From NCBI GenBank assembly GCA_016191015.1, contig JACPPM010000090.1:1-63203 (forward strand): DNA of 63,203 bases, read 5' to 3'. The stretch comes from Acidobacteriota bacterium. GTDB taxonomy: Bacteria > Acidobacteriota > CAIWXX01. The position numbers and the translations under genes are program-made. Of this stretch, positions 1 to 63,203 are shown piece after piece (position 1 is the first letter of the stretch; each line of letters begins with the position of its first letter). Under the pieces are notes generated by a model. It had not been told where the DNA came from. It ran no database searches and worked only from the letters and a program-made list of their open reading frames with translations.

Positions 1-1
1 A

Positions 2-1570
2 GCTGCCGCGGAGGCTGCGCTGGAAGCCGTGCGCCGATCATGGAATTGTTCTCTCGACGCGGTTCAGGTGCGCACACCAGACGACTCGTTCGACCTGTTG
101 ATGAACCGGTGGCTTCTCTATCAGGACGTGAGCTGCCGGCTATGGGCACGATCTGCATACTACCAGCCGGGCGGTGCGTTCGGATTCCGCGACCAGCTAC
201 AAGACGTCATGGCCCTCGCGCTGACCCGGCCGGATCTCATGAGAGAGCACCTGCTGCGAGCCGCCGGCCGGCAGTTCATCGAAGGTGATGTCCAGCACTG
301 GTGGCATGAGCCGAGCGGCCGTGGCACGAGAACGCGTTGCTCAGATGACCTGTTGTGGCTTCCCTACGCGGTGGCCCACTACATTCGGGTGACGGGAGAC
401 GCAGGCGTCCTGGATGAGCGCTTACCGTACCTCGAAGCACCGCTCCTCGCTGCCGACGAGCTGGAAGCCTATGGTCATCCAAACGTATCAACCGAGCAGG
501 GGACGCTCTTCGAGCATTGCCTGCGCGCAATCGACAAGGGAATCACGAGTGGAGCTCACGGACTTCCGCTGATGGCTGCCGGCGACTGGAACGATGGCAT
601 GAATCGCGTGGGACGCGGCGGGCGAGGGGAGAGCACGTGGCTCGGCTTCTTCCTGTACAGCGTTCTCACTGAATTCGCGCCTTTGTGCGAGTCCCGTGCG
701 GACCAAGCTCGGGTTGAGCGCTACCGCAGCGAGGCCGCCCGCCTCGCGACGGTGCTCGAGCAAGCGTGGGACGGCGAGTGGTACCGGCGCGGTTACTACG
801 ACGACGGCTCGCCCCTGGGCTCCGCGCAGAACGACGAATGCAAGATCGATTCGATCGCGCAGTCCTGGGCAGTGCTTTCCGGAGCGGTTCCAGCGAGGCA
901 CACGGAACGCGCGATGGACGCGATCCGCACGCACCTGATCCGGCGAGGCCCGCAAGTCCTGCCCCTGCTCACGCCGCCCTTCGATCAATCGGCGCAGGAC
1001 CCCGGCTACATCAAGGGCTACCCGCCGGGAGTGCGCGAGAACGGCGGTCAATACACGCATGCGGCCGTGTGGATCGTCATGGCGCTGGCCAAGCTCGGAA
1101 GTGGCGACGAAGCGGCTGAGCTGTTCCACATGCTCAACCCGATCAACCACACGCGCACCCCGGCCGACGTCGATCACTACAGAGCAGAACCCTACGTGAT
1201 CGCGGGCGACGTCTGCGCGAACCCCGGGTATGCCGGGCGAGGCGGCTGGACCTGGTACACCGGCTCCGCCGGCTGGATGTACCGCGCCGGCCTCGAAAGC
1301 ATCCTCGGCCTCAGGCGCCACGGCACGACGTTCGAAGTCGACCCCTGCATCCCCGCCTCATGGCCCGAGTACCAAATCCTCTGGCGCTTCAACCAAGCGC
1401 GCTACGAGATCACCGTCTCGAACCCGCATCGCCGCTGCCGAGGCATCGCCGATGCCCAATTGGACGGCACGCCGGTTGATCCCCACGCTATCCCACTCGT
1501 CGATGACGCCGCCACGCACCACCTGCGGCTGATCTTGGGCGACGAGCCGCACCCGGCGAAGCAAGTCTGA
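2..1570 (+). CDS. Cyclic beta-1,2-glucan synthase / GH94-type protein, C-terminal part (5' end outside window)
   Basis: The reading frame is open from base 2, so this is the last ~522 codons of a longer gene; the GTG at 29 is internal. The protein resembles the C-terminal GH94 (former GT36) domain of NdvB/ChvB-type cyclic beta-1,2-glucan synthases, which processes the glucan chain by phosphorolysis. Visible landmarks in order are [11 protein letters not shown], the active-site-type motif GDWNDGMN (family general acid Asp), [18 protein letters not shown] and [17 protein letters not shown], then a short beta-rich tail to the stop. No frame lesion is seen, so it is probably the functional copy. 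Three degenerate copies of the same gene follow in the same orientation at 2600, 4290 and 7190. NdvB versus a stand-alone cellobiose-phosphorylase-like enzyme cannot be settled without the 5' part, but copy 3 keeps a little more of the upstream domain and that also looks NdvB-like. Confidence 0.85.
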
Positions 1571-1848
1571 GCGGCTCCATTACGCCATTCCGGGACTCGG
1601 CCCGACGAACCGGGTGTCCAGTTCTGTCGGAATCCTGATCCTTGCTGCGAGGTTGGCCCGGTTGACGGTAGCGTTCAATTCGTGGAAGAGTGTGTTCCGG
1701 CCGCCCAGGAACGCGACCACGATACCATCCTCCAGAAATGCCGCCATCCGGGGCTCTCAGCTTGCATCGCTCGGCTCATGCAAGACGCCGCATGGTGAGT
1801 CTCCGCTTCCCGGCGGAAACCGAAGGCCGAAGATACGGCCTTGGGGCG
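1571..1848. other. Intergenic region after the GH94 gene
   Basis: Separates the GH94 stop from the tail of the convergent PIN-domain gene. One plus-strand frame around 1681-1799 stays open for about 38 codons but matches nothing I recognise. No clear terminator hairpin with a T-tract is visible. Confidence 0.4.
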
Positions 1849-2280
1849 CTATGCTTTTCGAGACCTGTCGTGCTTCATCACTGTTACCCGGCATCGCCGG
1901 GCCGCCTCGCGCAGAGCATTGTCGATCGTCGCAAGCGGCACCGCCTCGCGCATGGCGAGGTCAAGGTACGAGGCATCGTAGCAGGAAATGCCATACTTAC
2001 GGGCAAGCGCGAGGATGTCTGAGAGTATGCGGCTGATCGGCTCGGAAACGACCGTGATTGGGATTTCGAGTACCAGTTCTTTTAATCGCATGGATTCCGC
2101 TTCAGAGAGGCGTTTGCGTCGTTCGGCGACCAGAAGTGCGTTCGCAAACTCCAATGGCCAAATCCCCGGTACCAGAACCTCTGCCTCCGACACCAGATCC
2201 ATTATGACATCGGCGTAGCGGCTGCTTTCATCGAGGCCCCAGGCCATCACGACCGAGTTGTCGACGACAAACCGTTCCAA
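1849..2280 (-). CDS. PIN-domain toxin (VapC-like)
   Basis: Small ribonuclease-type toxin of a type II toxin-antitoxin module; PIN proteins cut RNA (often tRNA) with a Mg2+ site of acidic residues. The fold signature is clear: an N-terminal FVVDNSVVMAW with the first Asp, a central Glu in PLEFANALL, then YDASYLDLAM and an Asp in LATIDNAL. I prefer the TTG at 2280, giving a protein that starts MERFVVDNS just after the antitoxin stop; a GTG at 2307 would add nine residues and overlap the antitoxin. The antitoxin gene lies immediately upstream on the same strand, so the two are co-transcribed. The pair sits between GH94 copy 1 and a GH94 fragment. Family assignment is firm; the RNA target is unknown. 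Confidence 0.85.
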   Translation of the reverse strand: MERFVVDNSVVMAWGLDESSRYADVIMDLVSEAEVLVPGIWPLEFANALLVAERRKRLSEAESMRLKELVLEIPITVVSEPISRILSDILALARKYGISCYDASYLDLAMREAVPLATIDNALREAARRCRVTVMKHDRSRKA

Positions 2281-2282
2281 AG

Positions 2283-2525
2283 CTAGTCCCGGCCTTCGGC
2301 GATCCACGACCTGATCTCACGCCACCCCACACGTCTCCCTGCGCGAAAGCTCCTGATTTCATCGATCACCTGTTTCAGATCGCGACGCACCACCCCCTCC
2401 GGCGGGTGTAGAACCGCCACGGGCACACCGTGGCGTGTTATGCATATTCGCTCTCCCTTGGCCACGCGATCCAGAAGCTCGGGAAGGTGCGTCTTTGCCT
2501 GGTAAGCCCCAACACTTGTCATCAT
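2283..2525 (-). CDS. Phd/YefM-family antitoxin (VapB partner)
   Basis: About 80 residues. The N-terminal half matches the Phd/YefM DNA-binding fold: VGAYQAKTHLPELLDRV followed by GERICITRHGVPVAVL. The C-terminal half (EIRSFRAGRRVGWREIRSWI) is helical and would wrap the toxin. Two adjacent ATGs at 2525 and 2522 are the likely starts because GAGGTGG lies just upstream; a GTG at 2540 would fall inside the operator. The gene ends two bases before the toxin TTG start. Members of this family repress their own promoter, and a perfect palindrome lies between the probable -10 and the start codon. Here a Phd-type antitoxin is paired with a VapC-type PIN toxin, a common mix-and-match. Confidence 0.85.
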   Translation of the reverse strand: MMTSVGAYQAKTHLPELLDRVAKGERICITRHGVPVAVLHPPEGVVRRDLKQVIDEIRSFRAGRRVGWREIRSWIAEGRD

Positions 2526-2539
2526 CCACCTCAGTCGCA

Positions 2540-2554
2540 CTAGTCTAAGACTAG
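2540..2554 (-). promoter_or_regulatory. Operator palindrome of the TA promoter
   Basis: CTAGTCT-A-AGACTAG is a perfect inverted repeat with a single central base, continuing into another TCTA half. It lies 15 bases upstream of the antitoxin ATG, with an AT-rich -10-like TATATT (minus strand, 2563-2558) on its far side. The position fits an autorepression site bound by the Phd-type antitoxin. Confidence 0.7.
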
Positions 2555-2599
2555 TCTAATATATTCGCTGCGTGAAATCAAAGCCGACCGCAGGAGGAA

Positions 2600-2703
2600 C
2601 AGCGCGGCACACGGAGCGCGCGATGGACGCCATCCGCACGCATCTGGTCCGGCGAGGGCCGCAGGTTCTGCCGCTGCACACGCCGCCCTCTGATCAATCC
2701 GAG
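2600..2703 (+). pseudogene. GH94 gene fragment
   Basis: About 100 bases align with bases ~889-990 of the intact GH94 gene: the encoded stretch [24 protein letters not shown] is almost identical. It begins right after the TA operator region and stops at DQS, where similarity ends abruptly. It has no start of its own and is a relic. Confidence 0.85.
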
Positions 2704-2878
2704 CTCGGCCTACGTCCCGTAAAGACCCATGAGGTGGATCATGCTTTCTTCAAGGAGTTCGATGGCTGACAGGTCCGGGCAGCGGATCTAAGCCAATGCG
2801 TGAGGTATCACGCACCGCGTGACGAGGGTCCAGGCCGACTCCGATGGTGGTCGCATTTGGTTTGGGTGACAGCCAGGG

Positions 2879-2934
2879 TTGCAATCAGCCGGTACTTAAT
2901 CTTGCAATCAGACGACACCCAAGGTTACAATTGG
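2879..2934 (+). promoter_or_regulatory. Three 10-base repeats at exact 23-base spacing before the AAA/DUF4143 gene
   Basis: TTGCAATCAG at 2879-2888 and 2902-2911 and the variant TTACAATTGG at 2925-2934 start exactly 23 bases apart, about two helical turns, so they face the same side of the DNA. The last copy ends five bases before the ATG at 2940. This looks like an operator array for a repressor, possibly the gene's own product, which would block transcription or translation start. Confidence 0.55.
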
Positions 2935-2939
2935 CCGGA

Positions 2940-4187
2940 ATGACATCCCCCGCTCTTTATCGCCGTTTCGCCGAGCAGAGCCTCGTCGAGGCGCTGGCCG
3001 ACACACCCGTGGTGTTGATCCACGGACCACGCCAATGCGGCAAGACAACACTGGCGCGGATGGCGGGCGATCCACGAGGATATACCTACTTCAGTTTCGA
3101 CGACGACGTGGCGCTCGGTGCCGCCGAAGCCGACCCGCTAGGATTCGTGGCCGACTTGCCGGAGCGGACCATCCTCGACGAGGTCCAGCGGGCCCCGGGG
3201 CTGTTTCCCGCGCTCAAGGCTGCCGTCGACCGTCGCCGCACACCTGGGCGATTCCTCCTGACTGGCTCGGCCAACGTGCTCCTGCTGCCGAAGCTCGCCG
3301 ACTCGCTCGCAGGACGCATGGAGATCCTGCGACTTTTCCCGCTGGCACAGTGCGAGCTCGCTGCACGGCAACCACGGTTTCTCGATCGGCTGTTCACCGG
3401 CGCTTTCAGGACCCGCCGCTATGAGCGGCTGGGGACGAACCTGGCTGAACGCATCGCGGCGGGTGGTTACCCCGCGTCACTCGTGCGCGCGACGGCTCGC
3501 CGGCGTGCGGCCTGGTACCGCGATTACATTGAGACCTTGGTACAGCGTGATGTACGCGATCTGGCGCGCATCCGCTCGCTCGATGTGCTCTCGCGCCTGC
3601 TCGCGCTCGCCGCCGGGCAGACGGCACGCCTGCTCAACGTGAGCGACCTGGCGAGCCCGTTTCAGGTGAGCCGTCCGACGATCAATGATTACATAACGCT
3701 GCTCGAGCGGGTGTTCCTGCTGGAACAGCTCCCGCCTTGGCACAGCAACCGGCTGAGCCGGCTGATCAAGACGCCCAAGTTGCACATGGGCGACACCGGG
3801 CTGGCCTGTGCGCTGCTTGGGATGGACGCGGCAGTCTTGACACGGGACCGGGCAATGCTCGGCCAGTTGTTGGAGACGTTCGTGTTCCAGGAACTGCGCC
3901 GACAGGCGAGCTGGCACGAGGAGCCGATCTGGTTCCATCACTTCCGCGACAAGGACGGAGCTGAGGTGGACATCGTGCTGGAACGCGGCGCGCACCTGGT
4001 AGGAGGCATCGAGGTGAAGGCAGCGGCCAGCGTCAAGGCGGCGGACTTCCGCGGCTTGCGCAAGCTGAGGGAGACCGCTGGCAATCGCTTCGCGGCCGGC
4101 GTCGTGCTGTACGATGGCGAGGTGAGCACGAGCTTCGGCGACCGGCTCTTCGCCGTACCGATTCGTGCTCTGTGGGAAACGGTGTGA
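2940..4187 (+). CDS. AAA ATPase with C-terminal DUF4143 nuclease-like domain
   Basis: 415-residue protein of the widespread AAA_14/DUF4143 family. Walker A is GPRQCGKTT near residue 27, Walker B/sensor region TILDEVQRAPGLF followed by LLTGSANVLLLP. The C-terminal part carries the PD-(D/E)xK-like signature GAEVDIVLE then GGIEVK, typical of the DUF4143 end. A longer frame is open upstream to an ATG at 2844, but the family start MTSPALYRRF at 2940 is the natural one; the extra 32 codons would cover the repeat array and look non-coding. The role of the family is unproven; abundance in accessory regions has suggested defence or toxin-like functions. It stands alone between two GH94 relics. Confidence 0.88.
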   Translation: MTSPALYRRFAEQSLVEALADTPVVLIHGPRQCGKTTLARMAGDPRGYTYFSFDDDVALGAAEADPLGFVADLPERTILDEVQRAPGLFPALKAAVDRRRTPGRFLLTGSANVLLLPKLADSLAGRMEILRLFPLAQCELAARQPRFLDRLFTGAFRTRRYERLGTNLAERIAAGGYPASLVRATARRRAAWYRDYIETLVQRDVRDLARIRSLDVLSRLLALAAGQTARLLNVSDLASPFQVSRPTINDYITLLERVFLLEQLPPWHSNRLSRLIKTPKLHMGDTGLACALLGMDAAVLTRDRAMLGQLLETFVFQELRRQASWHEEPIWFHHFRDKDGAEVDIVLERGAHLVGGIEVKAAASVKAADFRGLRKLRETAGNRFAAGVVLYDGEVSTSFGDRLFAVPIRALWETV

Positions 4188-4289
4188 CAACGGCGACATG
4201 ACTAACGAGGAACGAGACTCGCCCTGATCCGGAAATACGAAAAGCTGAAGACACCGCTGGGGGGAGCTCTTCCAGCTCGGCCGGCCCTA

Positions 4290-5576
4290 TCCAGAGCGGT
4301 CGAGGCACGCGCGGCCGCTGCTCGGGCGACTTGCTCTGGCTTCCCTACGGCGTCGCCCACCACGTTCGGGTGACGGGAGACGCGGGCGTTCTCGATCAGC
4401 GTGTCCCATTCCTGGAAGCACCGCTTCTCGACGCCGGGGCGCTGGAGGCTTATGGTCAACCACATGTGGCAGCCGAGCAGGGGACGCTCTTCGATCATCG
4501 TTTCCGCGCGATCGACAAGGGGATCACGAGCGGGGCCCACGGACTTCCGCTGATGGGTGCCGGGGACTGGAATGACGGCATGAACCGGGTGGGGCGTGAA
4601 GGACGCGGGGAGAGCACGTGGCTCGGCTTCTCTCTGTACAGCGTCCTCACTGTACTGGCACCCTTGTGTGAGTGCCGTACGGATCTGGCCCTGGCAGAGC
4701 ACTACGGCAATGAGGCCAGTCGTATCAGGTCCGTGCTCGAGCAGGCGTGGGATGGCGAGCGGTATCGGCGCGGTTACTACGACGACGGCACGCCCTTGGG
4801 CTCCGCGCAAAATGGAAACCGCGTCCCCGCCCGGGGAGAAGGGCGCAGATGCAAGGAGCCGAGGAGCGAGGAGCGCAACGTGCACGGCGGTACTTGAGCA
4901 CCGCAGCGACGAAGGCGACGCAGCAGATGCGCCCTTATCGCCGGCCGGGCGAGCGCCGCAGGTTCTGCCGGTGCTGACGCCACCCTTCGATCAATCGGCG
5001 CAGGACCCGGGCTACATCAAAGGCTACCCGCCCGGAGTCCGCGAGAACGGCGGCCAATACACGCACGCGGCCGTGTGGATCGTCATGGCGCTGGCCAAGC
5101 TCGGAAGTGGCGACGAAGCGGCGGAGCTGTTCCACATGCTCAATCCAATCAACCACACGCGCACCCCGGCCGACGTCGATCACTACAAAGCCGAGCCCTA
5201 CGTGATGGCCGGCGACGTCTGCGCGAACCCGGGGTATGCCGGGCGAGGCGGCTGGACCTGGTACACTGGCTCCGCCGGTTGGATGTACCGCGCGGGCATC
5301 GAGAGCATCCTCGGCCTCCGGCGCCACGGCACTACATTCGAAGTCGACCCCTGCATCCCCGCCTCATGGCCCGAGTACGAGATCATCTGGCGCTTCAACC
5401 GAACGAGCTACGAGATCACCGTCTCGAACCCGCATCGCCGCTGCCGAGGCATCGCCGACGCCCAACTGGACGGCACGCCCGTCGACCACCAGGCCATCCC
5501 AATCGTCGACGCCGCCGCCACCCATCACCTCCGGGTGATCCTCAGGGACGAGCCGTACCCGGCCAAGCAACTCTGA
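4290..5576 (+). pseudogene. Degenerate second copy of the GH94 gene
   Basis: Bases 4290-4817 align with ~310-838 of the intact copy (same [11 protein letters not shown] motif kept) and 4950-5576 align with ~943-1570 through the stop codon. The ~105 bases between these parts of the parent are missing and replaced by unrelated sequence holding a palindromic element (4839-4936), so the two halves are in different frames. The 5' third is absent. The 3' part is very close to copy 1 (only scattered, mostly third-position changes), while the 5' part is more diverged. Confidence 0.88.
4839..4936. repeat. Palindromic interspersed element inside GH94 copy 2
   Basis: The left end AAGGGCGCAGATGC (4839-4852) and right end GCAGATGCGCCCTT (4923-4936) are inverted copies at 12 of 14 bases, with GGAGCGAGGAGCGCAACG and related GC-rich sequence between them. 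It sits exactly where copy 2 lacks parent sequence. The style (GCAGATGC ends, GAGGAGCGC core) resembles small hairpin repeats seen in several environmental bacterial genomes; that comparison is from memory. Confidence 0.6.
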
Positions 5577-5775
5577 AAGTTGCGCGCCGGCCCGCCCGTC
5601 TTGACACCAAATCCCCAGAATCACTATGTTTCACCCAGATGACATCGAGACGTTTGAGGCGAAGAGCTCATTCGGTCACGCGCGCGATCCCTTCGCAGTT
5701 TTCCATGGTCCATTTTCTGGTAGCGCAAGAGTGGTTTGATCGAACGATTCATGAATTCCCTGGAAGGATGAAAAC

Positions 5776-7098
5776 ATGGGTGAACCGCTAAGGTACGAAT
5801 ACGGGGACAAGACCATCCTTGAGTTGCAGAATTTGCAAGAGAAGGGTCACCTCAATCTCGAGCCGGGGTTCCAGCGAAAGAGCGTCTGGAGTCTCAGCGA
5901 TAGATGGAAACTCATTCAATCTGTAGTCGAGGGGTACCCGATCCCCTCGATCTTTCTCTATCGTCGCGACGAAAATGGAATGCCCGTGTACGACGTGATC
6001 GACGGCAAACAGCGACTCGAAACACTCTTTATGTTCACCAGAACCCGCGGATTCATGAGAGCTGGTTTTGATGTGCCGTTCAGGTTTGGCGACGATGACC
6101 GACCATCCCGCCATAGTTGGAAGGGACTGGTTCGACAAAAACGCCATGGGCCGGTCCTGACATACAAGATCCAGACAGTAGAAGTCAGCGGCGACCTATC
6201 CGATATTGTGGATCTGTTCGTTCGAATCAATTCAACCGGAAAGGCCTTGACAAGCAGTGAAAAGCGGCATGCAAAGTACTTCAAGAGCGCCTTCCTGAGG
6301 TCCGCCGACGTGCTCACACGGCGGTTTCGCGCCTATTTCCGAAAGCAACAGATCGTGACGAAGACGCAAATCATTCGCATGAAGGATGTCGAGTTGGTGA
6401 GCGAGATACTCGCATCCATCTCCGCCGGAGGTCCGATACACAAGAAGGCGGCGATCGACCGCGCCGTCGGAAACCAATCCGTCAATGCACATACTCTCCG
6501 CAGGGCGATGACCGAGTTCCGATCAGTGGCTCACTCCCTTCGACGCATGTTTCCCGAATTGCACACCACGCGTTTTCGAAATAGAGCGGAGTTCTACAGT
6601 CTCTTCATGCTCCTGTGGGAGTTGGACCAGCAGCATCTAGTACTCACAGATGGCCGTCGGAATCAGGCCGCATCACGCCTGCTCGCGCGCCTCTCGTCCG
6701 GTGTTGACGAGGTGCGCGAGATGCAGAAAAGGGCGAAGGGTGCTAAGCCGGAGCACCGGCTCTATGCGGACTATCTGCTTTCCGTTCAGCAGTCCACAGA
6801 CAACCTCGCTCAAAGAAAGCGTCGCGCTGAGATCCTTCGCGGGGTTCTGGGCGGGCTATTCGAGAGGAAGGATGATCGCCGGCTGTTCAGCCCCGAACAA
6901 CGAAGACTCTTGTGGAACTCTGACGAGAAGAAGTGCTGCCGGTATTGTGGGGCGACTTTGGACTGGACGAACTTCCAGGTCGACCATATCAGGGCGCACA
7001 GTCGGGGCGGGAAGACCGAATTGAAGAACGCTGCCTTGACCTGCGTGCGGTGCAATACTTCGAAGGGCGCGCACCGACGGATAATGTCCACCAACTAA
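5776..7098 (+). CDS. DUF262 NTPase-like protein with C-terminal HNH nuclease
   Basis: 440 residues. The N-terminal DUF262 (GmrS-like) domain shows [16 protein letters not shown], the family motif [12 protein letters not shown] and [12 protein letters not shown]. The C-terminus is an HNH endonuclease: CRYCG, then [21 protein letters not shown] and CNTSKG, giving two CxxC zinc pairs around the DH and N residues. DUF262 with HNH or DUF1524 nucleases forms GmrSD-type modification-dependent enzymes and related anti-phage effectors, so a restriction-like role is likely. AAGGATGAAAAC precedes the ATG at 5776 and supports this start. Codon use is less GC-rich than the surroundings, suggesting transfer. 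It is a single-gene insertion flanked by GH94 relics. Confidence 0.88.
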
Positions 7099-7189
7099 AC
7101 CGACGTATGGGACCTACCATTGCATCCCGCGTGCCGCACCAGATCGACAGGCAGGGATTCCTCTGACAAGCTTGATCCGTGTGCTGGGC

Positions 7190-7700
7190 TGCAAATCCCG
7201 CTGGTACTGGCTCCGGGGGAAGTGCCACAGGTTGGTATTCCTCCTGGACCAGGGGAAGGATGCAGACCATGCCCGCGAGCTCGTCCAAAGGCACGGCAAT
7301 GTCGCTGCGGCCGAGGCCGCGCTAGAAACCGTGCACCGATCGTGGGATTGTTCTCTCGACGCGATTCAGGTGCGTACGCCGGACGATTCCTCAACTACCG
7401 ACGAGCCCTGGCCGGCGAGGTCCGCAGGTTCTGCCGCTGCTGATTCCGCCCTTTGATCAATCGGCGCAGGACCCCGGCTACATCAAGGGCTACCCGCCCG
7501 GAGTGCGGGAGAACGGCGGCCAGTACACGCATGCGGCCGTGTGGATCGTCATGGTGCTGGCGCGGCTCGGGAATGGAGACGAAGCGGCGGAGCTTTTCCA
7601 CATGCTCAACCCGATCAACCACACGCGCGCCACGGCGCGACATTCGAAATTGACCCCTGCATCCCCGCCTTATGGCCCGAGTACGAAATCCTCTGGCGCA
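7190..7700 (+). pseudogene. Degenerate third copy of the GH94 gene
   Basis: Starts further upstream in the parent than the window start: [16 protein letters not shown] and [28 protein letters not shown] resemble the linker before the GH94 catalytic domain. It then jumps from parent ~93 to ~937 ([12 protein letters not shown] region), jumps again at about 7629 from parent ~1153 to ~1319, and ends near 7700 at LWR. Two internal deletions and no 3' end make it non-functional. Confidence 0.88.
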
Positions 7701-8143
7701 GGGGTTCTTGAGATTGCTGTGCGCCGAAACGTCTCGCTCCGTGCGATTCCTTCGACCTGGCTCCAGCCGTCGGCGACACCGGCCAGAACGAGCACGCGCA
7801 TTTTCCCCTTCGATGGCCGATGGAGGATCAGCTCATAGTGAGTCTGGGCACCGACCACGAATCTCCCTACCAGAAAGTTGGCGGCCTCTTCGAGGGTCCG
7901 ATCCGCTCGGGATTTGAAGGGAGTTGCCCACAGAGTAAGCATGAGACAATCACTGGGCTCGCAATCAGCCCAAGCGGTGATCGTGACCGCGCCCCCACCG
8001 CTGCTCGCTATCTCGATCCGGGATATCATGCCACCTTCGTAGCTCACGTTTCCCCACGATCCCGCGAAATCTCCCAGCCCACCCGCCGCGACGATCGAAA
8101 CGCACGACAGGAAGAGAATGCAGAAAACCAGGTAGCTCTTCAT
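7670..8143 (-). CDS. Small secreted protein of unknown function with chimeric C-terminus
   Basis: About 157 residues. Start ATG at 8143 has a strong AGGAGG eight bases upstream and opens a clear signal peptide (MKSYLVFCILFLSCVSIVAAGG). The mature part has a Cys pair in ADCEPSDC and alternating beta-type sequence (VGAQTHYELILHR, MRVLVLAGVADGW). I recognise no family. The last ~11 residues, ending PEDFVLGP, are read from the antisense strand of GH94 copy 3, so the original 3' end was lost at the junction near 7702 and replaced. Probably still exported, perhaps not functional. No neighbour gives a hint to its job. Confidence 0.6.
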   Translation of the reverse strand: MKSYLVFCILFLSCVSIVAAGGLGDFAGSWGNVSYEGGMISRIEIASSGGGAVTITAWADCEPSDCLMLTLWATPFKSRADRTLEEAANFLVGRFVVGAQTHYELILHRPSKGKMRVLVLAGVADGWSQVEGIARSETFRRTAISRTPAPEDFVLGP

Positions 8144-8309
8144 GATTGCCTCCTTTGCTGTTGTCGATTCTTGCCTGGACCGATTTCGGTTCCATCCCGG
8201 ACGGCTACGAGACTCGAAGCTTCCAGGCCCCTGCCTTGCGTGTGGCATCCGCGAACCACGGACAAGTGCGCACGATCACCGCATCCCAGCCCCTCCCTTG
8301 CGGTGTCAA

Positions 8310-8909
8310 TCACAAGCGCAGGCCAATTGTCATTTGAACAGCCAGGGAGCCGTCAAAGCTGACATCGGTGAGGGTATGGACGATTGGTCTGGACATCCGT
8401 GAGACCTCGCATTCCGCGACCAGATGCTTCCACAGTCTCACGCCGCCGAACGCGTGCCATGCAACCTTGGTGGATGACACCTGGAATGAGTCGTACCCAT
8501 ACGGTGCTCCCTCCAGCTGGTACGTGTTGGACACGTTGACGTGGTCGACGCCGATGCCAGCTCCAATGTGAGCCGCCACGGCCTGAGATTTGGGCCTTGG
8601 TGTATAGGTGACATTCGCGAAGAGCTGGTAGTTGTTCGAAATCGTCTCCCGTATATTCTTCGCTCCGTGCCAGAAATACTCTTCGTGCCATTTGCGGTGC
8701 TGATACTTGAGCTCAGGTCCCAGAGAGACGAGATCAGTCAGGCGAAAATCGACGCCCGCGTGGTAGAGGAGACGATCCGGACCTGAGAAGCCGGAGTAGT
8801 CCCCATTCACGTTGACTCCGAGCTTCCCATAGACCTGCGTTTCGCCTGATCGTGCGGTTCCTGCGCACGCGATGGTGAGAACCAGAGTAGCGGACGCCAG
8901 CTTCTTCAT
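8310..8909 (-). CDS. Small outer-membrane beta-barrel protein
   Basis: 199 residues with a signal peptide (MKKLASATLVLTIACAGTARSG) and an OmpW/OmpA-like eight-strand pattern: GKLGVNVNGDYSGF, HAGVDFRLTDLVSLGPELKYQH, NNYQLFANVTYTP, AAHIGAGIGVDHV, AWHAFGGVRLWKH, and a final strand DGSLAVQMTIGLRL ending in a hydrophobic residue as BAM substrates do. ATG at 8909 is chosen because it starts the signal peptide; AAGGAG is present but rather far upstream (about 14 bases). Ligand unknown. Confidence 0.7.
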   Translation of the reverse strand: MKKLASATLVLTIACAGTARSGETQVYGKLGVNVNGDYSGFSGPDRLLYHAGVDFRLTDLVSLGPELKYQHRKWHEEYFWHGAKNIRETISNNYQLFANVTYTPRPKSQAVAAHIGAGIGVDHVNVSNTYQLEGAPYGYDSFQVSSTKVAWHAFGGVRLWKHLVAECEVSRMSRPIVHTLTDVSFDGSLAVQMTIGLRL

Positions 8910-9097
8910 GGGCACAGGTTCACTCCTTGCTTGGGCGGCATGCATGGACTCACTCTTCAAACGGTTGCTTTCATCACGGCAGAATCCCCGAGCTTGTCAG
9001 CGAGGAGATCATCTGTCTGCAGATGATACTACGATATGCCCGCGGTGTTGAGCGCTGCGTCGCGTCCGACGCGCGCCGCGCTGCACGGCCCTGGCCC

Positions 9098-9379
9098 CTA
9101 CCCCCCACTCACCGCCGGAAAAATGAGGATCTCGCTACCGTCGCTGACTGGAGTCGCCAGTCCGCCCGTGAAGCGAATGTTCTCCTCCCCGACGAAGATG
9201 TTGATGTGCTCCCGCACCTGGCCCTGCTCGTTCACGATCCGATCTCGCAGCGCGGGATGAAGCTCCCACAACCTCTCTAAGGCGTCCAGTACGATTCCCG
9301 TCGACCCTTCCACCGACACCTTCCCATTGCCGCCTGAAAAGTGCCGCAGCGGAGTCGGGATCCGAATCGCTACGGGCAT
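9098..9379 (-). CDS. MoaD/ThiS-type sulfur-carrier-like protein
   Basis: 93 residues with a beta-grasp profile: MPVAIRIPTPLRHFSGG, VLDALERLWELHPALRDRI, INIFVGEENIRFTGGLATPV, and SDGSEILIFPAVSGG. The C-terminal Gly-Gly is the hallmark used for adenylation and thiocarboxylate formation in MoaD, ThiS and CysO. No moa or thi genes are nearby; instead it follows the Asp-box propeller gene by 11 bases on the same strand, so the two are an operon. It may be a dedicated sulfur carrier or protein modifier for the propeller's pathway. Family call is strong; partner enzyme unknown. Confidence 0.8.
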   Translation of the reverse strand: MPVAIRIPTPLRHFSGGNGKVSVEGSTGIVLDALERLWELHPALRDRIVNEQGQVREHINIFVGEENIRFTGGLATPVSDGSEILIFPAVSGG

Positions 9380-9390
9380 CGATGACCGTC

Positions 9391-10608
9391 TCAGGCCCGC
9401 CGTTTGCGAGTCTTCACAGCACTGCTGGCGGCCGGTTTGTGCTTGGCAGGTGGCTTCGATTGCGCCTTCTGCCTGGCGGCCTTCGCGGCTTCAACGACCG
9501 CGGTCTTGACGCAGACCACCGGGGGCAGCCCGTCGAGTACCAGGCTCCAGGACTTGCCCTCGTCGTTCGAGCCGTACAACTTGCCGCTCCGAGTGCCGAA
9601 ATAGACGCCCGCCGGGTCCATCGCGTCGGTCGCCAGCGCATCGCGCAAGACTGTCTCCAGTGCATTCTTCTGGGGCAACCCGCGCGTCAGCGGCTGCCAC
9701 GACGCCCCGGCATCCCTCGTCCTGTACACACGCAGCTTCCCCTCGGGAGTACACCGATACTCATCCGATTCGATCGGGACTATGTACACGGTATCCGGGT
9801 CATGCGGGTGCATCGCAACGCCGAAGCCGAAGTCCGAAGGGACGTTGTTGGCAATGTCCTGCCAGGTGTCGGCTCCATCGTCGCTGCGGTAGAGTCCCCA
9901 ATGATTCTGGAGGAAATATCGTCCAGGCCGGGCCGCGTGCTGAACGACCTTGTGCACGCACTGGCCGAACTCGGGAAACGGTTCCGGCATGAACTGCGCG
10001 CGAATTCCCTTGTTCCTGGGCTGCCAGGTCTTGCCACCGTCGTCGGTCCGGTAGACTCCGCCCGTGGACATCGCGACGACGATCCGATCGGGGTCGACCG
10101 GATCAGGCAGGATGGTATGCAGGCACTGGCCCCCATTTCCGGGCATCCATTGCGGGCGGTGTGGATGGTCGAACAGACCCTGCACCAGCGACCAGCTCCC
10201 CCCACTGTCGGTAGACTTGAAAAGCGCCGACGGCTCGACGCCGCAATAGAGCGTCCCCGGCTCGTCGGCATGGCCAAGGCAAATCTGCCAGATATTTTTC
10301 AGCGCCACTCCGGATTCGGTCGGAAATTTTATCGTGTAGGCCTCCGGCTCAGTCCAGGATTTCCCGAAATCATCGCTCGACCGGAGCACTGTCCCCCATC
10401 GCCAACTCTGGGCTCCAGCCCAGATCCTGCGCCGTCCCTCCCGGTGGTCGTAGCCCAAGGCGTAGACGGGCACGCCCGGGAAGAACGGTCCGCCCACCTC
10501 CCATCGGGTGCGCGCCGGGCCGGCTCGGAAAACGAACGCGCCCTTCATCGTTCCCACGAGCACGAGAACATCCCCGTCTTTCACCGAGATCGTGCGAGTC
10601 GTCGGCAT
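9391..10608 (-). CDS. Asp-box (BNR/VPS10-like) beta-propeller protein
   Basis: 405 residues without a signal peptide, so probably cytoplasmic, unlike the other propellers in this window. Six Asp-box motifs recur: RSSDDFGKSWTE, KSTDSGGSWSL, RTDDGGKTWQP, RSDDGADTWQD, RTRDAGASWQP and GSNDEGKSWSL. The tail is Lys/Arg/Ala-rich (KAARQKAQSKPPAKHKP). Such proteins are often labelled exo-alpha-sialidase, but no sialidase Arg triad or FRIP motif is evident, so that name would be wrong. The start at 10608 is supported by AGGAGGGGG. Translationally close to the MoaD-like gene downstream. Confidence 0.8.
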   Translation of the reverse strand: MPTTRTISVKDGDVLVLVGTMKGAFVFRAGPARTRWEVGGPFFPGVPVYALGYDHREGRRRIWAGAQSWRWGTVLRSSDDFGKSWTEPEAYTIKFPTESGVALKNIWQICLGHADEPGTLYCGVEPSALFKSTDSGGSWSLVQGLFDHPHRPQWMPGNGGQCLHTILPDPVDPDRIVVAMSTGGVYRTDDGGKTWQPRNKGIRAQFMPEPFPEFGQCVHKVVQHAARPGRYFLQNHWGLYRSDDGADTWQDIANNVPSDFGFGVAMHPHDPDTVYIVPIESDEYRCTPEGKLRVYRTRDAGASWQPLTRGLPQKNALETVLRDALATDAMDPAGVYFGTRSGKLYGSNDEGKSWSLVLDGLPPVVCVKTAVVEAAKAARQKAQSKPPAKHKPAASSAVKTRKRRA

Positions 10609-10761
10609 TGTAAGACCCCCTCCTATTTTCTGAATTCCCAGTCAAACGCCGGAACGCCCGATGCACGAGATGATCGGTACGTGCCGCGAATCCGGCCTGC
10701 CCATTGTCTGAACTTATACCGAGATGCGCAGGTGTCAAGGGTGAACGGCCGGTCCGAGCTC

Positions 10762-12984
10762 TCAGCGCTCGACGCGGAGGAGAATCGAGAGGGAGCGCCC
10801 CGGCTGCGGCATCAGTGAGTTGTACCAGCCGCGGCTGCCGTTCCACACGCCGTTCTGGTCGAAGTAGCCTGGGGTGTCGCCCGAGTCCGCTTCGCGGAGG
10901 CCCGGGAGGAAATATTTCGTATCGAAGAGGTTCTTGCCGACGATTGAGATGGCGAGGGTTGGATGGAGGTGGATCTCGACGTTGCCATCCAGCGTGACGT
11001 ATCCGTCCACCTTCGGAATCGGGTTGGTTGGAACCGTGTTTCTTTCTCCGATATATCGACCCCGGACGCTGGCGGCGACACGACTGTTGATGACCGCGGT
11101 GAGACCGAGGTGGAGTTTGTGGGTGGCCAGGTTGCCGATCTCGGCCTCCAGGTAGCGGTCGTTCTGCTGGTCGTAGAGCTCATCGCCATCGCCCGTGATG
11201 AAGGAGTAGTACGACCAGAGGCGGAGCTGCTTGAGCCGGCCGGTGGGAATGCGCGCCTGGAAATGGTAGTCGAGCCCCGTGACGTGTCTCCGGCCGAAGT
11301 TCCGGGCCCCGCCCGTGAAGTTCAGGAGCACGTCGCGAGAGCGGGCATGGTAGACGCTCAGGAGGTGAGATGATGCCCCTTTCGCGCGCCCGATGCTCAA
11401 CTCGATCGTCCGCGACCGTTCAGGCTTGAGGTCGGGATCGCTCCCCGAGCCCTTCCAGCCCCCGTAGAGCAGTCGCGGAACGGGCTCCTGCCAGGCCTCA
11501 CCGTACAAGGTCTTGAATGTGAAATCGCCGATCCCCTGAACGTAGCCGAGCCGAAGTGCGGGAGAGGTACCGTACTTGGTGCTGTGATCGACCCGACCTC
11601 CGAGATACAGCGTCGATCGCTCGGCCATTTTTACCGTAACCTGTGCGTACCCTCCGGTGTCGCCCGTGCGAATACGGTTGCCATAGTTCCTGTCTTCGGA
11701 AGGGGGGAAGGGGAACGGGTATGTCGCGATGTCGATCTGAGCCGGCGGGAGCGCGGGTCCGGTGGGCAGGTCGTACGCCTTCTGCAAGTCTTTGCCCTCA
11801 TACTTCGCGCCTCCAGTGACGCTGATGCTCTCCGACGGGTTGTAGTAGAAATCCTGGAAAAAGGACCAGCTCGAGTTTTGCGCCTGCCAGTAGGAGAAGT
11901 CGAGCCATCGCTGGCCGGTTTCGTCGTTGTACCCTTCGATGAAATACGAGTTGCGGTCGACGCCGCTGGTCCGGTAGCGGAGGAGCGACCGGGTCGTCAC
12001 TCGTTCATTCCATCGTTGATCATGGCGAAGAAAGACGCTCAGGTCAGGCTCGATCCACGGAGCACGCACCTGGACCCGGTCGGCAGGGTAGACGTAGCCG
12101 TTCCCGGAGTTGAGAACGAATCGCTGCAGGCCGAATTCGGTCTCCCTCCAGGACACACGCACGTCAACCCCCTGGTGCGTCCACGGTGATTTCCATCCGC
12201 CCCCGAACCGGCTGTCGCCGGCGAACCCACCCCACAGATCGGGACGAGAGTAATATGAGCTCTTCATCCATTCGAAATCCTCGTTTGCCCTGTCGTCGAG
12301 TCTGCCGTCGTCCCACCGCGCGCTCACCGAGACCTGCACGTCCCCCTTCCTGGATCGCAGTCCGGCGTCCGCGATGCGGCTCGCGGATGAACCGGCTGAC
12401 ACGTCGGCAGAGAGCGAAAGTCCGTCCTCTGCCAGCCCGTTGCGTGTGAGAACGTTGATGACACCCATGAACGCGTTCGGTCCGTAAATCGACGACGCGG
12501 GGCCGTAGACGATCTCCACGCGATCGATGTTGGCGAGCGGGAAGGCAATGAGCACGTCCGCCTCGTTGAAATAGAGATGATTGAAGATGACCCCGTCCAG
12601 CATCAGCAAGAATGGCGCTCCGATCGTGTACCGGTACCCGCGCCAGTAATTGCGATACTGCGTGTCGCCCAGTGAGAACATCACGTCCATTCCGGGGAGG
12701 TCATCGAGTAGCTCCAGCAGACTCCGGTAGCCCCTGGCCTGGATCTCCGCCCGGTCAATCACGATGACCGTGGCCGGCGCTTCGCCGAGGCGCTCGGCCC
12801 GGTTCGACGCCGAAACGACTTCGACATTCAGGAGCTCGGCCAGGGTGAGATCGGCCAGATCGCGGCTGGTCTGTGGTTCCCCCCCTACGGCCGAGGGAGC
12901 GGGACCGACGAGGCCGATGCTCAGCAGTGAGCTCTGGGCGAGAAGAAACCACCCAGACCGGATCGCGCGTCTCGCGCCGATCAT
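10762..12984 (-). CDS. TonB-dependent outer-membrane receptor
   Basis: 740 residues. ATG at 12984 has GGAGGAGG six bases upstream and begins a signal peptide. A plug domain follows (LTLAELLNVEVVSASNR, PATVIVIDRAEIQARGY, VEIVYGPASSIYGPNAFMGVINVLTR), then a long barrel of alternating strands with the terminal region FDTKYFLPGLREADSG and a last strand ending RSLSILLRVER. The ADLTLAELLNVEV opening is common in receptors linked to histidine-kinase loci. It is the last gene of a four-gene minus-strand run behind YfiR, a CHASE8 kinase and a hybrid kinase (56-base gap), so it is probably regulated by or signals to them. Substrate cannot be read from sequence. Confidence 0.9.
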   Translation of the reverse strand: MIGARRAIRSGWFLLAQSSLLSIGLVGPAPSAVGGEPQTSRDLADLTLAELLNVEVVSASNRAERLGEAPATVIVIDRAEIQARGYRSLLELLDDLPGMDVMFSLGDTQYRNYWRGYRYTIGAPFLLMLDGVIFNHLYFNEADVLIAFPLANIDRVEIVYGPASSIYGPNAFMGVINVLTRNGLAEDGLSLSADVSAGSSASRIADAGLRSRKGDVQVSVSARWDDGRLDDRANEDFEWMKSSYYSRPDLWGGFAGDSRFGGGWKSPWTHQGVDVRVSWRETEFGLQRFVLNSGNGYVYPADRVQVRAPWIEPDLSVFLRHDQRWNERVTTRSLLRYRTSGVDRNSYFIEGYNDETGQRWLDFSYWQAQNSSWSFFQDFYYNPSESISVTGGAKYEGKDLQKAYDLPTGPALPPAQIDIATYPFPFPPSEDRNYGNRIRTGDTGGYAQVTVKMAERSTLYLGGRVDHSTKYGTSPALRLGYVQGIGDFTFKTLYGEAWQEPVPRLLYGGWKGSGSDPDLKPERSRTIELSIGRAKGASSHLLSVYHARSRDVLLNFTGGARNFGRRHVTGLDYHFQARIPTGRLKQLRLWSYYSFITGDGDELYDQQNDRYLEAEIGNLATHKLHLGLTAVINSRVAASVRGRYIGERNTVPTNPIPKVDGYVTLDGNVEIHLHPTLAISIVGKNLFDTKYFLPGLREADSGDTPGYFDQNGVWNGSRGWYNSLMPQPGRSLSILLRVER

Positions 12985-13040
12985 GATGCACCTCCTCCAC
13001 TTTGTATCACCGGTATTCCCGTGCACGAGCCTGCCCATGA

Positions 13041-15044
13041 TCATCGTCGCGCATCCAGGACGCCGCGAACCTTTCGGGCGAGGGTATCCGGAGAGAAAGG
13101 TTTCTGAATGAATTCGATGCCAGGCTCGAGCACCCCGTGCTGCCCGATGGCGTCATTCGTGTAGCCGGATGTGTAGAGCACCTTCAGCCCAGGGCGCGAC
13201 AGGAGCAGCCGCCGCCCGAGCTCGCGTCCGCTCATGCCGGGCATGACGACATCTGTCAGAAGCAGATGGATGAGAGTCTCCTGATGAGCCGCGGCCTCCA
13301 TCGCCTCGGCCGCGTTCCGCGCCGGTATGACGCGGTACCCCCGCAGCTTGAGCGTCTCCTGGAATAGCGCGCGCAGTCCATCCTCGTCTTCGACGAGCAG
13401 AATCGTCTCATCTCCCGATAGCGCGGTCGCGGGAGTCGCCACGGGTCGATCCTCTTGGGCCGGTACCACCGCGATGCCGGGCAGGTAGATATCGAAGGCC
13501 GTCCCCTTCCCGACATCGCTTCGCACAAAGATGTGCCCGCCGCTCTGCTCGACAATCCCAAACACTGTCGCAAGCCCGAGCCCTGTCCCGCGTCCCTTCT
13601 CCTTGGTCGAGAAGAAAGGTTCGAAGATATGCGACATCGTCTCCCGGTCCATCCCGCTGCCGTTGTCCTCGACCGAGAGCAAGACGTACTGCCCGGGATC
13701 GACTCCCGGATGGCTGGCGGAGAAATCTTGGTCGAGATCCGCCAGTCGGGTGCTGATCGTCAGCTGTCCGCCGGCCGCCATGGCATCGCGTGCATTGAGA
13801 ACGAGATTCAGCACGACCTGCTCCATCTGACCTTGGTCCACCTTGACATGCCCGATGTCCGGGCTCAGGCTGGTGACGAGGGCGATATGCTCGCCGATCA
13901 GGCGCCGGCACATCTTCTCCATTTCCATCAGAACTGCGTTCAGGTCCACCGGCTGGGGCTTGAGCATCTGCCTTCGGCTGAAGGCGAGTAGCTGCCGCGT
14001 CAACCACGACGCCTGCTCGGCCGCGTGCTTGATCTGCTGCGCATGATCCCGCTGGGGTCCTGTCTGGAGCGACGTCAGGAGGAGCTCGCAGTACCCGTCG
14101 ATCACACAGAGCAGGTTGTTGAAGTCGTGGGCGATCCCTCCGGCCAGCCGGCCGATCGCCTCGAGTTTCTGCGATTGTCTGAGCTGCACATCGAGCTGCT
14201 TCCTCCTGGTGATGTCGCGGACGAAGACCACGGCGAGCATCTCGCGGGCGACGGGAAAGGCCCGCACATTGACCTCGACAGGGAAGAGCGAGCCGTCTCG
14301 CCGCTGGCCGAGCGCTTCGAAGAGGACGCCGTCGGGATCGTCGAGCCTGTCGAGAAGCCCCGGAGGCGTCGTTTCCCCGGTCACGAACTGCCTGATATCG
14401 CGCCCCATGATCTGCTCTTTGGCGAGCCCGAGCATCTGGCTGGTGGCGCCGTTGGAGTCGATGATGCGCCCGTCGGGCTGAAGCAGCATCATTGCGTCGA
14501 ACGATGCCTCGACCAGCGCTCGGTACCGGTCGAGGGCGACGCCGAGTCTTTGATTCAGATTCCATTTCCGGGCCAGGGCGCAGGCAATCTGGCGGACTTC
14601 GATGTTGTCGAATGGCTTCTTGAGGATGAGCAGGCGGTCGGTCCGGCCGAGGCGTGATGCGATCGCCTCCCACGAGTAGTCCGAGTAGGCCGTGCAGATG
14701 ATCGCCTGGATGCTTTCGTCCTCCTGCCAGAGCCTGTGGATCGTCTCGACTCCATCCCAGCCGGGAGGCATTCGGATGTCGACAAATGCCATGGCGTAGG
14801 GAGAGCCGCGCTGAATCGCATGGCGGACCTTGCCAAGCCCCTCTTCACCCTGATAGGCCGAGTCCAGCTCGAAGCGCGGCCACTGACGCCTCCCCGCTTC
14901 GATCTCGAACAGGTCCCGTTCGAGACTCTCGATGACGCCGCTCTGCTCGGGCGGCGCCAGGATCTTTCGAAAATCCTGGTGAATCGACTCGTTATCATCG
15001 ATCACGAGAATACGATTGTTTTCGACCTGTTCAGTGGACGTCAT
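13041..15044 (-). CDS. Hybrid histidine kinase (REC-PAS-HisKA-HATPase-REC)
   Basis: 667 residues. Domains in order: receiver (ILVIDDNESIHQDFRKIL, phospho-Asp in AFVDIRMPPGWDG, Lys in ILKKPFDN), PAS (ALVEASFDAMMLLQPDGRI, VVFVRDITRRKQ), HisKA with the H-box GGIAHDFNNLL, HATPase (LVLNARDAM, VEDNGSGMD, GTGLGLATV) and a C-terminal receiver (ILLVEDEDGL, LLLTDVVMPGMSGREL, YTSGY, IQKPF). No membrane segment, so cytosolic. Start ATG 15044 follows GGAAGG and lies four bases after the upstream kinase stop. The N-terminal receiver probably takes phosphate from the neighbouring CHASE8 kinase and the C-terminal one passes it on; no DNA-binding output domain is present in the operon. Confidence 0.9.
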   Translation of the reverse strand: MTSTEQVENNRILVIDDNESIHQDFRKILAPPEQSGVIESLERDLFEIEAGRRQWPRFELDSAYQGEEGLGKVRHAIQRGSPYAMAFVDIRMPPGWDGVETIHRLWQEDESIQAIICTAYSDYSWEAIASRLGRTDRLLILKKPFDNIEVRQIACALARKWNLNQRLGVALDRYRALVEASFDAMMLLQPDGRIIDSNGATSQMLGLAKEQIMGRDIRQFVTGETTPPGLLDRLDDPDGVLFEALGQRRDGSLFPVEVNVRAFPVAREMLAVVFVRDITRRKQLDVQLRQSQKLEAIGRLAGGIAHDFNNLLCVIDGYCELLLTSLQTGPQRDHAQQIKHAAEQASWLTRQLLAFSRRQMLKPQPVDLNAVLMEMEKMCRRLIGEHIALVTSLSPDIGHVKVDQGQMEQVVLNLVLNARDAMAAGGQLTISTRLADLDQDFSASHPGVDPGQYVLLSVEDNGSGMDRETMSHIFEPFFSTKEKGRGTGLGLATVFGIVEQSGGHIFVRSDVGKGTAFDIYLPGIAVVPAQEDRPVATPATALSGDETILLVEDEDGLRALFQETLKLRGYRVIPARNAAEAMEAAAHQETLIHLLLTDVVMPGMSGRELGRRLLLSRPGLKVLYTSGYTNDAIGQHGVLEPGIEFIQKPFSPDTLARKVRGVLDARR

Positions 15045-15048
15045 GGAC

Positions 15049-16659
15049 TCATTTCCTTCCGGTAATCGATAGTTCGAGAACGAAGGTGGCGCCCTGACCC
15101 GCGCCGCGACTGCGCGCTTCGAGCGATCCGCCCATGTCGCGCGCGGCATTGGCGCTTCCGTGCAGCCCGAACCCGTGGCCGGATTCGCGAGTGGTGAACC
15201 CGTATTGGAAGACCCGCGTGAGATTCTCGGGCCGAATTCCGATGCCGTTGTCGGAGACCTCGAGCCGCACGCGATCCTCCCCGGTTGGCTGAATCCGCAG
15301 CGTGAGAAGCCGATCCCCTTCGTTCATGTCTCCCAACGCATAGCGGGCGTTGCTGATGAGGTTGACGAGAATCTGAAGGGTCCGATGACGGTCGATCCGG
15401 ATCGGCGGCATGTCCGAATATTCACGAGTGACTCGAATCCGCTCCCTCTCGATCGCCGCTTGATTGATGCGCAGTGCATCTTCCATCAGCTCCACAAGAT
15501 CCATCTCCTCCTCCACGCCAGCCACGCCCGCGTAGGACTGCTGGAGAACGATGATGGTTTTCATGTGCTCGAGATTCCTCCGCAATGCCTCCAGCTCGTT
15601 AGTCATCTCCGCTCGCTCCGCCTCCAGCATTTCCGCCATTCGCTCGATATACACGGGTATCTGGCTTCCCTTCGGATCGTCGGCAAGGAATTCGACCGCG
15701 TCGGTCTGGTGCCGCTTCAGAAGCGCGGCGATTCTCTTCAGGTTCCCGACCCGCGATTCCTGGAGATTCTCGCCGATGAGTGTTGCCGAAACATTGATGC
15801 TGTTCAGGATGTTCCCAACATTGTGAAGGACATTCGTCGCAATCTCGGCCATACCGACGCGCCGGGCTGTCTCGACGAGCTGTAGTTGCGCCTGCTTCAG
15901 CTCGTGCGTTCGCGCTTCAACCTTCTGCTCCAGCTCATCATGAGCCCGCTTCAATCCGGCGTTGGAGAGTTGCACTTGATTCACCATCTCATTGAAGGAG
16001 TCGACGAGGATGCCGATCTCGTCGCGGTTCTCCTTCGGTACACGAACGGAGTAATCCCTGTTCACGGCGATCGCGCGGGCAGCGTCGGCCAACTGGAGGA
16101 TCGGGGACGAGATGACCTGTTGCAGCCGCAACGCGAGAAGCATGGCCAGCAGCCCGGAAAACGCCACCACTGACGTTACCAGGAGCACGTAGAGACGCAG
16201 TCGAGCGCGGACGATGGACATGTCAGCCCCAATGTAAATGGTCCCAATCCGCTCATTCTCGAACCTGATTGGCCGGAAGATGAGAAAGCGGTCCCCCTCG
16301 AATCTCCAGCCATCCGTCCCGGCTGCATGAGGAGGGCCGGCGCCGTTTCCACCTCGCACGTAGGAAGCGTAGAGCTGTCCATCTCGCGCATAGATTCCCG
16401 CCTCGACCACACTCCCATGTGCCGACAGCGCGGCGAGCGTGCTCCGTGCCGCCTGCGGATCGTCGAACGTCAGGGCGGCGGTTGAGTTCGATCCGATGAC
16501 GCGAGCCATCGTGTCAAGCTCCATCACCAGCGAGCTTCGGACCACAGCTCGCTCGTAGAGCAGGATCGTCACGCCCACAGGCACCAGACCGGCCACACCC
16601 ACCAGCGCCACCGTGATGATCAGCTTCCACCGGATGGGGGCGTCGCGGAATCTAAACAC
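15049..16659 (-). CDS. Membrane histidine kinase with periplasmic CHASE8 sensor
   Basis: 536 residues. TM1 (about 12-32), a periplasmic CHASE8 domain (DTMARVIGSNSTAALTFDDP, GIYARDGQLYASY), TM2 (about 158-178), HAMP (VPKENRDEIGILVDSFNEMV), a coiled coil (LEQKVEARTHELKQAQLQL), an H-box VLHNVGNILNSI and a HATPase (LVNLISNARYAL, VSDNGIGI, GHGFGLHGSA). CHASE8 is the sensor of YfiN-type diguanylate cyclases, which the periplasmic protein YfiR holds off; here a YfiR homologue is encoded three bases upstream, yet the output is a kinase and not GGDEF. I infer YfiR gates this kinase in the same way. The stop is followed four bases later by the hybrid kinase. Confidence 0.9.
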   Translation of the reverse strand: MFRFRDAPIRWKLIITVALVGVAGLVPVGVTILLYERAVVRSSLVMELDTMARVIGSNSTAALTFDDPQAARSTLAALSAHGSVVEAGIYARDGQLYASYVRGGNGAGPPHAAGTDGWRFEGDRFLIFRPIRFENERIGTIYIGADMSIVRARLRLYVLLVTSVVAFSGLLAMLLALRLQQVISSPILQLADAARAIAVNRDYSVRVPKENRDEIGILVDSFNEMVNQVQLSNAGLKRAHDELEQKVEARTHELKQAQLQLVETARRVGMAEIATNVLHNVGNILNSINVSATLIGENLQESRVGNLKRIAALLKRHQTDAVEFLADDPKGSQIPVYIERMAEMLEAERAEMTNELEALRRNLEHMKTIIVLQQSYAGVAGVEEEMDLVELMEDALRINQAAIERERIRVTREYSDMPPIRIDRHRTLQILVNLISNARYALGDMNEGDRLLTLRIQPTGEDRVRLEVSDNGIGIRPENLTRVFQYGFTTRESGHGFGLHGSANAARDMGGSLEARSRGAGQGATFVLELSITGRK

Positions 16660-16662
16660 CGC

Positions 16663-17247
16663 TCACTCCTCCTTCCCCTGACCGTTCCGGATCGAACTGG
16701 CCAGTTGGAGCATCTGGGAGCTGAGCTTCAAGCCTCCGCGGTTGCTCGCCTCGAGATTGACTTCGAACCGGACCCGGCTCTCGTCAACGAACAGCCGGAT
16801 CATCCCTCCCTGCAGCAGGAACCCGGATGACTCGCCGACGGTCAAGATCGGTCGCCCGTTCACGGCCAGTAGAATGGATGCAAACCGCTCCTTTTCGGAA
16901 ATACTGAGATACAGGACGTGGCAATCGGTCAGGTCCCTCAGTGAGCGGCCACGCTTGACCGCCACCGCGCGGCCGTGAATCGCCCTTCCCGCGATGACAG
17001 CGTCGAACTCATTTCCGAATGGATCGTCGCCGAGGATCCCGAAGGTGAGGGGAGCGGTGGGACCTGTGAAGGAGCTCGCCGGCCACTCAACGTATTTGGC
17101 GAAATTGAACAGTATCGCTGCCTTGAGCCGCATCTCGGGAGCGGCGCGGACACGCTCGCCCGGGTCGAGCCCTGCCGGGATGGCGGGCGTGAGCGCGAGC
17201 AGAAGAGCGGAAACCGTCGCGAGGGTCAGGGAACGGAATCGATTCAT
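16663..17247 (-). CDS. YfiR-family (DUF4154) periplasmic signalling protein
   Basis: 194 residues with a signal peptide (SLTLATVSALLLALTPAIPAG). The DUF4154 signature is plain: LKAAILFNFAKYVEWP at the start of the mature part, LTFGILGDDPFG, VKRGRSLRDLTDCHVLYLS, ILTVGESSGFLLQGGMIRLF, VRFEVNLEASNRGGLKLSSQMLQLA. YfiR in Pseudomonas is a redox- or envelope-responsive repressor of the CHASE8 cyclase YfiN; this homologue precedes a CHASE8 histidine kinase by three bases. Start ATG 17247 is preceded by CGGAGAG. First gene of the operon, reading away from the YiiX-like gene. Confidence 0.9.
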   Translation of the reverse strand: MNRFRSLTLATVSALLLALTPAIPAGLDPGERVRAAPEMRLKAAILFNFAKYVEWPASSFTGPTAPLTFGILGDDPFGNEFDAVIAGRAIHGRAVAVKRGRSLRDLTDCHVLYLSISEKERFASILLAVNGRPILTVGESSGFLLQGGMIRLFVDESRVRFEVNLEASNRGGLKLSSQMLQLASSIRNGQGKEE

Positions 17248-17610
17248 CTCTCCGCGTCGTGCCACGCCCTGGTGCTCCCGGAGATCACCTCGCGGGCGAG
17301 GCTCACTGGTTGAGGATTTCCACGCGAGGCAGGAGAGCGCCCTCTGACCGTCACATCTCTTGCGACTCCACATATCAGCATCAGTCCCTGTGCTCGTAGG
17401 CGTGACGCCTCCAAGCATTCTCTGAACGGGAACAGCCACGCGCGAAAGGCACCCTGCCCTCTCAGGCGTTCATTTCGGCTTTGGACTAAGGATATTCCCC
17501 CACCGCGGGCGATGCAAGCGCGGGTGAAGACGCCCGAATACCGAATAGCCGGCCGTCTGGTCGCGATTTGACCGCCACTGACACAGGGGATCTGATACGA
17601 TGATTCATCA
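17248..17610. other. Divergent intergenic region (YfiR operon / YiiX-like gene)
   Basis: About 360 bases with no credible gene. A -10-like TACGAT at 17596-17601 lies nine bases before the YiiX-like ATG (17611) and there is no Shine-Dalgarno, suggesting a leader of only about three bases. The minus-strand promoter of the YfiR operon must also be here, but I see no convincing -35/-10 pair. Confidence 0.45.
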
Positions 17611-18330
17611 ATGAGATTCTTCGCGGAGCGCTACGACGCGAAAGCAGCCAAGCTCGCGGCGGTCGGTCGGGGAGACAGAGAGATCGCGTTCTACGAGAAA
17701 GCTATTCGCGCTGCTTCTCTGTCGGCACGCGCGATTTTTCTCCTCACGGCCTTCTTCGTCGCGTGCCGCCTACCTGGCCAACCAATGACCGTCCGTTCCG
17801 GCGACGTCGTCTTCCATACTTCCCGATCCGCTCAAAGCCTTGCGATCCAACGCGCAACTGGATCGAAGTACAGCCATATGGGCATTGTCATGTTCCGCGG
17901 CGGCCAGCCATATGTTCTCGAGGCCATCGCCACTGTGCGTTGGACTCCGCTCGAGAGCTGGGTCGCACGGGGCGACGGAGGCGATGTCGTCGTCAAGCGC
18001 CTCAAGAACGCAACAGATCTCCTCACTCAGACCGCGCTCGATCGGGTGACCACGGAGTCGAAGCGGTTCATCGGCAAGCCCTACGACCTGACGTTCGAAT
18101 GGTCCGACGACCGGATCTACTGTTCCGAGCTCGTGTGGAAGCTCTTCAAACGATCTCTCGGCATCGAGGTCGGGTCCCTGCAGCGGGTCCGAGACTTCAA
18201 CCTATCGGATCCCATCGTGCGCGGCAAGATGCGCGAGCGCTACGGGAATCACATCCCGCTCGAGGAGCCGGTCATCTCTCCCGCGGCCATGTTCAACTCG
18301 CCCCTGCTGGTCACGGTAGCGCAGAGGTGA
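17611..18330 (+). CDS. YiiX/YebB-like NlpC/P60-type cysteine hydrolase
   Basis: 239 residues. After an N-terminal region with one hydrophobic segment (ARAIFLLTAFFVACRLPG, about residues 38-55) the permuted papain-like core follows: SGDVVFHTSRSAQSLAIQ, the catalytic His in SKYSHMGIVMF, and the catalytic Cys in DRIYCSELVWKLFK. This is the pattern of DUF830/YiiX enzymes, thought to act on amide or thioester bonds in the envelope. The hydrophobic segment ends in a Cys and could be an anchor. ATG 17611 is used since it has a close -10 and the family needs only the part after residue ~55; a shorter start is possible. Monocistronic. Confidence 0.8.
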   Translation: MRFFAERYDAKAAKLAAVGRGDREIAFYEKAIRAASLSARAIFLLTAFFVACRLPGQPMTVRSGDVVFHTSRSAQSLAIQRATGSKYSHMGIVMFRGGQPYVLEAIATVRWTPLESWVARGDGGDVVVKRLKNATDLLTQTALDRVTTESKRFIGKPYDLTFEWSDDRIYCSELVWKLFKRSLGIEVGSLQRVRDFNLSDPIVRGKMRERYGNHIPLEEPVISPAAMFNSPLLVTVAQR

Positions 18331-18378
18331 GGACAGCGCCGAGAGCCGGCTGAACCCCACTCGGCGCGATCAGATCGC

Positions 18379-18407
18379 TTGACACGGTTCGAACGCTGCC
18401 CTAGGTT
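18379..18407 (+). promoter_or_regulatory. Core promoter of the ECF sigma gene (leaderless geometry)
   Basis: TTGACA at 18379-18384, a 17-base spacer and TAGGTT at 18402-18407. Counting seven bases from the end of the -10 puts the transcription start on the G of the GTG codon at 18414, so the mRNA would have no leader. Confidence 0.6.
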
Positions 18408-18413
18408 TGCGGC

Positions 18414-19025
18414 GTGATTGGAGAGGGGCAGACTGCCGGATCGGTTCCGACCATCGATGCGGAACGATGGCTCGAGGAACACGGCGATTGCCTCTATCGC
18501 TACGCCCTGATGCGGACTCGGGATAGTGCAGTCGCCGAAGATCTGGTCCAGGAGACGTTCCTGGCTGCGTTGAAATCCAAGGACGGTTTCTTGGGAAAAT
18601 CCGGTGAGCGAACGTGGCTGATCGCAATCCTGAAGCACAAGATCATCGATCACGTGCGACGTGTCTGCCGCGAACGGAAACTCCTCGACGAACAGTCGCG
18701 GCCGGGCGAATCGGAGGAACAATTTGACGAGTGGCGTCACTGGAAGATCCGCGACGGCTTCGGCCCGATGGAATGGGGTGTCGATGCTCAGGCTCTCCTC
18801 GAGCGGAAGGATTTCAAGGCGGTTCTTGAGAGGTGCCTGAGCGCACTGCCGATGCGGACGGCCCAGGCCTTCATGTTGCGGGAGATGGAAGATCAGAGCG
18901 CGGAGGAGATCTGTAAGGTTTTGGATATCACGCCGACCAACTTATGGGTGATGCTTCACCGGGCGCGCCTGCGTCTGCGGCGATGCATCGAGATCAACTG
19001 GCTCGGAACGAAGCGCGAGGGCTGA
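18414..19025 (+). CDS. ECF-type RNA polymerase sigma factor
   Basis: 203 residues. Region 2 reads CLYRYALMRTRDSAVAEDLV then QETFLAALKSKDGF and ERTWLIAILKHKIIDHVRR (DNA melting and -10 recognition); region 4 reads LSALPMRTAQAFMLREMEDQ and AEEICKVLDITPTNLWVML, an HTH that binds the -35 box. The linker with GFGPMEWGVDAQAL is the long type seen in ECF groups with a short zinc anti-sigma partner. GTG at 18414 sits at the predicted transcription start. The anti-sigma gene follows after eight bases, so release of the sigma factor is presumably controlled by that protein. Confidence 0.9.
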   Translation: MIGEGQTAGSVPTIDAERWLEEHGDCLYRYALMRTRDSAVAEDLVQETFLAALKSKDGFLGKSGERTWLIAILKHKIIDHVRRVCRERKLLDEQSRPGESEEQFDEWRHWKIRDGFGPMEWGVDAQALLERKDFKAVLERCLSALPMRTAQAFMLREMEDQSAEEICKVLDITPTNLWVMLHRARLRLRRCIEINWLGTKREG

Positions 19026-19033
19026 GGAAGGGG

Positions 19034-19333
19034 ATGGCAAATCTGTCACCAACCAGACGCATCTCGCTGTGGATCTCGAGCCTTCTGCCGTCCTGCGAGG
19101 ATGTGGCGCGACTCGTGTCCGACTCTCACGAGCGCCCACTTGGCTGGCAGCACCGCGTCACCGTCAGAGTGCATTTCGCCGTCTGTATCTGGTGCAGACG
19201 ATATGCGCGTCAGCTCCGGTTGCTGAGCGAGGTCCTGCGCCGCCACACGCCGGACACCTCACCCGATTCGCCGCACCTCCCGGAGGCCGCGCGCGAGAGA
19301 CTGAAGCAGGCCGTCAGGGGGGCGCAGGAGTAG
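19034..19333 (+). CDS. Zinc-binding anti-sigma factor (ZAS-type)
   Basis: 99 residues. The key motif is HFAVCIWC, exactly HxxxCxxC, preceded by CEDVARLVSDSHE: the conserved Cys/His set of ZAS anti-sigma domains that grip an ECF factor in a Zn-dependent way. The rest is a helical, charged tail with no membrane segment, so it is a soluble anti-sigma of the RsrA or ChrR kind and a sensor of cytoplasmic (redox or metal) conditions is likely. ATG 19034 follows GAGGAAGGGG. An upstream in-frame ATG at 18944 would run inside the sigma gene and is rejected. Confidence 0.8.
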   Translation: MANLSPTRRISLWISSLLPSCEDVARLVSDSHERPLGWQHRVTVRVHFAVCIWCRRYARQLRLLSEVLRRHTPDTSPDSPHLPEAARERLKQAVRGAQE

Positions 19334-19482
19334 CCCCCCCCCGGCACGACCACTGTGCCCGCTGGGTCGCGACGGAGTCGTGGATTCGCCCAGACGAGCA
19401 GTGCTGGGTGCTGAGTGCTTAGGCCGCTTAGCGGCCCATTCTTACCAACATGTTGTCAGATCAAACGGGGCCGAAGCCGAAC

Positions 19483-19565
19483 AACCGCAGATTTCGCAGA
19501 TTCGACCGCTGAGTAGTCACGGCCGCGAGATGCGTGCTCGGGAAAATCTGTGCAATCTGCGGTTT
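19483..19565. repeat. CGCAGATT-type inverted repeat
   Basis: AACCGCAGATTTCGCAGATT (19483-19502) and AATCTGTGCAATCTGCGGTT (19545-19564) are inverse complements at 18 of 20 bases. A single arm of this family recurs at 39408-39450 next to a truncated permease gene. Confidence 0.7.
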
Positions 19566-19631
19566 CCCTTCCGGTCTTCGAGCTGCCGCAACGCGGCCTC
19601 TCGTCGCAGGCGCTGTCCTGCGACGAGCATA

Positions 19632-19799
19632 GCGTCTAGGAAGTTGAGTGTTGACACGAAATGGCAAGAAACCTGTTCACCGCAGAGACGCAGAGGTCGC
19701 GGAGAAAGAGTCCCGCTCTGCGCTCTCCGCGCCTCTGCGGTGAAATGGCATACCCATGAACCCGCGGCTCTTGGTTGCGGCTCCGCCGCGTTAGGGGCC
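19632..19799 (+). repeat. Composite repeat copy C with CGCAGAGG hairpin
   Basis: Begins TCTAGGAAGTTGAGTGTTGA and continues CACGAAATGGCAAGAAA, the same head as the repeats at 32506 and 51582. It then holds a hairpin, CACCGCAGAGACGCAGAGG (19679) against CCTCTGCGGTG (ending 19742), and ends with GGTTGCGGCTCCGCCGCGTT, again like the other copies. No gene is seen between 19334 and 19908. Confidence 0.7.
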
Positions 19800-19908
19800 C
19801 ACATCAGCTGGTCCGGCTCAGCACTCAGCACCCAGCACTCAGCACCGGCGACTCCTCGCCACCGCTGCCCGTCTCGCACGGAGGCGCGCTCCATCGCCCC
19901 TTCCGCGA

Positions 19909-20448
19909 CTAGCTTTTCGTGAACGCTAACGATACAGAGTTAATGCAGTATCGTTGGCCGCTGGGCTTGGGGCCGTCGTCGAAGACGTGCCCCAGGTGCG
20001 CGTCACAGCGCTTGCACTGAACTTCGACCCTGCGCATTCCGAGACTCACGTCACTCTCGGTCTGCACATTCTCTGGTGCGATCGGCACAGAGAAACTAGG
20101 CCAGCCGGTTCCGGATTCGAACTTCGCCTCCGAGCTGAACAGAGCCGTTCCGCAACAGACACATCGATAAATTCCATGTTCGTGGTTGTTCCAGTAGGCG
20201 CCCGTGAAGGCCATTTCGGTCCCCTTCTTTCGCGCCACCCGAAACTGCGACGACGTCAGTTGCTTCTTCCATTCTTCGTCCGTCTTCACTATCTTGTCGA
20301 CCATGCCGGTCCCTTTCCTTTCTCCTGAACCCGAGAACTCCACGATGGAGACTTTCGTGACACCACCCTGCGTCTCCCTCGGCACGCCAGCTCCCTGGCC
20401 GGTGCAGGCGTATGTCAGCACAGCGGCGAGTATGCAAATGCGTCTCAT
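19909..20448 (-). CDS. msrB: Peptide-methionine (R)-S-oxide reductase MsrB, exported
   Basis: 179 residues. Reduces methionine-R-sulfoxide in proteins. Zinc-site CVCC and CKRCD pairs (positions around RCVCCGTALF and QCKRCDAHLG), the substrate loop SGTGWPSF and the catalytic Cys in QRYCINSVSL are all present. The N-terminus MRRICILAAVLTYACTG is a signal peptide, so the enzyme works in the periplasm or on the cell surface; GAGGTGG before the ATG at 20448 supports this start. It follows msrA after eight bases. The open frame continues upstream inside msrA, but that extension overlaps msrA and is not credible. Likely repairs envelope proteins after oxidant attack. Confidence 0.93.
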   Translation of the reverse strand: MRRICILAAVLTYACTGQGAGVPRETQGGVTKVSIVEFSGSGERKGTGMVDKIVKTDEEWKKQLTSSQFRVARKKGTEMAFTGAYWNNHEHGIYRCVCCGTALFSSEAKFESGTGWPSFSVPIAPENVQTESDVSLGMRRVEVQCKRCDAHLGHVFDDGPKPSGQRYCINSVSLAFTKS

Positions 20449-20456
20449 GGTCCACC

Positions 20457-21062
20457 TCAATCGCGAACCACGTGACAGCTCGGAAGCCCGTGTTTCTCGA
20501 AATAGCGCTGGTGATACTCCTCGGCCCGCCAGAAACCCGATGCCGGGACAATCTGCGTCACGACAGGTCTCCTGAACGCGCCCGATGCCTGGAGTCGCTC
20601 CTTCACTGCCAGCGCCAGTCGGTCCTGTTCCGCGGTGTGAAAGAAGACGACCGACCGGTATTGCGACCCTACGTCCGGACCCTGTCGATTCGTCGTCGTG
20701 GGATCGTGGATTTTCCAAAAAATCTCCAGAAGATTTTCATAGCTGATGACCGAAGGGTCATATGTCAATTGAACGACCTCGGCGTGTCCCGTGCGGTCGG
20801 TGCATACATCCCGATAGGTGGGGCTCTCGAGCGTCCCGCCCATAAAACCGACGGCCGTGGATGTGACACCCTTCACCTCCTGGAACGCCGATTCGACCCC
20901 CCAGAAGCACCCCGCTCCGAACGTCGCTATTTCCATGTTGATTCCTCTTTCTTCGCCCGGGCGCACGCTCTGCGTAGCGGAGAGGCCCCCGTCAGCGAGC
21001 AGACTCAACCCCATCGCGCAGAACCAAGCGCCGGTACCATTGCGTCTCTGTTTGTTCGACAT
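20457..21062 (-). CDS. msrA: Peptide-methionine (S)-S-oxide reductase MsrA
   Basis: Reduces methionine-S-sulfoxide. The catalytic motif is [47 protein letters not shown] and the C-terminal HQRYFEKHG and SCHVVRD region (resolving Cys) follow, so the domain is complete. Two starts have good ribosome sites: ATG 21062 (AGGAG, adds [20 protein letters not shown]..., a plausible signal peptide) and ATG 20936 (GAGG, starts [13 protein letters not shown], cytosolic). I chose 21062 because msrB is exported. Both forms could be made. It is the first gene of the msrA-msrB operon. Confidence 0.93.
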
Positions 21063-21408
21063 TGTCCAACTCCTCATTGTGATTCACCGCCGGCCCGTTG
21101 AGAAGGGGGCTCCGGATCGGCGGCGAACGGATCGCGACATCGGCTTCGATCACCGCCGCCAATCACCTGTCAATCTCCTCCGTCCACCGGGTTAGTCGTG
21201 GTGGATTGCGGTTCCTTACTCGTGGCAGCCTGCAAGCGCGCCGATGTGACGCCGATCACGGAGTGACCGAGACCGCTGTTCTCACGGTCGAATCTACGTC
21301 CGAACGGGTCTATATCGAGCCGCTCACGATTGGATCGACCAGGTGAATCAGTGCTCGTTGCGATCGGCGCAGTGAAGCGCGAGAATGTGGTCAGGCAGGG
21401 TCACAACG
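21063..21408. other. Intergenic region between divergent msrA and the PEP-utilising enzyme gene
   Basis: About 345 bases. No gene, no repeat of the dispersed families and no strong palindrome seen; promoters for both directions are presumably here. Confidence 0.4.
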
Positions 21409-23877
21409 ATGTCAATTTTGCCCTTGGAAGAGCTGAGTGTTCAGGGCGAGAGCGCGTTCGGTGGGAAGGCGTGCGGGCTGGCTCGCCTGATCGCCGCCGG
21501 CGCCAGTGTTCCCGCCGGGTTCGCCGTCAGAGCCACCGCGTCGGAGTGGTCGGCTGAGCTGAGAGGAGAATTCGAGAAGAGCGTCGCCGACTTGCTGCGA
21601 CTGGGGCCGGTCGCCGTGCGATCCTCTGCTGTTGGCGAAGACTCGGCCACACGGTCATTCGCAGGATTGCTCGAAACGATCCTCGACCTCTCGACGCCCG
21701 CGGCGGCGCTCGGTGCAGCTACCCGCTGCATCCAGGCCGGGCGCAGCCAGCGAGTGCGGGAGTATGCCGGGAGCGAGACGCCGCTGGCCGTTGGGATCGT
21801 CGTTCAGACCATGGTCTCGGCGCGTGCCGCCGGCGTGTGCTTCACGCGGGATCCATCGGGTCGGGACGGGGGGCTTGTGATCGAAGCCGTCGTCGGCCTC
21901 GGTGACAAGCTGGTATCGGGTGCTGAAACGCCCGAACGCTGGCGCGCGTACCGCTCGGGTCTGGGTGGCTGGGAGTGTTTGCCGGAGGAGCGACGAGGCG
22001 TGCTGTGCGGGGATGACGTAGAGTCGATCTCGGCTGAGGCGGATCGAATCGCTACTGCGATCGGATACCCGCTCGACCTCGAATGGGCGTTCGATCCTAC
22101 GGGCACTCTGTGGTGGCTCCAGGCACGGCCGATCACGGCGGCGCGGCCGGCACCCTCCTACATGATCCAGCGCTCATGCCAGGATGCGAACGACGGCCCC
22201 GTCACGGTCTGGTCAAACTGGAATGTCCGCGAAACGCTTCCCGACCCGATGTACCCGCTGACATGGACCTACTGGCGCGACGTGCTGCTTCCGGTTATCA
22301 CCCACCAGGTCACCGGGATTCCGCGTTCGTCGGAGCTTCTCCGGCAGCACTACGGGCTCGACCTGATCAACGGCAGGATCTACTTCAACATGAACGCGCT
22401 GCTGGCGGCCCCGCTGCTCGGTCGCCTCAGCAAGCGGATGCTCGCGATCATGGACTCGCGGACCGGCGCGACTATGGACCGGCTTCTGGCGGCCGGGGCA
22501 CTCCGCCGGCGCCGACTTGCCGGATCGCACGTCCTGCTGATCCCGGAATTGCTGAAGGCGACGCTGCTGAGCTTGCTTCGCATGGCAACCGTCGTCCGAC
22601 CACGGCACGCTCTCGCCGTGCTGGAACAGGATGCCGTCGCCGTCGATCGGCGCCCCGATGTCAGAAGGCTTTCGAAATATGAGCTCCTCCATGAGATGCA
22701 GCTCTGGGGACGGCCTGAGTGCCGCCGGCTCCTCGCCGGCCTACAGATGGAAGCGGTGGCAGGGATCATCTATTTCGCGGCCGCCCGGATGTATCGTGCG
22801 TATCCGGAGGCGTGGCAGAAGTTGACAACCGGCATCTCCGCGAATCCGACGACGCAGATTTCGCTTGGGGTCGATGCACTCGCTGACGCCGCGATACCCC
22901 TATTCGTGGTCTTTCGAGAGACGCGCACAACGCCCGAGCTCATGCGACGGCTCGAAGTCGAACCGGGCGGCCCGCAGTGGCTGGCGCAGCTGCGTGAGTT
23001 CCTGTCACGTTTCGGGCACCGCGGGCCGATGGAGTTCGACCTGGGAGCGTCGCGGTGGGCCGAAGACCCGACGATGATCATCGAGCTGGTTCGGATGCAG
23101 CTCGAGACCCCACGGGCCGAGAGCGTAGCTGCCCGCATGGAGCGGCTCGGGGCCGCGCGGCGCCGCGCCGTGGAGCAGGCTGTCTCCACCGCACCGCTCT
23201 GGCGGCGCCCGATAATGCGAGCGCTGGCCTGTCTGGTCGAGCTGTACATGCCGCTGCGGGAAGCCCCGAAGCATTATGGGGTGTTCGTCTTTCGACGCAT
23301 CCGGCTCGCCGCACTCGAGCTGGGAAGGAGATTTTGCCAAAACGCCGTGCTCGCGACTCCCGAAGAAGTGTTCTTCATCGAATATCGTGAGCTCGAGGCG
23401 TTGGTCGAAGGCCAGAGTCCACCGCCCGGTCTTCAAGATCTCATCCATGTGCGTCGCGATCAGCTCGATCGCTTCCGCCGAGAACCGGCGCCCGATGTCC
23501 TGAGGTCCGATGGCGTGCCCGTCGTAGAAGATCGAGCGGGGGGAGGAAGCAGTTCACTCGACGGCGTGCTTCACGGGACCCCGGTCTCTGCGGGTGTAGC
23601 CACCGGCCCCGTTCGCGTCCTATCGGAGCCCGATCCTCGGGCCATGGCCGAGGGGGATATCATCGTCATGAAATTCGCCGATCCCGGATGGACGCCCCTG
23701 TTCCCACGATCACGTGCGGTCGTGATGGAGGTCGGGGGGCTGATGTGCCACGCGGCTGTCGTCGCACGCGAGATGGGGATCCCCGCTGTTTTCGGAGTAG
23801 CCGGCGCCACCAGTGCGCTTGCCGACGGGCAAGTGGTCCGCGTCGACGGAGCCGCCGGCACGGTCACGCCGCTGTGA
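21409..23877 (+). CDS. PEP/pyruvate-binding phosphotransferase (rifampicin phosphotransferase / PEP synthase-like)
   Basis: 822 residues. N-terminal PPDK-type ATP-grasp domain: AFGGKACGLARLIAAGASVP, PVAVRSSAVGEDSATRSFAG, ACGVCFTRDPSG-type loop (AAGVCFTRDP), LEWAFDPTGTLWWLQARPIT. C-terminal swivelling phospho-His domain: MAEGDIIVMKFADPGW, VVMEVGGLMCHAAVVARE (His carries the phosphate), GIPAVFGV. The middle 400 residues replace the PEP-binding barrel of true PEP synthase, as in rifampicin phosphotransferases, which phosphorylate small molecules with the beta-phosphate of ATP. Length fits that family. ATG 21409 begins MSILPLEEL; GCAGGG upstream is weak. The stop overlaps the GTG of the hydrolase gene, so both act together. 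Substrate unknown; antibiotic modification is one option. Confidence 0.8.
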   Translation: MSILPLEELSVQGESAFGGKACGLARLIAAGASVPAGFAVRATASEWSAELRGEFEKSVADLLRLGPVAVRSSAVGEDSATRSFAGLLETILDLSTPAAALGAATRCIQAGRSQRVREYAGSETPLAVGIVVQTMVSARAAGVCFTRDPSGRDGGLVIEAVVGLGDKLVSGAETPERWRAYRSGLGGWECLPEERRGVLCGDDVESISAEADRIATAIGYPLDLEWAFDPTGTLWWLQARPITAARPAPSYMIQRSCQDANDGPVTVWSNWNVRETLPDPMYPLTWTYWRDVLLPVITHQVTGIPRSSELLRQHYGLDLINGRIYFNMNALLAAPLLGRLSKRMLAIMDSRTGATMDRLLAAGALRRRRLAGSHVLLIPELLKATLLSLLRMATVVRPRHALAVLEQDAVAVDRRPDVRRLSKYELLHEMQLWGRPECRRLLAGLQMEAVAGIIYFAAARMYRAYPEAWQKLTTGISANPTTQISLGVDALADAAIPLFVVFRETRTTPELMRRLEVEPGGPQWLAQLREFLSRFGHRGPMEFDLGASRWAEDPTMIIELVRMQLETPRAESVAARMERLGAARRRAVEQAVSTAPLWRRPIMRALACLVELYMPLREAPKHYGVFVFRRIRLAALELGRRFCQNAVLATPEEVFFIEYRELEALVEGQSPPPGLQDLIHVRRDQLDRFRREPAPDVLRSDGVPVVEDRAGGGSSSLDGVLHGTPVSAGVATGPVRVLSEPDPRAMAEGDIIVMKFADPGWTPLFPRSRAVVMEVGGLMCHAAVVAREMGIPAVFGVAGATSALADGQVVRVDGAAGTVTPL

Positions 23878-24545
23878 TCGAGGTCGAAAGGTTGAGGCTA
23901 ATATTTCTCCCAGGCATGGGGGCGGACGAGAGGCTCTTCTGCTTCCAACGGCCGGATTTCGCAAACATGGAAGTACTCACGTGGCAGCCACCCCACGACG
24001 GAGAGTCGCTCCCGCAGTACGCGGTGCGTCTCGCATCGGAGCTGACACGCGATCCACCCTTCGCGCTCGTGGGCGTTTCTCTGGGCGGCATGGTCGCGCT
24101 CGAGATGGCGCCCGTTCTGCGGCCAGTGGCTGTCATACTCATCGCCAGTACGCCGCGTCCGCTTCCCGGATACCTGCGACTCCTGGCATCCGGGGCGAGG
24201 ACGCTTCCGTCGCCCAAGAGACTCGGGCCGCTGAGACCAATCGCATCCTGGCTGCTGGGCCCTCTGTCCGCACCGGCACGCGCGGTGTTTGACGAGATGT
24301 ACCGAGACGCCTCGCCCCCCTTCATTCGCTGGGCATGCTCAGCCGTCGCACAATGGAAAGGTCCCTTCGACACGCCCGCGCCAATCCACCGCATTCATGG
24401 TAGTGCGGATCGGCTCATCCGCGCCCACTCCGCCGACGTGGATCGAGTCGTCGCAGGCGGCGGCCACCTGATCAACCTGACCCATCCGGGAGAAGTGAAC
24501 GATTTCATCCGCAGTGTTCTGCTGGATCATCGGCAGGCTCGCTAG
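23874..24545 (+). CDS. Alpha/beta hydrolase
   Basis: 223 residues. FLPGMGADERLF gives the oxyanion region, GVSLGGMVAL the nucleophile elbow (Ser), HGSADRLI the Asp strand and GGGHLINLTHP the catalytic His, so the triad is complete. Start GTG 23874 overlaps the upstream stop as GTGA, indicating translational coupling with the phosphotransferase; a frame open from 23688 lies inside that gene and is a shadow. No signal peptide. The coupled pair suggests the two enzymes act on one small molecule, but the hydrolase's substrate is not predictable. Confidence 0.82.
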   Translation: MIEVERLRLIFLPGMGADERLFCFQRPDFANMEVLTWQPPHDGESLPQYAVRLASELTRDPPFALVGVSLGGMVALEMAPVLRPVAVILIASTPRPLPGYLRLLASGARTLPSPKRLGPLRPIASWLLGPLSAPARAVFDEMYRDASPPFIRWACSAVAQWKGPFDTPAPIHRIHGSADRLIRAHSADVDRVVAGGGHLINLTHPGEVNDFIRSVLLDHRQAR

Positions 24546-24579
24546 CACTTCGCTGGAATGGGTGGCGTATCAGCAGGTT

Positions 24580-24668
24580 CGTGGCCCCATTTCGGCCGCG
24601 GGGACGCATGTGGCGGTAGGGAGGATAAGAAATGTGGCGACGATCATTGAACAGGAAGTTGAACCGCG
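24580..24668 (+). repeat. Upstream region shared with a gene-start relic at 28900
   Basis: GTGGCCCCATTTCGGCCGCGG, GCATGTGGCGGTAGGGAGG and the start codon region ATGTGGCGACGATC align over about 85 bases with 28898-28982 (ATGGCCCCGTTTTGGCC, TCATGTGTCGGCAGGGAGG, ATGTGGCAACGATC). It covers the leader, Shine-Dalgarno and first ~12 codons of the propeller gene. Confidence 0.65.
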
Positions 24669-26620
24669 CGCATGGTGCGCTGGCACTCACGCTTTTCACG
24701 GTGGCATGCCCTTGTCTGGCGGCCACGAACCGATGGACCAAAATCAGCCCGGGCGGCAACATGGATACGCTGGCTGCGGCGCCTTCGGCACCGGGAGTTC
24801 TGTACGCCGCGTACTTCGATCCGAATGTTTGGAGGAGTGAGGATGGCGGTCTGACGTGGGAGCCGCGCGGGGATGCTCCCTGGATCGGCGAGGAAGACAT
24901 CAAGCTCTTCGTGGATCCCATCGACTCCGATACGCTCTATCTCTGCTCGGACATTGACCTGAGTCGGAGTGGAGAAGACCCGGAGCTGGCCAAAAGCACG
25001 GACGGGGGGAAGACGTGGGTGATTCTGGACGACTGGTGCTCGGGCTATCTCGCCATCCATCCGCGCGATAACAGCATCATGTACCGGGTCGCCAGTTACT
25101 GTGGCGTCATGAAATCGACCGATGCGGGAATCACCTGGCGGACACTGGATGAGGCTCCATCCTACCCGCACTCCGTAGCCATCGACCCATCGACTCCACA
25201 GACCGTTTACGTGGGAACGGGGCATGGCGTTTCCAGGACCATCGACGCCGGAGCCACATGGCTGCCGGCCAACTCGGGGCTTCCCAATGACGGTCACGAT
25301 GTCTACGTCGGCGTCCTAAAGACTCATCCGGATGACCCCCACGTGGTCTACGCCGGGACGAACAAGGGACTGTTCAGAAGCAACGACAATGCAGATTCAT
25401 GGGCCCGAGTCGGCGCGCAGTTCGGATCCGCCATCGTCGACCAGATCGCCATCGCCCCGCGGGACTCGAAGACTCTCTTCGTCTCAGCCGGTAGCACGGG
25501 TCTTTATGTAACCCGCGACGGAGGCAAGACATGGCGAAAGCGAGCTCCAACTGGAATTGACCGAGGGGCGGATTCCCAGGACCTGCCTGTATGCGATCTC
25601 GGGATCGACGCCGGTGATCCGGACACGATGTACGTGCGCGTGGACGGCCTCGGGTTGATGAGAACCACCGACGCGGGAGTGACCTGGAGCCTCGAGGGCC
25701 GTGGACTGCCAGGTCAACCCGCGTCGGTAGCGTGCGACCCTGAGCGTCGAGGAGTTGTCTATTGCACCACCGGTTCGTGGGTCCTCCGATCCGACGACTC
25801 CGGTGACTCCTGGCGCCCGATCTGTGACGGGCTGCCGGACTACCTGACCACGCCACTCGTGATGGATCCCAGGCACTCGGAGACCATCTACATCGGGTCG
25901 TACTGGGGGGTCTCCCGCAGCCAGGGCGGAGGCCGGAAATGGAAGCAGATGAATCAGGGGCTGGGCACGTCTCGCGATATCGACTCGCTGGCTCTGGCCC
26001 CGAGCGATCCAGACCGTCTGATTATCGCCGGCTACTACGGTCTGTTCGAGTCGCTGGACAGCGGATCGCGGTGGCGGCGGATCGCGGACGCGCCCGCGGA
26101 ATACGGGGTCGATCACCTCGTTTTTGACCCGTCTGACAGCGATGTCCTCTATGCGGCGGAGCGCTGGTCATCGCGCGTGTTTCGAAGTGATGACGGAGGC
26201 AGATCCTGGAATCAGTGGGGTGCACCGATCGGAGGAGCTGACAACGAGCTCAACAGGATTGTGATCGACCCGAAGAACTCTCGGGTCGTCTACGCGCTGA
26301 CCGACGACGGGGTCTACCGGCGAACCGTGAGAGAAGACGGCTGGATCAGATTCGGGCCTCCCGCCGAAACGGAATCCTCCTTCTACGCCATGACGTTCGA
26401 CCCGGATGATTCCGACATCATCTACCTGGGTCTGGCGTATTCAAATCACACGATCTACAGGAGCAAGGACGGCGGTGCGACGTGGTCACCGCTGGATAGC
26501 GGCTTGAGCGGTGAAGATGGCCGTCTCAGCGTCTACAGCCTGACGGTCGACGCTTTCGAATCCGATCGGCTCTTCGCCGGCACCGAAGACGGCGTGTATT
26601 CGATGCGGATCGACCAATGA
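24632..26620 (+). CDS. Secreted Asp-box beta-propeller protein (cassette 1)
   Basis: 662 residues with a signal peptide (ALALTLFTVACPCLAATN). ATG 24632 follows GGGAGGATAAGA. I count twelve Asp-box motifs (for example RSEDGGLTWEP, KSTDGGKTWVI, KSTDAGITWRT, VTRDGGKTWRK, RTTDAGVTWSL, RSDDGGRSWNQ, RSKDGGATWSP), each followed by a strand like IAIDPxxPxxVYxGT; this fits two six- to seven-blade propellers as in VPS10-type proteins. Asp-box propellers are binding or glycan-active scaffolds; no catalytic set can be assigned. The stop overlaps the start of the next gene as ATGA. A paralogous pair with the same order is at 54922-58116. Probably binds a polymer at the cell surface for its partner. Confidence 0.85.
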   Translation: MWRRSLNRKLNRAHGALALTLFTVACPCLAATNRWTKISPGGNMDTLAAAPSAPGVLYAAYFDPNVWRSEDGGLTWEPRGDAPWIGEEDIKLFVDPIDSDTLYLCSDIDLSRSGEDPELAKSTDGGKTWVILDDWCSGYLAIHPRDNSIMYRVASYCGVMKSTDAGITWRTLDEAPSYPHSVAIDPSTPQTVYVGTGHGVSRTIDAGATWLPANSGLPNDGHDVYVGVLKTHPDDPHVVYAGTNKGLFRSNDNADSWARVGAQFGSAIVDQIAIAPRDSKTLFVSAGSTGLYVTRDGGKTWRKRAPTGIDRGADSQDLPVCDLGIDAGDPDTMYVRVDGLGLMRTTDAGVTWSLEGRGLPGQPASVACDPERRGVVYCTTGSWVLRSDDSGDSWRPICDGLPDYLTTPLVMDPRHSETIYIGSYWGVSRSQGGGRKWKQMNQGLGTSRDIDSLALAPSDPDRLIIAGYYGLFESLDSGSRWRRIADAPAEYGVDHLVFDPSDSDVLYAAERWSSRVFRSDDGGRSWNQWGAPIGGADNELNRIVIDPKNSRVVYALTDDGVYRRTVREDGWIRFGPPAETESSFYAMTFDPDDSDIIYLGLAYSNHTIYRSKDGGATWSPLDSGLSGEDGRLSVYSLTVDAFESDRLFAGTEDGVYSMRIDQ

Positions 26621-27768
26621 TGCGAGGAGTGTGCGTGCCGGTTCGCGAGACCCAGCCCGCCGCCCCGGGTACCCGGGACGGCGGCGTGCCGTCCCGCCTT
26701 CCCTCATGGGCCTTACCAAGCGCACTCATCGTTGCAGGGTTGGTCGTGAGCTCTCCCGATGCCGCTCACGCGGAGAACACCGAGTTCATGCTCGGTGTCA
26801 GCTACTTCGGTGCCCTCGGTCCCGGCGTCGACATCGAGGATGACATTCCCACTCTGGCGCGGAGCCATCACTTCAACCATCTCTGGGTCTGGGGGCTTTG
26901 GATGGAACCTTCGCTCGACACCGCATCCGTCTTCGACAAGAAGGGCCGAATCCGGGACGAGGTCGCCGCGCGGCTGGACAAATTGATCGGCCTGGCCGGC
27001 GCCGAAGACATGACGCTCACCCTCTCCTTCGACCCGGACGAACACCGGCGGATGTGGGGCGGCCGGAAGCCGAAATTCAAGACGTACTTGAACGGCCTCC
27101 GCGCGATTGCCGCCTGGCTGCGACAGAACGACAACTACTCGAAGTATCGCAACGTGATGTTGAACGTGTGCACCGAGTGTGTGACCACGTGGGATCGAGG
27201 TTCCGCAGCAGGCTACACCACCAAGCTCATGAGCCACTACTCTGACAGATCGATCCGCGAGGATCCCGCCGCAGCCGTCATCGAGCTGTTCGACGCGGTG
27301 AACGGCCTTGGTGGCGATCCGATCCCGGCTTTCATTTCGCTGGCATTCAACGACGACGAGAAGTACATCGACATGGCGACGTCATTCTATCGTCGACTGC
27401 AGCCTGCGACCGGCCGACTGATCGCTGCTCCGCATTTCGAAAGATCGTGCGAAGACTGGTATGCGAAAACAGAAAGCCGTATCCGGTCTTTTTGCGAAAA
27501 ACTCGGGGTCGACGCCGAGATCTACCTGCAGGAAGAGAATCGACGGCATAACAAGATCCTTGGCCATGAATGTGATATCCAAACCAGCCATTTCCTGGAG
27601 GCTGCGTGCCAGGCCCGGCGGGCCGGATCCATCGGCTGGGTCTTCCAGACGCAGGCCGGATTTGGAAAAACGAGCAGCTTTTTCGACGGGCTGGACCAGA
27701 TTGAGTCGCAGACCGTGGATCAGTTAGAGGATCACGTCGCGCGATGCGGTGATGGGTCTGGCTCCTGA
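26617..27768 (+). CDS. Secreted TIM-barrel-like protein, putative glycoside hydrolase (cassette 1)
   Basis: 383 residues; a signal peptide near residues 31-52 (ALIVAGLVVSSPDAAHA) after a long basic lead. No family I can name. Alternating strands and helices fit a (beta/alpha)8 barrel: MLGVSYFGAL (b1), FNHLWVWGLWM (b2), MTLTLSFDPDEHRRM (b3), YRNVMLNVCTEC (b4), PIPAFISLAF (b5), GRLIAAPHFERSCEDWY (b6), VDAEIYLQEEN (b7), GSIGWVFQTQAGFG (b8). Glu187 in NVCTEC and Glu306/307 in LQEEN lie where clan-A glycosidases keep acid/base and nucleophile. Five cysteines (185, 188, 278, 319, 331) are shared with the paralogue at 57064. ATGA overlap with the propeller gene shows tight coupling. Confidence 0.7.
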   Translation: MMRGVCVPVRETQPAAPGTRDGGVPSRLPSWALPSALIVAGLVVSSPDAAHAENTEFMLGVSYFGALGPGVDIEDDIPTLARSHHFNHLWVWGLWMEPSLDTASVFDKKGRIRDEVAARLDKLIGLAGAEDMTLTLSFDPDEHRRMWGGRKPKFKTYLNGLRAIAAWLRQNDNYSKYRNVMLNVCTECVTTWDRGSAAGYTTKLMSHYSDRSIREDPAAAVIELFDAVNGLGGDPIPAFISLAFNDDEKYIDMATSFYRRLQPATGRLIAAPHFERSCEDWYAKTESRIRSFCEKLGVDAEIYLQEENRRHNKILGHECDIQTSHFLEAACQARRAGSIGWVFQTQAGFGKTSSFFDGLDQIESQTVDQLEDHVARCGDGSGS

Positions 27769-27805
27769 CGTCGTCTCCGGTCTCTTCCGGCTTCTGTGAC
27801 TCAAG

Positions 27806-28777
27806 CTACACGCCCGCGAACCGATCCGTGGCGGCGACGAGGGCGCGGCTGTTCGGCGGCTCGAAGGCGCTGTGACCGCTGTCGGGAGTGATGATCAAAT
27901 CAGCTTCGGGCCAGGCGCCGTGGAGAGCCCACGCGCTGTCGATGGGACAGACAACATCGTAGCGTCCCTGGACGATAGTTCCCGGAATGTGCCGGATCCG
28001 GTCGACGTTGTGCAGCAACTGGTCATCCATTTCGAAAAAGGCGCGGTTCACGAAGTAATGGGCCTCGATCCGTGCGAAGGCGAGAGCGAACTCGTCTTCC
28101 TCATAGTGCGCGGCAAACTCGGCGTCCGGAATGAGCTTCGATGTGGCGCCTTCCCAGCCACTCCAGACCTTGGCCGCGGCCAGCCGAACGGCCGGGTCAT
28201 CGCTCGTGAGGCGGCGGTGGTAGGCTCCGAGCAGGTCTCCTCGCTCCGATTCCGGGATGTGCGCCAGATACGGTTCCCATGCATCGGGAAACACGATCGA
28301 GGCGCCTCCCTGGTAGAACCAGTCGATCTCCTTCTTGCGCAGCAGGAAAATCCCTCTCAGCACCAGCTCCGTGACGTGGTCAGGGTGAGTCTCCGCGTAC
28401 GCGAGCGCCAGCGTGGAACCCCACGACCCGCCGAAGACCTGCCATCTATCTATTCCGAGGTGCTGCCGCAGCTTCTCGGTATCTGCGACAAGATCCCACG
28501 TCGTATTCGCCTCGAGGGAAGCGTACGGGGTGCTCTTGCCACAGCCTCGCTGGTCGAACGCGACGATCCGGTATTTTTCCGGATGGAAAAACCGCCGCTG
28601 TTTGGGCTCCGACCCGCCCCCGGGACCCCCGTGGAGGAATACAACCGGCTTGCCGGACGGGTTGCCGCTTTCTTCGAAGTGGATCTCGTGAAGGTCTGAT
28701 ACCCTCAATCGCCCCGTGCGGAACGGTTCGATCTGCGGATACAGCCAAGTGACCGGGTCTTTCATCGGGTGCGCCAT
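27806..28777 (-). CDS. pip: Proline iminopeptidase
   Basis: 323 residues, the usual length. Removes N-terminal proline from peptides; serine peptidase family S33 with an alpha/beta hydrolase fold. Oxyanion motif FLHGGPGGG, RIVAFDQRGCGKSTP, nucleophile elbow GGSWGSTLAL, acid Asp in VQGRYDVVCP and catalytic His in DSGHSAFEP are all present. No signal peptide, so cytosolic. ATG 28777 is preceded by GGAGGG. Convergent with the cassette-1 barrel gene (about 37 bases between stops), with no clear terminator between them. Confidence 0.95.
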   Translation of the reverse strand: MAHPMKDPVTWLYPQIEPFRTGRLRVSDLHEIHFEESGNPSGKPVVFLHGGPGGGSEPKQRRFFHPEKYRIVAFDQRGCGKSTPYASLEANTTWDLVADTEKLRQHLGIDRWQVFGGSWGSTLALAYAETHPDHVTELVLRGIFLLRKKEIDWFYQGGASIVFPDAWEPYLAHIPESERGDLLGAYHRRLTSDDPAVRLAAAKVWSGWEGATSKLIPDAEFAAHYEEDEFALAFARIEAHYFVNRAFFEMDDQLLHNVDRIRHIPGTIVQGRYDVVCPIDSAWALHGAWPEADLIITPDSGHSAFEPPNSRALVAATDRFAGV

Positions 28778-28897
28778 TATGCCCTCCAGGGTCCAGAAGT
28801 CTTGCCCACGCTCTCGAATCCCGCGGCGTGCTCAGAAGCATTCTCTTTTACAACGCGCTTAGACACAAGTCCGATTGCGCGACTCTCCATTGGACCG

Positions 28898-28990
28898 AGA
28901 ATGGCCCCGTTTTGGCCGGGATGACTCATGTGTCGGCAGGGAGGGTTGGACATGTGGCAACGATCGCCGGTCAAGAAGTTGTGGGCACAG
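28898..28990 (+). pseudogene. Relic of a propeller-gene leader and start codon
   Basis: Aligns with the leader of the cassette-1 propeller gene (24580-24668), including AGGGAGG and the start ATGTGGCAACGATC at 28952, then loses similarity and meets a stop (TGA) about 13 codons in (MWQRSPVKKLWAQ). It is the broken-off 5' end of a third gene of this type. The rest of 28778-29121 holds nothing I recognise. Confidence 0.6.
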
Positions 28991-29121
28991 TGAGCTTGTC
29001 GAGATTGTCGATTGCCACCGTACGCGGGAGTAAGGCGGAGCTGTCGTGTGAGCATCGTCTCTCTTAGAGTGACAGCCTACAGGAAAAGGCAACTTCCATC
29101 GAGAGGGCGGGACATTTCGCG

Positions 29122-29493
29122 CTATCCCGTTCCCTCGCCCAGTTCACGTTTCAATCGCTCCAAGTACCGTCGCTTGGCAACCATGACTTCCGTCGGGTCT
29201 TCGCGCCTGCGCGTCTCGGGTGAATCGACCTGTTCCACCTCGACGACTCGAATGGACACGGAATCGCCAACGACCAAGGACCTGCCCAGCCACTTCAGAT
29301 GCTCACCCGCGAGCGGGGCGCAGCTATCGAGACCTCCCACGTCGAATGTCAGTTCTTCTTCGATGTCGAGTCCATCGCCGGATTTCTCCGCGCGGCGCCT
29401 AGCCCACGTGAGGATCGCACTCAACACTCCGAAATCCCTGACACCGGCGGTGCATACCATCCTCCCGTTCACGCTGACTTCAAATGCGATCAT
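29122..29493 (-). CDS. Conserved hypothetical protein
   Basis: 123 residues, not recognised. It begins MIAFEVSVNGRMVCTAGV, has beta-rich segments (LTFDVGGLDSCAPLAGEHL, VVGDSVSIRVVEVEQVDSP) and ends with a charged helix (VMVAKRRYLERLKREL). No signal peptide or membrane segment. Codon pattern (GC-rich third positions in this frame) favours real coding. It lies 26 bases after the stop of the membrane protein gene upstream on the same strand, so they are probably one operon. Confidence 0.6.
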   Translation of the reverse strand: MIAFEVSVNGRMVCTAGVRDFGVLSAILTWARRRAEKSGDGLDIEEELTFDVGGLDSCAPLAGEHLKWLGRSLVVGDSVSIRVVEVEQVDSPETRRREDPTEVMVAKRRYLERLKRELGEGTG

Positions 29494-29519
29494 GGATTCA
29501 CGCGGGTGGTGTGGACCTT

Positions 29520-30008
29520 TCAGGGCTCGACGGTAAGCGTAGGAGTCCGCCCCAACGCCGGGCTAGGCGCCAGAGGACTGGGTGAGATCAGCGCCCAAAC
29601 GGCCCTCCGGAGTGCCCTATGACTCGTCCAGGTCATTCGAAGGACGAGTCGGGGTTCGGCTCCTGAGCGAAACGTCACCTCGATGATTGTATCCGGGTGA
29701 GGATTATAGGAATAGGTTGGCGTGACAGCCGTAACGTCTCGCCACATCATGAAGCGCTCCCGCCCGCCCGCACCAAGGAGCAGGCCGTTCTCATACAGGT
29801 AGAGGCGTCTCCGCGAGGATACGTACAGATAAGCATCCGTGAAAATGGTGGCGGCAGCTGCGACACCGAAGCCTTGTGTATCCCCGTTGAGTCCCACGAA
29901 GACCCCTCCTACTGCAAGGCAAAGACCGATGAGCGAGAAGAGCACGGGGTAGGTGAGAGCAGGCCAATGCTCCGAACGGAGCGCGCCAAGGCCAGGATCG
30001 GCGGACAT
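29520..30008 (-). CDS. Small membrane protein, PH-like C-terminal domain
   Basis: About 162 residues. Two membrane spans (TYPVLFSLIGLCLAVGGVFV and GVAAAATIFTDAYLYV) are followed by SRRRLYLYENGLLLG, FMMWRDVTAVTPTYSY, TIIEVTFRSGAEPRLVLRM: the pattern of bacterial PH-like domains facing the cytoplasm. ATG 30008 is preferred because GGGAG lies about nine bases upstream; ATG 30026 would add six residues (MKGVPP). Function unknown; these domains often sense or bind at the membrane. Co-directional with the hypothetical gene at 29122. Confidence 0.6.
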   Translation of the reverse strand: MSADPGLGALRSEHWPALTYPVLFSLIGLCLAVGGVFVGLNGDTQGFGVAAAATIFTDAYLYVSSRRRLYLYENGLLLGAGGRERFMMWRDVTAVTPTYSYNPHPDTIIEVTFRSGAEPRLVLRMTWTSHRALRRAVWALISPSPLAPSPALGRTPTLTVEP

Positions 30009-30229
30009 GGGCGGAACTCCCTTCATGTTTCTGTTCGAGGGAAAAACGTCGATTCTGGCGACTAGCTGATTTCAGGCTATCTCCGGTTAACCCCGGTTTC
30101 CCGCCTTTCCTTCCAGATGGTAAGCGGCGTAGACACCTGCGTCAACACGGAGGTCCCGCCGCGTCGGGTCAATGTGATGGTGACATCCAGCTCCCGATTG
30201 TTCCGGGACTGGCACCCGGCCCGCCGTGC

Positions 30230-30235
30230 TATGAT
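30230..30235 (+). promoter_or_regulatory. -10 element close to the start of the gene at 30247
   Basis: TATGAT ends 11 bases before the ATG at 30247, giving a predicted leader of about four bases and no room for a Shine-Dalgarno. No good -35 is visible. Confidence 0.4.
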
Positions 30236-30246
30236 TTCATCGCTCT

Positions 30247-31480
30247 ATGCCACCCAACAATGCTCTGTGGCGCCGTGCGCGCCTCCTCGTCGCCTCGCTC
30301 GCATTCTCGTTGATGAACACGATCGCCGTGTCTGCGACGGCTGCGAATCCGGCGATCGAAGATCCGAGCGGCGTCCAACCCGAGCCCGTCACCTCGTTAG
30401 CAGGGGCGCGTCTCGTCGAGCTCCTCGCGAGTCCGGCCATGAGGATGGAGGTGCTACGGGAGCTGTCCAGACGTACGGGTCACAGCGAATTGCAGAGCGA
30501 GACACTTGATGCTTTCGCACGAAATCATCGCAACCCCGAGGTCGTGATTTGCCCCCAGCCGAACGGTCTCCATCCCGTGTATCTCGTCCTGTACGAATTC
30601 CTGCGCGAGGAGAAGCCCGAGGGAGATCGATGTGGCCTTAGAAGAAGCGCTGGATTTTCACTCCGGCGAATCCGCTCGTACCGATTTCGTGGTCATGGAC
30701 GCTGCCCGGGCCATCGCCCTCAGGCGGAGGCTCGAGTATTTCGATCGCCTCGTTGCGAAGCTCGAGAAGACTCCGGATGGATTCATCTCGAATCGTCTTC
30801 TTTCTTCGCTGTCGCTCCTCGCGCAAACGGGAGGAGGGCCACTCAAGGATAGATTCGCACAGATTCTCAGGCCCCATTTTGCCGCGACGCGATGTGATAT
30901 CGACGAGCTCCTCTGGTGCGCGTGGGCCGCGGATCTCCGATCGCTCCTCCCCGATGTGCAGCGGATCGCCACGTCGAGCCCGGTGGATATCGGTGGGAGC
31001 GGGGGCAGCGTATCGGGTGGTCGGCCACCTCCGGTCACCTCCCGGTACCACCTCGCCCGCAAGCTCGCCTCAATCTGGCCTGAGGAAGACCCGCTGACTC
31101 GCGCAAAGCTGCTTCTCGCCTTCGGTTTCCAGGAGTGTCAGGTTCTGGTCGGCGCACGGGAAGTCGAGGGATGGCGACAGATGGAGATGTCCCTCTGCGC
31201 CCTCTCCGCCACGATGACCTCCCTCCAGATCACCCAATTGCTCCAATTCACCGCATTCTGCGAAACGGAATTGATCGCCGCAGATGCAGAGAAGCTCCTC
31301 CCCGAGCAGAGGAGCGCCAGGCAGGCAACGCGGTCGGCCTTCCGTAGGATGGTCGATGCCCTGCTGCAGAATTCCGGTGGTGTCCGGCATCCGGGTGGCC
31401 AGCCTCCGAATCGGGGCCCCGCCCGGAATCAGGGATTGATGGTGCTGAGCGATTCCATGAGCCGGGTACTCATATTGTAG
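30247..31480 (+). pseudogene. Secreted helical protein gene with a single-base frameshift
   Basis: The first frame (from ATG 30247) encodes a signal peptide (LLVASLAFSLMNTIAVSATA) and ARLVELLASPAMRMEVLREL up to LREEKPE. After the GGG at 30621-30623 the good coding frame is shifted: EIDVALEEALDFHSGESA continues in the frame that ends at 31480. Removing one G restores EEKPEEIDVALEEAL and an uninterrupted ~411-residue protein. The product is helical, perhaps repeat-like, with no domain I recognise. It may be a pseudogene, a phase-variable tract or an assembly error. Its 3' end overlaps the convergent AhpD-like gene by about 50 bases. Confidence 0.65.
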
Positions 31481-31971
31481 TACGCGGCGATCTGTACGAG
31501 ACTCAGAATGCTTGTATCGGTGAGGCCGCTTTCCCTGAGCAGCTGAAGATCTGTCGGACTGCACGCATTGGGAGATCGCGTCACCTTGACCGCGAAATCG
31601 GCGATTCGCCTCTCCCTCGGGCTCAAATCAGCCTTCGTGAAATCTGTCGCCACCTGGGTCGCGAGCTTTTCATCATTGGCCACTCGACCGAGGGCCGCCT
31701 TATGGCTCGCCGTTCAATGCACACACCCGTTGAACGAAGCGACGACGAGCGCCGCGATCTCCTGCTCCCTCACCGTCAGCCCCCGTGCAGCTCGGTGAAT
31801 CGCAATGTTGAGATCATGGAGGAGGCCGGCCACTGACGGCGTCGCGCTGTTCAACCGTATGAGGTCCGAGACCTGACCTGTCTTACGGTCGCGTGTCCGG
31901 TCGTAAAGCTCCCTCACCATTCCGTCCGTGGACGAATCATTAGCAACGTCAATCCAGGGTTCCCAAGCCAT
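31429..31971 (-). CDS. AhpD-like peroxidase-related selenoprotein (CxxU, in-frame UGA)
   Basis: Read through TGA at 31716-31714, this is one 180-residue protein of the carboxymuconolactone-decarboxylase/AhpD superfamily, peroxidase-related branch. N-terminal half: AWEPWIDVANDSSTDGMV, LIRLNSATPSVAGLLHDLN, LTVREQEIAALVVASFN; then the active site CVHUTASH, matching the family motif CxxCxxxH with UGA in place of the second Cys; then KAALGRVANDEKL and LSLVQIAAYYNMSTRL to the stop. Start ATG 31971 has AGGAGG five bases upstream. Both halves are needed to make the fold, length is normal for the family, and a SECIS-like hairpin follows the UGA. AhpD-like selenoproteins are known from metagenomes. Without Sec machinery the gene would be a pseudogene. 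Role: thiol/selenol-dependent peroxide reduction. Confidence 0.8.
31678..31696 (-). promoter_or_regulatory. SECIS-like hairpin after the UGA codon
   Basis: On the mRNA, GGCC-CUC-GGUC-GAG-U-GGCC starts 18 bases after the UGA: seven base pairs, a GGUC tetraloop beginning 25 bases after the UGA and one bulged U three pairs below the loop. The E. coli fdhF SECIS also has a GGUC loop and a bulged U three pairs below it (on the other strand of the stem). The distance is within the range used for bacterial SECIS elements. Confidence 0.7.
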
Positions 31972-32285
31972 TGGCGCCTCCTTCTCGGCAGATCGTCTCC
32001 ATAAATGCTTCGCGGCCGGTCGCGGGCCGGCCGCGATCGTAGCAATAGGTTCCGACCTGATCAAGCCATAAGCTTCCGCCGAAATTCGCGCCCCGTGACC
32101 GATTCTCAATCCTCTTCACCGCACACGGTGCCAGATGTGCTGAGAATGGATGTGCGTGGAAGAAACGCGGGGCGTCCGTCGTTGCCCGATGTCTTTTCCG
32201 CTTCGGCCTCCAGGGTCATCTTGCGAGATGAGCGCCCCCGTCAGGTGCCAGTCCGCTTGGAAACCCTCTCTCCGGCCGATCCTAG
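31972..32285. other. Intergenic region
   Basis: About 314 bases upstream of the AhpD-like gene. No gene, tRNA or repeat recognised; it must hold the promoter of the AhpD-like gene. Confidence 0.4.
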
Positions 32286-32474
32286 CTAGTTCCTAGGGCA
32301 CGAACCGTAGTAAACATCGTAGTAGGGGGTCACCCGTCCGACGATGTTGATCGCACCGTTGCAGTCGACGACCTTGCGACCGACTCTCTGGTTGTGGCCG
32401 GGGTCCAGATAGTACACCCACCTCTCCCCGAATCCGGAACCGCCGACGAGGGTCGCAGTGCTCGCCACGAGCAC
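32286..32474 (-). CDS. DUF6289-like small secreted protein, 5' end disturbed
   Basis: The mature part RWVYYLDPGHNQRVGRK, VVDCNGAINIVGRVTPYY, YYGSCPRN looks like the DUF6289 family of small exported proteins with two cysteines. A signal-peptide-like TLIKTAIVVAVLVASTATL precedes it, but the frame contains no ATG upstream: just before this lies dispersed repeat copy A (from 32506). GTG at 32474 would cut the signal peptide in half. I infer the repeat removed the native start, so the gene is probably a recent pseudogene or uses an unusual start. Confidence 0.55.
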   Translation of the reverse strand: MLVASTATLVGGSGFGERWVYYLDPGHNQRVGRKVVDCNGAINIVGRVTPYYDVYYGSCPRN

Positions 32475-32505
32475 GGCGACGACGATTGCAGTCTTGATTA
32501 GTGTC

Positions 32506-32745
32506 TTACAAGTTGCGTGTTGACACGAAATGGCAAGAAATGTGAGGCGGCTAGATCTTCCGAACTCCTCTCAGGAAAGCAGGAGGGGAGGAATGCAGGA
32601 ACGGAGCGGTTGCCTCGGACGATCAGAGTGCCTCGGAAGAACTCTCTCACCCCTTCGCTTCGCTCAAGGGCTCCGGCTCCACGCTCCAGGCCCGAGAAGC
32701 GGGCCGGACGCTCTCACGCGCGGCTCTGCCGCGTTGGGTTCATCG
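32506..32745 (+). repeat. Composite dispersed repeat, copy A
   Basis: Head AAGTTGCGTGTTGACACGAA and ATGGCAAGAAA, then GAGGCGGCTAGATCTTCCGA, CTCCTCTCAGGAAAGCAGG and GGAATGCAGGAACGGAGCGG, nearly identical to copy B (51582) over ~120 bases; a variable middle; and a tail CTCTCACGCGCGGCTCTGCC, GCGTTGGG. It abuts the damaged 5' end of the DUF6289-like gene. Confidence 0.8.
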
Positions 32746-33100
32746 TTCGCTCTTCTCCTTTGGTTTGTTTGTATTCCTGTAAAGGCCCGACGCACCCGAC
32801 GGGGGCGCGCGAAGCACCGCCAGCACAGGCACGCAAATCAGAGTGGCCCCCCGGGGGTTTCAGGGCGGTCCCGTTTCCGAAATTGCGCGTCTCGCTTGTC
32901 TTGAGCTTCGACGACATCTCCGCGCTGACCATCAAGGTCTGACAATGCAAATTGAGTGCCGCCGTTGATTCACTTTGTCCGCGCTGCAACCCAGGAAGCT
33001 CCAAACCCCGGTCATGGCGAAGTGGCGAACATTCGCCACCCAACGGAAGGACGACCCAGACTGTTCGAGCTGGATTCCACGGCCCTCGGCGCGAATGCAG
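32746..33100. other. Intergenic region without recognised gene
   Basis: About 355 bases. Short open frames exist on both strands but none has a domain, signal peptide or ribosome site that convinces me. Confidence 0.4.
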
Positions 33101-33688
33101 TTATGTCTTGTTGGGACGGAGCCAGGGGAGTGCTCTCAGCGGGGCACCTAGAGTGATGACCGCTTGTTCCAGGGTCCTGCGAGCATCCGGAGGGGACTGG
33201 TTGGCAACACAGCCGACCCGTGCGGACCAGCTGAGCCATGACTCGGCTACCATTTCGTGACGCCCCGACTCGGTGTGGATCTCGTGAGTCCTGGCGAGAA
33301 GGCGCACCTCGAGCTCCTTAATCGGTGCGCCGCTAGCGCGGACTTCGGTCTCGCTCTGGTCGATGCGTCCGAGCAGGGCTCTTGCCTCAGCAGATAGCCC
33401 CTCCAATTGCCATTGATCGCGAGTGCGCGCTATCGCCAAGAACACGGGCCAGAGCGAACGGTGGATGAGCGTGTCCTTACGATAGAGGAGCTTCGTGAAG
33501 AGGACGTCAGGATGCTCGGAGAGCTCCGACAGGACGGCGAAGATGAGGCGAGCTTTGGGGTGGCTCCACCACGACGTACGAAGCGACTCGCCCGTGATGA
33601 TGCCGACCACGCTTGGGACGGTCCTGTCCTGTTTGAGCAAAAGCCCGTGGTGGGCGAGTGGCGTGAGAACCCGTTCAGCCGGACTCAT
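33101..33688 (-). CDS. Conserved hypothetical protein
   Basis: 195 residues of a family found across several phyla but without a name I can give. Conserved-looking segments: LTPLAHHGLLLKQDRTVPSV, ITGESLRTSWWSHPKARLIF, VLSELSEHPDVLFTKLLYRK, LIHRSLWPVFLAIARTRDQW, GLSAEARALLGRIDQ, and TESGRHEMVAESWLSW. The conserved SWW, HP, K and H residues suggest an enzyme or nucleic-acid-binding role. No signal peptide. ATG 33688 is the only sensible start; no strong Shine-Dalgarno. It stands alone. Confidence 0.75.
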   Translation of the reverse strand: MSPAERVLTPLAHHGLLLKQDRTVPSVVGIITGESLRTSWWSHPKARLIFAVLSELSEHPDVLFTKLLYRKDTLIHRSLWPVFLAIARTRDQWQLEGLSAEARALLGRIDQSETEVRASGAPIKELEVRLLARTHEIHTESGRHEMVAESWLSWSARVGCVANQSPPDARRTLEQAVITLGAPLRALPWLRPNKT

Positions 33689-33919
33689 GCGACGACGTTA
33701 TCTCCGCCACCGAACGCTCCGCCGCCAAGTATCGGTGCGGGCTGATGAAAAATACATTCCATGATGCACGCGCCGGATCGGTCTCATACGCTTCCTGAAC
33801 CCCACCTTCCTCACGAGTCTGTTTGCGATCGGAATGCCGCACTAATCATCGGGAAAGCCGACGATTACTGATTCGAAGGTTCGCCGTGCGCCTGTCGACC
33901 ATTTCAGGTGGAAGAGGCG

Positions 33920-35233
33920 TCAGGACATCGGATCGCGGACTCGCGCCAGGACCCCTCGCACGAAGCGCGACTGGACTTGCTCGCCGGCCATGATGCGGCT
34001 CGCGAGCGGGAGGCGCTGGAGCACATGCAGAGCCTGATTCAGAAAACGGCTCCCGCGGCTCGCCCCTTGATCGAAGAGGAGATGTGGAAGCTTCCCTCGC
34101 TCAATCGCCATCCTCAGGCTTTTTTCCAGGGCCGACGCGGGCACGCGCGGGCTCCGGTTTCGCCGCTTCATCCGCAACGACTTCCGTGGACAAACCCCCG
34201 AGCAGACCCCGCAGCCGATGCATCGATCAAGGTCGATATGCGGTCTGAGCTCGTTCTTGCGATGGCTCGGATTGCGTCTCGCCATCATCGAAATGGCCGT
34301 GATGGGGCAGGTCCGCGAACAGCGCGAGCAGCCGAGGCAGGTCGCCTCATCCATGTGGGGCTCGTAGCCGCTCGGGTTCACCGCCGGGAGGGCATACTCG
34401 TTGATCGCGACGAGTTGCTCGCAACAGCACCCGCAGCAGTTGCAGATCCAGAACGGGCGGTTTCTGACGTTATCGGCGATTTGAACGAGCCCGTGCTGGC
34501 GGGCCGATGCGAGAATATCGGCTGCTTCAGCCCGTTCGATCGTCCGAGCAAGGCCGCGTCGAACGAGGAAGTCGGCGGCCATGTCGAACGACAGGCATAT
34601 CTCTTTCGGCGCGTCACATGCACGCCCCAGGTGCTCCCGCTTGTGCCGGCAATAACACAGCGTGACCGCAATTCCCTTCGCGCCGTCGACAATGGCGGTG
34701 GCTCGTTCCCAATCGAGCACGTCGGGCAGAGCCTCCGCCGCGACCCGGTCCTCGCGCACCAAAGCCCGCCCTATCACCGTGCCGCCCCCGAAGACCTGCG
34801 ACGCGAACGCCCGATCCCCGTGAAGGTAGGCATCCATCGCTTCAGCAAGCCGCTTCTTCGGGAACATGTCATGGGCACGCATGAACGAGAACTCGAAAAA
34901 GCCCACCACCGGAGGTGAGAGGAGGTAGATCGTCTTTCCCGTTCCGGGATTCACAAGATCCATCACGAGGCCCTTGTGACACATCTCGTCGATACGCGGT
35001 TTGAGCTCCTCCGGGCTCATGCCGAGACGACGAGCGACGGTGTCGAGAGTCGAGGGGAGTACCGGCATGCGCGACGCCAACTCCGCCTCCTCCGGAGTGA
35101 AGAGGATTTCCAGAATCTCCTTCCACCCGCTCCAAGCCTTCGCGTCCTCGGGTTCGGGCAGAGTCACGGGTGCCGCGTCGAGACGATCGACGAGAGCCCG
35201 ATACTCCTCCTTCAGTCGTCCCAGATGCCCCAT
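33920..35233 (-). CDS. 4Fe-4S dicluster ferredoxin-like protein
   Basis: 437 residues. The N-terminal ~200 residues are helical with a winged-helix-like part (VLPSTLDTVARRLGMSPEEL, NPGTGKTIYLLSPPVVGFFE). Then CYCRHKREHLGRACDAP and CNCCGCCCEQL provide a first set of cysteines, and two classical 4Fe-4S motifs follow: CLGCSRCSRTCP and CIGCGVCSGVCP. The layout resembles cytosolic 4Fe-4S binding proteins that carry an extra Cys-rich domain. Electron transfer is likely; partner unknown. ATG 35233 is preceded by GAAGGA. Monocistronic, upstream of the Lnt-like gene stop by ~80 bases on the same strand. Confidence 0.85.
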   Translation of the reverse strand: MGHLGRLKEEYRALVDRLDAAPVTLPEPEDAKAWSGWKEILEILFTPEEAELASRMPVLPSTLDTVARRLGMSPEELKPRIDEMCHKGLVMDLVNPGTGKTIYLLSPPVVGFFEFSFMRAHDMFPKKRLAEAMDAYLHGDRAFASQVFGGGTVIGRALVREDRVAAEALPDVLDWERATAIVDGAKGIAVTLCYCRHKREHLGRACDAPKEICLSFDMAADFLVRRGLARTIERAEAADILASARQHGLVQIADNVRNRPFWICNCCGCCCEQLVAINEYALPAVNPSGYEPHMDEATCLGCSRCSRTCPITAISMMARRNPSHRKNELRPHIDLDRCIGCGVCSGVCPRKSLRMKRRNRSPRVPASALEKSLRMAIERGKLPHLLFDQGASRGSRFLNQALHVLQRLPLASRIMAGEQVQSRFVRGVLARVRDPMS

Positions 35234-35314
35234 CTGTCACATCCTTCGCCACAATAGATCGAACGAGCCTGCAACCGGTGGACCTCAGTTGTCAAATCGC
35301 CCTGGGTCGTCCGG

Positions 35315-36760
35315 CTACGCCGCAGCTGGTAGAACCAGCCGCACGAGCGTGAAGGCGAGGGTCGCCAGCGTGAGCCAGGCGAACCAGTCACCCAGCAGCA
35401 GATAGAGTGTGGTCTCGTGAACTGCCGGCACCTCCGCGACTAGAGTCGCGAACGGGGCAGAGTCGCTGGTGATTTCGGCGCGTATCCGTCCTCGGTTGTC
35501 GCTCACCGTGAGATAACCCTGCTTCGCGGCGCGGACGGTGCCGAAGCCACTTTCTACGCCGCGCATCACCGCCATGTGCCCGTGCACCCACCGGTCCAAG
35601 TCGAAATCCCAGGCCGGCACCAGCATCAGGCCCGCACCGGCCTCGCCGTATCGGCGCGAGAGCGCGGTGAAATCCATGTCCTTGCAGATGGCCACGCCCC
35701 AGGTCCCAGAGGGCTTGGACATGAGCGTCAGAGTTGCACCGGGTTTGAACTTTGACTCGAAGGGAGGCAGCATGTGGTGCTTGTCGTAGCTGAGCGGCGG
35801 GGAGCGCGGCGTATAGACGCGCGCCTCGTTGTACTTCACCGGCGGAGCGACATGGATCATCCCAACCACGATGTCAGCGTTGGTCCCGTCGGACAATGCC
35901 TGGAACAGGGCGTCGATATCCTTGGTGTCCGGGTCCACCGCCACGCCGAGCTTCTCCGGCAGCACGATCACCTGCGCCCCCTGAGCCGCGATGTCTTCCA
36001 CCTGTGCGGCGTAGTCACGGCACAGCCGCGCGGTCTCGGGACCCTCCTCCGCCACGCGCACATTTGCCGGCTGGTCGGAAGCGATGAGGCCCACCTTCAC
36101 GGTCGGCCCCGGCTGCTCCAGTCCAAGGCGCACGGCGCCGAATACCAGCACCAGCGCGATCGCGCACAGGCTCACGCCCGCGACGCGCAATGCCTGCTTG
36201 GGCATCGTGCGCCGGAGGTGAAGGCTGGTGGCGAGGACCGATGGGAACAGCATCACCAGGAAGCTCATGCCCCAGGGGCCGGTGAGTGAGGCGAGCTGCA
36301 GGAAGGGCAGGAAGTTCAGCTGTGAATAGGCGAGACTGCCCGCGGTGCCATGGGTCGAGGTGAGGTTGAGCAGGTATTCGAAGGATACCCACGTCGCAGG
36401 GAAGGCGAGCGTCGCGCTCCACCATGCGCCGCGTCGCAGCAGCGCGCGGCGAAGCAGCACCGCCAGGGTGAAAACTATCGTGAGGGTGGCGAAGATGCGC
36501 GCCAGGATGGAGGGCGGGATCCGCAGCACGCCGTAATAGTAGTGCCACATGTTGAGGCCCCCGAGCAGCCAGGCGGTAGACGCCGTGAGGGCCGCGGTCC
36601 ACCAGCTGACACGCGAGGCGAAAACGAGCACGGGGAGCGGCGCAAACCAGAGCAGTGGCCACCACGGGTTCAGGCCGGTGCCGAACCAGACGAGGAGAGC
36701 GGTACAGGCCACGGTGAGGAACACGGCACAGAGATGCCGGAAGTCAGCTGCCGACGCCAT
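35315..36760 (-). CDS. Apolipoprotein N-acyltransferase-like membrane protein
   Basis: 481 residues. About six membrane spans in the first ~240 residues (for example FLTVACTALLVWFGTGL, WWTAALTASTAWLLGGL, ARIFATLTIVFTLAVLL, ALRVAGVSLCAIALVLVFGA), then a nitrilase/CN-hydrolase domain with the triad Glu in VIVLPEKLG, Lys in YDKHHMLPPFESKF and Cys in WGVAICKDMDF, and a last span (WFAWLTLATLAFTLVRLVL). This is the Lnt layout: transfer of a third acyl chain to lipoproteins at the outer face of the inner membrane. The arm regions are divergent, so it may act on another acceptor. ATG 36760 follows AGGAG; a GTG/ATG further up at 36856 overlaps hairpins and is unlikely. Confidence 0.82.
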   Translation of the reverse strand: MASAADFRHLCAVFLTVACTALLVWFGTGLNPWWPLLWFAPLPVLVFASRVSWWTAALTASTAWLLGGLNMWHYYYGVLRIPPSILARIFATLTIVFTLAVLLRRALLRRGAWWSATLAFPATWVSFEYLLNLTSTHGTAGSLAYSQLNFLPFLQLASLTGPWGMSFLVMLFPSVLATSLHLRRTMPKQALRVAGVSLCAIALVLVFGAVRLGLEQPGPTVKVGLIASDQPANVRVAEEGPETARLCRDYAAQVEDIAAQGAQVIVLPEKLGVAVDPDTKDIDALFQALSDGTNADIVVGMIHVAPPVKYNEARVYTPRSPPLSYDKHHMLPPFESKFKPGATLTLMSKPSGTWGVAICKDMDFTALSRRYGEAGAGLMLVPAWDFDLDRWVHGHMAVMRGVESGFGTVRAAKQGYLTVSDNRGRIRAEITSDSAPFATLVAEVPAVHETTLYLLLGDWFAWLTLATLAFTLVRLVLPAAA

Positions 36761-36782
36761 GCCTGTATCTCCTGAAGAAGCG

Positions 36783-36851
36783 CCGCCCTCCCGTTCGGAC
36801 CTCAAGCGGAGCTTGATCGATAGTTCGGGAGGGCGCGGCTCCTGCCGCGCC
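36783..36851. repeat. Two overlapping hairpins, possible terminator region
   Basis: CGCCCTCCCG pairs with CGGGAGGGCG about 35 bases later, and right beside it GGCGCGGC-TCCT-GCCGCGCC (36832-36851) is a perfect 8-bp stem with a 4-base loop. They lie between the S15 hydrolase stop (36894) and the Lnt-like start. There is no T-tract, so termination is only a guess. Confidence 0.5.
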
Positions 36852-36893
36852 GTCACGCCAGGCTGGGCCTAGAATCACACGTGCCTCGCTGAC

Positions 36894-38912
36894 TCACGGC
36901 TGTTGCGCGGTTTGGGGCGTCACGACGAGCGGCAGCTCGACGAAGCTCGCCCGGCCGGGCTCGTGGTAAATCCGCTGAGTGGCCCGCTGATAGTCCTCAG
37001 GTTTGGCCCAGAAGATGCTCGGGACGAATCTCTGCGGGTTGCGGTCATAGAGCGGAAACCAGCTTGACTGCACCTGCACCATGATCCGGTGGCCCGGCAG
37101 GAAGACGTGGTTCGCCGCGGGCAAGGTGAAGGTGTACGACAGAGGCTCGTTGGGTGCGAGGGGCCCGGGCGTCTCCAGGCTCTCGCGGTAGCGCCCGCGA
37201 AAGATGTCGGCCGAGATCATCAGCTGATAGCCGCCCAGTTCCGGCTGACCCGCCACCTCGTCGGGATGCACATCGATCAGCTTGACCACCCAGTCTGAGT
37301 CCGTGCCGCTGGTGGATGCGACCAGATGAGCCACCGGCTGACCGCTGATCTTCACCGGCGCGGCCAGGAGGTCAGAAACGAATACGACCACATCCGGCCG
37401 GCCGGAGGCTTCACGCTGGTCACTCACGAGCCATCGCGTCCAGTTCGGAGCGTTGTCCGAGCCCATCACTCGAATCGGGCGCGCCACGAAGGGCACCGGC
37501 TTCGCCGGATCGGACACGAATTCCTCGAACGGCGACTCGCCTGGCCGTGGCGCGGTGAAGCTTAGCTTGAGAGCGGCGTTGAGATAAAGCGGCGTCGGCC
37601 GGACCGCGCTCCCGCTTGTGCCGTCGGGCGGCCACGCATCCAGCCGCCTCCATGTGTTGGTCCCGGTCTCGAATGCCGTAACAGGCAATACGTCGGCCCT
37701 GGGCGCGCCATCCTTGAGGTATTGATCCAGGAAGGGGCGGAGAATCTGCCGTCGGAAGTAGAGCGCCGTGTCGCTGTCGAATCTCAAGGCTCCCAGCGAG
37801 CTGCCGTCCCTGATCTCCTGACCGTGACGCCAGGGACCCATGACCAGAAACACCTTGTCATTGTGTACGTCCTTGGGCTCGATCGCCTTGTAGACGGCAA
37901 TGGCGCCGTAGATGTCCTCCTGGTCCCAGAGACTATGGACTATCATCACGGGCACGTTCAGCGGCTGCGACGCCAGGAGCTTGTCTACCGCCTGATCGCG
38001 CCAGAACGCGTCGTAGCTCGGATGCTCGAGGATCTTCCTCCAGAAGCCAACCTGCTCGAGACCTCGCCTGCGCCCGAGCTCTCCCGCGCTCCCCGCCTGC
38101 ATGAACATTTCGTATTCGTCGAAGTGACTCGTCCACCACTTGATCTTTGAATCGCGAGCTGCCTCCTGCTCGTAGATGTATGTCATGTTCTGCTCACGGA
38201 ACGCGCCATTGTGGAACCAATCGTCGCCCATCCACCCGTCGACCATGGGGTTCATGGGCACGGACACTTTGAGCGCCGGGTGTGGATTGACAAGCGCCAT
38301 CAACGGCAGGAAACCGTCGTATGAGATGCCAAGGATGCCAACCTTACCATTGCTCTCCGGGATGTTCTTCACCAGCCAGTCGATCGTGTCGTATGTGTCG
38401 GTGGAGTGATCGACCGGCGTCTGATTCAGCGGACCACGCAGCGGCCGGTTCATCAAATAGTCGCCCTCGGAGCCATGCTTTCCGCGCACATCTTGGACTA
38501 CGCGAATATACCCGCCCTCCACAATCACCTCGGTCGCGTTATCGTAGCCGCTCAGGATCGGCCCGAGGTGTGCACTTTCGTTGTGGGTAGTCAGAGCGGT
38601 GGCGTCGTAGGGGGTGCGTGTCAGGAGGATCGGGGCTCCCCTGGCGCCCTTCGGGACCAGGAGGACCGTGTGCAGCTTGACTCCGTCGCGCATGGGAATC
38701 ATGACGTCGCGCCGGACATAGTCATAGCTCTCGGTGACGGGCTCAAACGTGGCCGGCGTCTCGCTCGGCAGGTTTGGGTACGTGACGGGCCGATCGCCAT
38801 CCGCCGGCCGGCTCGCCTCTCCGGTCCCGGACTGCACCGGGCTGACGAACACGAGCGCTCCCATCACGGCGGAAATGAAGGTCAAATGGCGGAAACAGTA
38901 ATTCGGTCTCAT
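36894..38912 (-). CDS. CocE/NonD-type hydrolase (S15 family), exported
   Basis: 672 residues with a signal peptide (LTFISAVMGALVFVSPVQSG). Alpha/beta hydrolase core of the X-Pro dipeptidyl-peptidase / alpha-amino-acid ester hydrolase / cocaine esterase family: VMIPMRDGVKLHTVLLVP, APILLTRTPYDA, YIRVVQDVRGKHGSEG, nucleophile in VGILGISYDGFLPL, acid Asp in VHSLWDQED, His in GPWRHGQE; then the C-terminal jelly-roll (PVPFVARPIR, FVSDLLAAPVKISGQPV, LPGHRIMVQVQSSWFP). Acts on peptides or acyl esters in the periplasm. ATG 38912 is preceded by GGAGGG. Monocistronic. Confidence 0.92.
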   Translation of the reverse strand: MRPNYCFRHLTFISAVMGALVFVSPVQSGTGEASRPADGDRPVTYPNLPSETPATFEPVTESYDYVRRDVMIPMRDGVKLHTVLLVPKGARGAPILLTRTPYDATALTTHNESAHLGPILSGYDNATEVIVEGGYIRVVQDVRGKHGSEGDYLMNRPLRGPLNQTPVDHSTDTYDTIDWLVKNIPESNGKVGILGISYDGFLPLMALVNPHPALKVSVPMNPMVDGWMGDDWFHNGAFREQNMTYIYEQEAARDSKIKWWTSHFDEYEMFMQAGSAGELGRRRGLEQVGFWRKILEHPSYDAFWRDQAVDKLLASQPLNVPVMIVHSLWDQEDIYGAIAVYKAIEPKDVHNDKVFLVMGPWRHGQEIRDGSSLGALRFDSDTALYFRRQILRPFLDQYLKDGAPRADVLPVTAFETGTNTWRRLDAWPPDGTSGSAVRPTPLYLNAALKLSFTAPRPGESPFEEFVSDPAKPVPFVARPIRVMGSDNAPNWTRWLVSDQREASGRPDVVVFVSDLLAAPVKISGQPVAHLVASTSGTDSDWVVKLIDVHPDEVAGQPELGGYQLMISADIFRGRYRESLETPGPLAPNEPLSYTFTLPAANHVFLPGHRIMVQVQSSWFPLYDRNPQRFVPSIFWAKPEDYQRATQRIYHEPGRASFVELPLVVTPQTAQQP

Positions 38913-39082
38913 GTCAATCCCTCCAGCAGATTAGGGACTCGCACGGAAGTCGGAGAATCCTATCACACCGCCGGGCGACCGAGCGCTCCAGGACCCCCGC
39001 CTCAGCTAGTCCGCCAGAATCTCGTTTCGGATCCTCACGACGAGCCACGCTCGGATTTCATCCCTCACCGCTCGGAAATGAT

Positions 39083-39405
39083 TCAACGCATCTTCGCCTT
39101 CAGTTCCGTGCACCGCCGGATCCGGGCCCGTCGAGGGCGATCGCTGTCGCTGCGACCCCGGCACACGCTCCGCTCCGCGAGACACCCCAACCACCCTGCG
39201 ATTCGCCCGAACATCACGCCCGCGACAGTGGCCATCACGATGACCAGTGAAATGTAGGTGACGGTCTTCTTTGGCCCCAGGTAAGAGTTGATCACGAGCA
39301 TCGAGGGTAGCGATGGCGCCGGACCGGCCAGAAGCAAGGCGAGGGCAGGGCCCTCCAGGGCTGCGGCAAAGTCGAGGCGCCGACTCGGGCGAGGCCGTTC
39401 CGTGC
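39083..39405 (-). pseudogene. C-terminal remnant of a permease (ArsP/COG0701-like)
   Basis: Only the last part of a membrane protein remains: RLDFAAALEGPALALLLAGP, PSLPSMLVINSYLGPKKT, VTYISLVIVMATVAGVMFGR, the typical end of COG0701 permeases. The upstream part is missing: coding stops at the CGCAGATT-type repeat at 39408. The tail after the last span runs on to a stop at 39083 and looks non-native. Confidence 0.65.
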
Positions 39406-39407
39406 GA

Positions 39408-39450
39408 AACCGCAGATGGCGCAGATTGCCGCGCAGATTGCCGAAGCGGT
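39408..39450. repeat. CGCAGATT-type repeat at the broken permease end
   Basis: AACCGCAGATGGCGCAGATT followed by GCCGCGCAGATTGCCG, a single-arm relative of the repeat at 19483-19502. It lies between the truncated permease and the 3' end of the subtilase gene. Confidence 0.55.
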
Positions 39451-39464
39451 CGGCCGCGCTCCAT

Positions 39465-40430
39465 CTATCTCAGCGCCTTCACACGACTCACCGCGGCGCC
39501 GGCGTCCAATGTGCGTGGCGCCGTCTCGCCCTCGAACTCGAGGGGGCGGGCGGTTTCGCGGAGGATGGCTTTGCACTGCGCGGGTGTCAGGTCCGGTTTG
39601 AGACCTTTCATGAGCGCGACCACGCCACCGACGACCGGGGAGGTGGACGAGACAGATAGGAAAGGCTGGTACCATGTCTTCTCCCCGGCAACCGCCTTGC
39701 GGTACTCGTCGATGAACACGACGGAATAGTCGTAGTGCAGGACATTGACGTCCGGCTCGCGCCCATCGTCAGTGCCGCTCCACAAACCCGATGGCAGGAT
39801 GTTCCCGGGCTCGCTGCAGTGGATGAAAGTCGTCACGATCCCTGCCTTGTGGGCGCGGTCAAGGGCTCTATCCAGTACCGTCCTCGGTTCCCCTTTGACA
39901 GCCTCTTGCGAATAGGTGAGTACGTCGATGCGTCGCTCGACCGCCCAGTCGATGGCCCTTGACATCGCATCCATCGTCGCAGCCGGATCGTCGAAGACGA
40001 TGATGTTGAGTGCGTAGATCTCGGCTTCAGGGGCTATCTCGCGTAGCACCGCGGCCATCCAATAGCCATGCCATTCGTGCTCCGACAAGGATGCCTCGTC
40101 GCCTTTGACGAAATTCCTCCCCTCAGCATAGAGCTTCGGGTGGAGCGTCGTCCCGAAACTATGGTCCAGGATCCCCACCTTGATACCTCGGCCTGTCGAG
40201 AGTCCCTGCGCCGCCCTGAGGTTGTGAATCGTGAAATAGGTCTCCCGTTTGTTAGCGCCCGGAAATACGAGGACTGACTTGGGATCCTCGGCATGCAACA
40301 CCGCAACCAACGTAGGCCACACAGCGAAAAGCAAGAACCAACGGACCAATGTCATCCTCGGTCGCCGAGCCCGCCCTCGAAATTTTCCTGTGTTCGCGCG
40401 GCCGCGATCCAGCGAGTGCGCGTCGATCAT
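39465..40430 (-). CDS. Secreted subtilisin-like serine protease (S8)
   Basis: 321 residues. Catalytic Asp in GIKVGILDHSFGTTLHP, His in EHEWHGYWMAAVLREIAP and Ser in LSVSSTSPVVGGVVALMKG; the usual GTSMA motif is reduced to SSTSP, so activity needs testing. A hydrophobic export segment (VRWFLLFAVWPTLVAVLHA) lies at residues ~29-47. ATG 40430 has AGGAG eight bases upstream; ATG 40355 gives a more usual signal peptide but has only a weak site. No prodomain is evident. It is the last gene of the operon after the AAA ATPase/kinase pair (33 bases behind the kinase stop), which suggests it is an effector or processing enzyme of that system. Confidence 0.8.
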   Translation of the reverse strand: MIDAHSLDRGRANTGKFRGRARRPRMTLVRWFLLFAVWPTLVAVLHAEDPKSVLVFPGANKRETYFTIHNLRAAQGLSTGRGIKVGILDHSFGTTLHPKLYAEGRNFVKGDEASLSEHEWHGYWMAAVLREIAPEAEIYALNIIVFDDPAATMDAMSRAIDWAVERRIDVLTYSQEAVKGEPRTVLDRALDRAHKAGIVTTFIHCSEPGNILPSGLWSGTDDGREPDVNVLHYDYSVVFIDEYRKAVAGEKTWYQPFLSVSSTSPVVGGVVALMKGLKPDLTPAQCKAILRETARPLEFEGETAPRTLDAGAAVSRVKALR

Positions 40431-40463
40431 CTCGGTTCTCCTGTGGTCATCGCCTGCGCGCGC

Positions 40464-42392
40464 TCATTCCGTCGCTCCGATCGCCCCCAGATCTTCAAGC
40501 AGCGCGTCGGCGTCGGGATAGCGCCGGGCCGGGTCCTTTTCCAGCAGCCGCAGAATCGTCCGCGTGAGCGGCTCGGGGAGGGCGGGGCGGAGGGATCTTG
40601 GATCGGGCGGGGGTGAGCTCTGGTGCATGCGGAGCTGCTCGGGAGCCGACTCGGATGCGAAGGGCAATGCGCCTGTGGCCATCTCGAAAAGCACGACGCC
40701 GAGCGAATACAGATCGGAGCGGTGGTCGAGGGGCTTGAGGGCGCCCTGTTCGGGGGAGGCGTAGTGGGGGGTGCCGATGAACATGCATTGTTGCGTGAGA
40801 CCGGGCGCGCCCACCAGGCGGGCCAGCCCGAAGTCAGTCAAGAAGGGCGCGCCCTCCTCGTCGAAAATAATGTTGCTCGGTTTGACGTCTCGGTGCAGCA
40901 ATCGCTGGCGGTGAGCCGCCTGCAGCGCGCCGGTCACTTTGCTCGCGATTGTCACGATCTGCGCAATCGGCAGCGCTCCTCGCTCGCGCAGAATCGCGGC
41001 GAGCGTCGGTCCGCCGAGCCACTTCATCGTCAGATAAAACGTCCCCTGGCACTCGCCGAAATGGTAGTTCCTGACAATGTTCGGGTGCGCCAGGTCGCGT
41101 GTCAGGACTATCTCCTGCCGGAATCGGTTGACCGCATCGGCATCGAGTGCCATTCCTTGTTTGAGGATCTTTACGGCGATCGTCTCCCGAAGCAGCTCGT
41201 CCACGGCTTTGAACACCCTGCCGAACGTCCCGTCGCCCGCCTGGTGGAGAAGCCTGTATCGGCGGTCCAGAAGGGAGCCGGCCGCTACCGATCCACCGTG
41301 CACCAGGTTCATGTCATGCGTCGAGCGGGGACCTCTTTGCACCGGCATCTGCGCGGGGCGTCGTGTGGAGAGCCAGTGGCGAAAAAAGTGATTGGCGATC
41401 TCGAATGAGCCGGTCGGATTCCGGTGGATGTATCCGAGCTGTTCGAGCCGGTAGAGGCCGCTCCGCACCTCCTCATCTCCCTCCATCAGCCTCTCCCGAA
41501 TGGCGCCGCTGTCGGCCGCTCCGGATGCAGAGAGGATCTCAAGCGCGTCTTGCTCGACCCCCGTCAGCATGCCGAAGTCAATTCCGAAGAAGTGACGAAC
41601 CATCTCGTCGCTCGCCACCGCCTCGATCGCTTGATCAACCGACCCGAGCTCGAAGTACCGCTTGCAGACCAGTTGCATCAGGTACGGATGGTGGCCGCAT
41701 TCCGCGCGAATCCGTGTCACCGTGGCCGGGTCGATCTTCGGACGGGACTCGGGCGGGAGGTTCCGCTGCGCGATCAAGTCTTCGGCCTCGTTTTCCGCCA
41801 GTCGGCTGAGATAGACCGGCGGGACGAAGCCGTGCAGGAACGGTGACGTGTCGGTCGCTTGGTCCGCGAGCTCCCACAGGCGGATCGTCGAGGTCAGAAC
41901 CACGCGGACTCCCTCCTGCGAATGAAATGCGCGGCGCAGCCTGAGAAGCACCCGAGGGTCTTTGCGGGCGAGCGTGATCAGCTCCTCGGCCTCGTCGCAG
42001 AGCAGCAGGAGCTGCACCCCGCGGCTCTCCAATTCGCGCCGCAAGCCGGCCAGACCTTCCGCCGCGTCGTCCGAATGAAAAGACCGGGAGCTCAAGCCGA
42101 GCGCCGCGAGCCGTTTGTCCGCATCCAAAAGCGCGTCGTTGAACGAAGCCGCAAGCTCCTTCTCTTCGACCGACCCCTGCAGGTCCCAGAAGATCGGCAG
42201 ATAGCGGGACGGTTTTGATTGTTGCGCAAGAAGCTCGATCTGCTTCAGAAAGGAGGTCTTCCCGATTCTCCGCGTTCCCAGCAACCAGATCGAATTGCGC
42301 GGGCCATTCAGAACTTCTTCGATCGTCCCGGCGTGTCCATAGAACTTCTCGCCGCGCACCCATTGCCCCACGACGTACTGGAAGCCGCTCAT
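40464..42392 (-). CDS. AAA/STAND-like ATPase fused to a C-terminal Ser/Thr protein kinase
   Basis: 642 residues. N-terminal ATPase: Walker A GTRRIGKTS (39-47), FWDLQGSVEEKEL, Walker B LLLLCDEAEELI, ASGAADSGAI and LYRLEQLGYIHRNP (winged helix) to about residue 340. Then a complete Hanks kinase: GDGTFGRVFKAVD, IAVKIL (Lys), LLHRDVKPSNI, FLTDFGLARLVG, IGTPHYASPEQ, DLYSLGVVLFEMATGALPF. Soluble, no membrane span. The order ATPase-then-kinase is the reverse of many kinase-STAND fusions. Its ATPase is a paralogue of that in the upstream gene (both have GxRRIGKT and DLQG), and the genes overlap by ATGA, so the two ATPases probably form one complex that turns on the kinase. Confidence 0.88.
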   Translation of the reverse strand: MSGFQYVVGQWVRGEKFYGHAGTIEEVLNGPRNSIWLLGTRRIGKTSFLKQIELLAQQSKPSRYLPIFWDLQGSVEEKELAASFNDALLDADKRLAALGLSSRSFHSDDAAEGLAGLRRELESRGVQLLLLCDEAEELITLARKDPRVLLRLRRAFHSQEGVRVVLTSTIRLWELADQATDTSPFLHGFVPPVYLSRLAENEAEDLIAQRNLPPESRPKIDPATVTRIRAECGHHPYLMQLVCKRYFELGSVDQAIEAVASDEMVRHFFGIDFGMLTGVEQDALEILSASGAADSGAIRERLMEGDEEVRSGLYRLEQLGYIHRNPTGSFEIANHFFRHWLSTRRPAQMPVQRGPRSTHDMNLVHGGSVAAGSLLDRRYRLLHQAGDGTFGRVFKAVDELLRETIAVKILKQGMALDADAVNRFRQEIVLTRDLAHPNIVRNYHFGECQGTFYLTMKWLGGPTLAAILRERGALPIAQIVTIASKVTGALQAAHRQRLLHRDVKPSNIIFDEEGAPFLTDFGLARLVGAPGLTQQCMFIGTPHYASPEQGALKPLDHRSDLYSLGVVLFEMATGALPFASESAPEQLRMHQSSPPPDPRSLRPALPEPLTRTILRLLEKDPARRYPDADALLEDLGAIGATE

Positions 42393-44821
42393 GCCTCAGG
42401 CCCTTCCACCACCTCGCGGACGGCATCGAGATCGGCAAGCGTCAGACGACTGCGGCCGAGGCGGTGAGCCCGGTCGACCAGGGCCGTGCAGAGCTTCTGG
42501 ATCAGATACGGCCTGCCGGCCGCCAGCGCGATGACGCGCTGCGTCAGGCCTTTCTCGAACCGGAAAACATCGCGGATCGGCCGCTCGATGAGCTCGGCCG
42601 CCTGCCGCTCATCGAACGGCTTCACCTCGAGCTCCTCGAAAAAGTTGTACCACGGGCTGCCTTCGCTCTCCCAGTGCTTCCGGATCGAGACGCCCGCCAC
42701 CACCGCCACCATATCCTCGGCGAAGCTTTTCATGAACAGGCTCCGGAGCCGCTGGTTCACGCGCGGATCGTAAGAGTTGAGCTCATCGACCTCGTCGATG
42801 AGCAGGACCAGCTTGACGCGTTTGGGCGTCGAGGCCTGCAACTTCTCCAGAACCTGGCGCAGGTCGCCGACGAGATCGTAGTAACCGTACGAAACACCTT
42901 CGGCGAACCGTTCTGCGGAGGGGCGCCCGCCGAGATGCCCGCCCAACTCCTCCAGAACGTCGCGAGCAATCGTAGAAAAAAACCTGTCTTCCGGTGTTCC
43001 TTGCAGATCGATGTAGACGGGGAAGAACTTGTAGGCGGGATCGGCGAGCCCTTGGAGACGTTTCTTGAGATGGTGGAGCAGGGTCGTCTTGCCGATCCGA
43101 CGCTCACCATGAAGCAGAATGCTGTTGCCGTGAATCGTCTGCAAAACCCGCGCGATCAGGTCTTCGCGCCCGAGGAAGATGTTGTCGTCGAGCACGGGCG
43201 CTCCGGCGATGTACGGATTGAAGCGTCTGGTCAGCGCATGGCGCCGCCGGCGACCTCGACGCCACTCCCGCACGACGACTCCGGCAGCGAGGGCCATCGC
43301 GAGCCACACAACCGCCCAGGGCGATCGGAACCACGGACGGACGTAGTGGACCCTGTAAATGTACGTCTGCTCCTGTCCCGCTTGGTCGCGCGCGACAACG
43401 CTGAGCGCCGACACCCCGGGGCGCAGAAGGAACTCCTGCTTCACCGCGTTGACATAGATGTCCTCGACCTTGCCCTCCTTCAGCACGGTTTCTCGCACGA
43501 CGCTTCCGCTGCCATCCCGAAACTGGACCGTCACCGGGGACTGCGACACGATTGTGCCGGCGAGCAGATAGCGAGCCTGCTCGACTCGCTGTTCCGGCAA
43601 ACCGTCGGCTGACGTGCCGGTGTAATCTTCAATGAACCTCATCGCAGGTGGGATCTTGATCCGAGCGACGGCGCCGCCGGATCGCGGTGCGAGTACATCG
43701 AACGTGATTCGCTTGTACACCTCCACCAAGGCTTCAGCCGCAGCTCCATCATGTGGATCCAGTGCCAGCGCCTGCGTCAGACGGCCGAGGGCATCGTCGA
43801 GGTGGCCAGCCTGGATGGCCTGTCGCGCCTCGTTGACCAAGCCCGCAACGCGACTGCCCAGCTCATCCATCGCCGACTGAGCCTGCTTCGCGGCGAAGAG
43901 GCGTTCCCTCATCCGCAGCCCCTGTTCGTTGCTCGGGCTGAGGGCGAGCGCGCTTTCCAGCCTGTTCAGCGTGTCATCGATCTGACCCGACTGCTCCAGG
44001 CGTGCCGCTTCCGCCAGGATTGTAGCCAAATCTGTCGATTCCGGCCCGGCTGCACTCACCTGTTCCTTCAACTTCTGCCGGGCCTCGGCCAAGAGGGCGC
44101 CCACTTCGGCGTCCGGGCGCAGATCGTTCGCCTTACCGAACGCTGCGGCCGCTGCATCGTAGCGTCCGGCCGCGAGGTACTCGCGGCCCTCGGCCACGAA
44201 TCCCGCGGCACGGGATTCGATGCTTCTGGCTTCCTCCCTAGCCGAGTACTCTTTCCTCAAGCGCTCCTGCAACTCGAAGGCCTCAACGTTTTTCGGATCG
44301 ATCGCCACAGCTTTTCCCGCTTCTCCGAGTGCTTCATCCAAGTTCCCGCCGGCCTGAAGGCTTCGGGAGCTAGCGAGCAGAGCCTGGAGGCGGCTCTGTG
44401 TGTCGGAACTGGCCTGCTGCAGCCTGAGCTCCTCGGCGCGCGTGCTGCTCTCCTTCAGACGGCGCACATCTTCGGCGGATCCGGCGATGGCCCCGAGCTG
44501 CTCTTCAGTCCGGAATGCTTGGAGAGCCTGAGCGTACCCGCCGAGGCCCAGGTATGCCTGGCCTAGCTTGAAGTACGGGAAGTACGCGACATGACGCGTG
44601 CCGTACGTGCGCACCCGAACGTTCGGGGTCCCCTCCAGCTCTATGGCCTTCGTGAGCTCACGCACCGCCTCTTCCCACCGTTGCGCGTCGAGCGCCTTCT
44701 CGCCCAGCTCATAGTGGACATACCACGGTTGATCGGCCAGCAGCGGTGAGGATCGAGCTGCGAGGAGAAGGCAGAGCGCGAGGGCCGGGATCCGAGCGAC
44801 CCAGCTTGGAGTCACCTGCAA
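42389..44821 (-). CDS. Membrane-spanning TPR sensor with cytoplasmic AAA ATPase
   Basis: 810 residues. Signal peptide or anchor (LALCLLLAARSSPLLA), then a periplasmic stretch of TPR-type repeats (WEEAVRELTKAIEL, YFPYFKLGQAYLGLGGYAQA, NLDEALGEAGKAVAIDP, RYDAAAAAFGKANDLRP, HLDDALGRLTQALALDP), a beta-rich section (VTVQFRDGSGSVVRETVLKE), one membrane span (WAVVWLAMALAAGVVV, about 500-516), a basic stop-transfer (RRGRRRRHALTRR) and an AAA domain: Walker A GERRIGKTT (~571), YIDLQGTPEDRFF, Walker B LVLLIDEVDELN. It links an outside repeat domain to an inside ATPase. First gene of the operon; its stop overlaps the kinase start. Confidence 0.85.
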   Translation of the reverse strand: MQVTPSWVARIPALALCLLLAARSSPLLADQPWYVHYELGEKALDAQRWEEAVRELTKAIELEGTPNVRVRTYGTRHVAYFPYFKLGQAYLGLGGYAQALQAFRTEEQLGAIAGSAEDVRRLKESSTRAEELRLQQASSDTQSRLQALLASSRSLQAGGNLDEALGEAGKAVAIDPKNVEAFELQERLRKEYSAREEARSIESRAAGFVAEGREYLAAGRYDAAAAAFGKANDLRPDAEVGALLAEARQKLKEQVSAAGPESTDLATILAEAARLEQSGQIDDTLNRLESALALSPSNEQGLRMRERLFAAKQAQSAMDELGSRVAGLVNEARQAIQAGHLDDALGRLTQALALDPHDGAAAEALVEVYKRITFDVLAPRSGGAVARIKIPPAMRFIEDYTGTSADGLPEQRVEQARYLLAGTIVSQSPVTVQFRDGSGSVVRETVLKEGKVEDIYVNAVKQEFLLRPGVSALSVVARDQAGQEQTYIYRVHYVRPWFRSPWAVVWLAMALAAGVVVREWRRGRRRRHALTRRFNPYIAGAPVLDDNIFLGREDLIARVLQTIHGNSILLHGERRIGKTTLLHHLKKRLQGLADPAYKFFPVYIDLQGTPEDRFFSTIARDVLEELGGHLGGRPSAERFAEGVSYGYYDLVGDLRQVLEKLQASTPKRVKLVLLIDEVDELNSYDPRVNQRLRSLFMKSFAEDMVAVVAGVSIRKHWESEGSPWYNFFEELEVKPFDERQAAELIERPIRDVFRFEKGLTQRVIALAAGRPYLIQKLCTALVDRAHRLGRSRLTLADLDAVREVVEGPEA

Positions 44822-44969
44822 TCTACCTTCATCATAGGGCGGGGGCGTTCACGCGCGGTCAGTGTTGAATCACTCGACAGCAGGATCATACTCCAAGTTC
44901 GGGACTAGTGCAGTAGGCCGTGAACAGGAACGGGAGAGAACCGCGATGCTGGACGTTGGGCGGGTGCGG

Positions 44970-44975
44970 TAGAAT
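44970..44975 (+). promoter_or_regulatory. -10 element close to the start of the FadL-like gene
   Basis: TAGAAT lies nine bases before the ATG at 44985, which leaves a leader of about three bases and no Shine-Dalgarno. No good -35. The 163-base region 44822-44984 separates the two divergent operons. Confidence 0.45.
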
Positions 44976-44984
44976 AGCGGGCGT

Positions 44985-46307
44985 ATGTCCAGGGTGGTTG
45001 GGTTGCTGGGGGTCGTCGTTCTCGCTCGGTTGGGGTTCGCCCAGACAAACGATGAAGGGCTCGCGAATCTTCAATTCAACTATCTGAACCCCGGCGCGAG
45101 GTCCCTGGCTATGGGGGGGGCTTTCACAGGCATGGCAGACGACGCCACGACGGCGCTTGCCAACCCGGCCGGCCTGGTGAATCTGCTGAACGCGGAGGCG
45201 AGCGTCGAGCTGGCCTCGACCCGGATCGAGAACGAGATTGCCTGGGCGGGCGGGAGCGTGCGCTACGACGAGAAGCCAAGCGGTAGATACAATTACGTCT
45301 ACAACTACGAGCCTGCCTCCTTCCCGAGCACTGTCACGAATGTGTCCTTCGCGAGCTTCGTCTACCCCTTCCACCCCGCAAGGCTCGTCGTCGCTGCCTT
45401 CTACAACGAGCAGAGCAAGTTCGAGCGAGCGTTTTCGACAAGGGGGTTTGTGAATGAAAGCACCTCCGCTCTCGCATTCCTGCCCGCCACGAGCGAGCTG
45501 CGCATGTCAGTGCAGGAGGCCGGTTTGTCGGCGGGGCTGCGCGCGGGCGACCGACTGAAACTCGGCGGGACGCTCACATACTCCCGCCTGCACATCCGGA
45601 GTCTTACCGAGCATTTCGGGAACCCGAAGTTCACACAGACTCTCACGGCCGATACCGGCCGGGCTGCCTTCAGACTCGGTGCTTTGATCAACCTCCAGGA
45701 GCGAGTCTCGCTGGGTCTCACCTATGCGCGCCGGCCGGAGTACGGAGCGGTCTCCACTTATACAGAGGGCGGCCGTCTATACGGCCCGGAACAGCAGCGC
45801 TTCAAGACACCGGACTCGTTCGCTGTAGGCGTCTCATTTCGGCCTGATCCGGCCTTCGCGTTCAATGTCGATGTTGTGCGCCTCTTCTACTCGCAACTAA
45901 TGGAGGGCTACTACTGGGCCTACTACAAGCGTGGCGCGCATCTACCGGAGAGCACGACCAAATTCAAAACGACTTTCGAGGTGGAAGATCGCACGGAGCT
46001 GCGGTTCGGGACCGAGTACCTGCGCCAGATTCGCGGCCTTCCCGTCGCCGTGCGCGGGGGCATTTGGCGTGAGCCCCACCATGGCATGGTGCGCATCACT
46101 GAGGATGCATCGATCTCCCTGGATTTCGCCGACGAAAAATATGATACCTCCCCGTTCTTCTCACCACGGCTCAAGAAGGATTCCACGCACGTCGCATTCG
46201 GAGCCGGCGTCGTCTTCGCTCGCCTCGCTGTCGACGCTGCTTTCGACTACTCGCGCTCGTACAGTCGCTTCGTCCTCTCCTCGGTCATCTACCTGTCTGC
46301 GCGCTGA
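44985..46307 (+). CDS. Outer-membrane barrel protein (OmpP1/FadL/PorV-like)
   Basis: 440 residues with a signal peptide (VVGLLGVVVLARLGFAQ). The mature start is characteristic: NPGARSLAMGGAFTGMADDA then TTALANPAGLVNL, the FadL/PorV motif with conserved Asn-Pro-Ala. Many amphipathic strands follow and the protein ends SRFVLSSVIYLSAR. FadL-like barrels import hydrophobic compounds; PorV-like ones help type IX secretion, but no T9SS gene is here. First gene of a plus-strand run with the repeat protein (4-base gap), sigma factor (19-base gap) and kinase. Confidence 0.8.
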   Translation: MSRVVGLLGVVVLARLGFAQTNDEGLANLQFNYLNPGARSLAMGGAFTGMADDATTALANPAGLVNLLNAEASVELASTRIENEIAWAGGSVRYDEKPSGRYNYVYNYEPASFPSTVTNVSFASFVYPFHPARLVVAAFYNEQSKFERAFSTRGFVNESTSALAFLPATSELRMSVQEAGLSAGLRAGDRLKLGGTLTYSRLHIRSLTEHFGNPKFTQTLTADTGRAAFRLGALINLQERVSLGLTYARRPEYGAVSTYTEGGRLYGPEQQRFKTPDSFAVGVSFRPDPAFAFNVDVVRLFYSQLMEGYYWAYYKRGAHLPESTTKFKTTFEVEDRTELRFGTEYLRQIRGLPVAVRGGIWREPHHGMVRITEDASISLDFADEKYDTSPFFSPRLKKDSTHVAFGAGVVFARLAVDAAFDYSRSYSRFVLSSVIYLSAR

Positions 46308-46311
46308 TCAG

Positions 46312-47991
46312 ATGAAGAACGACGGGGGAGTCATCATGGTGGCCGCCGCTGCCGCGCTCATCTGGTGTCCGCTTCTGCTGAGCGCGCTCACCCCCGGATG
46401 GATGAAGACTTACGGATTCCCCGGCTACGACACGGCGACGGCGGTTACCACGGCCGATGATGGAGGGTTTCTCGTGGTCGGCTACTCGGATGCGGCCGGG
46501 TCTGACGTTGCGCAGTACTCGGTCACGAAGCTCAGTCCCTACGGCGTCACATCGTGGCAGAAGTTCTTCGGCGGGCAGGACCAGGATTACGCCAGCGCCG
46601 TCTGTCGCGTGGCCGACGGCGGATTCCTGATCGCAGGAGATGAGGGTTCGTTCGATCGGAAGACGGGCCGAAACCTGTGGGTGATGAAGCTCGGAGTCGC
46701 TGGCGATCTGCTGTGGGAGCGGACGTACGGCGGCAAAGATCGGGACGAAGCCGGGGACATTCAGCCGACGGCCGATGGCGGGTCGATCGTGGTTGGGAGC
46801 ACCCTTTCTTTCGGAGCGGGCGGGGAAGACGCATTCGTTTTGAGGCTCGGTCCGACCGGCACTGTGATCTGGCAAGAGGCCTACGGAGGCCCTGCAGGGG
46901 ATCGAGCCCGCGCCGTGCGCGCGACCGGTGACGGCGGGTTTGTTGTGGCCGGCACGACGGAGTCCGCCGGGGCCGGCAAGAGCGATGTCTGGGTGCTTCG
47001 CCTCGAGTCTGACGGAGGCATCCGCTGGCAGGCCACCTACGGCGGCCCTGGAGAGGAGATCGCTAACGGCGTGGTGAGTGCCAAAGACGGCGGTTACATC
47101 GTCGCGGGTACAACCGAATCGTTCGGCGATGGATTCAGAGATGCGTGGATCCTGCGGCTCGACGCGGCCGGTTCGATCCTCTGGCAGAAGGCCTACGGCG
47201 GGGCGGGGATGGACTCGGCTGATTCGGTTCTGGAGACGTCCGATGGGAGCATTGTCGTGGCTGGACAGTTCTCATCGGTGGGAACAACCTCTGCGGACGC
47301 GTGGATATTCAAGCTAGGTCCCACGGGCAGTACCAGGTGGCAGAAGGCATACGGGGGGAACCGCCGCGACGCCGCTTTTTCTCTCGAGATGATACCTCAG
47401 GGTGGGTACGTGGTGGCCGGCTACACGAGCTCGTTCGGCGCGGGTGGTACAGATGCACTCGTTCTGCGGCTTGGGGCGTCGGGCGAGATCGGAGCGCAGT
47501 GCGGGAATGCTCTGCGGGCAACCCATGAAAAACCGGTCGTGACCGCAGCGGTCCGCGGCGCCGGCGTTGCTGTTGGCAACACGACGAAGGCGAAACTGCG
47601 TTCGCCCGCCTTTAACACGCTCTCCCCCAACCCCGGGGCATCGCATGTCTGCGGTGCGCTTCTCCCCGAGCTCGCCGGTTCCTTCGGCCCCTTCGACTAC
47701 GATCCCCAGACGGGTGAGACCAAGGTGAGCTTCACGTGCAGTAACGCGGGCACCGGAAGCGCCGGCCCTTTTCAGATCAGCTTATACTTCTCGAAAACGC
47801 CGAGCCTCGGATCCGACTCGGTGCTGGTCGGGAGCGACCCGGTGGACGGGCTTGGGCTCTCATCCACCTACACGATGCGCCGGCAGCGCGCGCAGAGTGA
47901 GTACGTCTACGCAATCACGGTTGTCGACGAAGGCAATGCAGTCGGCGAATTCGACGAGACCAACAACGTGGCGGTCGCGCTTCTGCCCTGA
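46312..47991 (+). CDS. Secreted seven-repeat protein with C-terminal CARDB-like domain
   Basis: 559 residues with a signal peptide (VIMVAAAAALIWCPLLLSA). Seven ~50-residue repeats, each WQKxYGG-x4-D-x-A ... DGGFxVxGxTxSFGAGxxDxWVLRL-x2-xG, for example TSWQKFFGGQDQDYA, LWERTYGGKDRDEA, IRWQATYGGPGEEIA and LWQKAYGGAGMDSA: a likely seven-blade beta-propeller. The end (AGSFGPFDYDPQTGETKVSF, SAGPFQISLYFSKTP, VDEGNAVGEFDETNNVAVAL) is a CARDB-type adhesion domain. ATG 46312 is four bases after the FadL-like stop; a longer frame open from 45931 runs inside that gene and is a shadow. Probably surface-exposed. Confidence 0.8.
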   Translation: MKNDGGVIMVAAAAALIWCPLLLSALTPGWMKTYGFPGYDTATAVTTADDGGFLVVGYSDAAGSDVAQYSVTKLSPYGVTSWQKFFGGQDQDYASAVCRVADGGFLIAGDEGSFDRKTGRNLWVMKLGVAGDLLWERTYGGKDRDEAGDIQPTADGGSIVVGSTLSFGAGGEDAFVLRLGPTGTVIWQEAYGGPAGDRARAVRATGDGGFVVAGTTESAGAGKSDVWVLRLESDGGIRWQATYGGPGEEIANGVVSAKDGGYIVAGTTESFGDGFRDAWILRLDAAGSILWQKAYGGAGMDSADSVLETSDGSIVVAGQFSSVGTTSADAWIFKLGPTGSTRWQKAYGGNRRDAAFSLEMIPQGGYVVAGYTSSFGAGGTDALVLRLGASGEIGAQCGNALRATHEKPVVTAAVRGAGVAVGNTTKAKLRSPAFNTLSPNPGASHVCGALLPELAGSFGPFDYDPQTGETKVSFTCSNAGTGSAGPFQISLYFSKTPSLGSDSVLVGSDPVDGLGLSSTYTMRRQRAQSEYVYAITVVDEGNAVGEFDETNNVAVALLP

Positions 47992-48010
47992 CGCGCGGGC
48001 CTGAGGAAGC

Positions 48011-48580
48011 ATGCCTGGATCTGGGGAAGTGACGCGGCTGCTGGTCGAATGGAGCCGCGGGAAGCCCGAGGCGCTGAACGGTCTTCTGCCGCTCGTGTAC
48101 GACGAGCTGCGCCGGATTGCGGCGGGATACCTGCGGCGCGAGCGGCCGGGGCATCTGCTCCAGCCGACGGCTCTCGTTCACGAGGTGTTCCTGAAGCTCG
48201 TGGATCAGCAGGCAATCGAATGGACCGGGCGCGCGCAGTTTTTTGGGATCGTGGCGAGATCGATGCGACAGATCCTCGTCGACCACGCGCGAGCGCGAGC
48301 CGCTGAGAGACGTGGCGGAGACGCAATCCGCATCCCGCTGGATGAAGCTCTCATCGGCACGCCGCCGCGCGCGGTCGATCTGATCAATCTCGACGACGTG
48401 CTCAACCGCCTCGCGGCTCTGGACCCCGATCTCGCTCGAATGGTCGAGCTCCGCTTCTTCGGGGGTCTCACGGTTGAGGAGGCCGCCGTGGTGCTGGGGA
48501 CCTCGGAGCGGACCGTCAAGCGGGAATGGCGATCGGCACGGGCGTGGCTGCAGAAGGAGCTCGCCGGGGCTTCGGAATGA
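48011..48580 (+). CDS. ECF-like sigma factor (Sig-70/X6, TIGR02999-type)
   Basis: 189 residues. LLVEWSRGKPEALNGLLPLV, YDELRRIAAGYLRRERPGHL, LQPTALVHEVFLKLV, FFGIVARSMRQILVDHARAR and, in region 4, MVELRFFGGLTVEEAAVVLG then TSERTVKREWRSARAWLQKE. This is the ECF type common in Acidobacteria and Planctomycetes that is encoded with a Ser/Thr kinase; no anti-sigma is needed and phosphorylation by the kinase is thought to control it. Its stop overlaps the kinase ATG (ATGA). It follows the repeat protein by 19 bases, so the same transcript also makes two envelope proteins. Confidence 0.93.
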   Translation: MPGSGEVTRLLVEWSRGKPEALNGLLPLVYDELRRIAAGYLRRERPGHLLQPTALVHEVFLKLVDQQAIEWTGRAQFFGIVARSMRQILVDHARARAAERRGGDAIRIPLDEALIGTPPRAVDLINLDDVLNRLAALDPDLARMVELRFFGGLTVEEAAVVLGTSERTVKREWRSARAWLQKELAGASE

Positions 48581-50712
48581 ACCCTGACCGCTGGCTGCGG
48601 ATCAAAGCGGTTTTCCAGGAGGCGTGCGAGATCGACGCGGGCGAACGTGCGCGCTATCTTGCGCAGGCCTGCGGCGACGATGCGGATCTGCGGTCCGAGG
48701 TGGAGAAGCTCATCGCCGCCGACGCGGAGGTGAACGAGGCGCCCAAGAGGGAGAGCGCCCGACCGCAGTGGCCGAGGATCGGTCCTTACGAGATCATCCG
48801 CGAGATCGGTCGCGGCGGCATGGGGACGGTGTACCTCGCAGCCAGGGCCGATCACGCGTATGCGAAACAGGTTGCGATCAAGGTAATCCGGCGCGGGTTC
48901 GACACCGAGAGCCTCCTGCGACGGTTCCGGAAGGAACGACAGATCCTTGCGGCGCTCGAACATCCCTACATTGCTGCGCTCTACGACGGCGGCTCCACAG
49001 AAGCCGGGCTCCCCTACATGGTGATGGAATACGTCCGGGGAGAGGAGATCCTCAGCTACTGCGACACGCGGTGTCTGACCGTCCGCCAACGACTCGATGT
49101 TTTCCGCCGGGTCTGCTCGGCCATCCACTATGCTCACCAGAAGCTCGTCATCCATCGTGATATCAAACCATGCAACATTCTTGTGACAGAGAATGGAGGT
49201 CCGAAGCTGCTCGATTTCGGGATCTCGAAATTGCTCGATCCCGACCCCGATCGCGCGGCGCTGGCTCCGTCCTCATTCCCGATGATGACGCCCGAGTACG
49301 CGAGTCCCGAGCAGGTGCGCGGCGGACGCGTGACGACCGCGAGCGACGTGTACTCGCTTGGGGTCCTGCTCTATGAGCTGCTCACCGCGCAGAGACCGTG
49401 CAGCGTCGAGGATCAGTCGCCGGCGGCCATGATCCGCGCGATCTGCGAGATCGAGCCGGAGAAACCAAGCATCGCGGTCTCGCGATCCCCGGCCGGCTCG
49501 CCGGCCAGCGCGCTGGCGGTGGAAGCCGTCAGCGCGAATCGTGGCACAGATCCTGCCGGGCTTCGCCGCGCGCTCTCCGGCGACCTGGACACGATCATCC
49601 TGACGGCGCTGAGCAAGGAGCCCGATCGGCGCTATGCCTCGGTCGAGCTTTTCGCCGAAGATCTGCGACGGCACATGGAGGACCTTCCCGTTGCCGTGCG
49701 CCGCGGCACTATGCTCTACTACGCAGAGAAGTGGATCCGCCGGAATCGGACGGCGGCGATTGTCGGAGGTGGGATTGCACTGTCGCTCCTGATCGGGCTT
49801 GGCGTGATGCGATGGCGGGCGCGAGTCGAGCGGCAGGAACGGGAGAGCGCCGATCTGAGGCTCGATGAAAGGCGCAGGCTGGCGACTTCAGATCTGCTGC
49901 AGCTCGACGCGGCCATGGAAACCAGCCCGGACCCAGCCGCGGCTCTCAAGCGGAGGGTCACGATCCTGGAAGAGCTGTGCAAGGCGGACTCGATGAGGGT
50001 CGATTTCCAGCGCGATCTGGCAAAGGCCAGGGCCACCGCCGGCACGATCCTCCTCGATCGCGGCGATCACGTGTCCGCCATAGGGCAATGCGAGGGCGCT
50101 GCTCAAATCTACGAGCGGCTGACAGCGCTCGAACCTTCCGACCCCGCGCTTCGGCTGGAGCAGACAGCCAACCTGCGCACAATCGGTCTCGCCTACGCGG
50201 CAAAGGGGGAACCATCGCGGGCTCTCGAGTATCTCACCAAACCCCTGGCCGAACGGGAGAAGCGCGTCGAGGCTGGCCCGGACCGCGCGCTGCCTCTCGC
50301 CCTGCTCTACAACGACATCGGCAAGGCCCATGTCAAGCTAGGCGACAGGGACCACGCCGTGGACAATCTGCAGATCGGTCTCCAGATTGTCCAGGCGATC
50401 ACGCGGGCCGATCCCGATGACACGAGATCACAGCTCCTGCTCAGCGATATCTGCGAGACGCTAGGCAACGCTTATCGGATCGCGATCACTGGAGCGGCTC
50501 CGAGCGAGCAGAGGGATTCGCACCTCCGCGCACGCGCATACTTCGTGCGCACGAAGCAGATCCTGGACGAGCTCTCGGCGAAAGGCAAGTTGAGCCTCTC
50601 CGATTTGCCACGGCTGAAGCGAATGACCGACGAGATCGCGAAAGAGGACATTGAAATCCACCGCGCCGAGGCACTGCCCCGCTCCGCCTCTGAGAGAGAT
50701 GGAAGCGAGTAG
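48577..50712 (+). CDS. Transmembrane Ser/Thr protein kinase with TPR-like C-terminus
   Basis: 711 residues. A short N-terminal helical domain (WLRIKAVFQEACEIDAGERA), kinase domain about 71-350 (IGRGGMGTVYLA, VAIKVIRRG, VIHRDIKPCNIL, KLLDFGISKLL, TPEYASPEQVRGG, DVYSLGVLLYELLT, EPDRRYASVELFAEDL), one membrane span (AAIVGGGIALSLLIGLGV, ~390-408) and a C-terminal TPR-like region (TNLRTIGLAYAAKGEPSRAL, LYNDIGKAHVKLGDRDHAVD). All catalytic residues (Lys, HRD, DFG, APE-equivalent) are present. Start at 48577 by overlap with the sigma gene; the frame open from 48526 is not real. It presumably phosphorylates the sigma factor in response to an outside signal. Confidence 0.93.
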   Translation: MNPDRWLRIKAVFQEACEIDAGERARYLAQACGDDADLRSEVEKLIAADAEVNEAPKRESARPQWPRIGPYEIIREIGRGGMGTVYLAARADHAYAKQVAIKVIRRGFDTESLLRRFRKERQILAALEHPYIAALYDGGSTEAGLPYMVMEYVRGEEILSYCDTRCLTVRQRLDVFRRVCSAIHYAHQKLVIHRDIKPCNILVTENGGPKLLDFGISKLLDPDPDRAALAPSSFPMMTPEYASPEQVRGGRVTTASDVYSLGVLLYELLTAQRPCSVEDQSPAAMIRAICEIEPEKPSIAVSRSPAGSPASALAVEAVSANRGTDPAGLRRALSGDLDTIILTALSKEPDRRYASVELFAEDLRRHMEDLPVAVRRGTMLYYAEKWIRRNRTAAIVGGGIALSLLIGLGVMRWRARVERQERESADLRLDERRRLATSDLLQLDAAMETSPDPAAALKRRVTILEELCKADSMRVDFQRDLAKARATAGTILLDRGDHVSAIGQCEGAAQIYERLTALEPSDPALRLEQTANLRTIGLAYAAKGEPSRALEYLTKPLAEREKRVEAGPDRALPLALLYNDIGKAHVKLGDRDHAVDNLQIGLQIVQAITRADPDDTRSQLLLSDICETLGNAYRIAITGAAPSEQRDSHLRARAYFVRTKQILDELSAKGKLSLSDLPRLKRMTDEIAKEDIEIHRAEALPRSASERDGSE

Positions 50713-50718
50713 TACCGG

Positions 50719-51462
50719 TCAAGGGTTTTGGGCGAGCGCGACCAGGCGCCCGGCGTGGACTCCGTACTCGGCACCGTCGAGGTCGCCGTACAGCTTTATA
50801 TTGACGAAGCCTGCGCGGCTGAGGCGGTCGCTGATCTCCTGCCCGGAATAGATGGTGTGACGAAAAGTGTGACCCCGCGCTACTCCGTTCGACATCAAGA
50901 TCCATTCGTTGTGGGCTCGGGTCCAGCCATCCACGATCTGATGACGCTGGACCAGGAGTGAGCCATCCGGAAGCGAGTCTGACGTCGTCGGCTGGAAGAT
51001 CCTCGCCAGAACCTCCTTACCCACCATATCCATCACCAACCAGCCCTTCGCTTTGAGGCTAGAGCGAATGTTCCGCAGCACCGTGACGTCTTCCCCTTTG
51101 TCTTCAAAGTACCCGAAGGACGTAAACATGTTCAGCGCAAGGTCGTAGCTGCAGGGGCGCACGAATCTCCGCATGTCCTCTTTGATCCATTCGACATGAA
51201 GCTGAGCATCATCGGCACGTCCTCTGGCTTTATCAAGAAGGAAGGGGGATCTGTCCACACCCGTGACCCTGAAACCTCGCCTGGCCAGCGCGATCGAATG
51301 GCGACCGGGACCGCAGCACAGATCCAGAACCGAGCCGCACTGCAGGTTCACACGAGCGAGGATCTTGTCGACCTCCTCCTCTGCACCAGAGAGGCGCTCC
51401 GTGGGGAAAAGAAAGGAATAGAAGTCCTGCCAGAAGCTCTCGTCTTCAAACCATTCGCTCAC
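50719..51462 (-). CDS. Class I SAM-dependent methyltransferase
   Basis: 247 residues. FWQDFYSFLFPTERL, then motif I VLDLCCGPGRHSIALA, VTGVDRSPFLLDKAR (acidic loop binding the ribose), YDLALNMFTSFGYF and KGWLVMDMVGKEVLA. Rossmann fold complete; the C-terminal half (IVDGWTRAHNEWILMSNG, RHTIYSGQEISDRLSRAGF) is typical of small-molecule or tRNA-modifying members. GTG 51462 is preceded by GGAGGG. Convergent with the kinase gene (six bases between stops). Substrate unknown. Confidence 0.85.
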   Translation of the reverse strand: MSEWFEDESFWQDFYSFLFPTERLSGAEEEVDKILARVNLQCGSVLDLCCGPGRHSIALARRGFRVTGVDRSPFLLDKARGRADDAQLHVEWIKEDMRRFVRPCSYDLALNMFTSFGYFEDKGEDVTVLRNIRSSLKAKGWLVMDMVGKEVLARIFQPTTSDSLPDGSLLVQRHQIVDGWTRAHNEWILMSNGVARGHTFRHTIYSGQEISDRLSRAGFVNIKLYGDLDGAEYGVHAGRLVALAQNP

Positions 51463-51581
51463 CGCACTCCCTCCAACATTCGCATTCTATCACCTGGCCA
51501 CAGCGCGGATTCCCGTCGCGTGTTTTCACGCGGCTCGCGAATCAAAGCGTCCCAAGCTCTCCGTAGCGATATAATAGTGTC

Positions 51582-51800
51582 TAGGAAGTTGAGTGTTGAC
51601 GCAAAATGGCAAGAAAGTTGAGGCGGCTAGATCTTCCGAGCTCCTCTCAGGAAAGCAGGAGGGGAGGAATGCAGGAACGGAGCGGTCGTCTCGGCCGATC
51701 GGGGTGGCTCGGAAGAACGCTCTCACTCTCTACGCTCCACGCTCTCACGCGCGGCGGGGACGCAACCAATGCAGGTTGCGCCTCCTCCGCGTTAGGCAGG
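51582..51800 (+). repeat. Composite dispersed repeat, copy B
   Basis: TCTAGGAAGTTGAGTGTTGA, ATGGCAAGAAA, GAGGCGGCTAGATCTTCCGA, CTCTCAGGAAAGCAGGAGGG and AATGCAGGAACGGAGCGGTC match copy A (32506) closely; the head is also that of copy C (19632). The tail CTCTCACGCGCGGCGGGG ... CTCCGCGTTAGGC ends 30 bases before the TA operon start. Confidence 0.8.
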
Positions 51801-51822
51801 GAGATAAAGCGGATTAGGTGAA

Positions 51823-52083
51823 ATGCAACGGACAGTACCGCTGGAGATCCCGGCCGAGATCCCACATGCAGCGAGGATGACACCGGAAGAGTTGAGGCTC
51901 GAGCTCGCCGTGCACCTGTTCCAGGCAGGCAGGCTCTCCTTCGGGAAAGCACGAGAGATGGCGGGTCTCGCCGTGTGGGAATTTCTTCAGCTCCTCGGCA
52001 GTCGAGGCATTCCACTCCACTACGGGCCAGACGACTATGAGGCAGACCTGCGGACCCTTGAGGATCTCCGCCGCGCCCGATGA
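51823..52083 (+). CDS. UPF0175-family antitoxin
   Basis: 86 residues. Signature MTPEELRLELAVHLFQAGRL, SFGKAREMAGLAVWEFLQLL, GSRGIPLHYGPDDYEADLRT is UPF0175, a small HTH-type protein paired with PIN-like DUF3368 toxins. It binds the toxin and probably its own promoter. AGGTG precedes the ATG. Overlaps the toxin gene by ATGA. Repeat copy B lies directly upstream, so the promoter may be partly repeat-derived. Confidence 0.88.
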   Translation: MQRTVPLEIPAEIPHAARMTPEELRLELAVHLFQAGRLSFGKAREMAGLAVWEFLQLLGSRGIPLHYGPDDYEADLRTLEDLRRAR

Positions 52084-52565
52084 TCGTCAGCAACGCATCG
52101 CCTTTGATCGGGTTGGCGCGAATTGGGAAGATTGATATCCTTCCGAGGCTCTACGGAAGCATCCTCGTGCCGACGGCCGTGTGGGAAGAGGTCGTGGTTC
52201 GCGGAGCCGGGCAACCGGGCGCAGATCAGATTGCTTCTGCGCCGTGGGTAGAGAGCAGGGATCCACAGAATCAGTCGCTTGTTCGCGCCCTACAACAGGA
52301 TCTTGACGCGGGCGAGGCGGCAGCCATTGCGCTGGCACTGGAGGTCCAGCCGGTCTTCCTGCTCATGGACGAACGGCTCGGCCGCGAGACAGCCCGTCAC
52401 CTCGGCTTGCGCTGTCTTGGGACTGTCGGTGCTCTCGTCGAGGCCAAGAGGAAAGGGTTGGTCCCCAGCGTAGGCGAATGCCCGTTCGCCCTCCGAGATG
52501 TTGCGGGATTCCATCTGCACGAGGCTCTCGTTCGCAAAGTGATCGCTGGTGAGGGGGAAGGCTGA
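52080..52565 (+). CDS. DUF3368 PIN-like toxin
   Basis: 161 residues. MIVSNASPLIGLARIGKIDI, VPTAVWEEVVVRG, DLDAGEAAAIALALEV, LLMDERLGRETARHLGLRCL, GTVGALVEAKRKGLVPSV: the typical DUF3368 order with acidic residues of a PIN-like nuclease site (an Asn in the first motif where many members have Asp; S-N-A-S-P-L is common). Translationally coupled to the antitoxin. Probable endoribonuclease. Confidence 0.88.
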   Translation: MIVSNASPLIGLARIGKIDILPRLYGSILVPTAVWEEVVVRGAGQPGADQIASAPWVESRDPQNQSLVRALQQDLDAGEAAAIALALEVQPVFLLMDERLGRETARHLGLRCLGTVGALVEAKRKGLVPSVGECPFALRDVAGFHLHEALVRKVIAGEGEG

Positions 52566-52767
52566 TTCCTCGCTGACCGCGTCGCTTCTCGATCTCGCCT
52601 TCTGACGCGACCTGGCGCCACGCGGGGACCGCGCATCCGGAACGGTGAATCGCGAGCCGCGGGACACGGCCCCCCGACCTACTTGGGGCCCCGGAACTTC
52701 CTCCACACGGCCCCGTATCACTGTACGGCATGGGTATTATCGATCGAGGAGGAAAAGAGAGTTGACC

Positions 52768-54651
52768 ATGAGGAAGATGGTGAGAACCTGGTTGTTTCTG
52801 GTGTCGGCTGCGATCCAGCTTTCGGCGGGGACCGAGGCGGCGACGCAGCGAATCCCGATGCGGGATTTTTTCCGCAATGTCGAGAAAGGCTACTTCCGAG
52901 TCTCCCCGGACGCGACCTATATCGCCTTCATGCAGCCATACGAGAGCCGCATGAACGTGCACGTGCAACGCCGCGGGAGCACCGAGGTGAAACGAATCAC
53001 GAGCGAAACTGAGCGCGATATCGCCGACCTCTTTTGGAAGGGCAACCATCGCATCATCTATGTCAAGGACTTCAGCGGTGACGAGAACTTTCATCTTGTT
53101 GCAGTCGATCCTGACGGAGGCAACCTCAAGGATCTCACGCCGTTCGAAGGGGTGCGTTCCCAGGTGATCGATGATCTTCGCGACCACCAGACCGACATGA
53201 TCATCAGCATGAACAGGCGCAACAAAGAGGTTTTCGACGCATACCGGCTGAACACGGTGAGCGGGGAGTTGACGCTGGTGGCGGAGAATCCAGGGAACAT
53301 CACAGGGTGGGTAACCGATCACGACGGACAGATTCGAGTCGCGATTGAGACAGATGGAGTCAATTCGAGCGTGCTGTACCGCGACGATCCAAAGTCAGCT
53401 TTCAAGTCCGTGCTGACCACGAACTTCAGGGAACAGGTCAATCCTCTCTTTTTCACCTTCGACAACAAGAACCTCTACGCGGTTTCAAATCTGGGTCGCG
53501 ACAAGACAGCGATCGTAGAGATCGATCCGGCCACGGGCAAGGAGCTCCGCCTCGTCTACGAGCGTCCTGAGGTGGATGTTGACAGCATGTCCTTCTCCCG
53601 TAAGCGCAAGGTCCTGACCGAGATCAACTACACGACCTGGAAGATGCAGCGCGAAGTGCTGGACCCGGAGCTCAAGCGTCTTTATCAGCTTCTGCAGAAC
53701 AAGCTGCCGGGCTACGAAGTGGTTCTTCAGAACAGCGACTTGGCGGAGGAAGTGTTCGTAGTGGCGGCCTTCAACGATCGTACGGAGGGATCGCGGTATC
53801 TGTACGAGACCAAGGGTGACGTTCTCACGAAGCTCACCGATCTCACGCCATGGCTGCCGGAAGAGCAGATGGTTGAGATGAAGCCGATCACGTACAAGTC
53901 TCGAGACGGGATGACGATCAATGGTTATCTCACGCTGCCGAAGGGGAGGGACGCCAAGAATTTGCCGGTGGTCGTCAATCCGCATGGCGGGCCGTGGGCG
54001 CGCGACGTCTGGGGATTCAACCCGGAGGTCCAGTTCCTGGCCAACCGCGGCTACGCCGTCTTCCAGATGAACTTCCGAGGATCGACAGGTTACGGCCGTG
54101 CCTTCTGGGAGGCGTCCTTCAAGCAGTGGGGCCGGAAGATGAACGACGACATTACGGACGGTGTCCAGTATCTCGTTCAACAGGGGATTGCCGATCCGAA
54201 GAGGATCGCGATCTATGGAGGAAGCTACGGCGGGTATGCGACGCTCGCGGCCATGGCTTTTACGCCAGACATCTATACGTGCGGGGTGGATTACGTCGGC
54301 GTTTCCAACCTGTTTACATTCATGACCACGATTCCACCCTACTGGAAGCCCTACCTGGATATGTTCCACGAGATGGTGGGAGACCCCGAGAAGGACAAGG
54401 ACCTCTTCCAGGCCACCTCGCCGGTCTTCCACGTCGGCAATATCAAAGCACCTCTCCTCGTTGCTCAAGGCGCCAAAGACCCGCGTGTCAACATCAACGA
54501 GTCCAACCAGATCGTCGATGCGCTGAAGAAGCGCGGCGTTGACGTTCAGTACATCGTCAAGGAGAACGAAGGCCACGGTTTCAGGAACGAGGAGAATCGC
54601 TTTGAATTCTACGAGGCCATGGAGAAGTTCCTCGCGACACATCTGAGGTAG
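52768..54651 (+). CDS. S9 prolyl-oligopeptidase-family peptidase, exported
   Basis: 627 residues with a signal peptide (TWLFLVSAAIQLSAGTEA). N-terminal beta-propeller (~30-350: YFRVSPDATYIAFMQ, IIYVKDFSGDENFHLVAVD, YDDPKSAF-type repeats) then the alpha/beta hydrolase domain: VVVNPHGGPWARDVWGF, GYAVFQMNFRGSTGYGR, nucleophile GGSYGGYATLAAM, Asp in APLLVAQGAKDPRVNI and His in KENEGHGFRNEEN. Cleaves short peptides in the periplasm. ATG 52768 starts the signal peptide; GGAGG lies about 15 bases upstream, rather far. The open frame continues upstream to 52645 but has no support. Confidence 0.93.
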   Translation: MRKMVRTWLFLVSAAIQLSAGTEAATQRIPMRDFFRNVEKGYFRVSPDATYIAFMQPYESRMNVHVQRRGSTEVKRITSETERDIADLFWKGNHRIIYVKDFSGDENFHLVAVDPDGGNLKDLTPFEGVRSQVIDDLRDHQTDMIISMNRRNKEVFDAYRLNTVSGELTLVAENPGNITGWVTDHDGQIRVAIETDGVNSSVLYRDDPKSAFKSVLTTNFREQVNPLFFTFDNKNLYAVSNLGRDKTAIVEIDPATGKELRLVYERPEVDVDSMSFSRKRKVLTEINYTTWKMQREVLDPELKRLYQLLQNKLPGYEVVLQNSDLAEEVFVVAAFNDRTEGSRYLYETKGDVLTKLTDLTPWLPEEQMVEMKPITYKSRDGMTINGYLTLPKGRDAKNLPVVVNPHGGPWARDVWGFNPEVQFLANRGYAVFQMNFRGSTGYGRAFWEASFKQWGRKMNDDITDGVQYLVQQGIADPKRIAIYGGSYGGYATLAAMAFTPDIYTCGVDYVGVSNLFTFMTTIPPYWKPYLDMFHEMVGDPEKDKDLFQATSPVFHVGNIKAPLLVAQGAKDPRVNINESNQIVDALKKRGVDVQYIVKENEGHGFRNEENRFEFYEAMEKFLATHLR

Positions 54652-54921
54652 TGCAACAGAAGGGGTCGCGCTCATCCGCCGTCGGCCCCATCCGTCACAC
54701 CACCAAGTCACCAAGGCCCCCAGAAAACCCGAATAGCTGCCTCGGCGCTCCTATGTGACACGCATTCTCCACCGTGGCCCCGTTCTTCATCGGATTCCGC
54801 ATGCATGGCGAGGGCGGGAAGGCCCGGACGGGGCGCCTTGCTACCGCGGGACGCCACGACGTACAGTCGGTCAGGGTTCTGGACGGCTCCGGCCCCGCAC
54901 TCGTCATGGGAGGAGACGAAG

Positions 54922-57033
54922 ATGTCAATGCGAATCGGTCGTGATACTGCGGGTCGGTATCTGACGGGGCAGAAGCGCCTTGCTGGAGGTGGGTGGGTGG
55001 TCATGTGCCTGCTGTTGCTGGGCGCGTTTCATGCGTCCGCGGCTGAGGAGGATCGGTGGAGGAAGATCGGAAAGGGCGGGCTCGCGGATGCAATCGCGGT
55101 GGATCCGCGGGATTCGACGAGAGTCTACGCTGCGCACTGGGAAGATGATGTATTTCGGCGGAGCGATGACGGCGGGGTCACGTGGCAGGCGACCGGGACC
55201 ATCCCATATACAGAAGCCATCGGCTACAACCTGACGATCGATCCCAGCGACTCGGAGGTTTTGTATATCGAGACTGATCCGGAATACTGCAGCAGTTGCG
55301 ACGCGGCGCTGCTCAGGAGCACCGACGCCGGAGTTACGTGGGAGATCCTCCAATACGAGGACGGAGTCGACGGCCCCATCGCCATCCATCCGCGAAATGG
55401 ATCGATCCTCTACCGCGCTGACAATTACTCCGGTCGGGTCTACAGATCAGTCGACGGGGGCGTGACGTGGAGCGTGTTGGCCGGCCTGCCGCGGGAAGGG
55501 CTGTCGATCACGATCGACAAGTCGGCCCAGCCCATCGTCCTCGTCGGAACCGCGAGCGGGATCTACCGAAGCACGGACGGAGGCGCCTCGTGGATCGCCG
55601 CGAATACCGGCCTGCCCGGGGATGGCAGCAGCACGATGGCCACCATGCTGAGCGCATCCGGGACGGAGGCGGGGATCGTCTACGCCGCGACCGATCGAGG
55701 CCTCTACCGCACCATCGACGGTGGGGCGCAGTGGACGCGTGTCAGCGCCAGCTTCGATACCCAGACGGTGACGCACATCTCTGTGGACTCGCGTGACTCG
55801 GATGTGGTGTGGGCATCATCGTCCGGCGGAAAAGTTTACGTCACCTACGACGGCGGTCGTGCGTGGAGAGCCCACTCCATCGAAGGAGCCGCCTTCACCG
55901 GCCTGCTCGATCCGACTCTCTCAGACGTACCCTACCTCATCACTGACATCGCCGCTGGCTCGGGCGATCGGGGGACCGCCTATGCGCTCGTGCGTGAGCT
56001 CGGCATCTTCCGCACGACAGACGGAGGCGAGTCATGGGATTTGTTGGGGGCGCGGCTTCGTGGGCCGGCCGCCCAACTGGTGCTTCCTGATCCTGTTATG
56101 CCCGGCAAGCTGTACGCCGCGAGCTCAGCCGATCCGCAGTACTCCTTCTCAGATCGCGAGCTTTTGACGGCGACCAGCGACGGCGGATCGACCTGGAGAC
56201 TCGCGTGCGACGGTCTGCCGGCCGGAGACGTCGTGTCCGGCTTGGGCTGGATCCGCGATCTGAAGATCAGCACTCTTGAGCGCGGCATGCTCTTCGCGAC
56301 GACCCGCCGCGGCGTCTATAGGAGCGTCAACGGTGGAAGGAGCTGGAGCCCGGCCAACAAGGGGATCGTACGGTCTGCGAATGCGGGGCCTCTTGCGATT
56401 GATCCGGATGATCCGGCCCACGTTTTCGTTTTCGTCCGGAAGGAGGGATTCTTCGAGACCCTCGACGCAGGTCTGAGTTGGCAACGTCTCAGCACAGATC
56501 TGGCTTCGCGGCTCATTGCGACGATCGTTCCCGATACGAATCGGCCAGGCGTTCTTTACGCTGGAGCGCACGGGGAATGGTACGGGGACGCCGCGGCCGT
56601 GTTCCGCAGTCTTGACGGCGGCCGGACTTGGAGTGTGCTCGGCAAGCCGTTCGGCGATGACGGCGTGGATTTCATCCAGATCGCCGTTGCGCCTACCAGC
56701 CCGTCCACGGTCTATGCTCTCGGGGGTTTCGGTTTGTACCGGCTTCGCTCGGGCGATGGGGACTGGTCCAATCTGGGACTGATCGATGGGAGATCCGACG
56801 CATCCTGCGTCGCGGTGGATCCGGCGGATCCGGCGGTCCTCTACGCAGGCACGACGAGAGCCGGGGTATTCCGAAGCGTAAACTCCGGCGACACGTGGAC
56901 TCCATTCAGCACCGGGCTGAATGACAGGTCCGGCTCGGATCAAGTGCGTCACATCGCGTTTGGAGCCGAGGCGAGCGGAGCTCTGTACGCTGCGACAGGT
57001 AACGGCGTCTATGCGCGGGCTCTCAATCGCTGA
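54922..57033 (+). CDS. Secreted Asp-box beta-propeller protein (cassette 2)
   Basis: 703 residues with a signal peptide (WVVMCLLLLGAFHASA). About twelve Asp-box motifs: RSDDGGVTWQA, RSTDAGVTWEI, RSVDGGVTWSV, RSTDGGASWIA, RTIDGGAQWTR, VTYDGGRAWRA, RTTDGGESWDL, ATSDGGSTWRL, RSVNGGRSWSP, RSLDGGRTWSV, RSVNSGDTWTP. Paralogue of the protein at 24632 with the same architecture. ATG 54922 follows GGGAGGAGACGAAG; the open frame from 54805 lacks support. Its partner barrel gene starts 30 bases downstream. Likely a two-propeller surface or secreted binding protein. Confidence 0.85.
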   Translation: MSMRIGRDTAGRYLTGQKRLAGGGWVVMCLLLLGAFHASAAEEDRWRKIGKGGLADAIAVDPRDSTRVYAAHWEDDVFRRSDDGGVTWQATGTIPYTEAIGYNLTIDPSDSEVLYIETDPEYCSSCDAALLRSTDAGVTWEILQYEDGVDGPIAIHPRNGSILYRADNYSGRVYRSVDGGVTWSVLAGLPREGLSITIDKSAQPIVLVGTASGIYRSTDGGASWIAANTGLPGDGSSTMATMLSASGTEAGIVYAATDRGLYRTIDGGAQWTRVSASFDTQTVTHISVDSRDSDVVWASSSGGKVYVTYDGGRAWRAHSIEGAAFTGLLDPTLSDVPYLITDIAAGSGDRGTAYALVRELGIFRTTDGGESWDLLGARLRGPAAQLVLPDPVMPGKLYAASSADPQYSFSDRELLTATSDGGSTWRLACDGLPAGDVVSGLGWIRDLKISTLERGMLFATTRRGVYRSVNGGRSWSPANKGIVRSANAGPLAIDPDDPAHVFVFVRKEGFFETLDAGLSWQRLSTDLASRLIATIVPDTNRPGVLYAGAHGEWYGDAAAVFRSLDGGRTWSVLGKPFGDDGVDFIQIAVAPTSPSTVYALGGFGLYRLRSGDGDWSNLGLIDGRSDASCVAVDPADPAVLYAGTTRAGVFRSVNSGDTWTPFSTGLNDRSGSDQVRHIAFGAEASGALYAATGNGVYARALNR

Positions 57034-57063
57034 CGGGCGCCGGCGGAAGCAGGAGACAAGACC

Positions 57064-58116
57064 ATGCGAGCACACCGGATGCTTTATGCAGCAGCGGTCG
57101 TGCTGGTCGCTTCAATCCGGGCGGCGCAGTCAGAGGAGTCCCGACCGGTCGAAGAGTACGTGCTCGGTGTCAGCTATCTGGCCGCGCTCTCGTCGAGCGT
57201 CGATGCTGAAGGTGACATCCGGAGGCTCGCGCGGCTCGGATACAACCATCTCTGGATCTGGGCGACGTATGACGTGCCGTCCGCCCAAGAGGCATCGATG
57301 GTGGACAAGAACGGGAAGATCCGCAAAGGCCCGGCCGCGCGCCTCGATGCGATCATCGGGCTCGCCGGCGCCAACGGCATGACGATCAACCTGACGCTCG
57401 ACCCGGAAATGCACGTGCCGATGTGGCGAGGGAAGACCCCGCCATTCGAGACGTACGAGAATGCCGTTCGCAACGTGGCGAAATGGCTGCGAGCCAACGC
57501 CAACTACAAACGGTACCAAAACGTCACGGTGAATGTGTGCAACGAATGCGTCATCAACTGGCGTCGCGGAGTCACGGGCGAAGGGGTGACGAAGCTGATG
57601 AAACACTATGGCGGCCGGGACCTGGCAGAGCATCCGGCCGTGGCGATCCAGGAGCTTTTCGACGCGGCCAATGAGGGTCCGGGAAATCCGATCCGCGTCT
57701 TCGTGTCGCTGGGCTTTCCGGATGAGGCAGTGCCGAAGGCCCAGGCAGCGGCACTGTATCGCGCCCTCATGCCGTACGGCGGCCGTCTGCTGGCCGCTCC
57801 TCACTTCGACCGCACCTGCGCGGACTGGTACAAGAAGACCGGCGAGCGCATCCGCGAATTCCGGAATCTTCTCGGGGTCGACGCCGACATCTACCTGCAG
57901 GAGGAGAACCGGCGCCACTACAAGAAGATCCAATGCGACATCCAAGTGGAGCACTACAAAACAGCTGCCTGCCAAGCCAAGCAGGAAGGCGCATGGGGAT
58001 GGAACTTCCAGTCGCAGGCCGGCTTCGGTGAATCGGACAGTTTCTTCGGTGGGCTGGACAGCATCGAGAAGGAGGCAGTGGAGACACTCCCCGCCGGCCT
58101 CACAGAATGCCCCTAG
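57064..58116 (+). CDS. Secreted TIM-barrel-like protein, putative glycoside hydrolase (cassette 2)
   Basis: 350 residues with a signal peptide (MLYAAAVVLVASIRAAQS). Paralogue of 26617: YVLGVSYLAALSSSVDAEGD, GYNHLWIWATYDVP, MTINLTLDPEMHVPMW, YQNVTVNVCNECVINW, GGRLLAAPHFDRTCADWYKK, VDADIYLQEENRRHYKK, WGWNFQSQAGFGESDSFFGG all align. Glu161 in CNEC follows an Asn as in the NE pair of clan-A glycosidases; Glu280/281 in QEEN is the nucleophile candidate; Trp311/313 could line the sugar site. Cysteines 159, 162, 252, 291 and 303 match those of the other copy. Not assignable to a named GH family by eye. Confidence 0.7.
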   Translation: MRAHRMLYAAAVVLVASIRAAQSEESRPVEEYVLGVSYLAALSSSVDAEGDIRRLARLGYNHLWIWATYDVPSAQEASMVDKNGKIRKGPAARLDAIIGLAGANGMTINLTLDPEMHVPMWRGKTPPFETYENAVRNVAKWLRANANYKRYQNVTVNVCNECVINWRRGVTGEGVTKLMKHYGGRDLAEHPAVAIQELFDAANEGPGNPIRVFVSLGFPDEAVPKAQAAALYRALMPYGGRLLAAPHFDRTCADWYKKTGERIREFRNLLGVDADIYLQEENRRHYKKIQCDIQVEHYKTAACQAKQEGAWGWNFQSQAGFGESDSFFGGLDSIEKEAVETLPAGLTECP

Positions 58117-58120
58117 GGTA

Positions 58121-58223
58121 GTGCTGAGCGCTAGGTTCTGGGTGCTGGGTGCCCGGAAAGCTGTGGCTGAGCCGGAGCGGCAGAACTCAGCACCCAGAAC
58201 TCAGCACTCAGCACCCAGCACTG
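58121..58223. repeat. AGCACTCAGCACCC-type hairpin between convergent genes
   Basis: GTGCTGAGCGCTAGGTTCTG, GGTGCTGGGTGCCCGG on the left and CAGAACTCAGCACCCAGAAC, TCAGCACTCAGCACCCAGCA on the right form a long imperfect stem. It is the compact form of the outer repeat at 19397-19846 and lies between converging stops, where it could end transcription from both sides. Confidence 0.7.
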
Positions 58224-58254
58224 GGGGACCCCACCGTCCAGCGAAACACCGGGA

Positions 58255-59562
58255 CTAGAAGTTTCCCTTCGGCAGCAGATCGACCCAGTTATCCGGCAGG
58301 CTGACCCTGTAGCCTTCCGAGTACTCAGCACGATAGTCATCCCAATTCGATCCCATGTAGATCCTGCTCCCTTTCGTGTTGATCGCCGCGAAGGCCTCCG
58401 CGAAGTAGTTCTTGTCGCCGGTGTAGTCGAGTGAGGTATAGGCGTGCGTATGAGCGATACGCCAGACGCGCGGTTTCTTCTTCAACTCGACCATGAAAAG
58501 TTGAGTGTCCATCCAGGAATGCTTCGATGTGCCGGGAGGGAGGTTTCTCGATCCGTATGTCGAGACCAGGACCCAGCCTGGCGTCTGGGCGCAGTTGCCC
58601 GAGAAGTGCAGGCCGATATCCGGGTTCGTCGTAAAGGGTATCTTCACGAGCCTGGTCTCCTTTCCGGTCGTGAGATCGGACATTGCGATGCAGTCGTTCG
58701 AAACGTTTTGATAAACGAGAACGTCCTTCCCATCGTCCGTCCGCGCGAAGTCGCCGTGCCCATTGGAGCCTGTGGTGAGGCTGAGGACTTTGCTGAGGTC
58801 CCTTGGGAGGATCTGCGGAAACAGCAGATCGTCGTATCCGACGATGCAGTGGTTCCCCGACATATCCATGCCGACCCAATTCACCTTGTCCAGGAACCCT
58901 GTGCTCTTCCGCGCGACGATCTGGTCGAGCTGTTTGTCGTAGACGACAATCGACACGAGCTGCCAGGATTCATCGACGACTCTGAATGCCCAATAGCGGC
59001 GGTCCAGCGAGGCGTCACCCTCGCTCCCCGTCGTCAGAAACGCACCACCCGGAAACTCTCCGCTGAAGTCGTGGATCGGCGCCACCTTCTTGGTGCCGGT
59101 GTGGTAGCTCCGAAAGGTCATATTGTTGACGAAGTAGAAGACCTTCGGATCGGTGGCATCCCACCGTGGCTCCGGCTCCTGACCTCCGCTGTCGAAGATC
59201 TTGAGCTGGCGGATCTTCTTGAACGTCCGAGCATCGTACAGGTACCAGGCCGCGGAATTGCCACGGAGCACCAGCAGCGTTCCATCGCTGTTCTCCGGAT
59301 CCGATTTCGCGTACTCGTTCTGGATGCCGGGACCGATGTACTTGTCGGCAGTCTTGTCGGTGATTCGCGTGACGGTGGTGTGGAAGATGGGGTCAAGTAT
59401 GGCGCCGCCCTTCTTCGGCATCGGGATGTCCGGCGGGGCGTAGTACGCCGTCCCCATCACAAACTGGAAATCCTGCCGGTCACCACGCATCGTCGCAGTC
59501 CAGACCATCGTGAGGACGAGGAGGCCGATAAGGCTCCCCGCAGCTCTGCAGACGTTTCTCAT
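58255..59562 (-). CDS. Secreted beta-propeller-like protein (oligogalacturonate-lyase-like repeats)
   Basis: 435 residues with a signal peptide (AAGSLIGLLVLTMVWTATMRG). Recurrent beta segments (GTLLVLRGNSAAWYLYDARTF, AFRVVDESWQLVSIVVYDKQ, VLVYQNVSNDCIAMSDL, RIAHTHAYTSLDYTGDKNYF) recall TolB/oligogalacturonate-lyase propellers. HDF, GHGDF, HAY and HFSG histidines could bind a metal, but no catalytic set is certain. GGAGG before ATG 59562 fixes the start. It converges on cassette 2 and may belong to the same glycan function; that is a guess from position. Confidence 0.7.
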   Translation of the reverse strand: MRNVCRAAGSLIGLLVLTMVWTATMRGDRQDFQFVMGTAYYAPPDIPMPKKGGAILDPIFHTTVTRITDKTADKYIGPGIQNEYAKSDPENSDGTLLVLRGNSAAWYLYDARTFKKIRQLKIFDSGGQEPEPRWDATDPKVFYFVNNMTFRSYHTGTKKVAPIHDFSGEFPGGAFLTTGSEGDASLDRRYWAFRVVDESWQLVSIVVYDKQLDQIVARKSTGFLDKVNWVGMDMSGNHCIVGYDDLLFPQILPRDLSKVLSLTTGSNGHGDFARTDDGKDVLVYQNVSNDCIAMSDLTTGKETRLVKIPFTTNPDIGLHFSGNCAQTPGWVLVSTYGSRNLPPGTSKHSWMDTQLFMVELKKKPRVWRIAHTHAYTSLDYTGDKNYFAEAFAAINTKGSRIYMGSNWDDYRAEYSEGYRVSLPDNWVDLLPKGNF

Positions 59563-59962
59563 GATTGCCTCCGCCACCCGTGGCACAGGCCGGCGCTGAT
59601 GCCGACCCATCATCCGGAGTAACGTCAATGCAGGCGCGATCCCTCAGATGGGTCCGTAATTGGCCGCGAGCAATCTCTACGTTCCTCGCGTCCGTGCCCC
59701 GCACTATCTGCTCGCCGAAGTGCTCCTTGCCTTCTGCCCGCGCCGGTCGGTCTACGCGGCGAGGCGGGCCATACTGCGAAATGCCGCCCAGAGCCAGCTC
59801 GATCATGCGCTCCAGAAGCAGCTCCTGCAATCCGATTTCATGGGAGGCATCGTCCTGAGGAGCCTCAACCACGAGTGCTGCCGTGTCGCGGCTGAGGCCC
59901 GCGACCAGCCTGCAAGCGCATCTCGCGGGCGGTGCGGTTGGCCGAGAGATCGGCTACCTTGG
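59563..59962. other. Intergenic region with a fragment shared with 62157
   Basis: About 400 bases with no intact gene. Bases 59759-59795 share a 37-base stretch (CATACTGCGAAATGC inside) with 62157-62193; read on the minus strand both give AAFRSM-RLA, so this may be a scrap of the same decayed gene. Confidence 0.45.
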
Positions 59963-60262
59963 TCAGCTATGACTGGCCTCGGCATGCAGCTTCAATCCTA
60001 AAGCCTCGATTACTTTGAGAATGGTGTCGAAGCCGGGGCTGCGTTCGCCGGAAAGCGCCTTGTAGAGGCTTTCGCGCGAAAGACCGGCATCTCGGGCGAC
60101 CTGGGCCATGCCTTTGGCGCGGGCGATGTCGCCAAGCGCCTTGGCGATGAAGGCGGCATCGCCGTTCGCCTCTTCGAGGCAAGCTTCGAGATACGCAGCC
60201 ATTTCCTCAGGGGTCCTGAGGTGTTCTGCGACGTCATAGCGAGTGGTAACGGTCTTGGCCAT
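59963..60262 (-). CDS. HigA-like HTH antitoxin
   Basis: 99 residues. YDVAEHLRTPEEMAAYLEAC, LEEANGDAAFIAKALGDIAR, then an XRE-type helix-turn-helix AKGMAQVARDAGLSRESLYK, ALSGERSPGFDTILKVIEAL: the addiction-module antidote family (TIGR02684-like). Binds the toxin and the shared promoter. GGAG upstream supports ATG 60262, five bases after the toxin stop. The toxin gene comes first, as in hig loci. Confidence 0.92.
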   Translation of the reverse strand: MAKTVTTRYDVAEHLRTPEEMAAYLEACLEEANGDAAFIAKALGDIARAKGMAQVARDAGLSRESLYKALSGERSPGFDTILKVIEALGLKLHAEASHS

Positions 60263-60267
60263 TGCAC

Positions 60268-60564
60268 TTACTCCGATAGATTTTGTGCGAGGCGTAGAGC
60301 TACTTTGATGTCCCTGGCTTGAGTCCTCTTGTCGCCACCAGCCAGGAGAATGATCAGCTCGCTGCCTCGCTGCTTGAAATACACCCGGTAACCGGGACCG
60401 TACTTGATTCGCAATTCGGAGACGCCCTTACCAACCGGCCCGACATCTCCAGGGTTTCCTGTGGCGAGCCGCTCAATCCTGGCTTGTATTCGCGCTCTGG
60501 CTTGGATGTCGCGGAGTTCGTCGAGCCAGCGAGTGAAGACGACGGTCTTCCGAATATCGATCAT
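60268..60564 (-). CDS. HigB/RelE-type toxin
   Basis: 98 residues. MIDIRKTVVFTRWLDELRDI, ARARIQARIERLATGNPGDV, GVSELRIKYGPGYRVYFKQR, ELIILLAGGDKRTQARDIKV match the TIGR02683-type addiction-module killer proteins (RelE fold; ribosome-dependent mRNA cleavage in the family). Arg and Lys residues of the active groove (RIKYGPGYRVYF, KRTQ) are kept. ATG 60564 coincides with the predicted transcription start; there is no Shine-Dalgarno, so I expect a leaderless message. A longer frame (six more codons, from 60582) would lie inside the promoter and is rejected. Confidence 0.92.
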   Translation of the reverse strand: MIDIRKTVVFTRWLDELRDIQARARIQARIERLATGNPGDVGPVGKGVSELRIKYGPGYRVYFKQRGSELIILLAGGDKRTQARDIKVALRLAQNLSE

Positions 60565-60570
60565 GCAACC

Positions 60571-60599
60571 ACTGTAGCCCACAGGCTACACGTTGTCAA
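60571..60599 (-). promoter_or_regulatory. HigBA core promoter with embedded operator
   Basis: Minus strand: TTGACA at 60599-60594, 17-base spacer, TACAGT at 60576-60571, then six bases to the ATG at 60564. The palindrome TGTAGCC-TGTG-GGCTACA (60590-60573) fills the spacer and overlaps the -10, so the antitoxin bound there would block RNA polymerase. Confidence 0.72.
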
Positions 60600-61010
60600 T
60601 CGCGGCGACCATGTTCAAAGGTGCTCAACGACTGGAGTCAGGCGTGCTGTTTGCTGCGTCGCCTGCACTCTCTGGTTGGCCAACGTTGTGTTTTCCGTCG
60701 TCCGTTCGAAATACCGTCCCTGTTTTTCTGTCTATCCCGGGGTCAACCGCTTCCTATCTCGCGGGGACAGGATTTGTGTGATCTGGCCGCGCTCGAAAAC
60801 AACAATGTGCTCTTGGGCGCGATCCGGGCCCGACTCGCCGAGCCACTGACGCTTCTTGAGGCTCAATCGCTTGACTTCCTTGATCGTGTTCTCGCAGAAG
60901 TCCAACTGACGCCCGCAGTCACACAGATAAGGAAGAAGGGTAGATCTCTTTCGGCATGACTTGACCGTGACATGGATGATGTCGAGGCGTCGACAATGAT
61001 CATGAATGCC
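60600..61010. other. Intergenic region
   Basis: About 410 bases. Short open frames but none with a recognisable domain or ribosome site; no repeat of the dispersed families seen. Confidence 0.4.
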
Positions 61011-61802
61011 TCACTCCTGGGGCTTTGCCGGCGGAACTCTCGTTCTGAGCAAATCGACCAGATCGGCGGGAGCTGAGAAGATGATAGTCGAGTTTCCCTT
61101 CTTGGCCGCTTCGGCCACGGCTTGGAGCTCCTTGAGGCGCAGGATCAGCGGATTCTCCTGGATCAGGCGCGCGGTGTTGGCCTGAGTCCGCGCCGTCGCG
61201 AGCTCCTCCCGTGCCGTTATCATCGCGGCCTTTGCCGCCTTCTCCGCCTCGACTGCCTTCGCCATGATATTCCTAAGCTCCCCGGGAAGGATCACGTCGC
61301 GGATCCCCGCCTGCACGATCTCGATCCCGAATTCGCGTACCTTCGGTCGCACCAATTCGGTGAGCTGGTTCGAGATCTCTGACTTGGTCTCGAAAAGCTG
61401 GTCGATGCCGTACGCGGCGACGATCGCTCGCAGCGCCAGCTGGAGCTCCTGGTGCAGGAATTCAGTGAAATTGTCCAGCTTGTGAAGCGCTGCGACTGGA
61501 TCCACGATACGATACTGCGCGACGAGACTCAGCTTGACGTTCACCTGATCCTTCGTGAGTATGTCCTGCCCCGTGATCACCATGGCGCGCTGTCGCATAT
61601 CCACGATCGTCACACTCTGGTGCAAGACAGGCTTCCAGATCACGTACCGGCCCGGATCGAGCAGGCGGATGAAGCGTCCCCTGCGGTAGAGCAGTCCGCG
61701 TTGGTACTCGATAATCGTCACATTCGACGCCGCCCACCGTCCCAGGACAACAGCCATCACGATGACGAGGACAACGAATAGGAGTCGGAGCAGTCCTTCC
61801 AT
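61011..61802 (-). CDS. Slipin / SPFH (band 7) membrane protein
   Basis: 263 residues. One N-terminal membrane span (LLFVVLVIVMAVVLGRWAAS), then the SPFH domain: IIEYQRGLLYRRGRFIRLLD, TIVDMRQRAMVITGQDILTK, DQVNVKLSLVAQYRIVDPV, LQLALRAIVAAYGIDQLF, VREFGIEIVQAGIRDVILPG and a long coiled coil (AKAVEAEKAAKAAMITARE). Forms oligomeric rings that organise membrane patches. Usually encoded with an NfeD protein; none is here. ATG 61802 follows GGGAGG; an ATG at 61817 is also possible. Confidence 0.92.
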   Translation of the reverse strand: MEGLLRLLFVVLVIVMAVVLGRWAASNVTIIEYQRGLLYRRGRFIRLLDPGRYVIWKPVLHQSVTIVDMRQRAMVITGQDILTKDQVNVKLSLVAQYRIVDPVAALHKLDNFTEFLHQELQLALRAIVAAYGIDQLFETKSEISNQLTELVRPKVREFGIEIVQAGIRDVILPGELRNIMAKAVEAEKAAKAAMITAREELATARTQANTARLIQENPLILRLKELQAVAEAAKKGNSTIIFSAPADLVDLLRTRVPPAKPQE

Positions 61803-62086
61803 GAGACCTCCCGTCATGGTCGATCAGTAGTTCCGCCGCCCGCCCCGTCTACTTCCGCAGCGACGGGAGATGGGTTGATGAGGGTTCCACGAGGATCCCC
61901 CAGGTATCCCCCATCCCGCAGGGCCGATGCGGAGTCCCGGCGTGAGCCCGGGCGACAGAGAGAGCGGCGGAGTGTCCATGACCAATGGTTTGGGAATCGA
62001 ACCCAGGTGGCGGCCGATGCGCGGGACATCCTCGACGACTGCCTCGGATGCCGCTTGCTCGTAGCCAACCGCCGTGCATCATACAT

Positions 62087-63030
62087 TTATCGGATGACGA
62101 ATACCAACGAATCCTGCAGGAGTGCCGATGAGGGTCTAACCGTCGCGGCCTGGACTGCGAGCCGGTCCATACTGCGAAATGCAGCGCGGAGCCGATCGTC
62201 TGTGAGATTGTCGAGCTGCGGGAGGGGTCGAATCCGCGGATCTGCGCGCGGCACGGGCCGCAATCCACTGAACCAGTCCCTGCATGATTCGCAGGTTAGC
62301 CCGACCATGCGGTGCCGAATCCCCGATGTTGGCATCGATGGCGGTCCCAAGAGCCAGGCGCGGCTCGGGCGCGAAGGCGACCCTCGTGGGCGAAGATCGA
62401 GCTCTCTCGCACGGCGCGGTCATACTCGGCGAGAAAGGCAATCTGAAGCTGCCTCCCTGTAACGCCGCGTGCCTGCGCGCGCTCGAGCAAACGCTGTAGC
62501 CCTTGCGGCTCGAGCCGGAGAGCGAGACCGGCGAAATAACCGGTGGGACTCGTCGCGGCTCTCTGCTGGTCGAGATCAGTCGCCTTGCGAATCTCTTCGT
62601 CCGACTGGCCGCGAACGGCCTCGTCGGCCACGGTGAGCCACGCTTGGCGCGCTCCGCCCGAGTACGCCCGCCGCACTTGCACGATGGTTCCACCCGAGCT
62701 CCATCCTCCGTGCTGCGCTCCGCTATCCCAAGCCCAGCTCTGGAACCCATTGGAGACCATCGTGTCGAGAACCACGAATCACACCGAGGCCCGCCTGCCG
62801 TATTGCTCGACCACACGTTCCTCATCGATAATCCGATGCCCCATGTGGAGGTCTTGATAGCCAGCAGTGGATCCCAAGTTGATGAGCGCACCAAACCGCG
62901 AGTCAGCTTCAACCTGGAAGCGATCCCACGAATACTCCGGCGCCTCCGGAGTCGAGCAGGCTCGCGGCCGCCACGGCGCTCAGCAGGGCCGTGAGCAACT
63001 TCGTGGTGCCGGTCTTTCCCGGAGCAGAGA
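62087..63030 (-). pseudogene. Multiply broken lipoprotein-like gene
   Basis: Fragments in three frames join into one protein: a signal-peptide remnant (TTKLLTALLSAVAAASLL), ACSTPEAPEYSWDRFQVEAD and FGALINLGSTAGYQDLHMGH (other frame), a TGA at 62781-62779 in place of a residue between RRASV and FVVLDTMVSNGFQSW, GYFAGLALRLEPQGLQ, then a shift near 62355 to ALGTAIDANIGDSAPHGRAN and another near 62240 to DPRIRPLPQLDNLTDDRLRA, ending LLQDSLVFVIR at 62087. At least four lesions. Function not recognised. The 5' end runs into dispersed repeat D. Confidence 0.65.
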
Positions 63031-63041
63031 CCTGACGCGGC

Positions 63042-63203
63042 GGAGCCGCAACCAAACAGGCAAGACCCAGGCACGCTGCAAGACCCTTCCGAGCACCTCT
63101 CAGGAAAGCAGGAAGTTAGGAAGGCAGGAAGGGATCTGTTCGATGCCACCCTGAGCTCCGGAGATGACTGCTCCGTTCCTGCATTCCTCCCTTCCTGCTT
63201 TCC
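63042..63203. repeat. Composite dispersed repeat, copy D (runs off the window)
   Basis: TTCCGAGCACCTCTCAGGAA, AGCAGGAAGTTAGGAAGGCA (63087 on) is the core of copies A and B, and the last bases CCGTTCCTGCATTCCTCCCT, TCCTGCTTTCC are the same core inverted, so the two form a long hairpin around a ~30-base loop. A GGCGGAGCCGCAACC block at 63048 is the inverse of the tail of copy C. Confidence 0.7.

Follow-up and report, generated by a model that had tools for sequence, protein, structure and literature searches.

A twice-occurring gene pair of an Acidobacteriota bacterium encodes a predicted exported Asp-box propeller and a clan GH-A-type barrel

What might two adjacent genes, for an exported propeller and an exported barrel, do together, and what does it mean that one genome carries the pair twice? 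We addressed this question in a stretch of 63,203 nucleotides (the window, that is, the whole stretch of DNA that was analysed) from an Acidobacteriota bacterium (assembly GCA_016191015.1, contig JACPPM010000090.1). A first-pass annotation, made from the letters alone, had described a two-gene cassette present twice, with each gene paralogous to its counterpart 30 kb away. Both cassettes were found, at 24632-27768 and 54922-58116, 30 kb apart in the window, and consist of the following genes.

24632-26620, + strand: propeller 1 (P0001), 662 residues; signal sequence, then a predicted 14-blade double Asp-box propeller
26617-27768, + strand: barrel 1 (P0002), 383 residues; presumably exported clan GH-A-type barrel
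54922-57033, + strand: propeller 2 (P0003), 703 residues when counted from the start chosen in the first-pass annotation; signal sequence, then an Asp-box propeller, paralogue of propeller 1
57064-58116, + strand: barrel 2 (P0004), 350 residues; paralogue of barrel 1 and, like it, a presumably exported barrel of clan GH-A type

In cassette 1 the start of barrel 1 overlaps the stop of propeller 1 (ATGA); in cassette 2 the two genes are separated by 30 nt, and a good Shine-Dalgarno sequence, AGGAG, precedes barrel 2. The paralogy held for both genes. The propellers align end to end with 34% identity (680 columns, E = 3e-109), and the barrels, also end to end, with 52% identity over 342 positions (E = 1e-125). 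In phylogenetic trees, the cassette propellers are sisters among the propellers of the genome (support 100/97), and the window barrels are likewise sisters (support 100/100), showing that the cassette was duplicated as a unit. With dN 0.44 and dS 1.31 for the barrels, and dN 0.69 and dS 1.92 for the propellers, dN/dS is about 0.33-0.36 for both gene pairs, indicating purifying selection on both. All four proteins have a hydrophobic export-type leader at the N-terminus, as read from the sequence, which suggests that propellers and barrels are secreted.

A third leader relic at 28.9 kb had been taken to suggest a larger family. What lies there is a short repeat of the region upstream of cassette 1:

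24582-24661, + strand: 80 bp comprising the first codons of cassette 1 and the region upstream of them, recurring at 28902-28981
28902-28981, + strand: orphan copy of this region, 76% identical, with no propeller gene after it

The repeated segment covers the upstream region, the ribosome-binding site and the first codons of cassette 1. A DNA search of the genome with the upstream stretch gave only chance-level matches elsewhere; the sensitivity of this search was limited, as it also missed the 28.9-kb copy, so that equally diverged copies could escape it. Since no other significant match was found, we rejected the repeat as a pointer to a larger cassette family; a local duplication is the best reading of it. 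For the propeller alone, the genome does have a larger family.

Other repeats are present in the window. Directly 3' of cassette 2, at 58117-58224, is a long intergenic hairpin of GTTCTGGGTGCTGGGTGC-type units (-84 kcal/mol with its flanks, z -5.6); parts of it have matches at more than 20 further sites of the genome, and it is thus a dispersed REP-like repeat. Between positions 313 and 7699, the segments 313-1570, 4294-5576 and 7304-7699 are repeated with 82-92% identity and resemble copies, now decayed, of a single mobile or duplicated element. Another dispersed repeat, of up to about 160 bp and 83-95% identical, occurs in at least three places (32499-32659, 51575-51736 and 63086-63203).

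The second protein of each cassette had been described as TIM-barrel-like. Structure prediction of the barrel alone, a check that the first-pass annotation had suggested, agreed with this: the AF2 model of barrel 2, built, as was that of propeller 1, on a two-sequence alignment (pLDDT 69 and 72, respectively), is a complete (beta/alpha)8 barrel of eight alternating strands (pTM 0.75). The top Foldseek matches of this model were GH5_4 enzymes, PbGH5A and GH10 xylanases (E about 1e-7, TM about 0.5, in a range of about 0.5-0.6 for the two models), and the best of them share 13-19% identity with the barrel. The window barrels matched no Pfam or NCBIfam family above its cut-off. For Pfam PF00150 (Cellulase, GH5), P0004 scored 22.9 bits, missing the cut-off of 23.5 by 0.6 bit, and P0002 was not listed. 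Matches of P0004 to the 'nitrous oxide-stimulated promoter' family in NCBIfam and Pfam were weak, short and under the cut-off, and were rejected. No characterised non-enzymatic family was matched; such a match had been named as one that would refute the proposed reading. A 17-row profile of barrel family members (A5), from which the weak matches L078-L084 were excluded because they resemble other families, found its best matches in the PDB mostly among GH5 enzymes (GH5_7 mannanases, GH5_18, GH5_2, GH5_4 glucanases; subfamily numbers given in part by the PDB titles). Together, the fold, the profile and the catalytic residues described below indicate a barrel of glycoside-hydrolase type, and the second cassette protein is very probably a clan GH-A-type barrel.

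The residues expected to form the active site map to the following codons.

26884-26886, + strand: Trp90 of barrel 1, at the beta-2 position
27175-27177, + strand: Glu187 of barrel 1, aligned with E161 of P0004; presumably the acid/base, following beta-4
27532-27534, + strand: Glu306 of barrel 1 (YLQE), aligned with E280 of P0004; presumably the nucleophile, within beta-7
57253-57255, + strand: Trp64 of barrel 2, in place of the beta-2 Arg of the aligned relatives
57544-57546, + strand: Glu161 of barrel 2, presumably the acid/base, following beta-4 (154-159)
57901-57903, + strand: Glu280 of barrel 2, presumably the nucleophile, within beta-7 (276-281)

In the alignment of A5 with PDB sequences, the NE of the family is matched to NEP in a GH5 cellulase (1tvn), and its PVYLQE, though more weakly, to PVWLQE in ScGH5_18; hence, we presume that the acid/base is E161 in P0004 and E187 in P0002, and the nucleophile E280 and E306, respectively. 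Both glutamates are retained in both window copies and are invariant in the 17-sequence alignment; the invariant positions of the barrel family are D51, E161, H247, R250, W255, E280, G309 and W313 (P0004 numbering). The window barrels thus share with GH5 and clan GH-A the (beta/alpha)8 fold, the Glu after beta-4, the Glu in beta-7, the His after beta-6 and the Trp in beta-8. They differ from GH5, however, at other positions. A conserved Arg on beta-2 is a feature of GH5, and Arg is found there in 19 of the 19 alignable relatives, whereas both window barrels have Trp. The residue before the acid/base is Asn in P0004 and in all relatives but Thr186 in P0002 (N160T in P0004 numbering), and the beta-8 His is replaced by Gln in both (H316Q). 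Six Cys positions are common to the two window barrels. Judged from the loss of the beta-2 Arg in both copies and of the Asn in one, the active site is rewired, and with the additional change in beta-8 the activity could be weak, altered or lost.

As for the first protein of the cassette, the exported propeller described in the first-pass annotation was recovered, but its count of about 12 Asp-boxes was not: strict Asp-boxes number 7 in each propeller, and by our own strand count the predicted structure of P0001, the one propeller of the two on which the figure rests, has 14 blades, in an overall packing of low confidence (pTM 0.54). Each of the top 25 PDB fold matches of this model is a tandem 7-bladed propeller of GH74, with a TM of about 0.6 for most and 15-19% identity; like P0001, these carry 7+7 blades in one chain. 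The best profile match is also a GH74 enzyme, Xgh74A (E 2e-22). In GH74, the catalytic Asp residues are carried by the motifs RTDIGG (ARTDIGG) and DIGGF. A motif check found neither in the two propellers. The N-terminal catalytic Asp aligns with an aromatic residue, Phe62 in P0001 and a Trp in P0003, that is directly next to an acidic one; in the C-terminal half, where DIGGF is absent, the region lies outside the coverage of the profile alignments. Membership of GH74 fails at the N-terminal catalytic Asp. Both propellers exceeded the 175-bit family score of NCBIfam NF045728 (225.6 and 194.3 bits, each the sum of 6-7 partial repeat matches to a 246-residue model), and the name of this family, 'F510_1955 family glycosylhydrolase', implies no demonstrated activity for them. 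Among the Sortilin-Vps10 and Ycf48-like Asp-box repeats of Pfam, both exceeded the Sortilin-Vps10 cut-off. Vps10 or sortilin proteins combine one 10-bladed propeller with 10CC modules (10CC-a and 10CC-b) downstream of it. This architecture was rejected for the cassette propeller, for which 14 blades are predicted and which fills the chain, with no downstream domain. Known Asp-box propellers are 6-bladed in GH33 and GH58, 7+7-bladed in GH74 and 10-bladed in Vps10 (PMC2716378). The simplest reading is that the cassette propeller is a ligand-binding protein, most likely non-catalytic.

We searched for the barrel and for the pair elsewhere. The barrel occurs in two copies in its own 6.4-Mb genome, both in cassettes. 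It was absent from the one available genome of the same family, and none was found in the genomes of 98 relatives; nor did pattern scans, which detect close relatives only, find one in 84,980 species or in plasmids, phages and viral contigs. A two-row profile of the barrel picked up two weak relatives in one genome (G236), which belongs to another class of the phylum; of the 193 genomes of that class, 23 had matches to a four-row profile, and the weakest of these matches probably belong to other families. A third candidate, L005 (in G032), was discarded as a weak chance match to a leucine-rich protein. The family members of this other class (L062, L085, L063-L074 and L086-L089) are clearly homologous to the window barrels at the profile level (E 1e-24 to 1e-153) and share with them the same glutamates and an H..R....W signature around beta-6. 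They differ in having only about 20-26% identity, in keeping the beta-2 Arg and, in many cases, in carrying a C-terminal region of repeats, which we read as trefoil-like and which matches Pfam DUF7910 in L063; this tail suggests a substrate-binding part in cis. Their loci also differ from the cassettes in having no tandem Asp-box-only propeller as neighbour: a propeller-only gene of the cassette type stood beside a barrel relative at 0 of the 16 loci examined with their flanks. The search for the pair across related genomes that the first-pass annotation had proposed, counting non-conservation against its own reading, thus found the pair in no other genome searched.

At two loci from two genera of another class (L102, 3394-10406; L113, 5580-14818), a GH-A-like barrel with a trefoil-like tail adjoins glpK/glpF-like genes, and a Vps10-type Asp-box protein of about 1000 residues is encoded near this barrel relative. 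We did not accept these loci as conservation of the pair: the propeller is of a different subfamily, and the two loci look orthologous and so represent one event at most. In its own genome, the cassette propeller belongs to a larger set, with about 20 further Asp-box proteins, about 10 of which are standalone tandem-type propellers of 630-830 residues; none of these other propellers has a recognisable barrel as neighbour. Part of the same expansion are two arrays, of two and three adjacent secreted Asp-box propeller genes (contigs C273 and C302; L043 and L044), whose products have about 640-705 residues, or 420 as called for the third one. No transporter, SusCD-like or other CAZyme gene was recognised among the partly annotated neighbours of the cassettes.

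These results bear on how much of the proposed 'binding propeller plus catalytic barrel' can be kept. The substitutions in the barrels suggest that they could be pseudo-enzymes, in which the GH-A fold was kept to bind a glycan or the propeller while catalysis was lost with the beta-2 Arg and, in one copy, also with the Asn of NE. Besides the three replacements, the branch of 2.81 changes per column (100/100 support) that separates the window barrels from the remaining family fits this view, and loss of catalytic residues is known from some GH5 modules (PMC3526467). Yet both catalytic Glu, His247 in beta-6 and the beta-8 Trp (W313) were kept under purifying selection although the paralogues have diverged at 48% of their positions. 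Either the -1 site of the window barrels recognises a different sugar or activity was lost, and the retention of these residues between copies that differ at nearly half of their positions favours activity; we regard pseudo-enzymes as unlikely.

It also seems conceivable that propeller and barrel are functionally unrelated, the propeller being one of the roughly 20 expanded Asp-box proteins that came to lie next to a barrel by chance. That none of the other propellers, standalone ones included, sits beside a recognisable barrel, and that barrel relatives occur without a propeller, would agree with this. A chance neighbourhood is rather unlikely, however, given the translational overlap of the two genes and their co-duplication, after which they are still together in two strongly diverged cassettes. 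The propeller could itself be a glycosidase, a GH74-like inverting enzyme whose cleft lies between two 7-bladed propellers; the barrel would then be a second enzyme that processes what the propeller releases, for example in a two-step depolymerase of a beta-glucan or xyloglucan-like polymer. The fold matches, GH74 in 25 of 25 cases, and the match to Xgh74A point in that direction; the absence of both catalytic motifs, the aromatic residue at the first Asp position and an identity to GH74 of about 18% make it very improbable.

We favour, at a probability of about 0.5, a divergent retaining glycosidase working with a polymer- or enzyme-binding propeller that acts in trans, in two paralogous versions. 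Each cassette would give rise to two separately exported proteins, kept in proportion by co-translation. The barrel would be a divergent retaining clan GH-A glycosidase, with the acid/base Glu after strand 4, the nucleophile Glu in strand 7, and a -1 site remodelled by the exchange of the beta-2 Arg for Trp and, in one copy, of Asn-Glu for Thr-Glu. The propeller, a 14-bladed double Asp-box protein of the GH74 / Ycf48 / Vps10 superfamily and most likely non-catalytic, would bind the same extracellular polymer (a glycan or glycoprotein) or hold the barrel at the polymer, a role that it would play in trans and that in many barrel relatives may fall to the fused trefoil-like tail. Duplication of the whole cassette followed by divergence would have produced two versions of different specificities. 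Of this reading, linkage, paralogy and co-duplication, the predicted fold, the conserved glutamates and purifying selection are shown; we infer secretion (from the N-terminal sequence), hydrolase activity, the binding role of the propeller, the physical partnership and the class of substrate. The functional pairing is suggested by the tight linkage, co-duplication and co-export of the two genes. Thus, of a binding propeller and a catalytic barrel acting together on an extracellular polymer, the glycoside-hydrolase-type barrel was borne out, conservation of the pair outside this genome was not, and the proposal as a whole is plausible. A bolder version seems quite improbable: an undescribed two-polypeptide extracellular depolymerase, made up of a new GH-A family or subfamily whose -1 subsite is rewired (Trp in place of the beta-2 Arg, Thr in place of the Asn of NE) and a double propeller of GH74 fold that clamps the barrel and supplies the substrate cleft in trans, cutting a polymer that ordinary GH5 enzymes do not.

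The barrels form a new and divergent side branch of an enzyme type already known, in a putative partnership restricted to this lineage. If the barrels are active, they would, together with their relatives of the other class, form a glycosidase family that is missing from Pfam and NCBIfam, and their natural substitutions at positions considered invariant in GH5 would offer a ready test of the role of those residues. If the propeller acts in trans with the barrel, one member of the large, uncharacterised set of Asp-box propellers expanded in this lineage would gain a function.

Follow-up and report, generated by a model that had tools for sequence, protein, structure and literature searches.

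A stretch of Acidobacteriota DNA of 63,203 nucleotides (contig JACPPM010000090.1; hereafter the window) encodes two paralogous proteins, P0001 and P0002, which a first-pass annotation had described as clan-A-like barrel proteins with candidate catalytic glutamates and possible founders of a new or very remote glycoside hydrolase family. The locus raises the question of whether these proteins are glycosidases and, if so, to which enzymes they are related. P0002 is the only further copy of P0001 in the genome, both copies lie within the window, and no description of their lineage was found in the literature searched, mostly openly accessible papers. The paralogues are 52% identical over 342 aligned columns, and the motifs NVC[NT]EC and YLQEEN, on which the annotation had built its case, are indeed present in both. 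It had also listed five matching cysteines (159, 162, 252, 291 and 303); all five match, but the number was too low, since a sixth, C349 (C377 in P0002), matches as well, so that all six cysteines of P0001 are common to P0002. Identical residues fill 180 of the 346 aligned positions, nine Glu and eleven Asp among them. Invariance between two such sequences is therefore weak evidence, and for this reason the alignment was widened to take in 24 relatives found in genomes of the phylum. The features under discussion are collected in Table 1.

Table 1. Features of the two barrel genes and their propeller neighbours, with positions in the window
Feature	Position	Strand	Basis
P0001, 350 aa, predicted secreted clan GH-A (GH5-like) barrel	57064..58116	+	ORF, profiles, model, alignment
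P0002, 383 aa, paralogue of P0001	26617..27768	+	
Asp-box/BNR (Sortilin-type) β-propeller gene, 30 bases upstream of P0001	54805..57033	+	
Asp-box/BNR β-propeller gene, 4-base overlap with the start of P0002	24632..26620	+	
W64, strand 2; Arg in 22/23 relatives	57253..57255	+	alignment; role of Arg from PMC6160142
C159-N160-E161-C162, end of strand 4; candidate acid/base Glu between two Cys	57538..57549	+	computed from ORF start
H247-F-D-R250, after strand 6; His and Arg invariant in 26/26 sequences	57802..57813	+	
Y277-L-Q-E280-E281-N282, end of strand 7; candidate nucleophile E280	57892..57909	+	

Relatives of the pair are sparse. Scans of genome contigs with P0001 and with A1 yielded no close relatives, the one other genome of the class that was examined gave no match (1/2 genomes matched, namely the window's own), and tblastn searches of plasmids with P0001 and with the relative L022 gave no match. 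A two-sequence profile of P0001 and P0002 matched eight of 396 phylum genomes, its own included, at E 0.1 or better. The matches examined were L012 and L004 in genome G236 and L005 in genome G032, the five others having E values of 0.01-0.07. The two weak matches in G236 turned out to be whole GH5-like proteins. L005 (E 9.6e-4) was dropped as a leucine-rich-repeat-type protein, as judged by eye. A five-sequence profile reached E 1e-4 in six of the 396 phylum genomes, again counting its own, among them G103, G155, G274 and G377. When one G236 relative was searched over 193 genomes of the G236 class, 28 places in 19 genomes were found. These correspond to the 24 relatives once L037, L038 and L039 are counted as second pieces of L023, L025 and L024, respectively, and once L031, which phmmer did not recover at 1e-3, is left out. 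Among the relatives, L027 is a fragment, L021 and L028 have internal stops in their matched frames, so that only their open stretches were used, and L029 and L030, which lack W313, are the least certain alignments of all rows.

Identity between the relatives and the window proteins is about 19-26%. Direct phmmer comparison of the window proteins with the relatives gave scores of up to 42.7 bits for P0001 and 49.9 bits for P0002, and P0002 matches genome G455 at E 1.9e-8; homology is thus direct and does not run through intermediates alone. In an IQ-TREE phylogeny (267 columns, 25 sequences), a branch with a length of 1.3 substitutions per site sets P0001 and P0002 apart from all other sequences, and their grouping with L022, L023 and L025 against the rest has a support of only 65. 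Several uncharacterised proteins of the phylum are now tied to a testable catalytic hypothesis. One GH5-like group of relatives in the G236 class (L014-L019, L032-L036 and L040) has a YLQEP-type motif, and several of its members carry a C-terminal DUF7910 domain; 13 members scanned had no NCBIfam name and only weak PF00150 scores, and 13 members of A4 gave no NCBIfam match at E up to 0.001.

In the wider alignment the candidate residues stand out clearly. Of 20 acidic residues common to the paralogues, only E161 (23/23) and E280 (24/24) never vary among the relatives. H247 and R250 are each present in 24/24 relatives, and these four are the residues invariant in every sequence with a letter at the position. 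The corresponding glutamates of P0002 are E187 and E306. Other positions are nearly constant: N160 is Asn in 24/25 sequences, the exception being Thr186 of P0002, W313 is found in 24/26 sequences and W255 in 25/26. E281 is Glu in only 4/24 relatives and Pro in most. The expectation that Glu would occupy the catalytic positions of clan A is consequently upheld for E161 and E280 and fails for E281, and it is E280, not E281, that is the candidate nucleophile. E161 and E280 are well supported as the catalytic pair.

The fold agrees with this assignment. An AlphaFold model of P0001 made with 13 sequences is a (β/α)8 barrel (pLDDT 85.4, pTM 0.85), and that of P0002 has the same arrangement (pLDDT 82.5, pTM 0.81). 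DSSP on the P0001 model places strands at residues 33-37, 62-66, 107-111, 154-159, 212-214, 275-279 and 312-315, with two short strand stretches just before H247. The motifs had been predicted to lie on strands 4 and 7, and E161 and E280 do lie just after strand 4 (154-159) and strand 7 (275-279), respectively, with E280 following its strand directly. A (β/α)8 barrel with conserved Glu at the ends of these two strands is characteristic of clan GH-A, and the His after strand 6 and the Trp on strand 8 are in addition features of GH5. Fold and profile searches returned mainly clan GH-A glycosidases, in keeping with the annotated fold. The best Foldseek match of the P0001 model was a GH5_4 endoglucanase (E 3.6e-8). 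A shared barrel is not conclusive by itself, because TIM barrels are alike and a psicose epimerase (E 1.2e-6) and pyruvate carboxylase are also among the best 50 Foldseek matches. In VIA-align the best match of both models was the GH140 apiosidase 8t9w (P0001, Z 22.6, 278 aligned, 3.1 Å; P0002, Z 22.9, 283 aligned, 3.2 Å), although identity in the structural alignment is 9-10% and the close rows include GH5 enzymes too. GH5 and GH1 enzymes came next at Z of about 20-21, including the GH5 mannosidase 4lyr against P0001 (Z 21.3, 280 aligned, 3.6 Å), and Z spanned 19.7-22.9 across the best 50 matches of both models. BT_1012 (5msy) also belongs to GH140.

The sequence profile is more specific than the fold match, and it places GH5 enzymes first. 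With a 13-row profile, the first solved structures matched were GH5 enzymes, headed by the GH5_4 lichenase 4x0v (E=8.8e-7). In that alignment the family's N-E pair falls on lichenase residues 187-188 (counted by hand), and 5h4r, a structure of the same enzyme, is titled as an E188Q mutant. P0001 is also the genome's only match to PF00150 (Cellulase), at E=7e-5 over residues 54-162, ending just past E161. Its score of 22.9 bits lies just below the cut-off of 23.5 (23.7 with neighbours in frame), P0002 fails to match PF00150 at E up to 1, and P0001 alone reaches no better than E=0.13 against solved structures; these values count against a GH5-like glycosidase. A match to PF11756/PRK10410 ('nitrous oxide-stimulated promoter'), below cut-off and confined to the Cys-containing stretch at residues 155-209, was rejected as chance.

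Taken together, P0001 and P0002 are probably secreted retaining β-glycosidases of clan GH-A that form a remote GH5-like lineage, with E161 the acid/base and E280 the nucleophile. The proposal of a new or very remote family therefore stands in part: the pair is very remote from named families but is not without relatives, being joined to GH5 and clan GH-A through intermediates. Such enzymes would cleave β-glycosidic bonds, and their clan membership suggests that configuration would be retained. The acid/base, E161, would act from the strand-4 end and the nucleophile, E280, from the strand-7 end; H247 and R250 would position both, and W313 on strand 8 may form the floor of the -1 subsite.

The closest parallel is with the GH5_18 mannosidase CaMan5_18, in which Glu140 is the acid/base and Glu259 the nucleophile, Arg41 holds Asn139 and Glu259, His215 supports Glu140 and the active site also contains Trp295 (PMC6160142). 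P0001 corresponds by position at E161, E280, N160, H247 and W313, and its E161-E280 spacing of 119 residues equals that of Glu140 and Glu259 (PMC6160142). With GH5 enzymes in general (4x0v/5h4r and CaMan5_18) it thus has in common the barrel, a strand-4 acid/base candidate preceded by Asn, a strand-6 His, a strand-7 nucleophile candidate and a strand-8 Trp. The window proteins differ from GH5 in the additional invariant R250, six lineage-specific cysteines and the borderline Pfam score, and from CaMan5_18 in that Trp217, two residues after the strand-6 His, is replaced by Asp in P0001 (PMC6160142). A further departure concerns strand 2, where both P0001 and P0002 have Trp (W64 in P0001) in place of the GH5 Arg. 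In P0002 the Asn that precedes the acid/base is replaced too, by Thr. The strand-2 Arg is, to our knowledge, a defining feature of all GH5 enzymes. The GH5-like proteins of the G236 class (L013-L040), in which E161, H247, R250 and E280 are invariant and which by alignment have the same barrel, keep this Arg in 22/23 cases, lack the six cysteines and in several cases carry the C-terminal DUF7910 domain.

Given that Arg41 of CaMan5_18 holds both the Asn and the nucleophile (PMC6160142), its replacement by Trp weighs against a glycosidase. Together with the Asn to Thr change in P0002 and the added cysteines, it means that activity may have been altered, weakened or lost. P0001 and P0002 could accordingly be non-catalytic or weakly active GH-A barrels that now serve for glycan binding only, perhaps as partners of the propeller, and the very long branch separating them from all relatives also points in this direction. 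Nevertheless, both copies retain the two candidate Glu, H247 and R250 although the positions around them have changed, and loss of catalysis is regarded as unlikely. If the pair is active, it would define a new subfamily of GH5-like enzymes or a new family of clan A in which the surroundings of the nucleophile are altered, and would offer a test of whether a GH5-type site can do without its strand-2 Arg.

The cysteines were suggested by the first-pass annotation to form disulfides or a metal site. C159 and C162 flank E161, and C252 and C291 lie on the loops that follow strands 6 and 7, according to DSSP on the model. The six have no counterparts in the relatives (each kept in 0-1), except for C159 in L025 (1/23); being restricted to P0001 and P0002, they are a lineage addition outside the catalytic core. 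The N-terminus of the proteins, as judged by eye, is signal-like, from which we infer secretion, and disulfides are then the simplest use for the six cysteines. Disulfides added in this lineage are the most likely explanation. A metal-thiolate site, in which C159, C162, C252 and C291 would bind a metal such as zinc beside the catalytic Glu and change its chemistry, would fit the presence of all six cysteines in both copies and the predicted location of four of the six where strands end C-terminally or on the loops that come next. GH127 and GH146 β-L-arabinofuranosidases, whose catalytic domain is an (α/α)6 barrel, offer an analogy, and no more than that, in the clustering of cysteines near a catalytic-type Glu. 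In these enzymes, whose catalytic domain is called atypical, a zinc-bound Cys in a Cys3-Glu site has been shown to be the nucleophile (PMC10728902), whereas P0001 and P0002 keep a candidate Glu nucleophile. An even number of cysteines in a secreted protein fits disulfides better, the relatives do not keep them apart from the single C159, and E280 is still present, all of which make a metal site highly improbable. A wider version of the idea, that the active site was rebuilt in one lineage, with Trp for Arg, a Cys-bracketed E161, two more Cys contributed by the loops of strands 6 and 7, and a redox-sensitive or metal-binding thiol cluster that controls or joins catalysis, is considered very unlikely. 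A short Glu-Glu distance would not settle which residue is the nucleophile: in HypBA1, carboxylates 4.9 Å apart first backed the classical mechanism, and the nucleophile proved to be a Cys (PMC10728902).

The gene neighbourhood gives some indication of the setting in which such barrels may function. Each paralogue lies behind an Asp-box/BNR propeller gene, the two propellers being 34% identical to each other, and propeller plus barrel therefore looks like a duplicated two-gene unit. This pairing suggests a two-component extracellular sugar-processing cassette, in which the barrel and its upstream propeller might act jointly on an extracellular polysaccharide. This link counts for less because the genome is rich in such propellers, with 35 stretches on 17 contigs (counted by hand) matching NF045728 at E 1e-10 or better, none of them above cut-off in that genome search. 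The propeller upstream of P0002 scores 225.6 bits over the whole protein, against a cut-off of 175, with the NCBIfam entry 'F510_1955 family glycosylhydrolase', a name that is an annotation.

Among the nearest relatives, L023 has radical SAM and glycosyltransferase genes close by, L022 is near PMT-type and NAD-epimerase genes, and L025 is beside methyltransferase and GDSL-lipase genes. These neighbours hint at exopolysaccharide work in those genomes, with the window copies set differently. They would accord with P0001 and P0002 being clan-A transglycosylases, or glycosidases that process exopolysaccharide made by the cell itself, and not polymer degraders, as would the lack of any other PF00150 match in the genome. 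In the window itself the barrel genes adjoin propeller genes instead of genes for polysaccharide synthesis, and this alternative to the remote GH5-like β-glycosidase seems extremely unlikely. GH5-like relatives at L049, L051 and L054 have genes for glycosyltransferases, PMT-type membrane transferases and epimerases nearby, a setting like that of exopolysaccharide loci. Elsewhere in the window, positions 21385-23877 (+) encode a PEP-synthase-like protein with PPDK_N and PEP-utiliser domains that scores far below the rifamycin phosphotransferase cut-off. Downstream of P0001, positions 58255-59628 (-) encode a secreted-looking protein of 457 aa, propeller-like by eye, with only a weak GH43 match (E 0.02).
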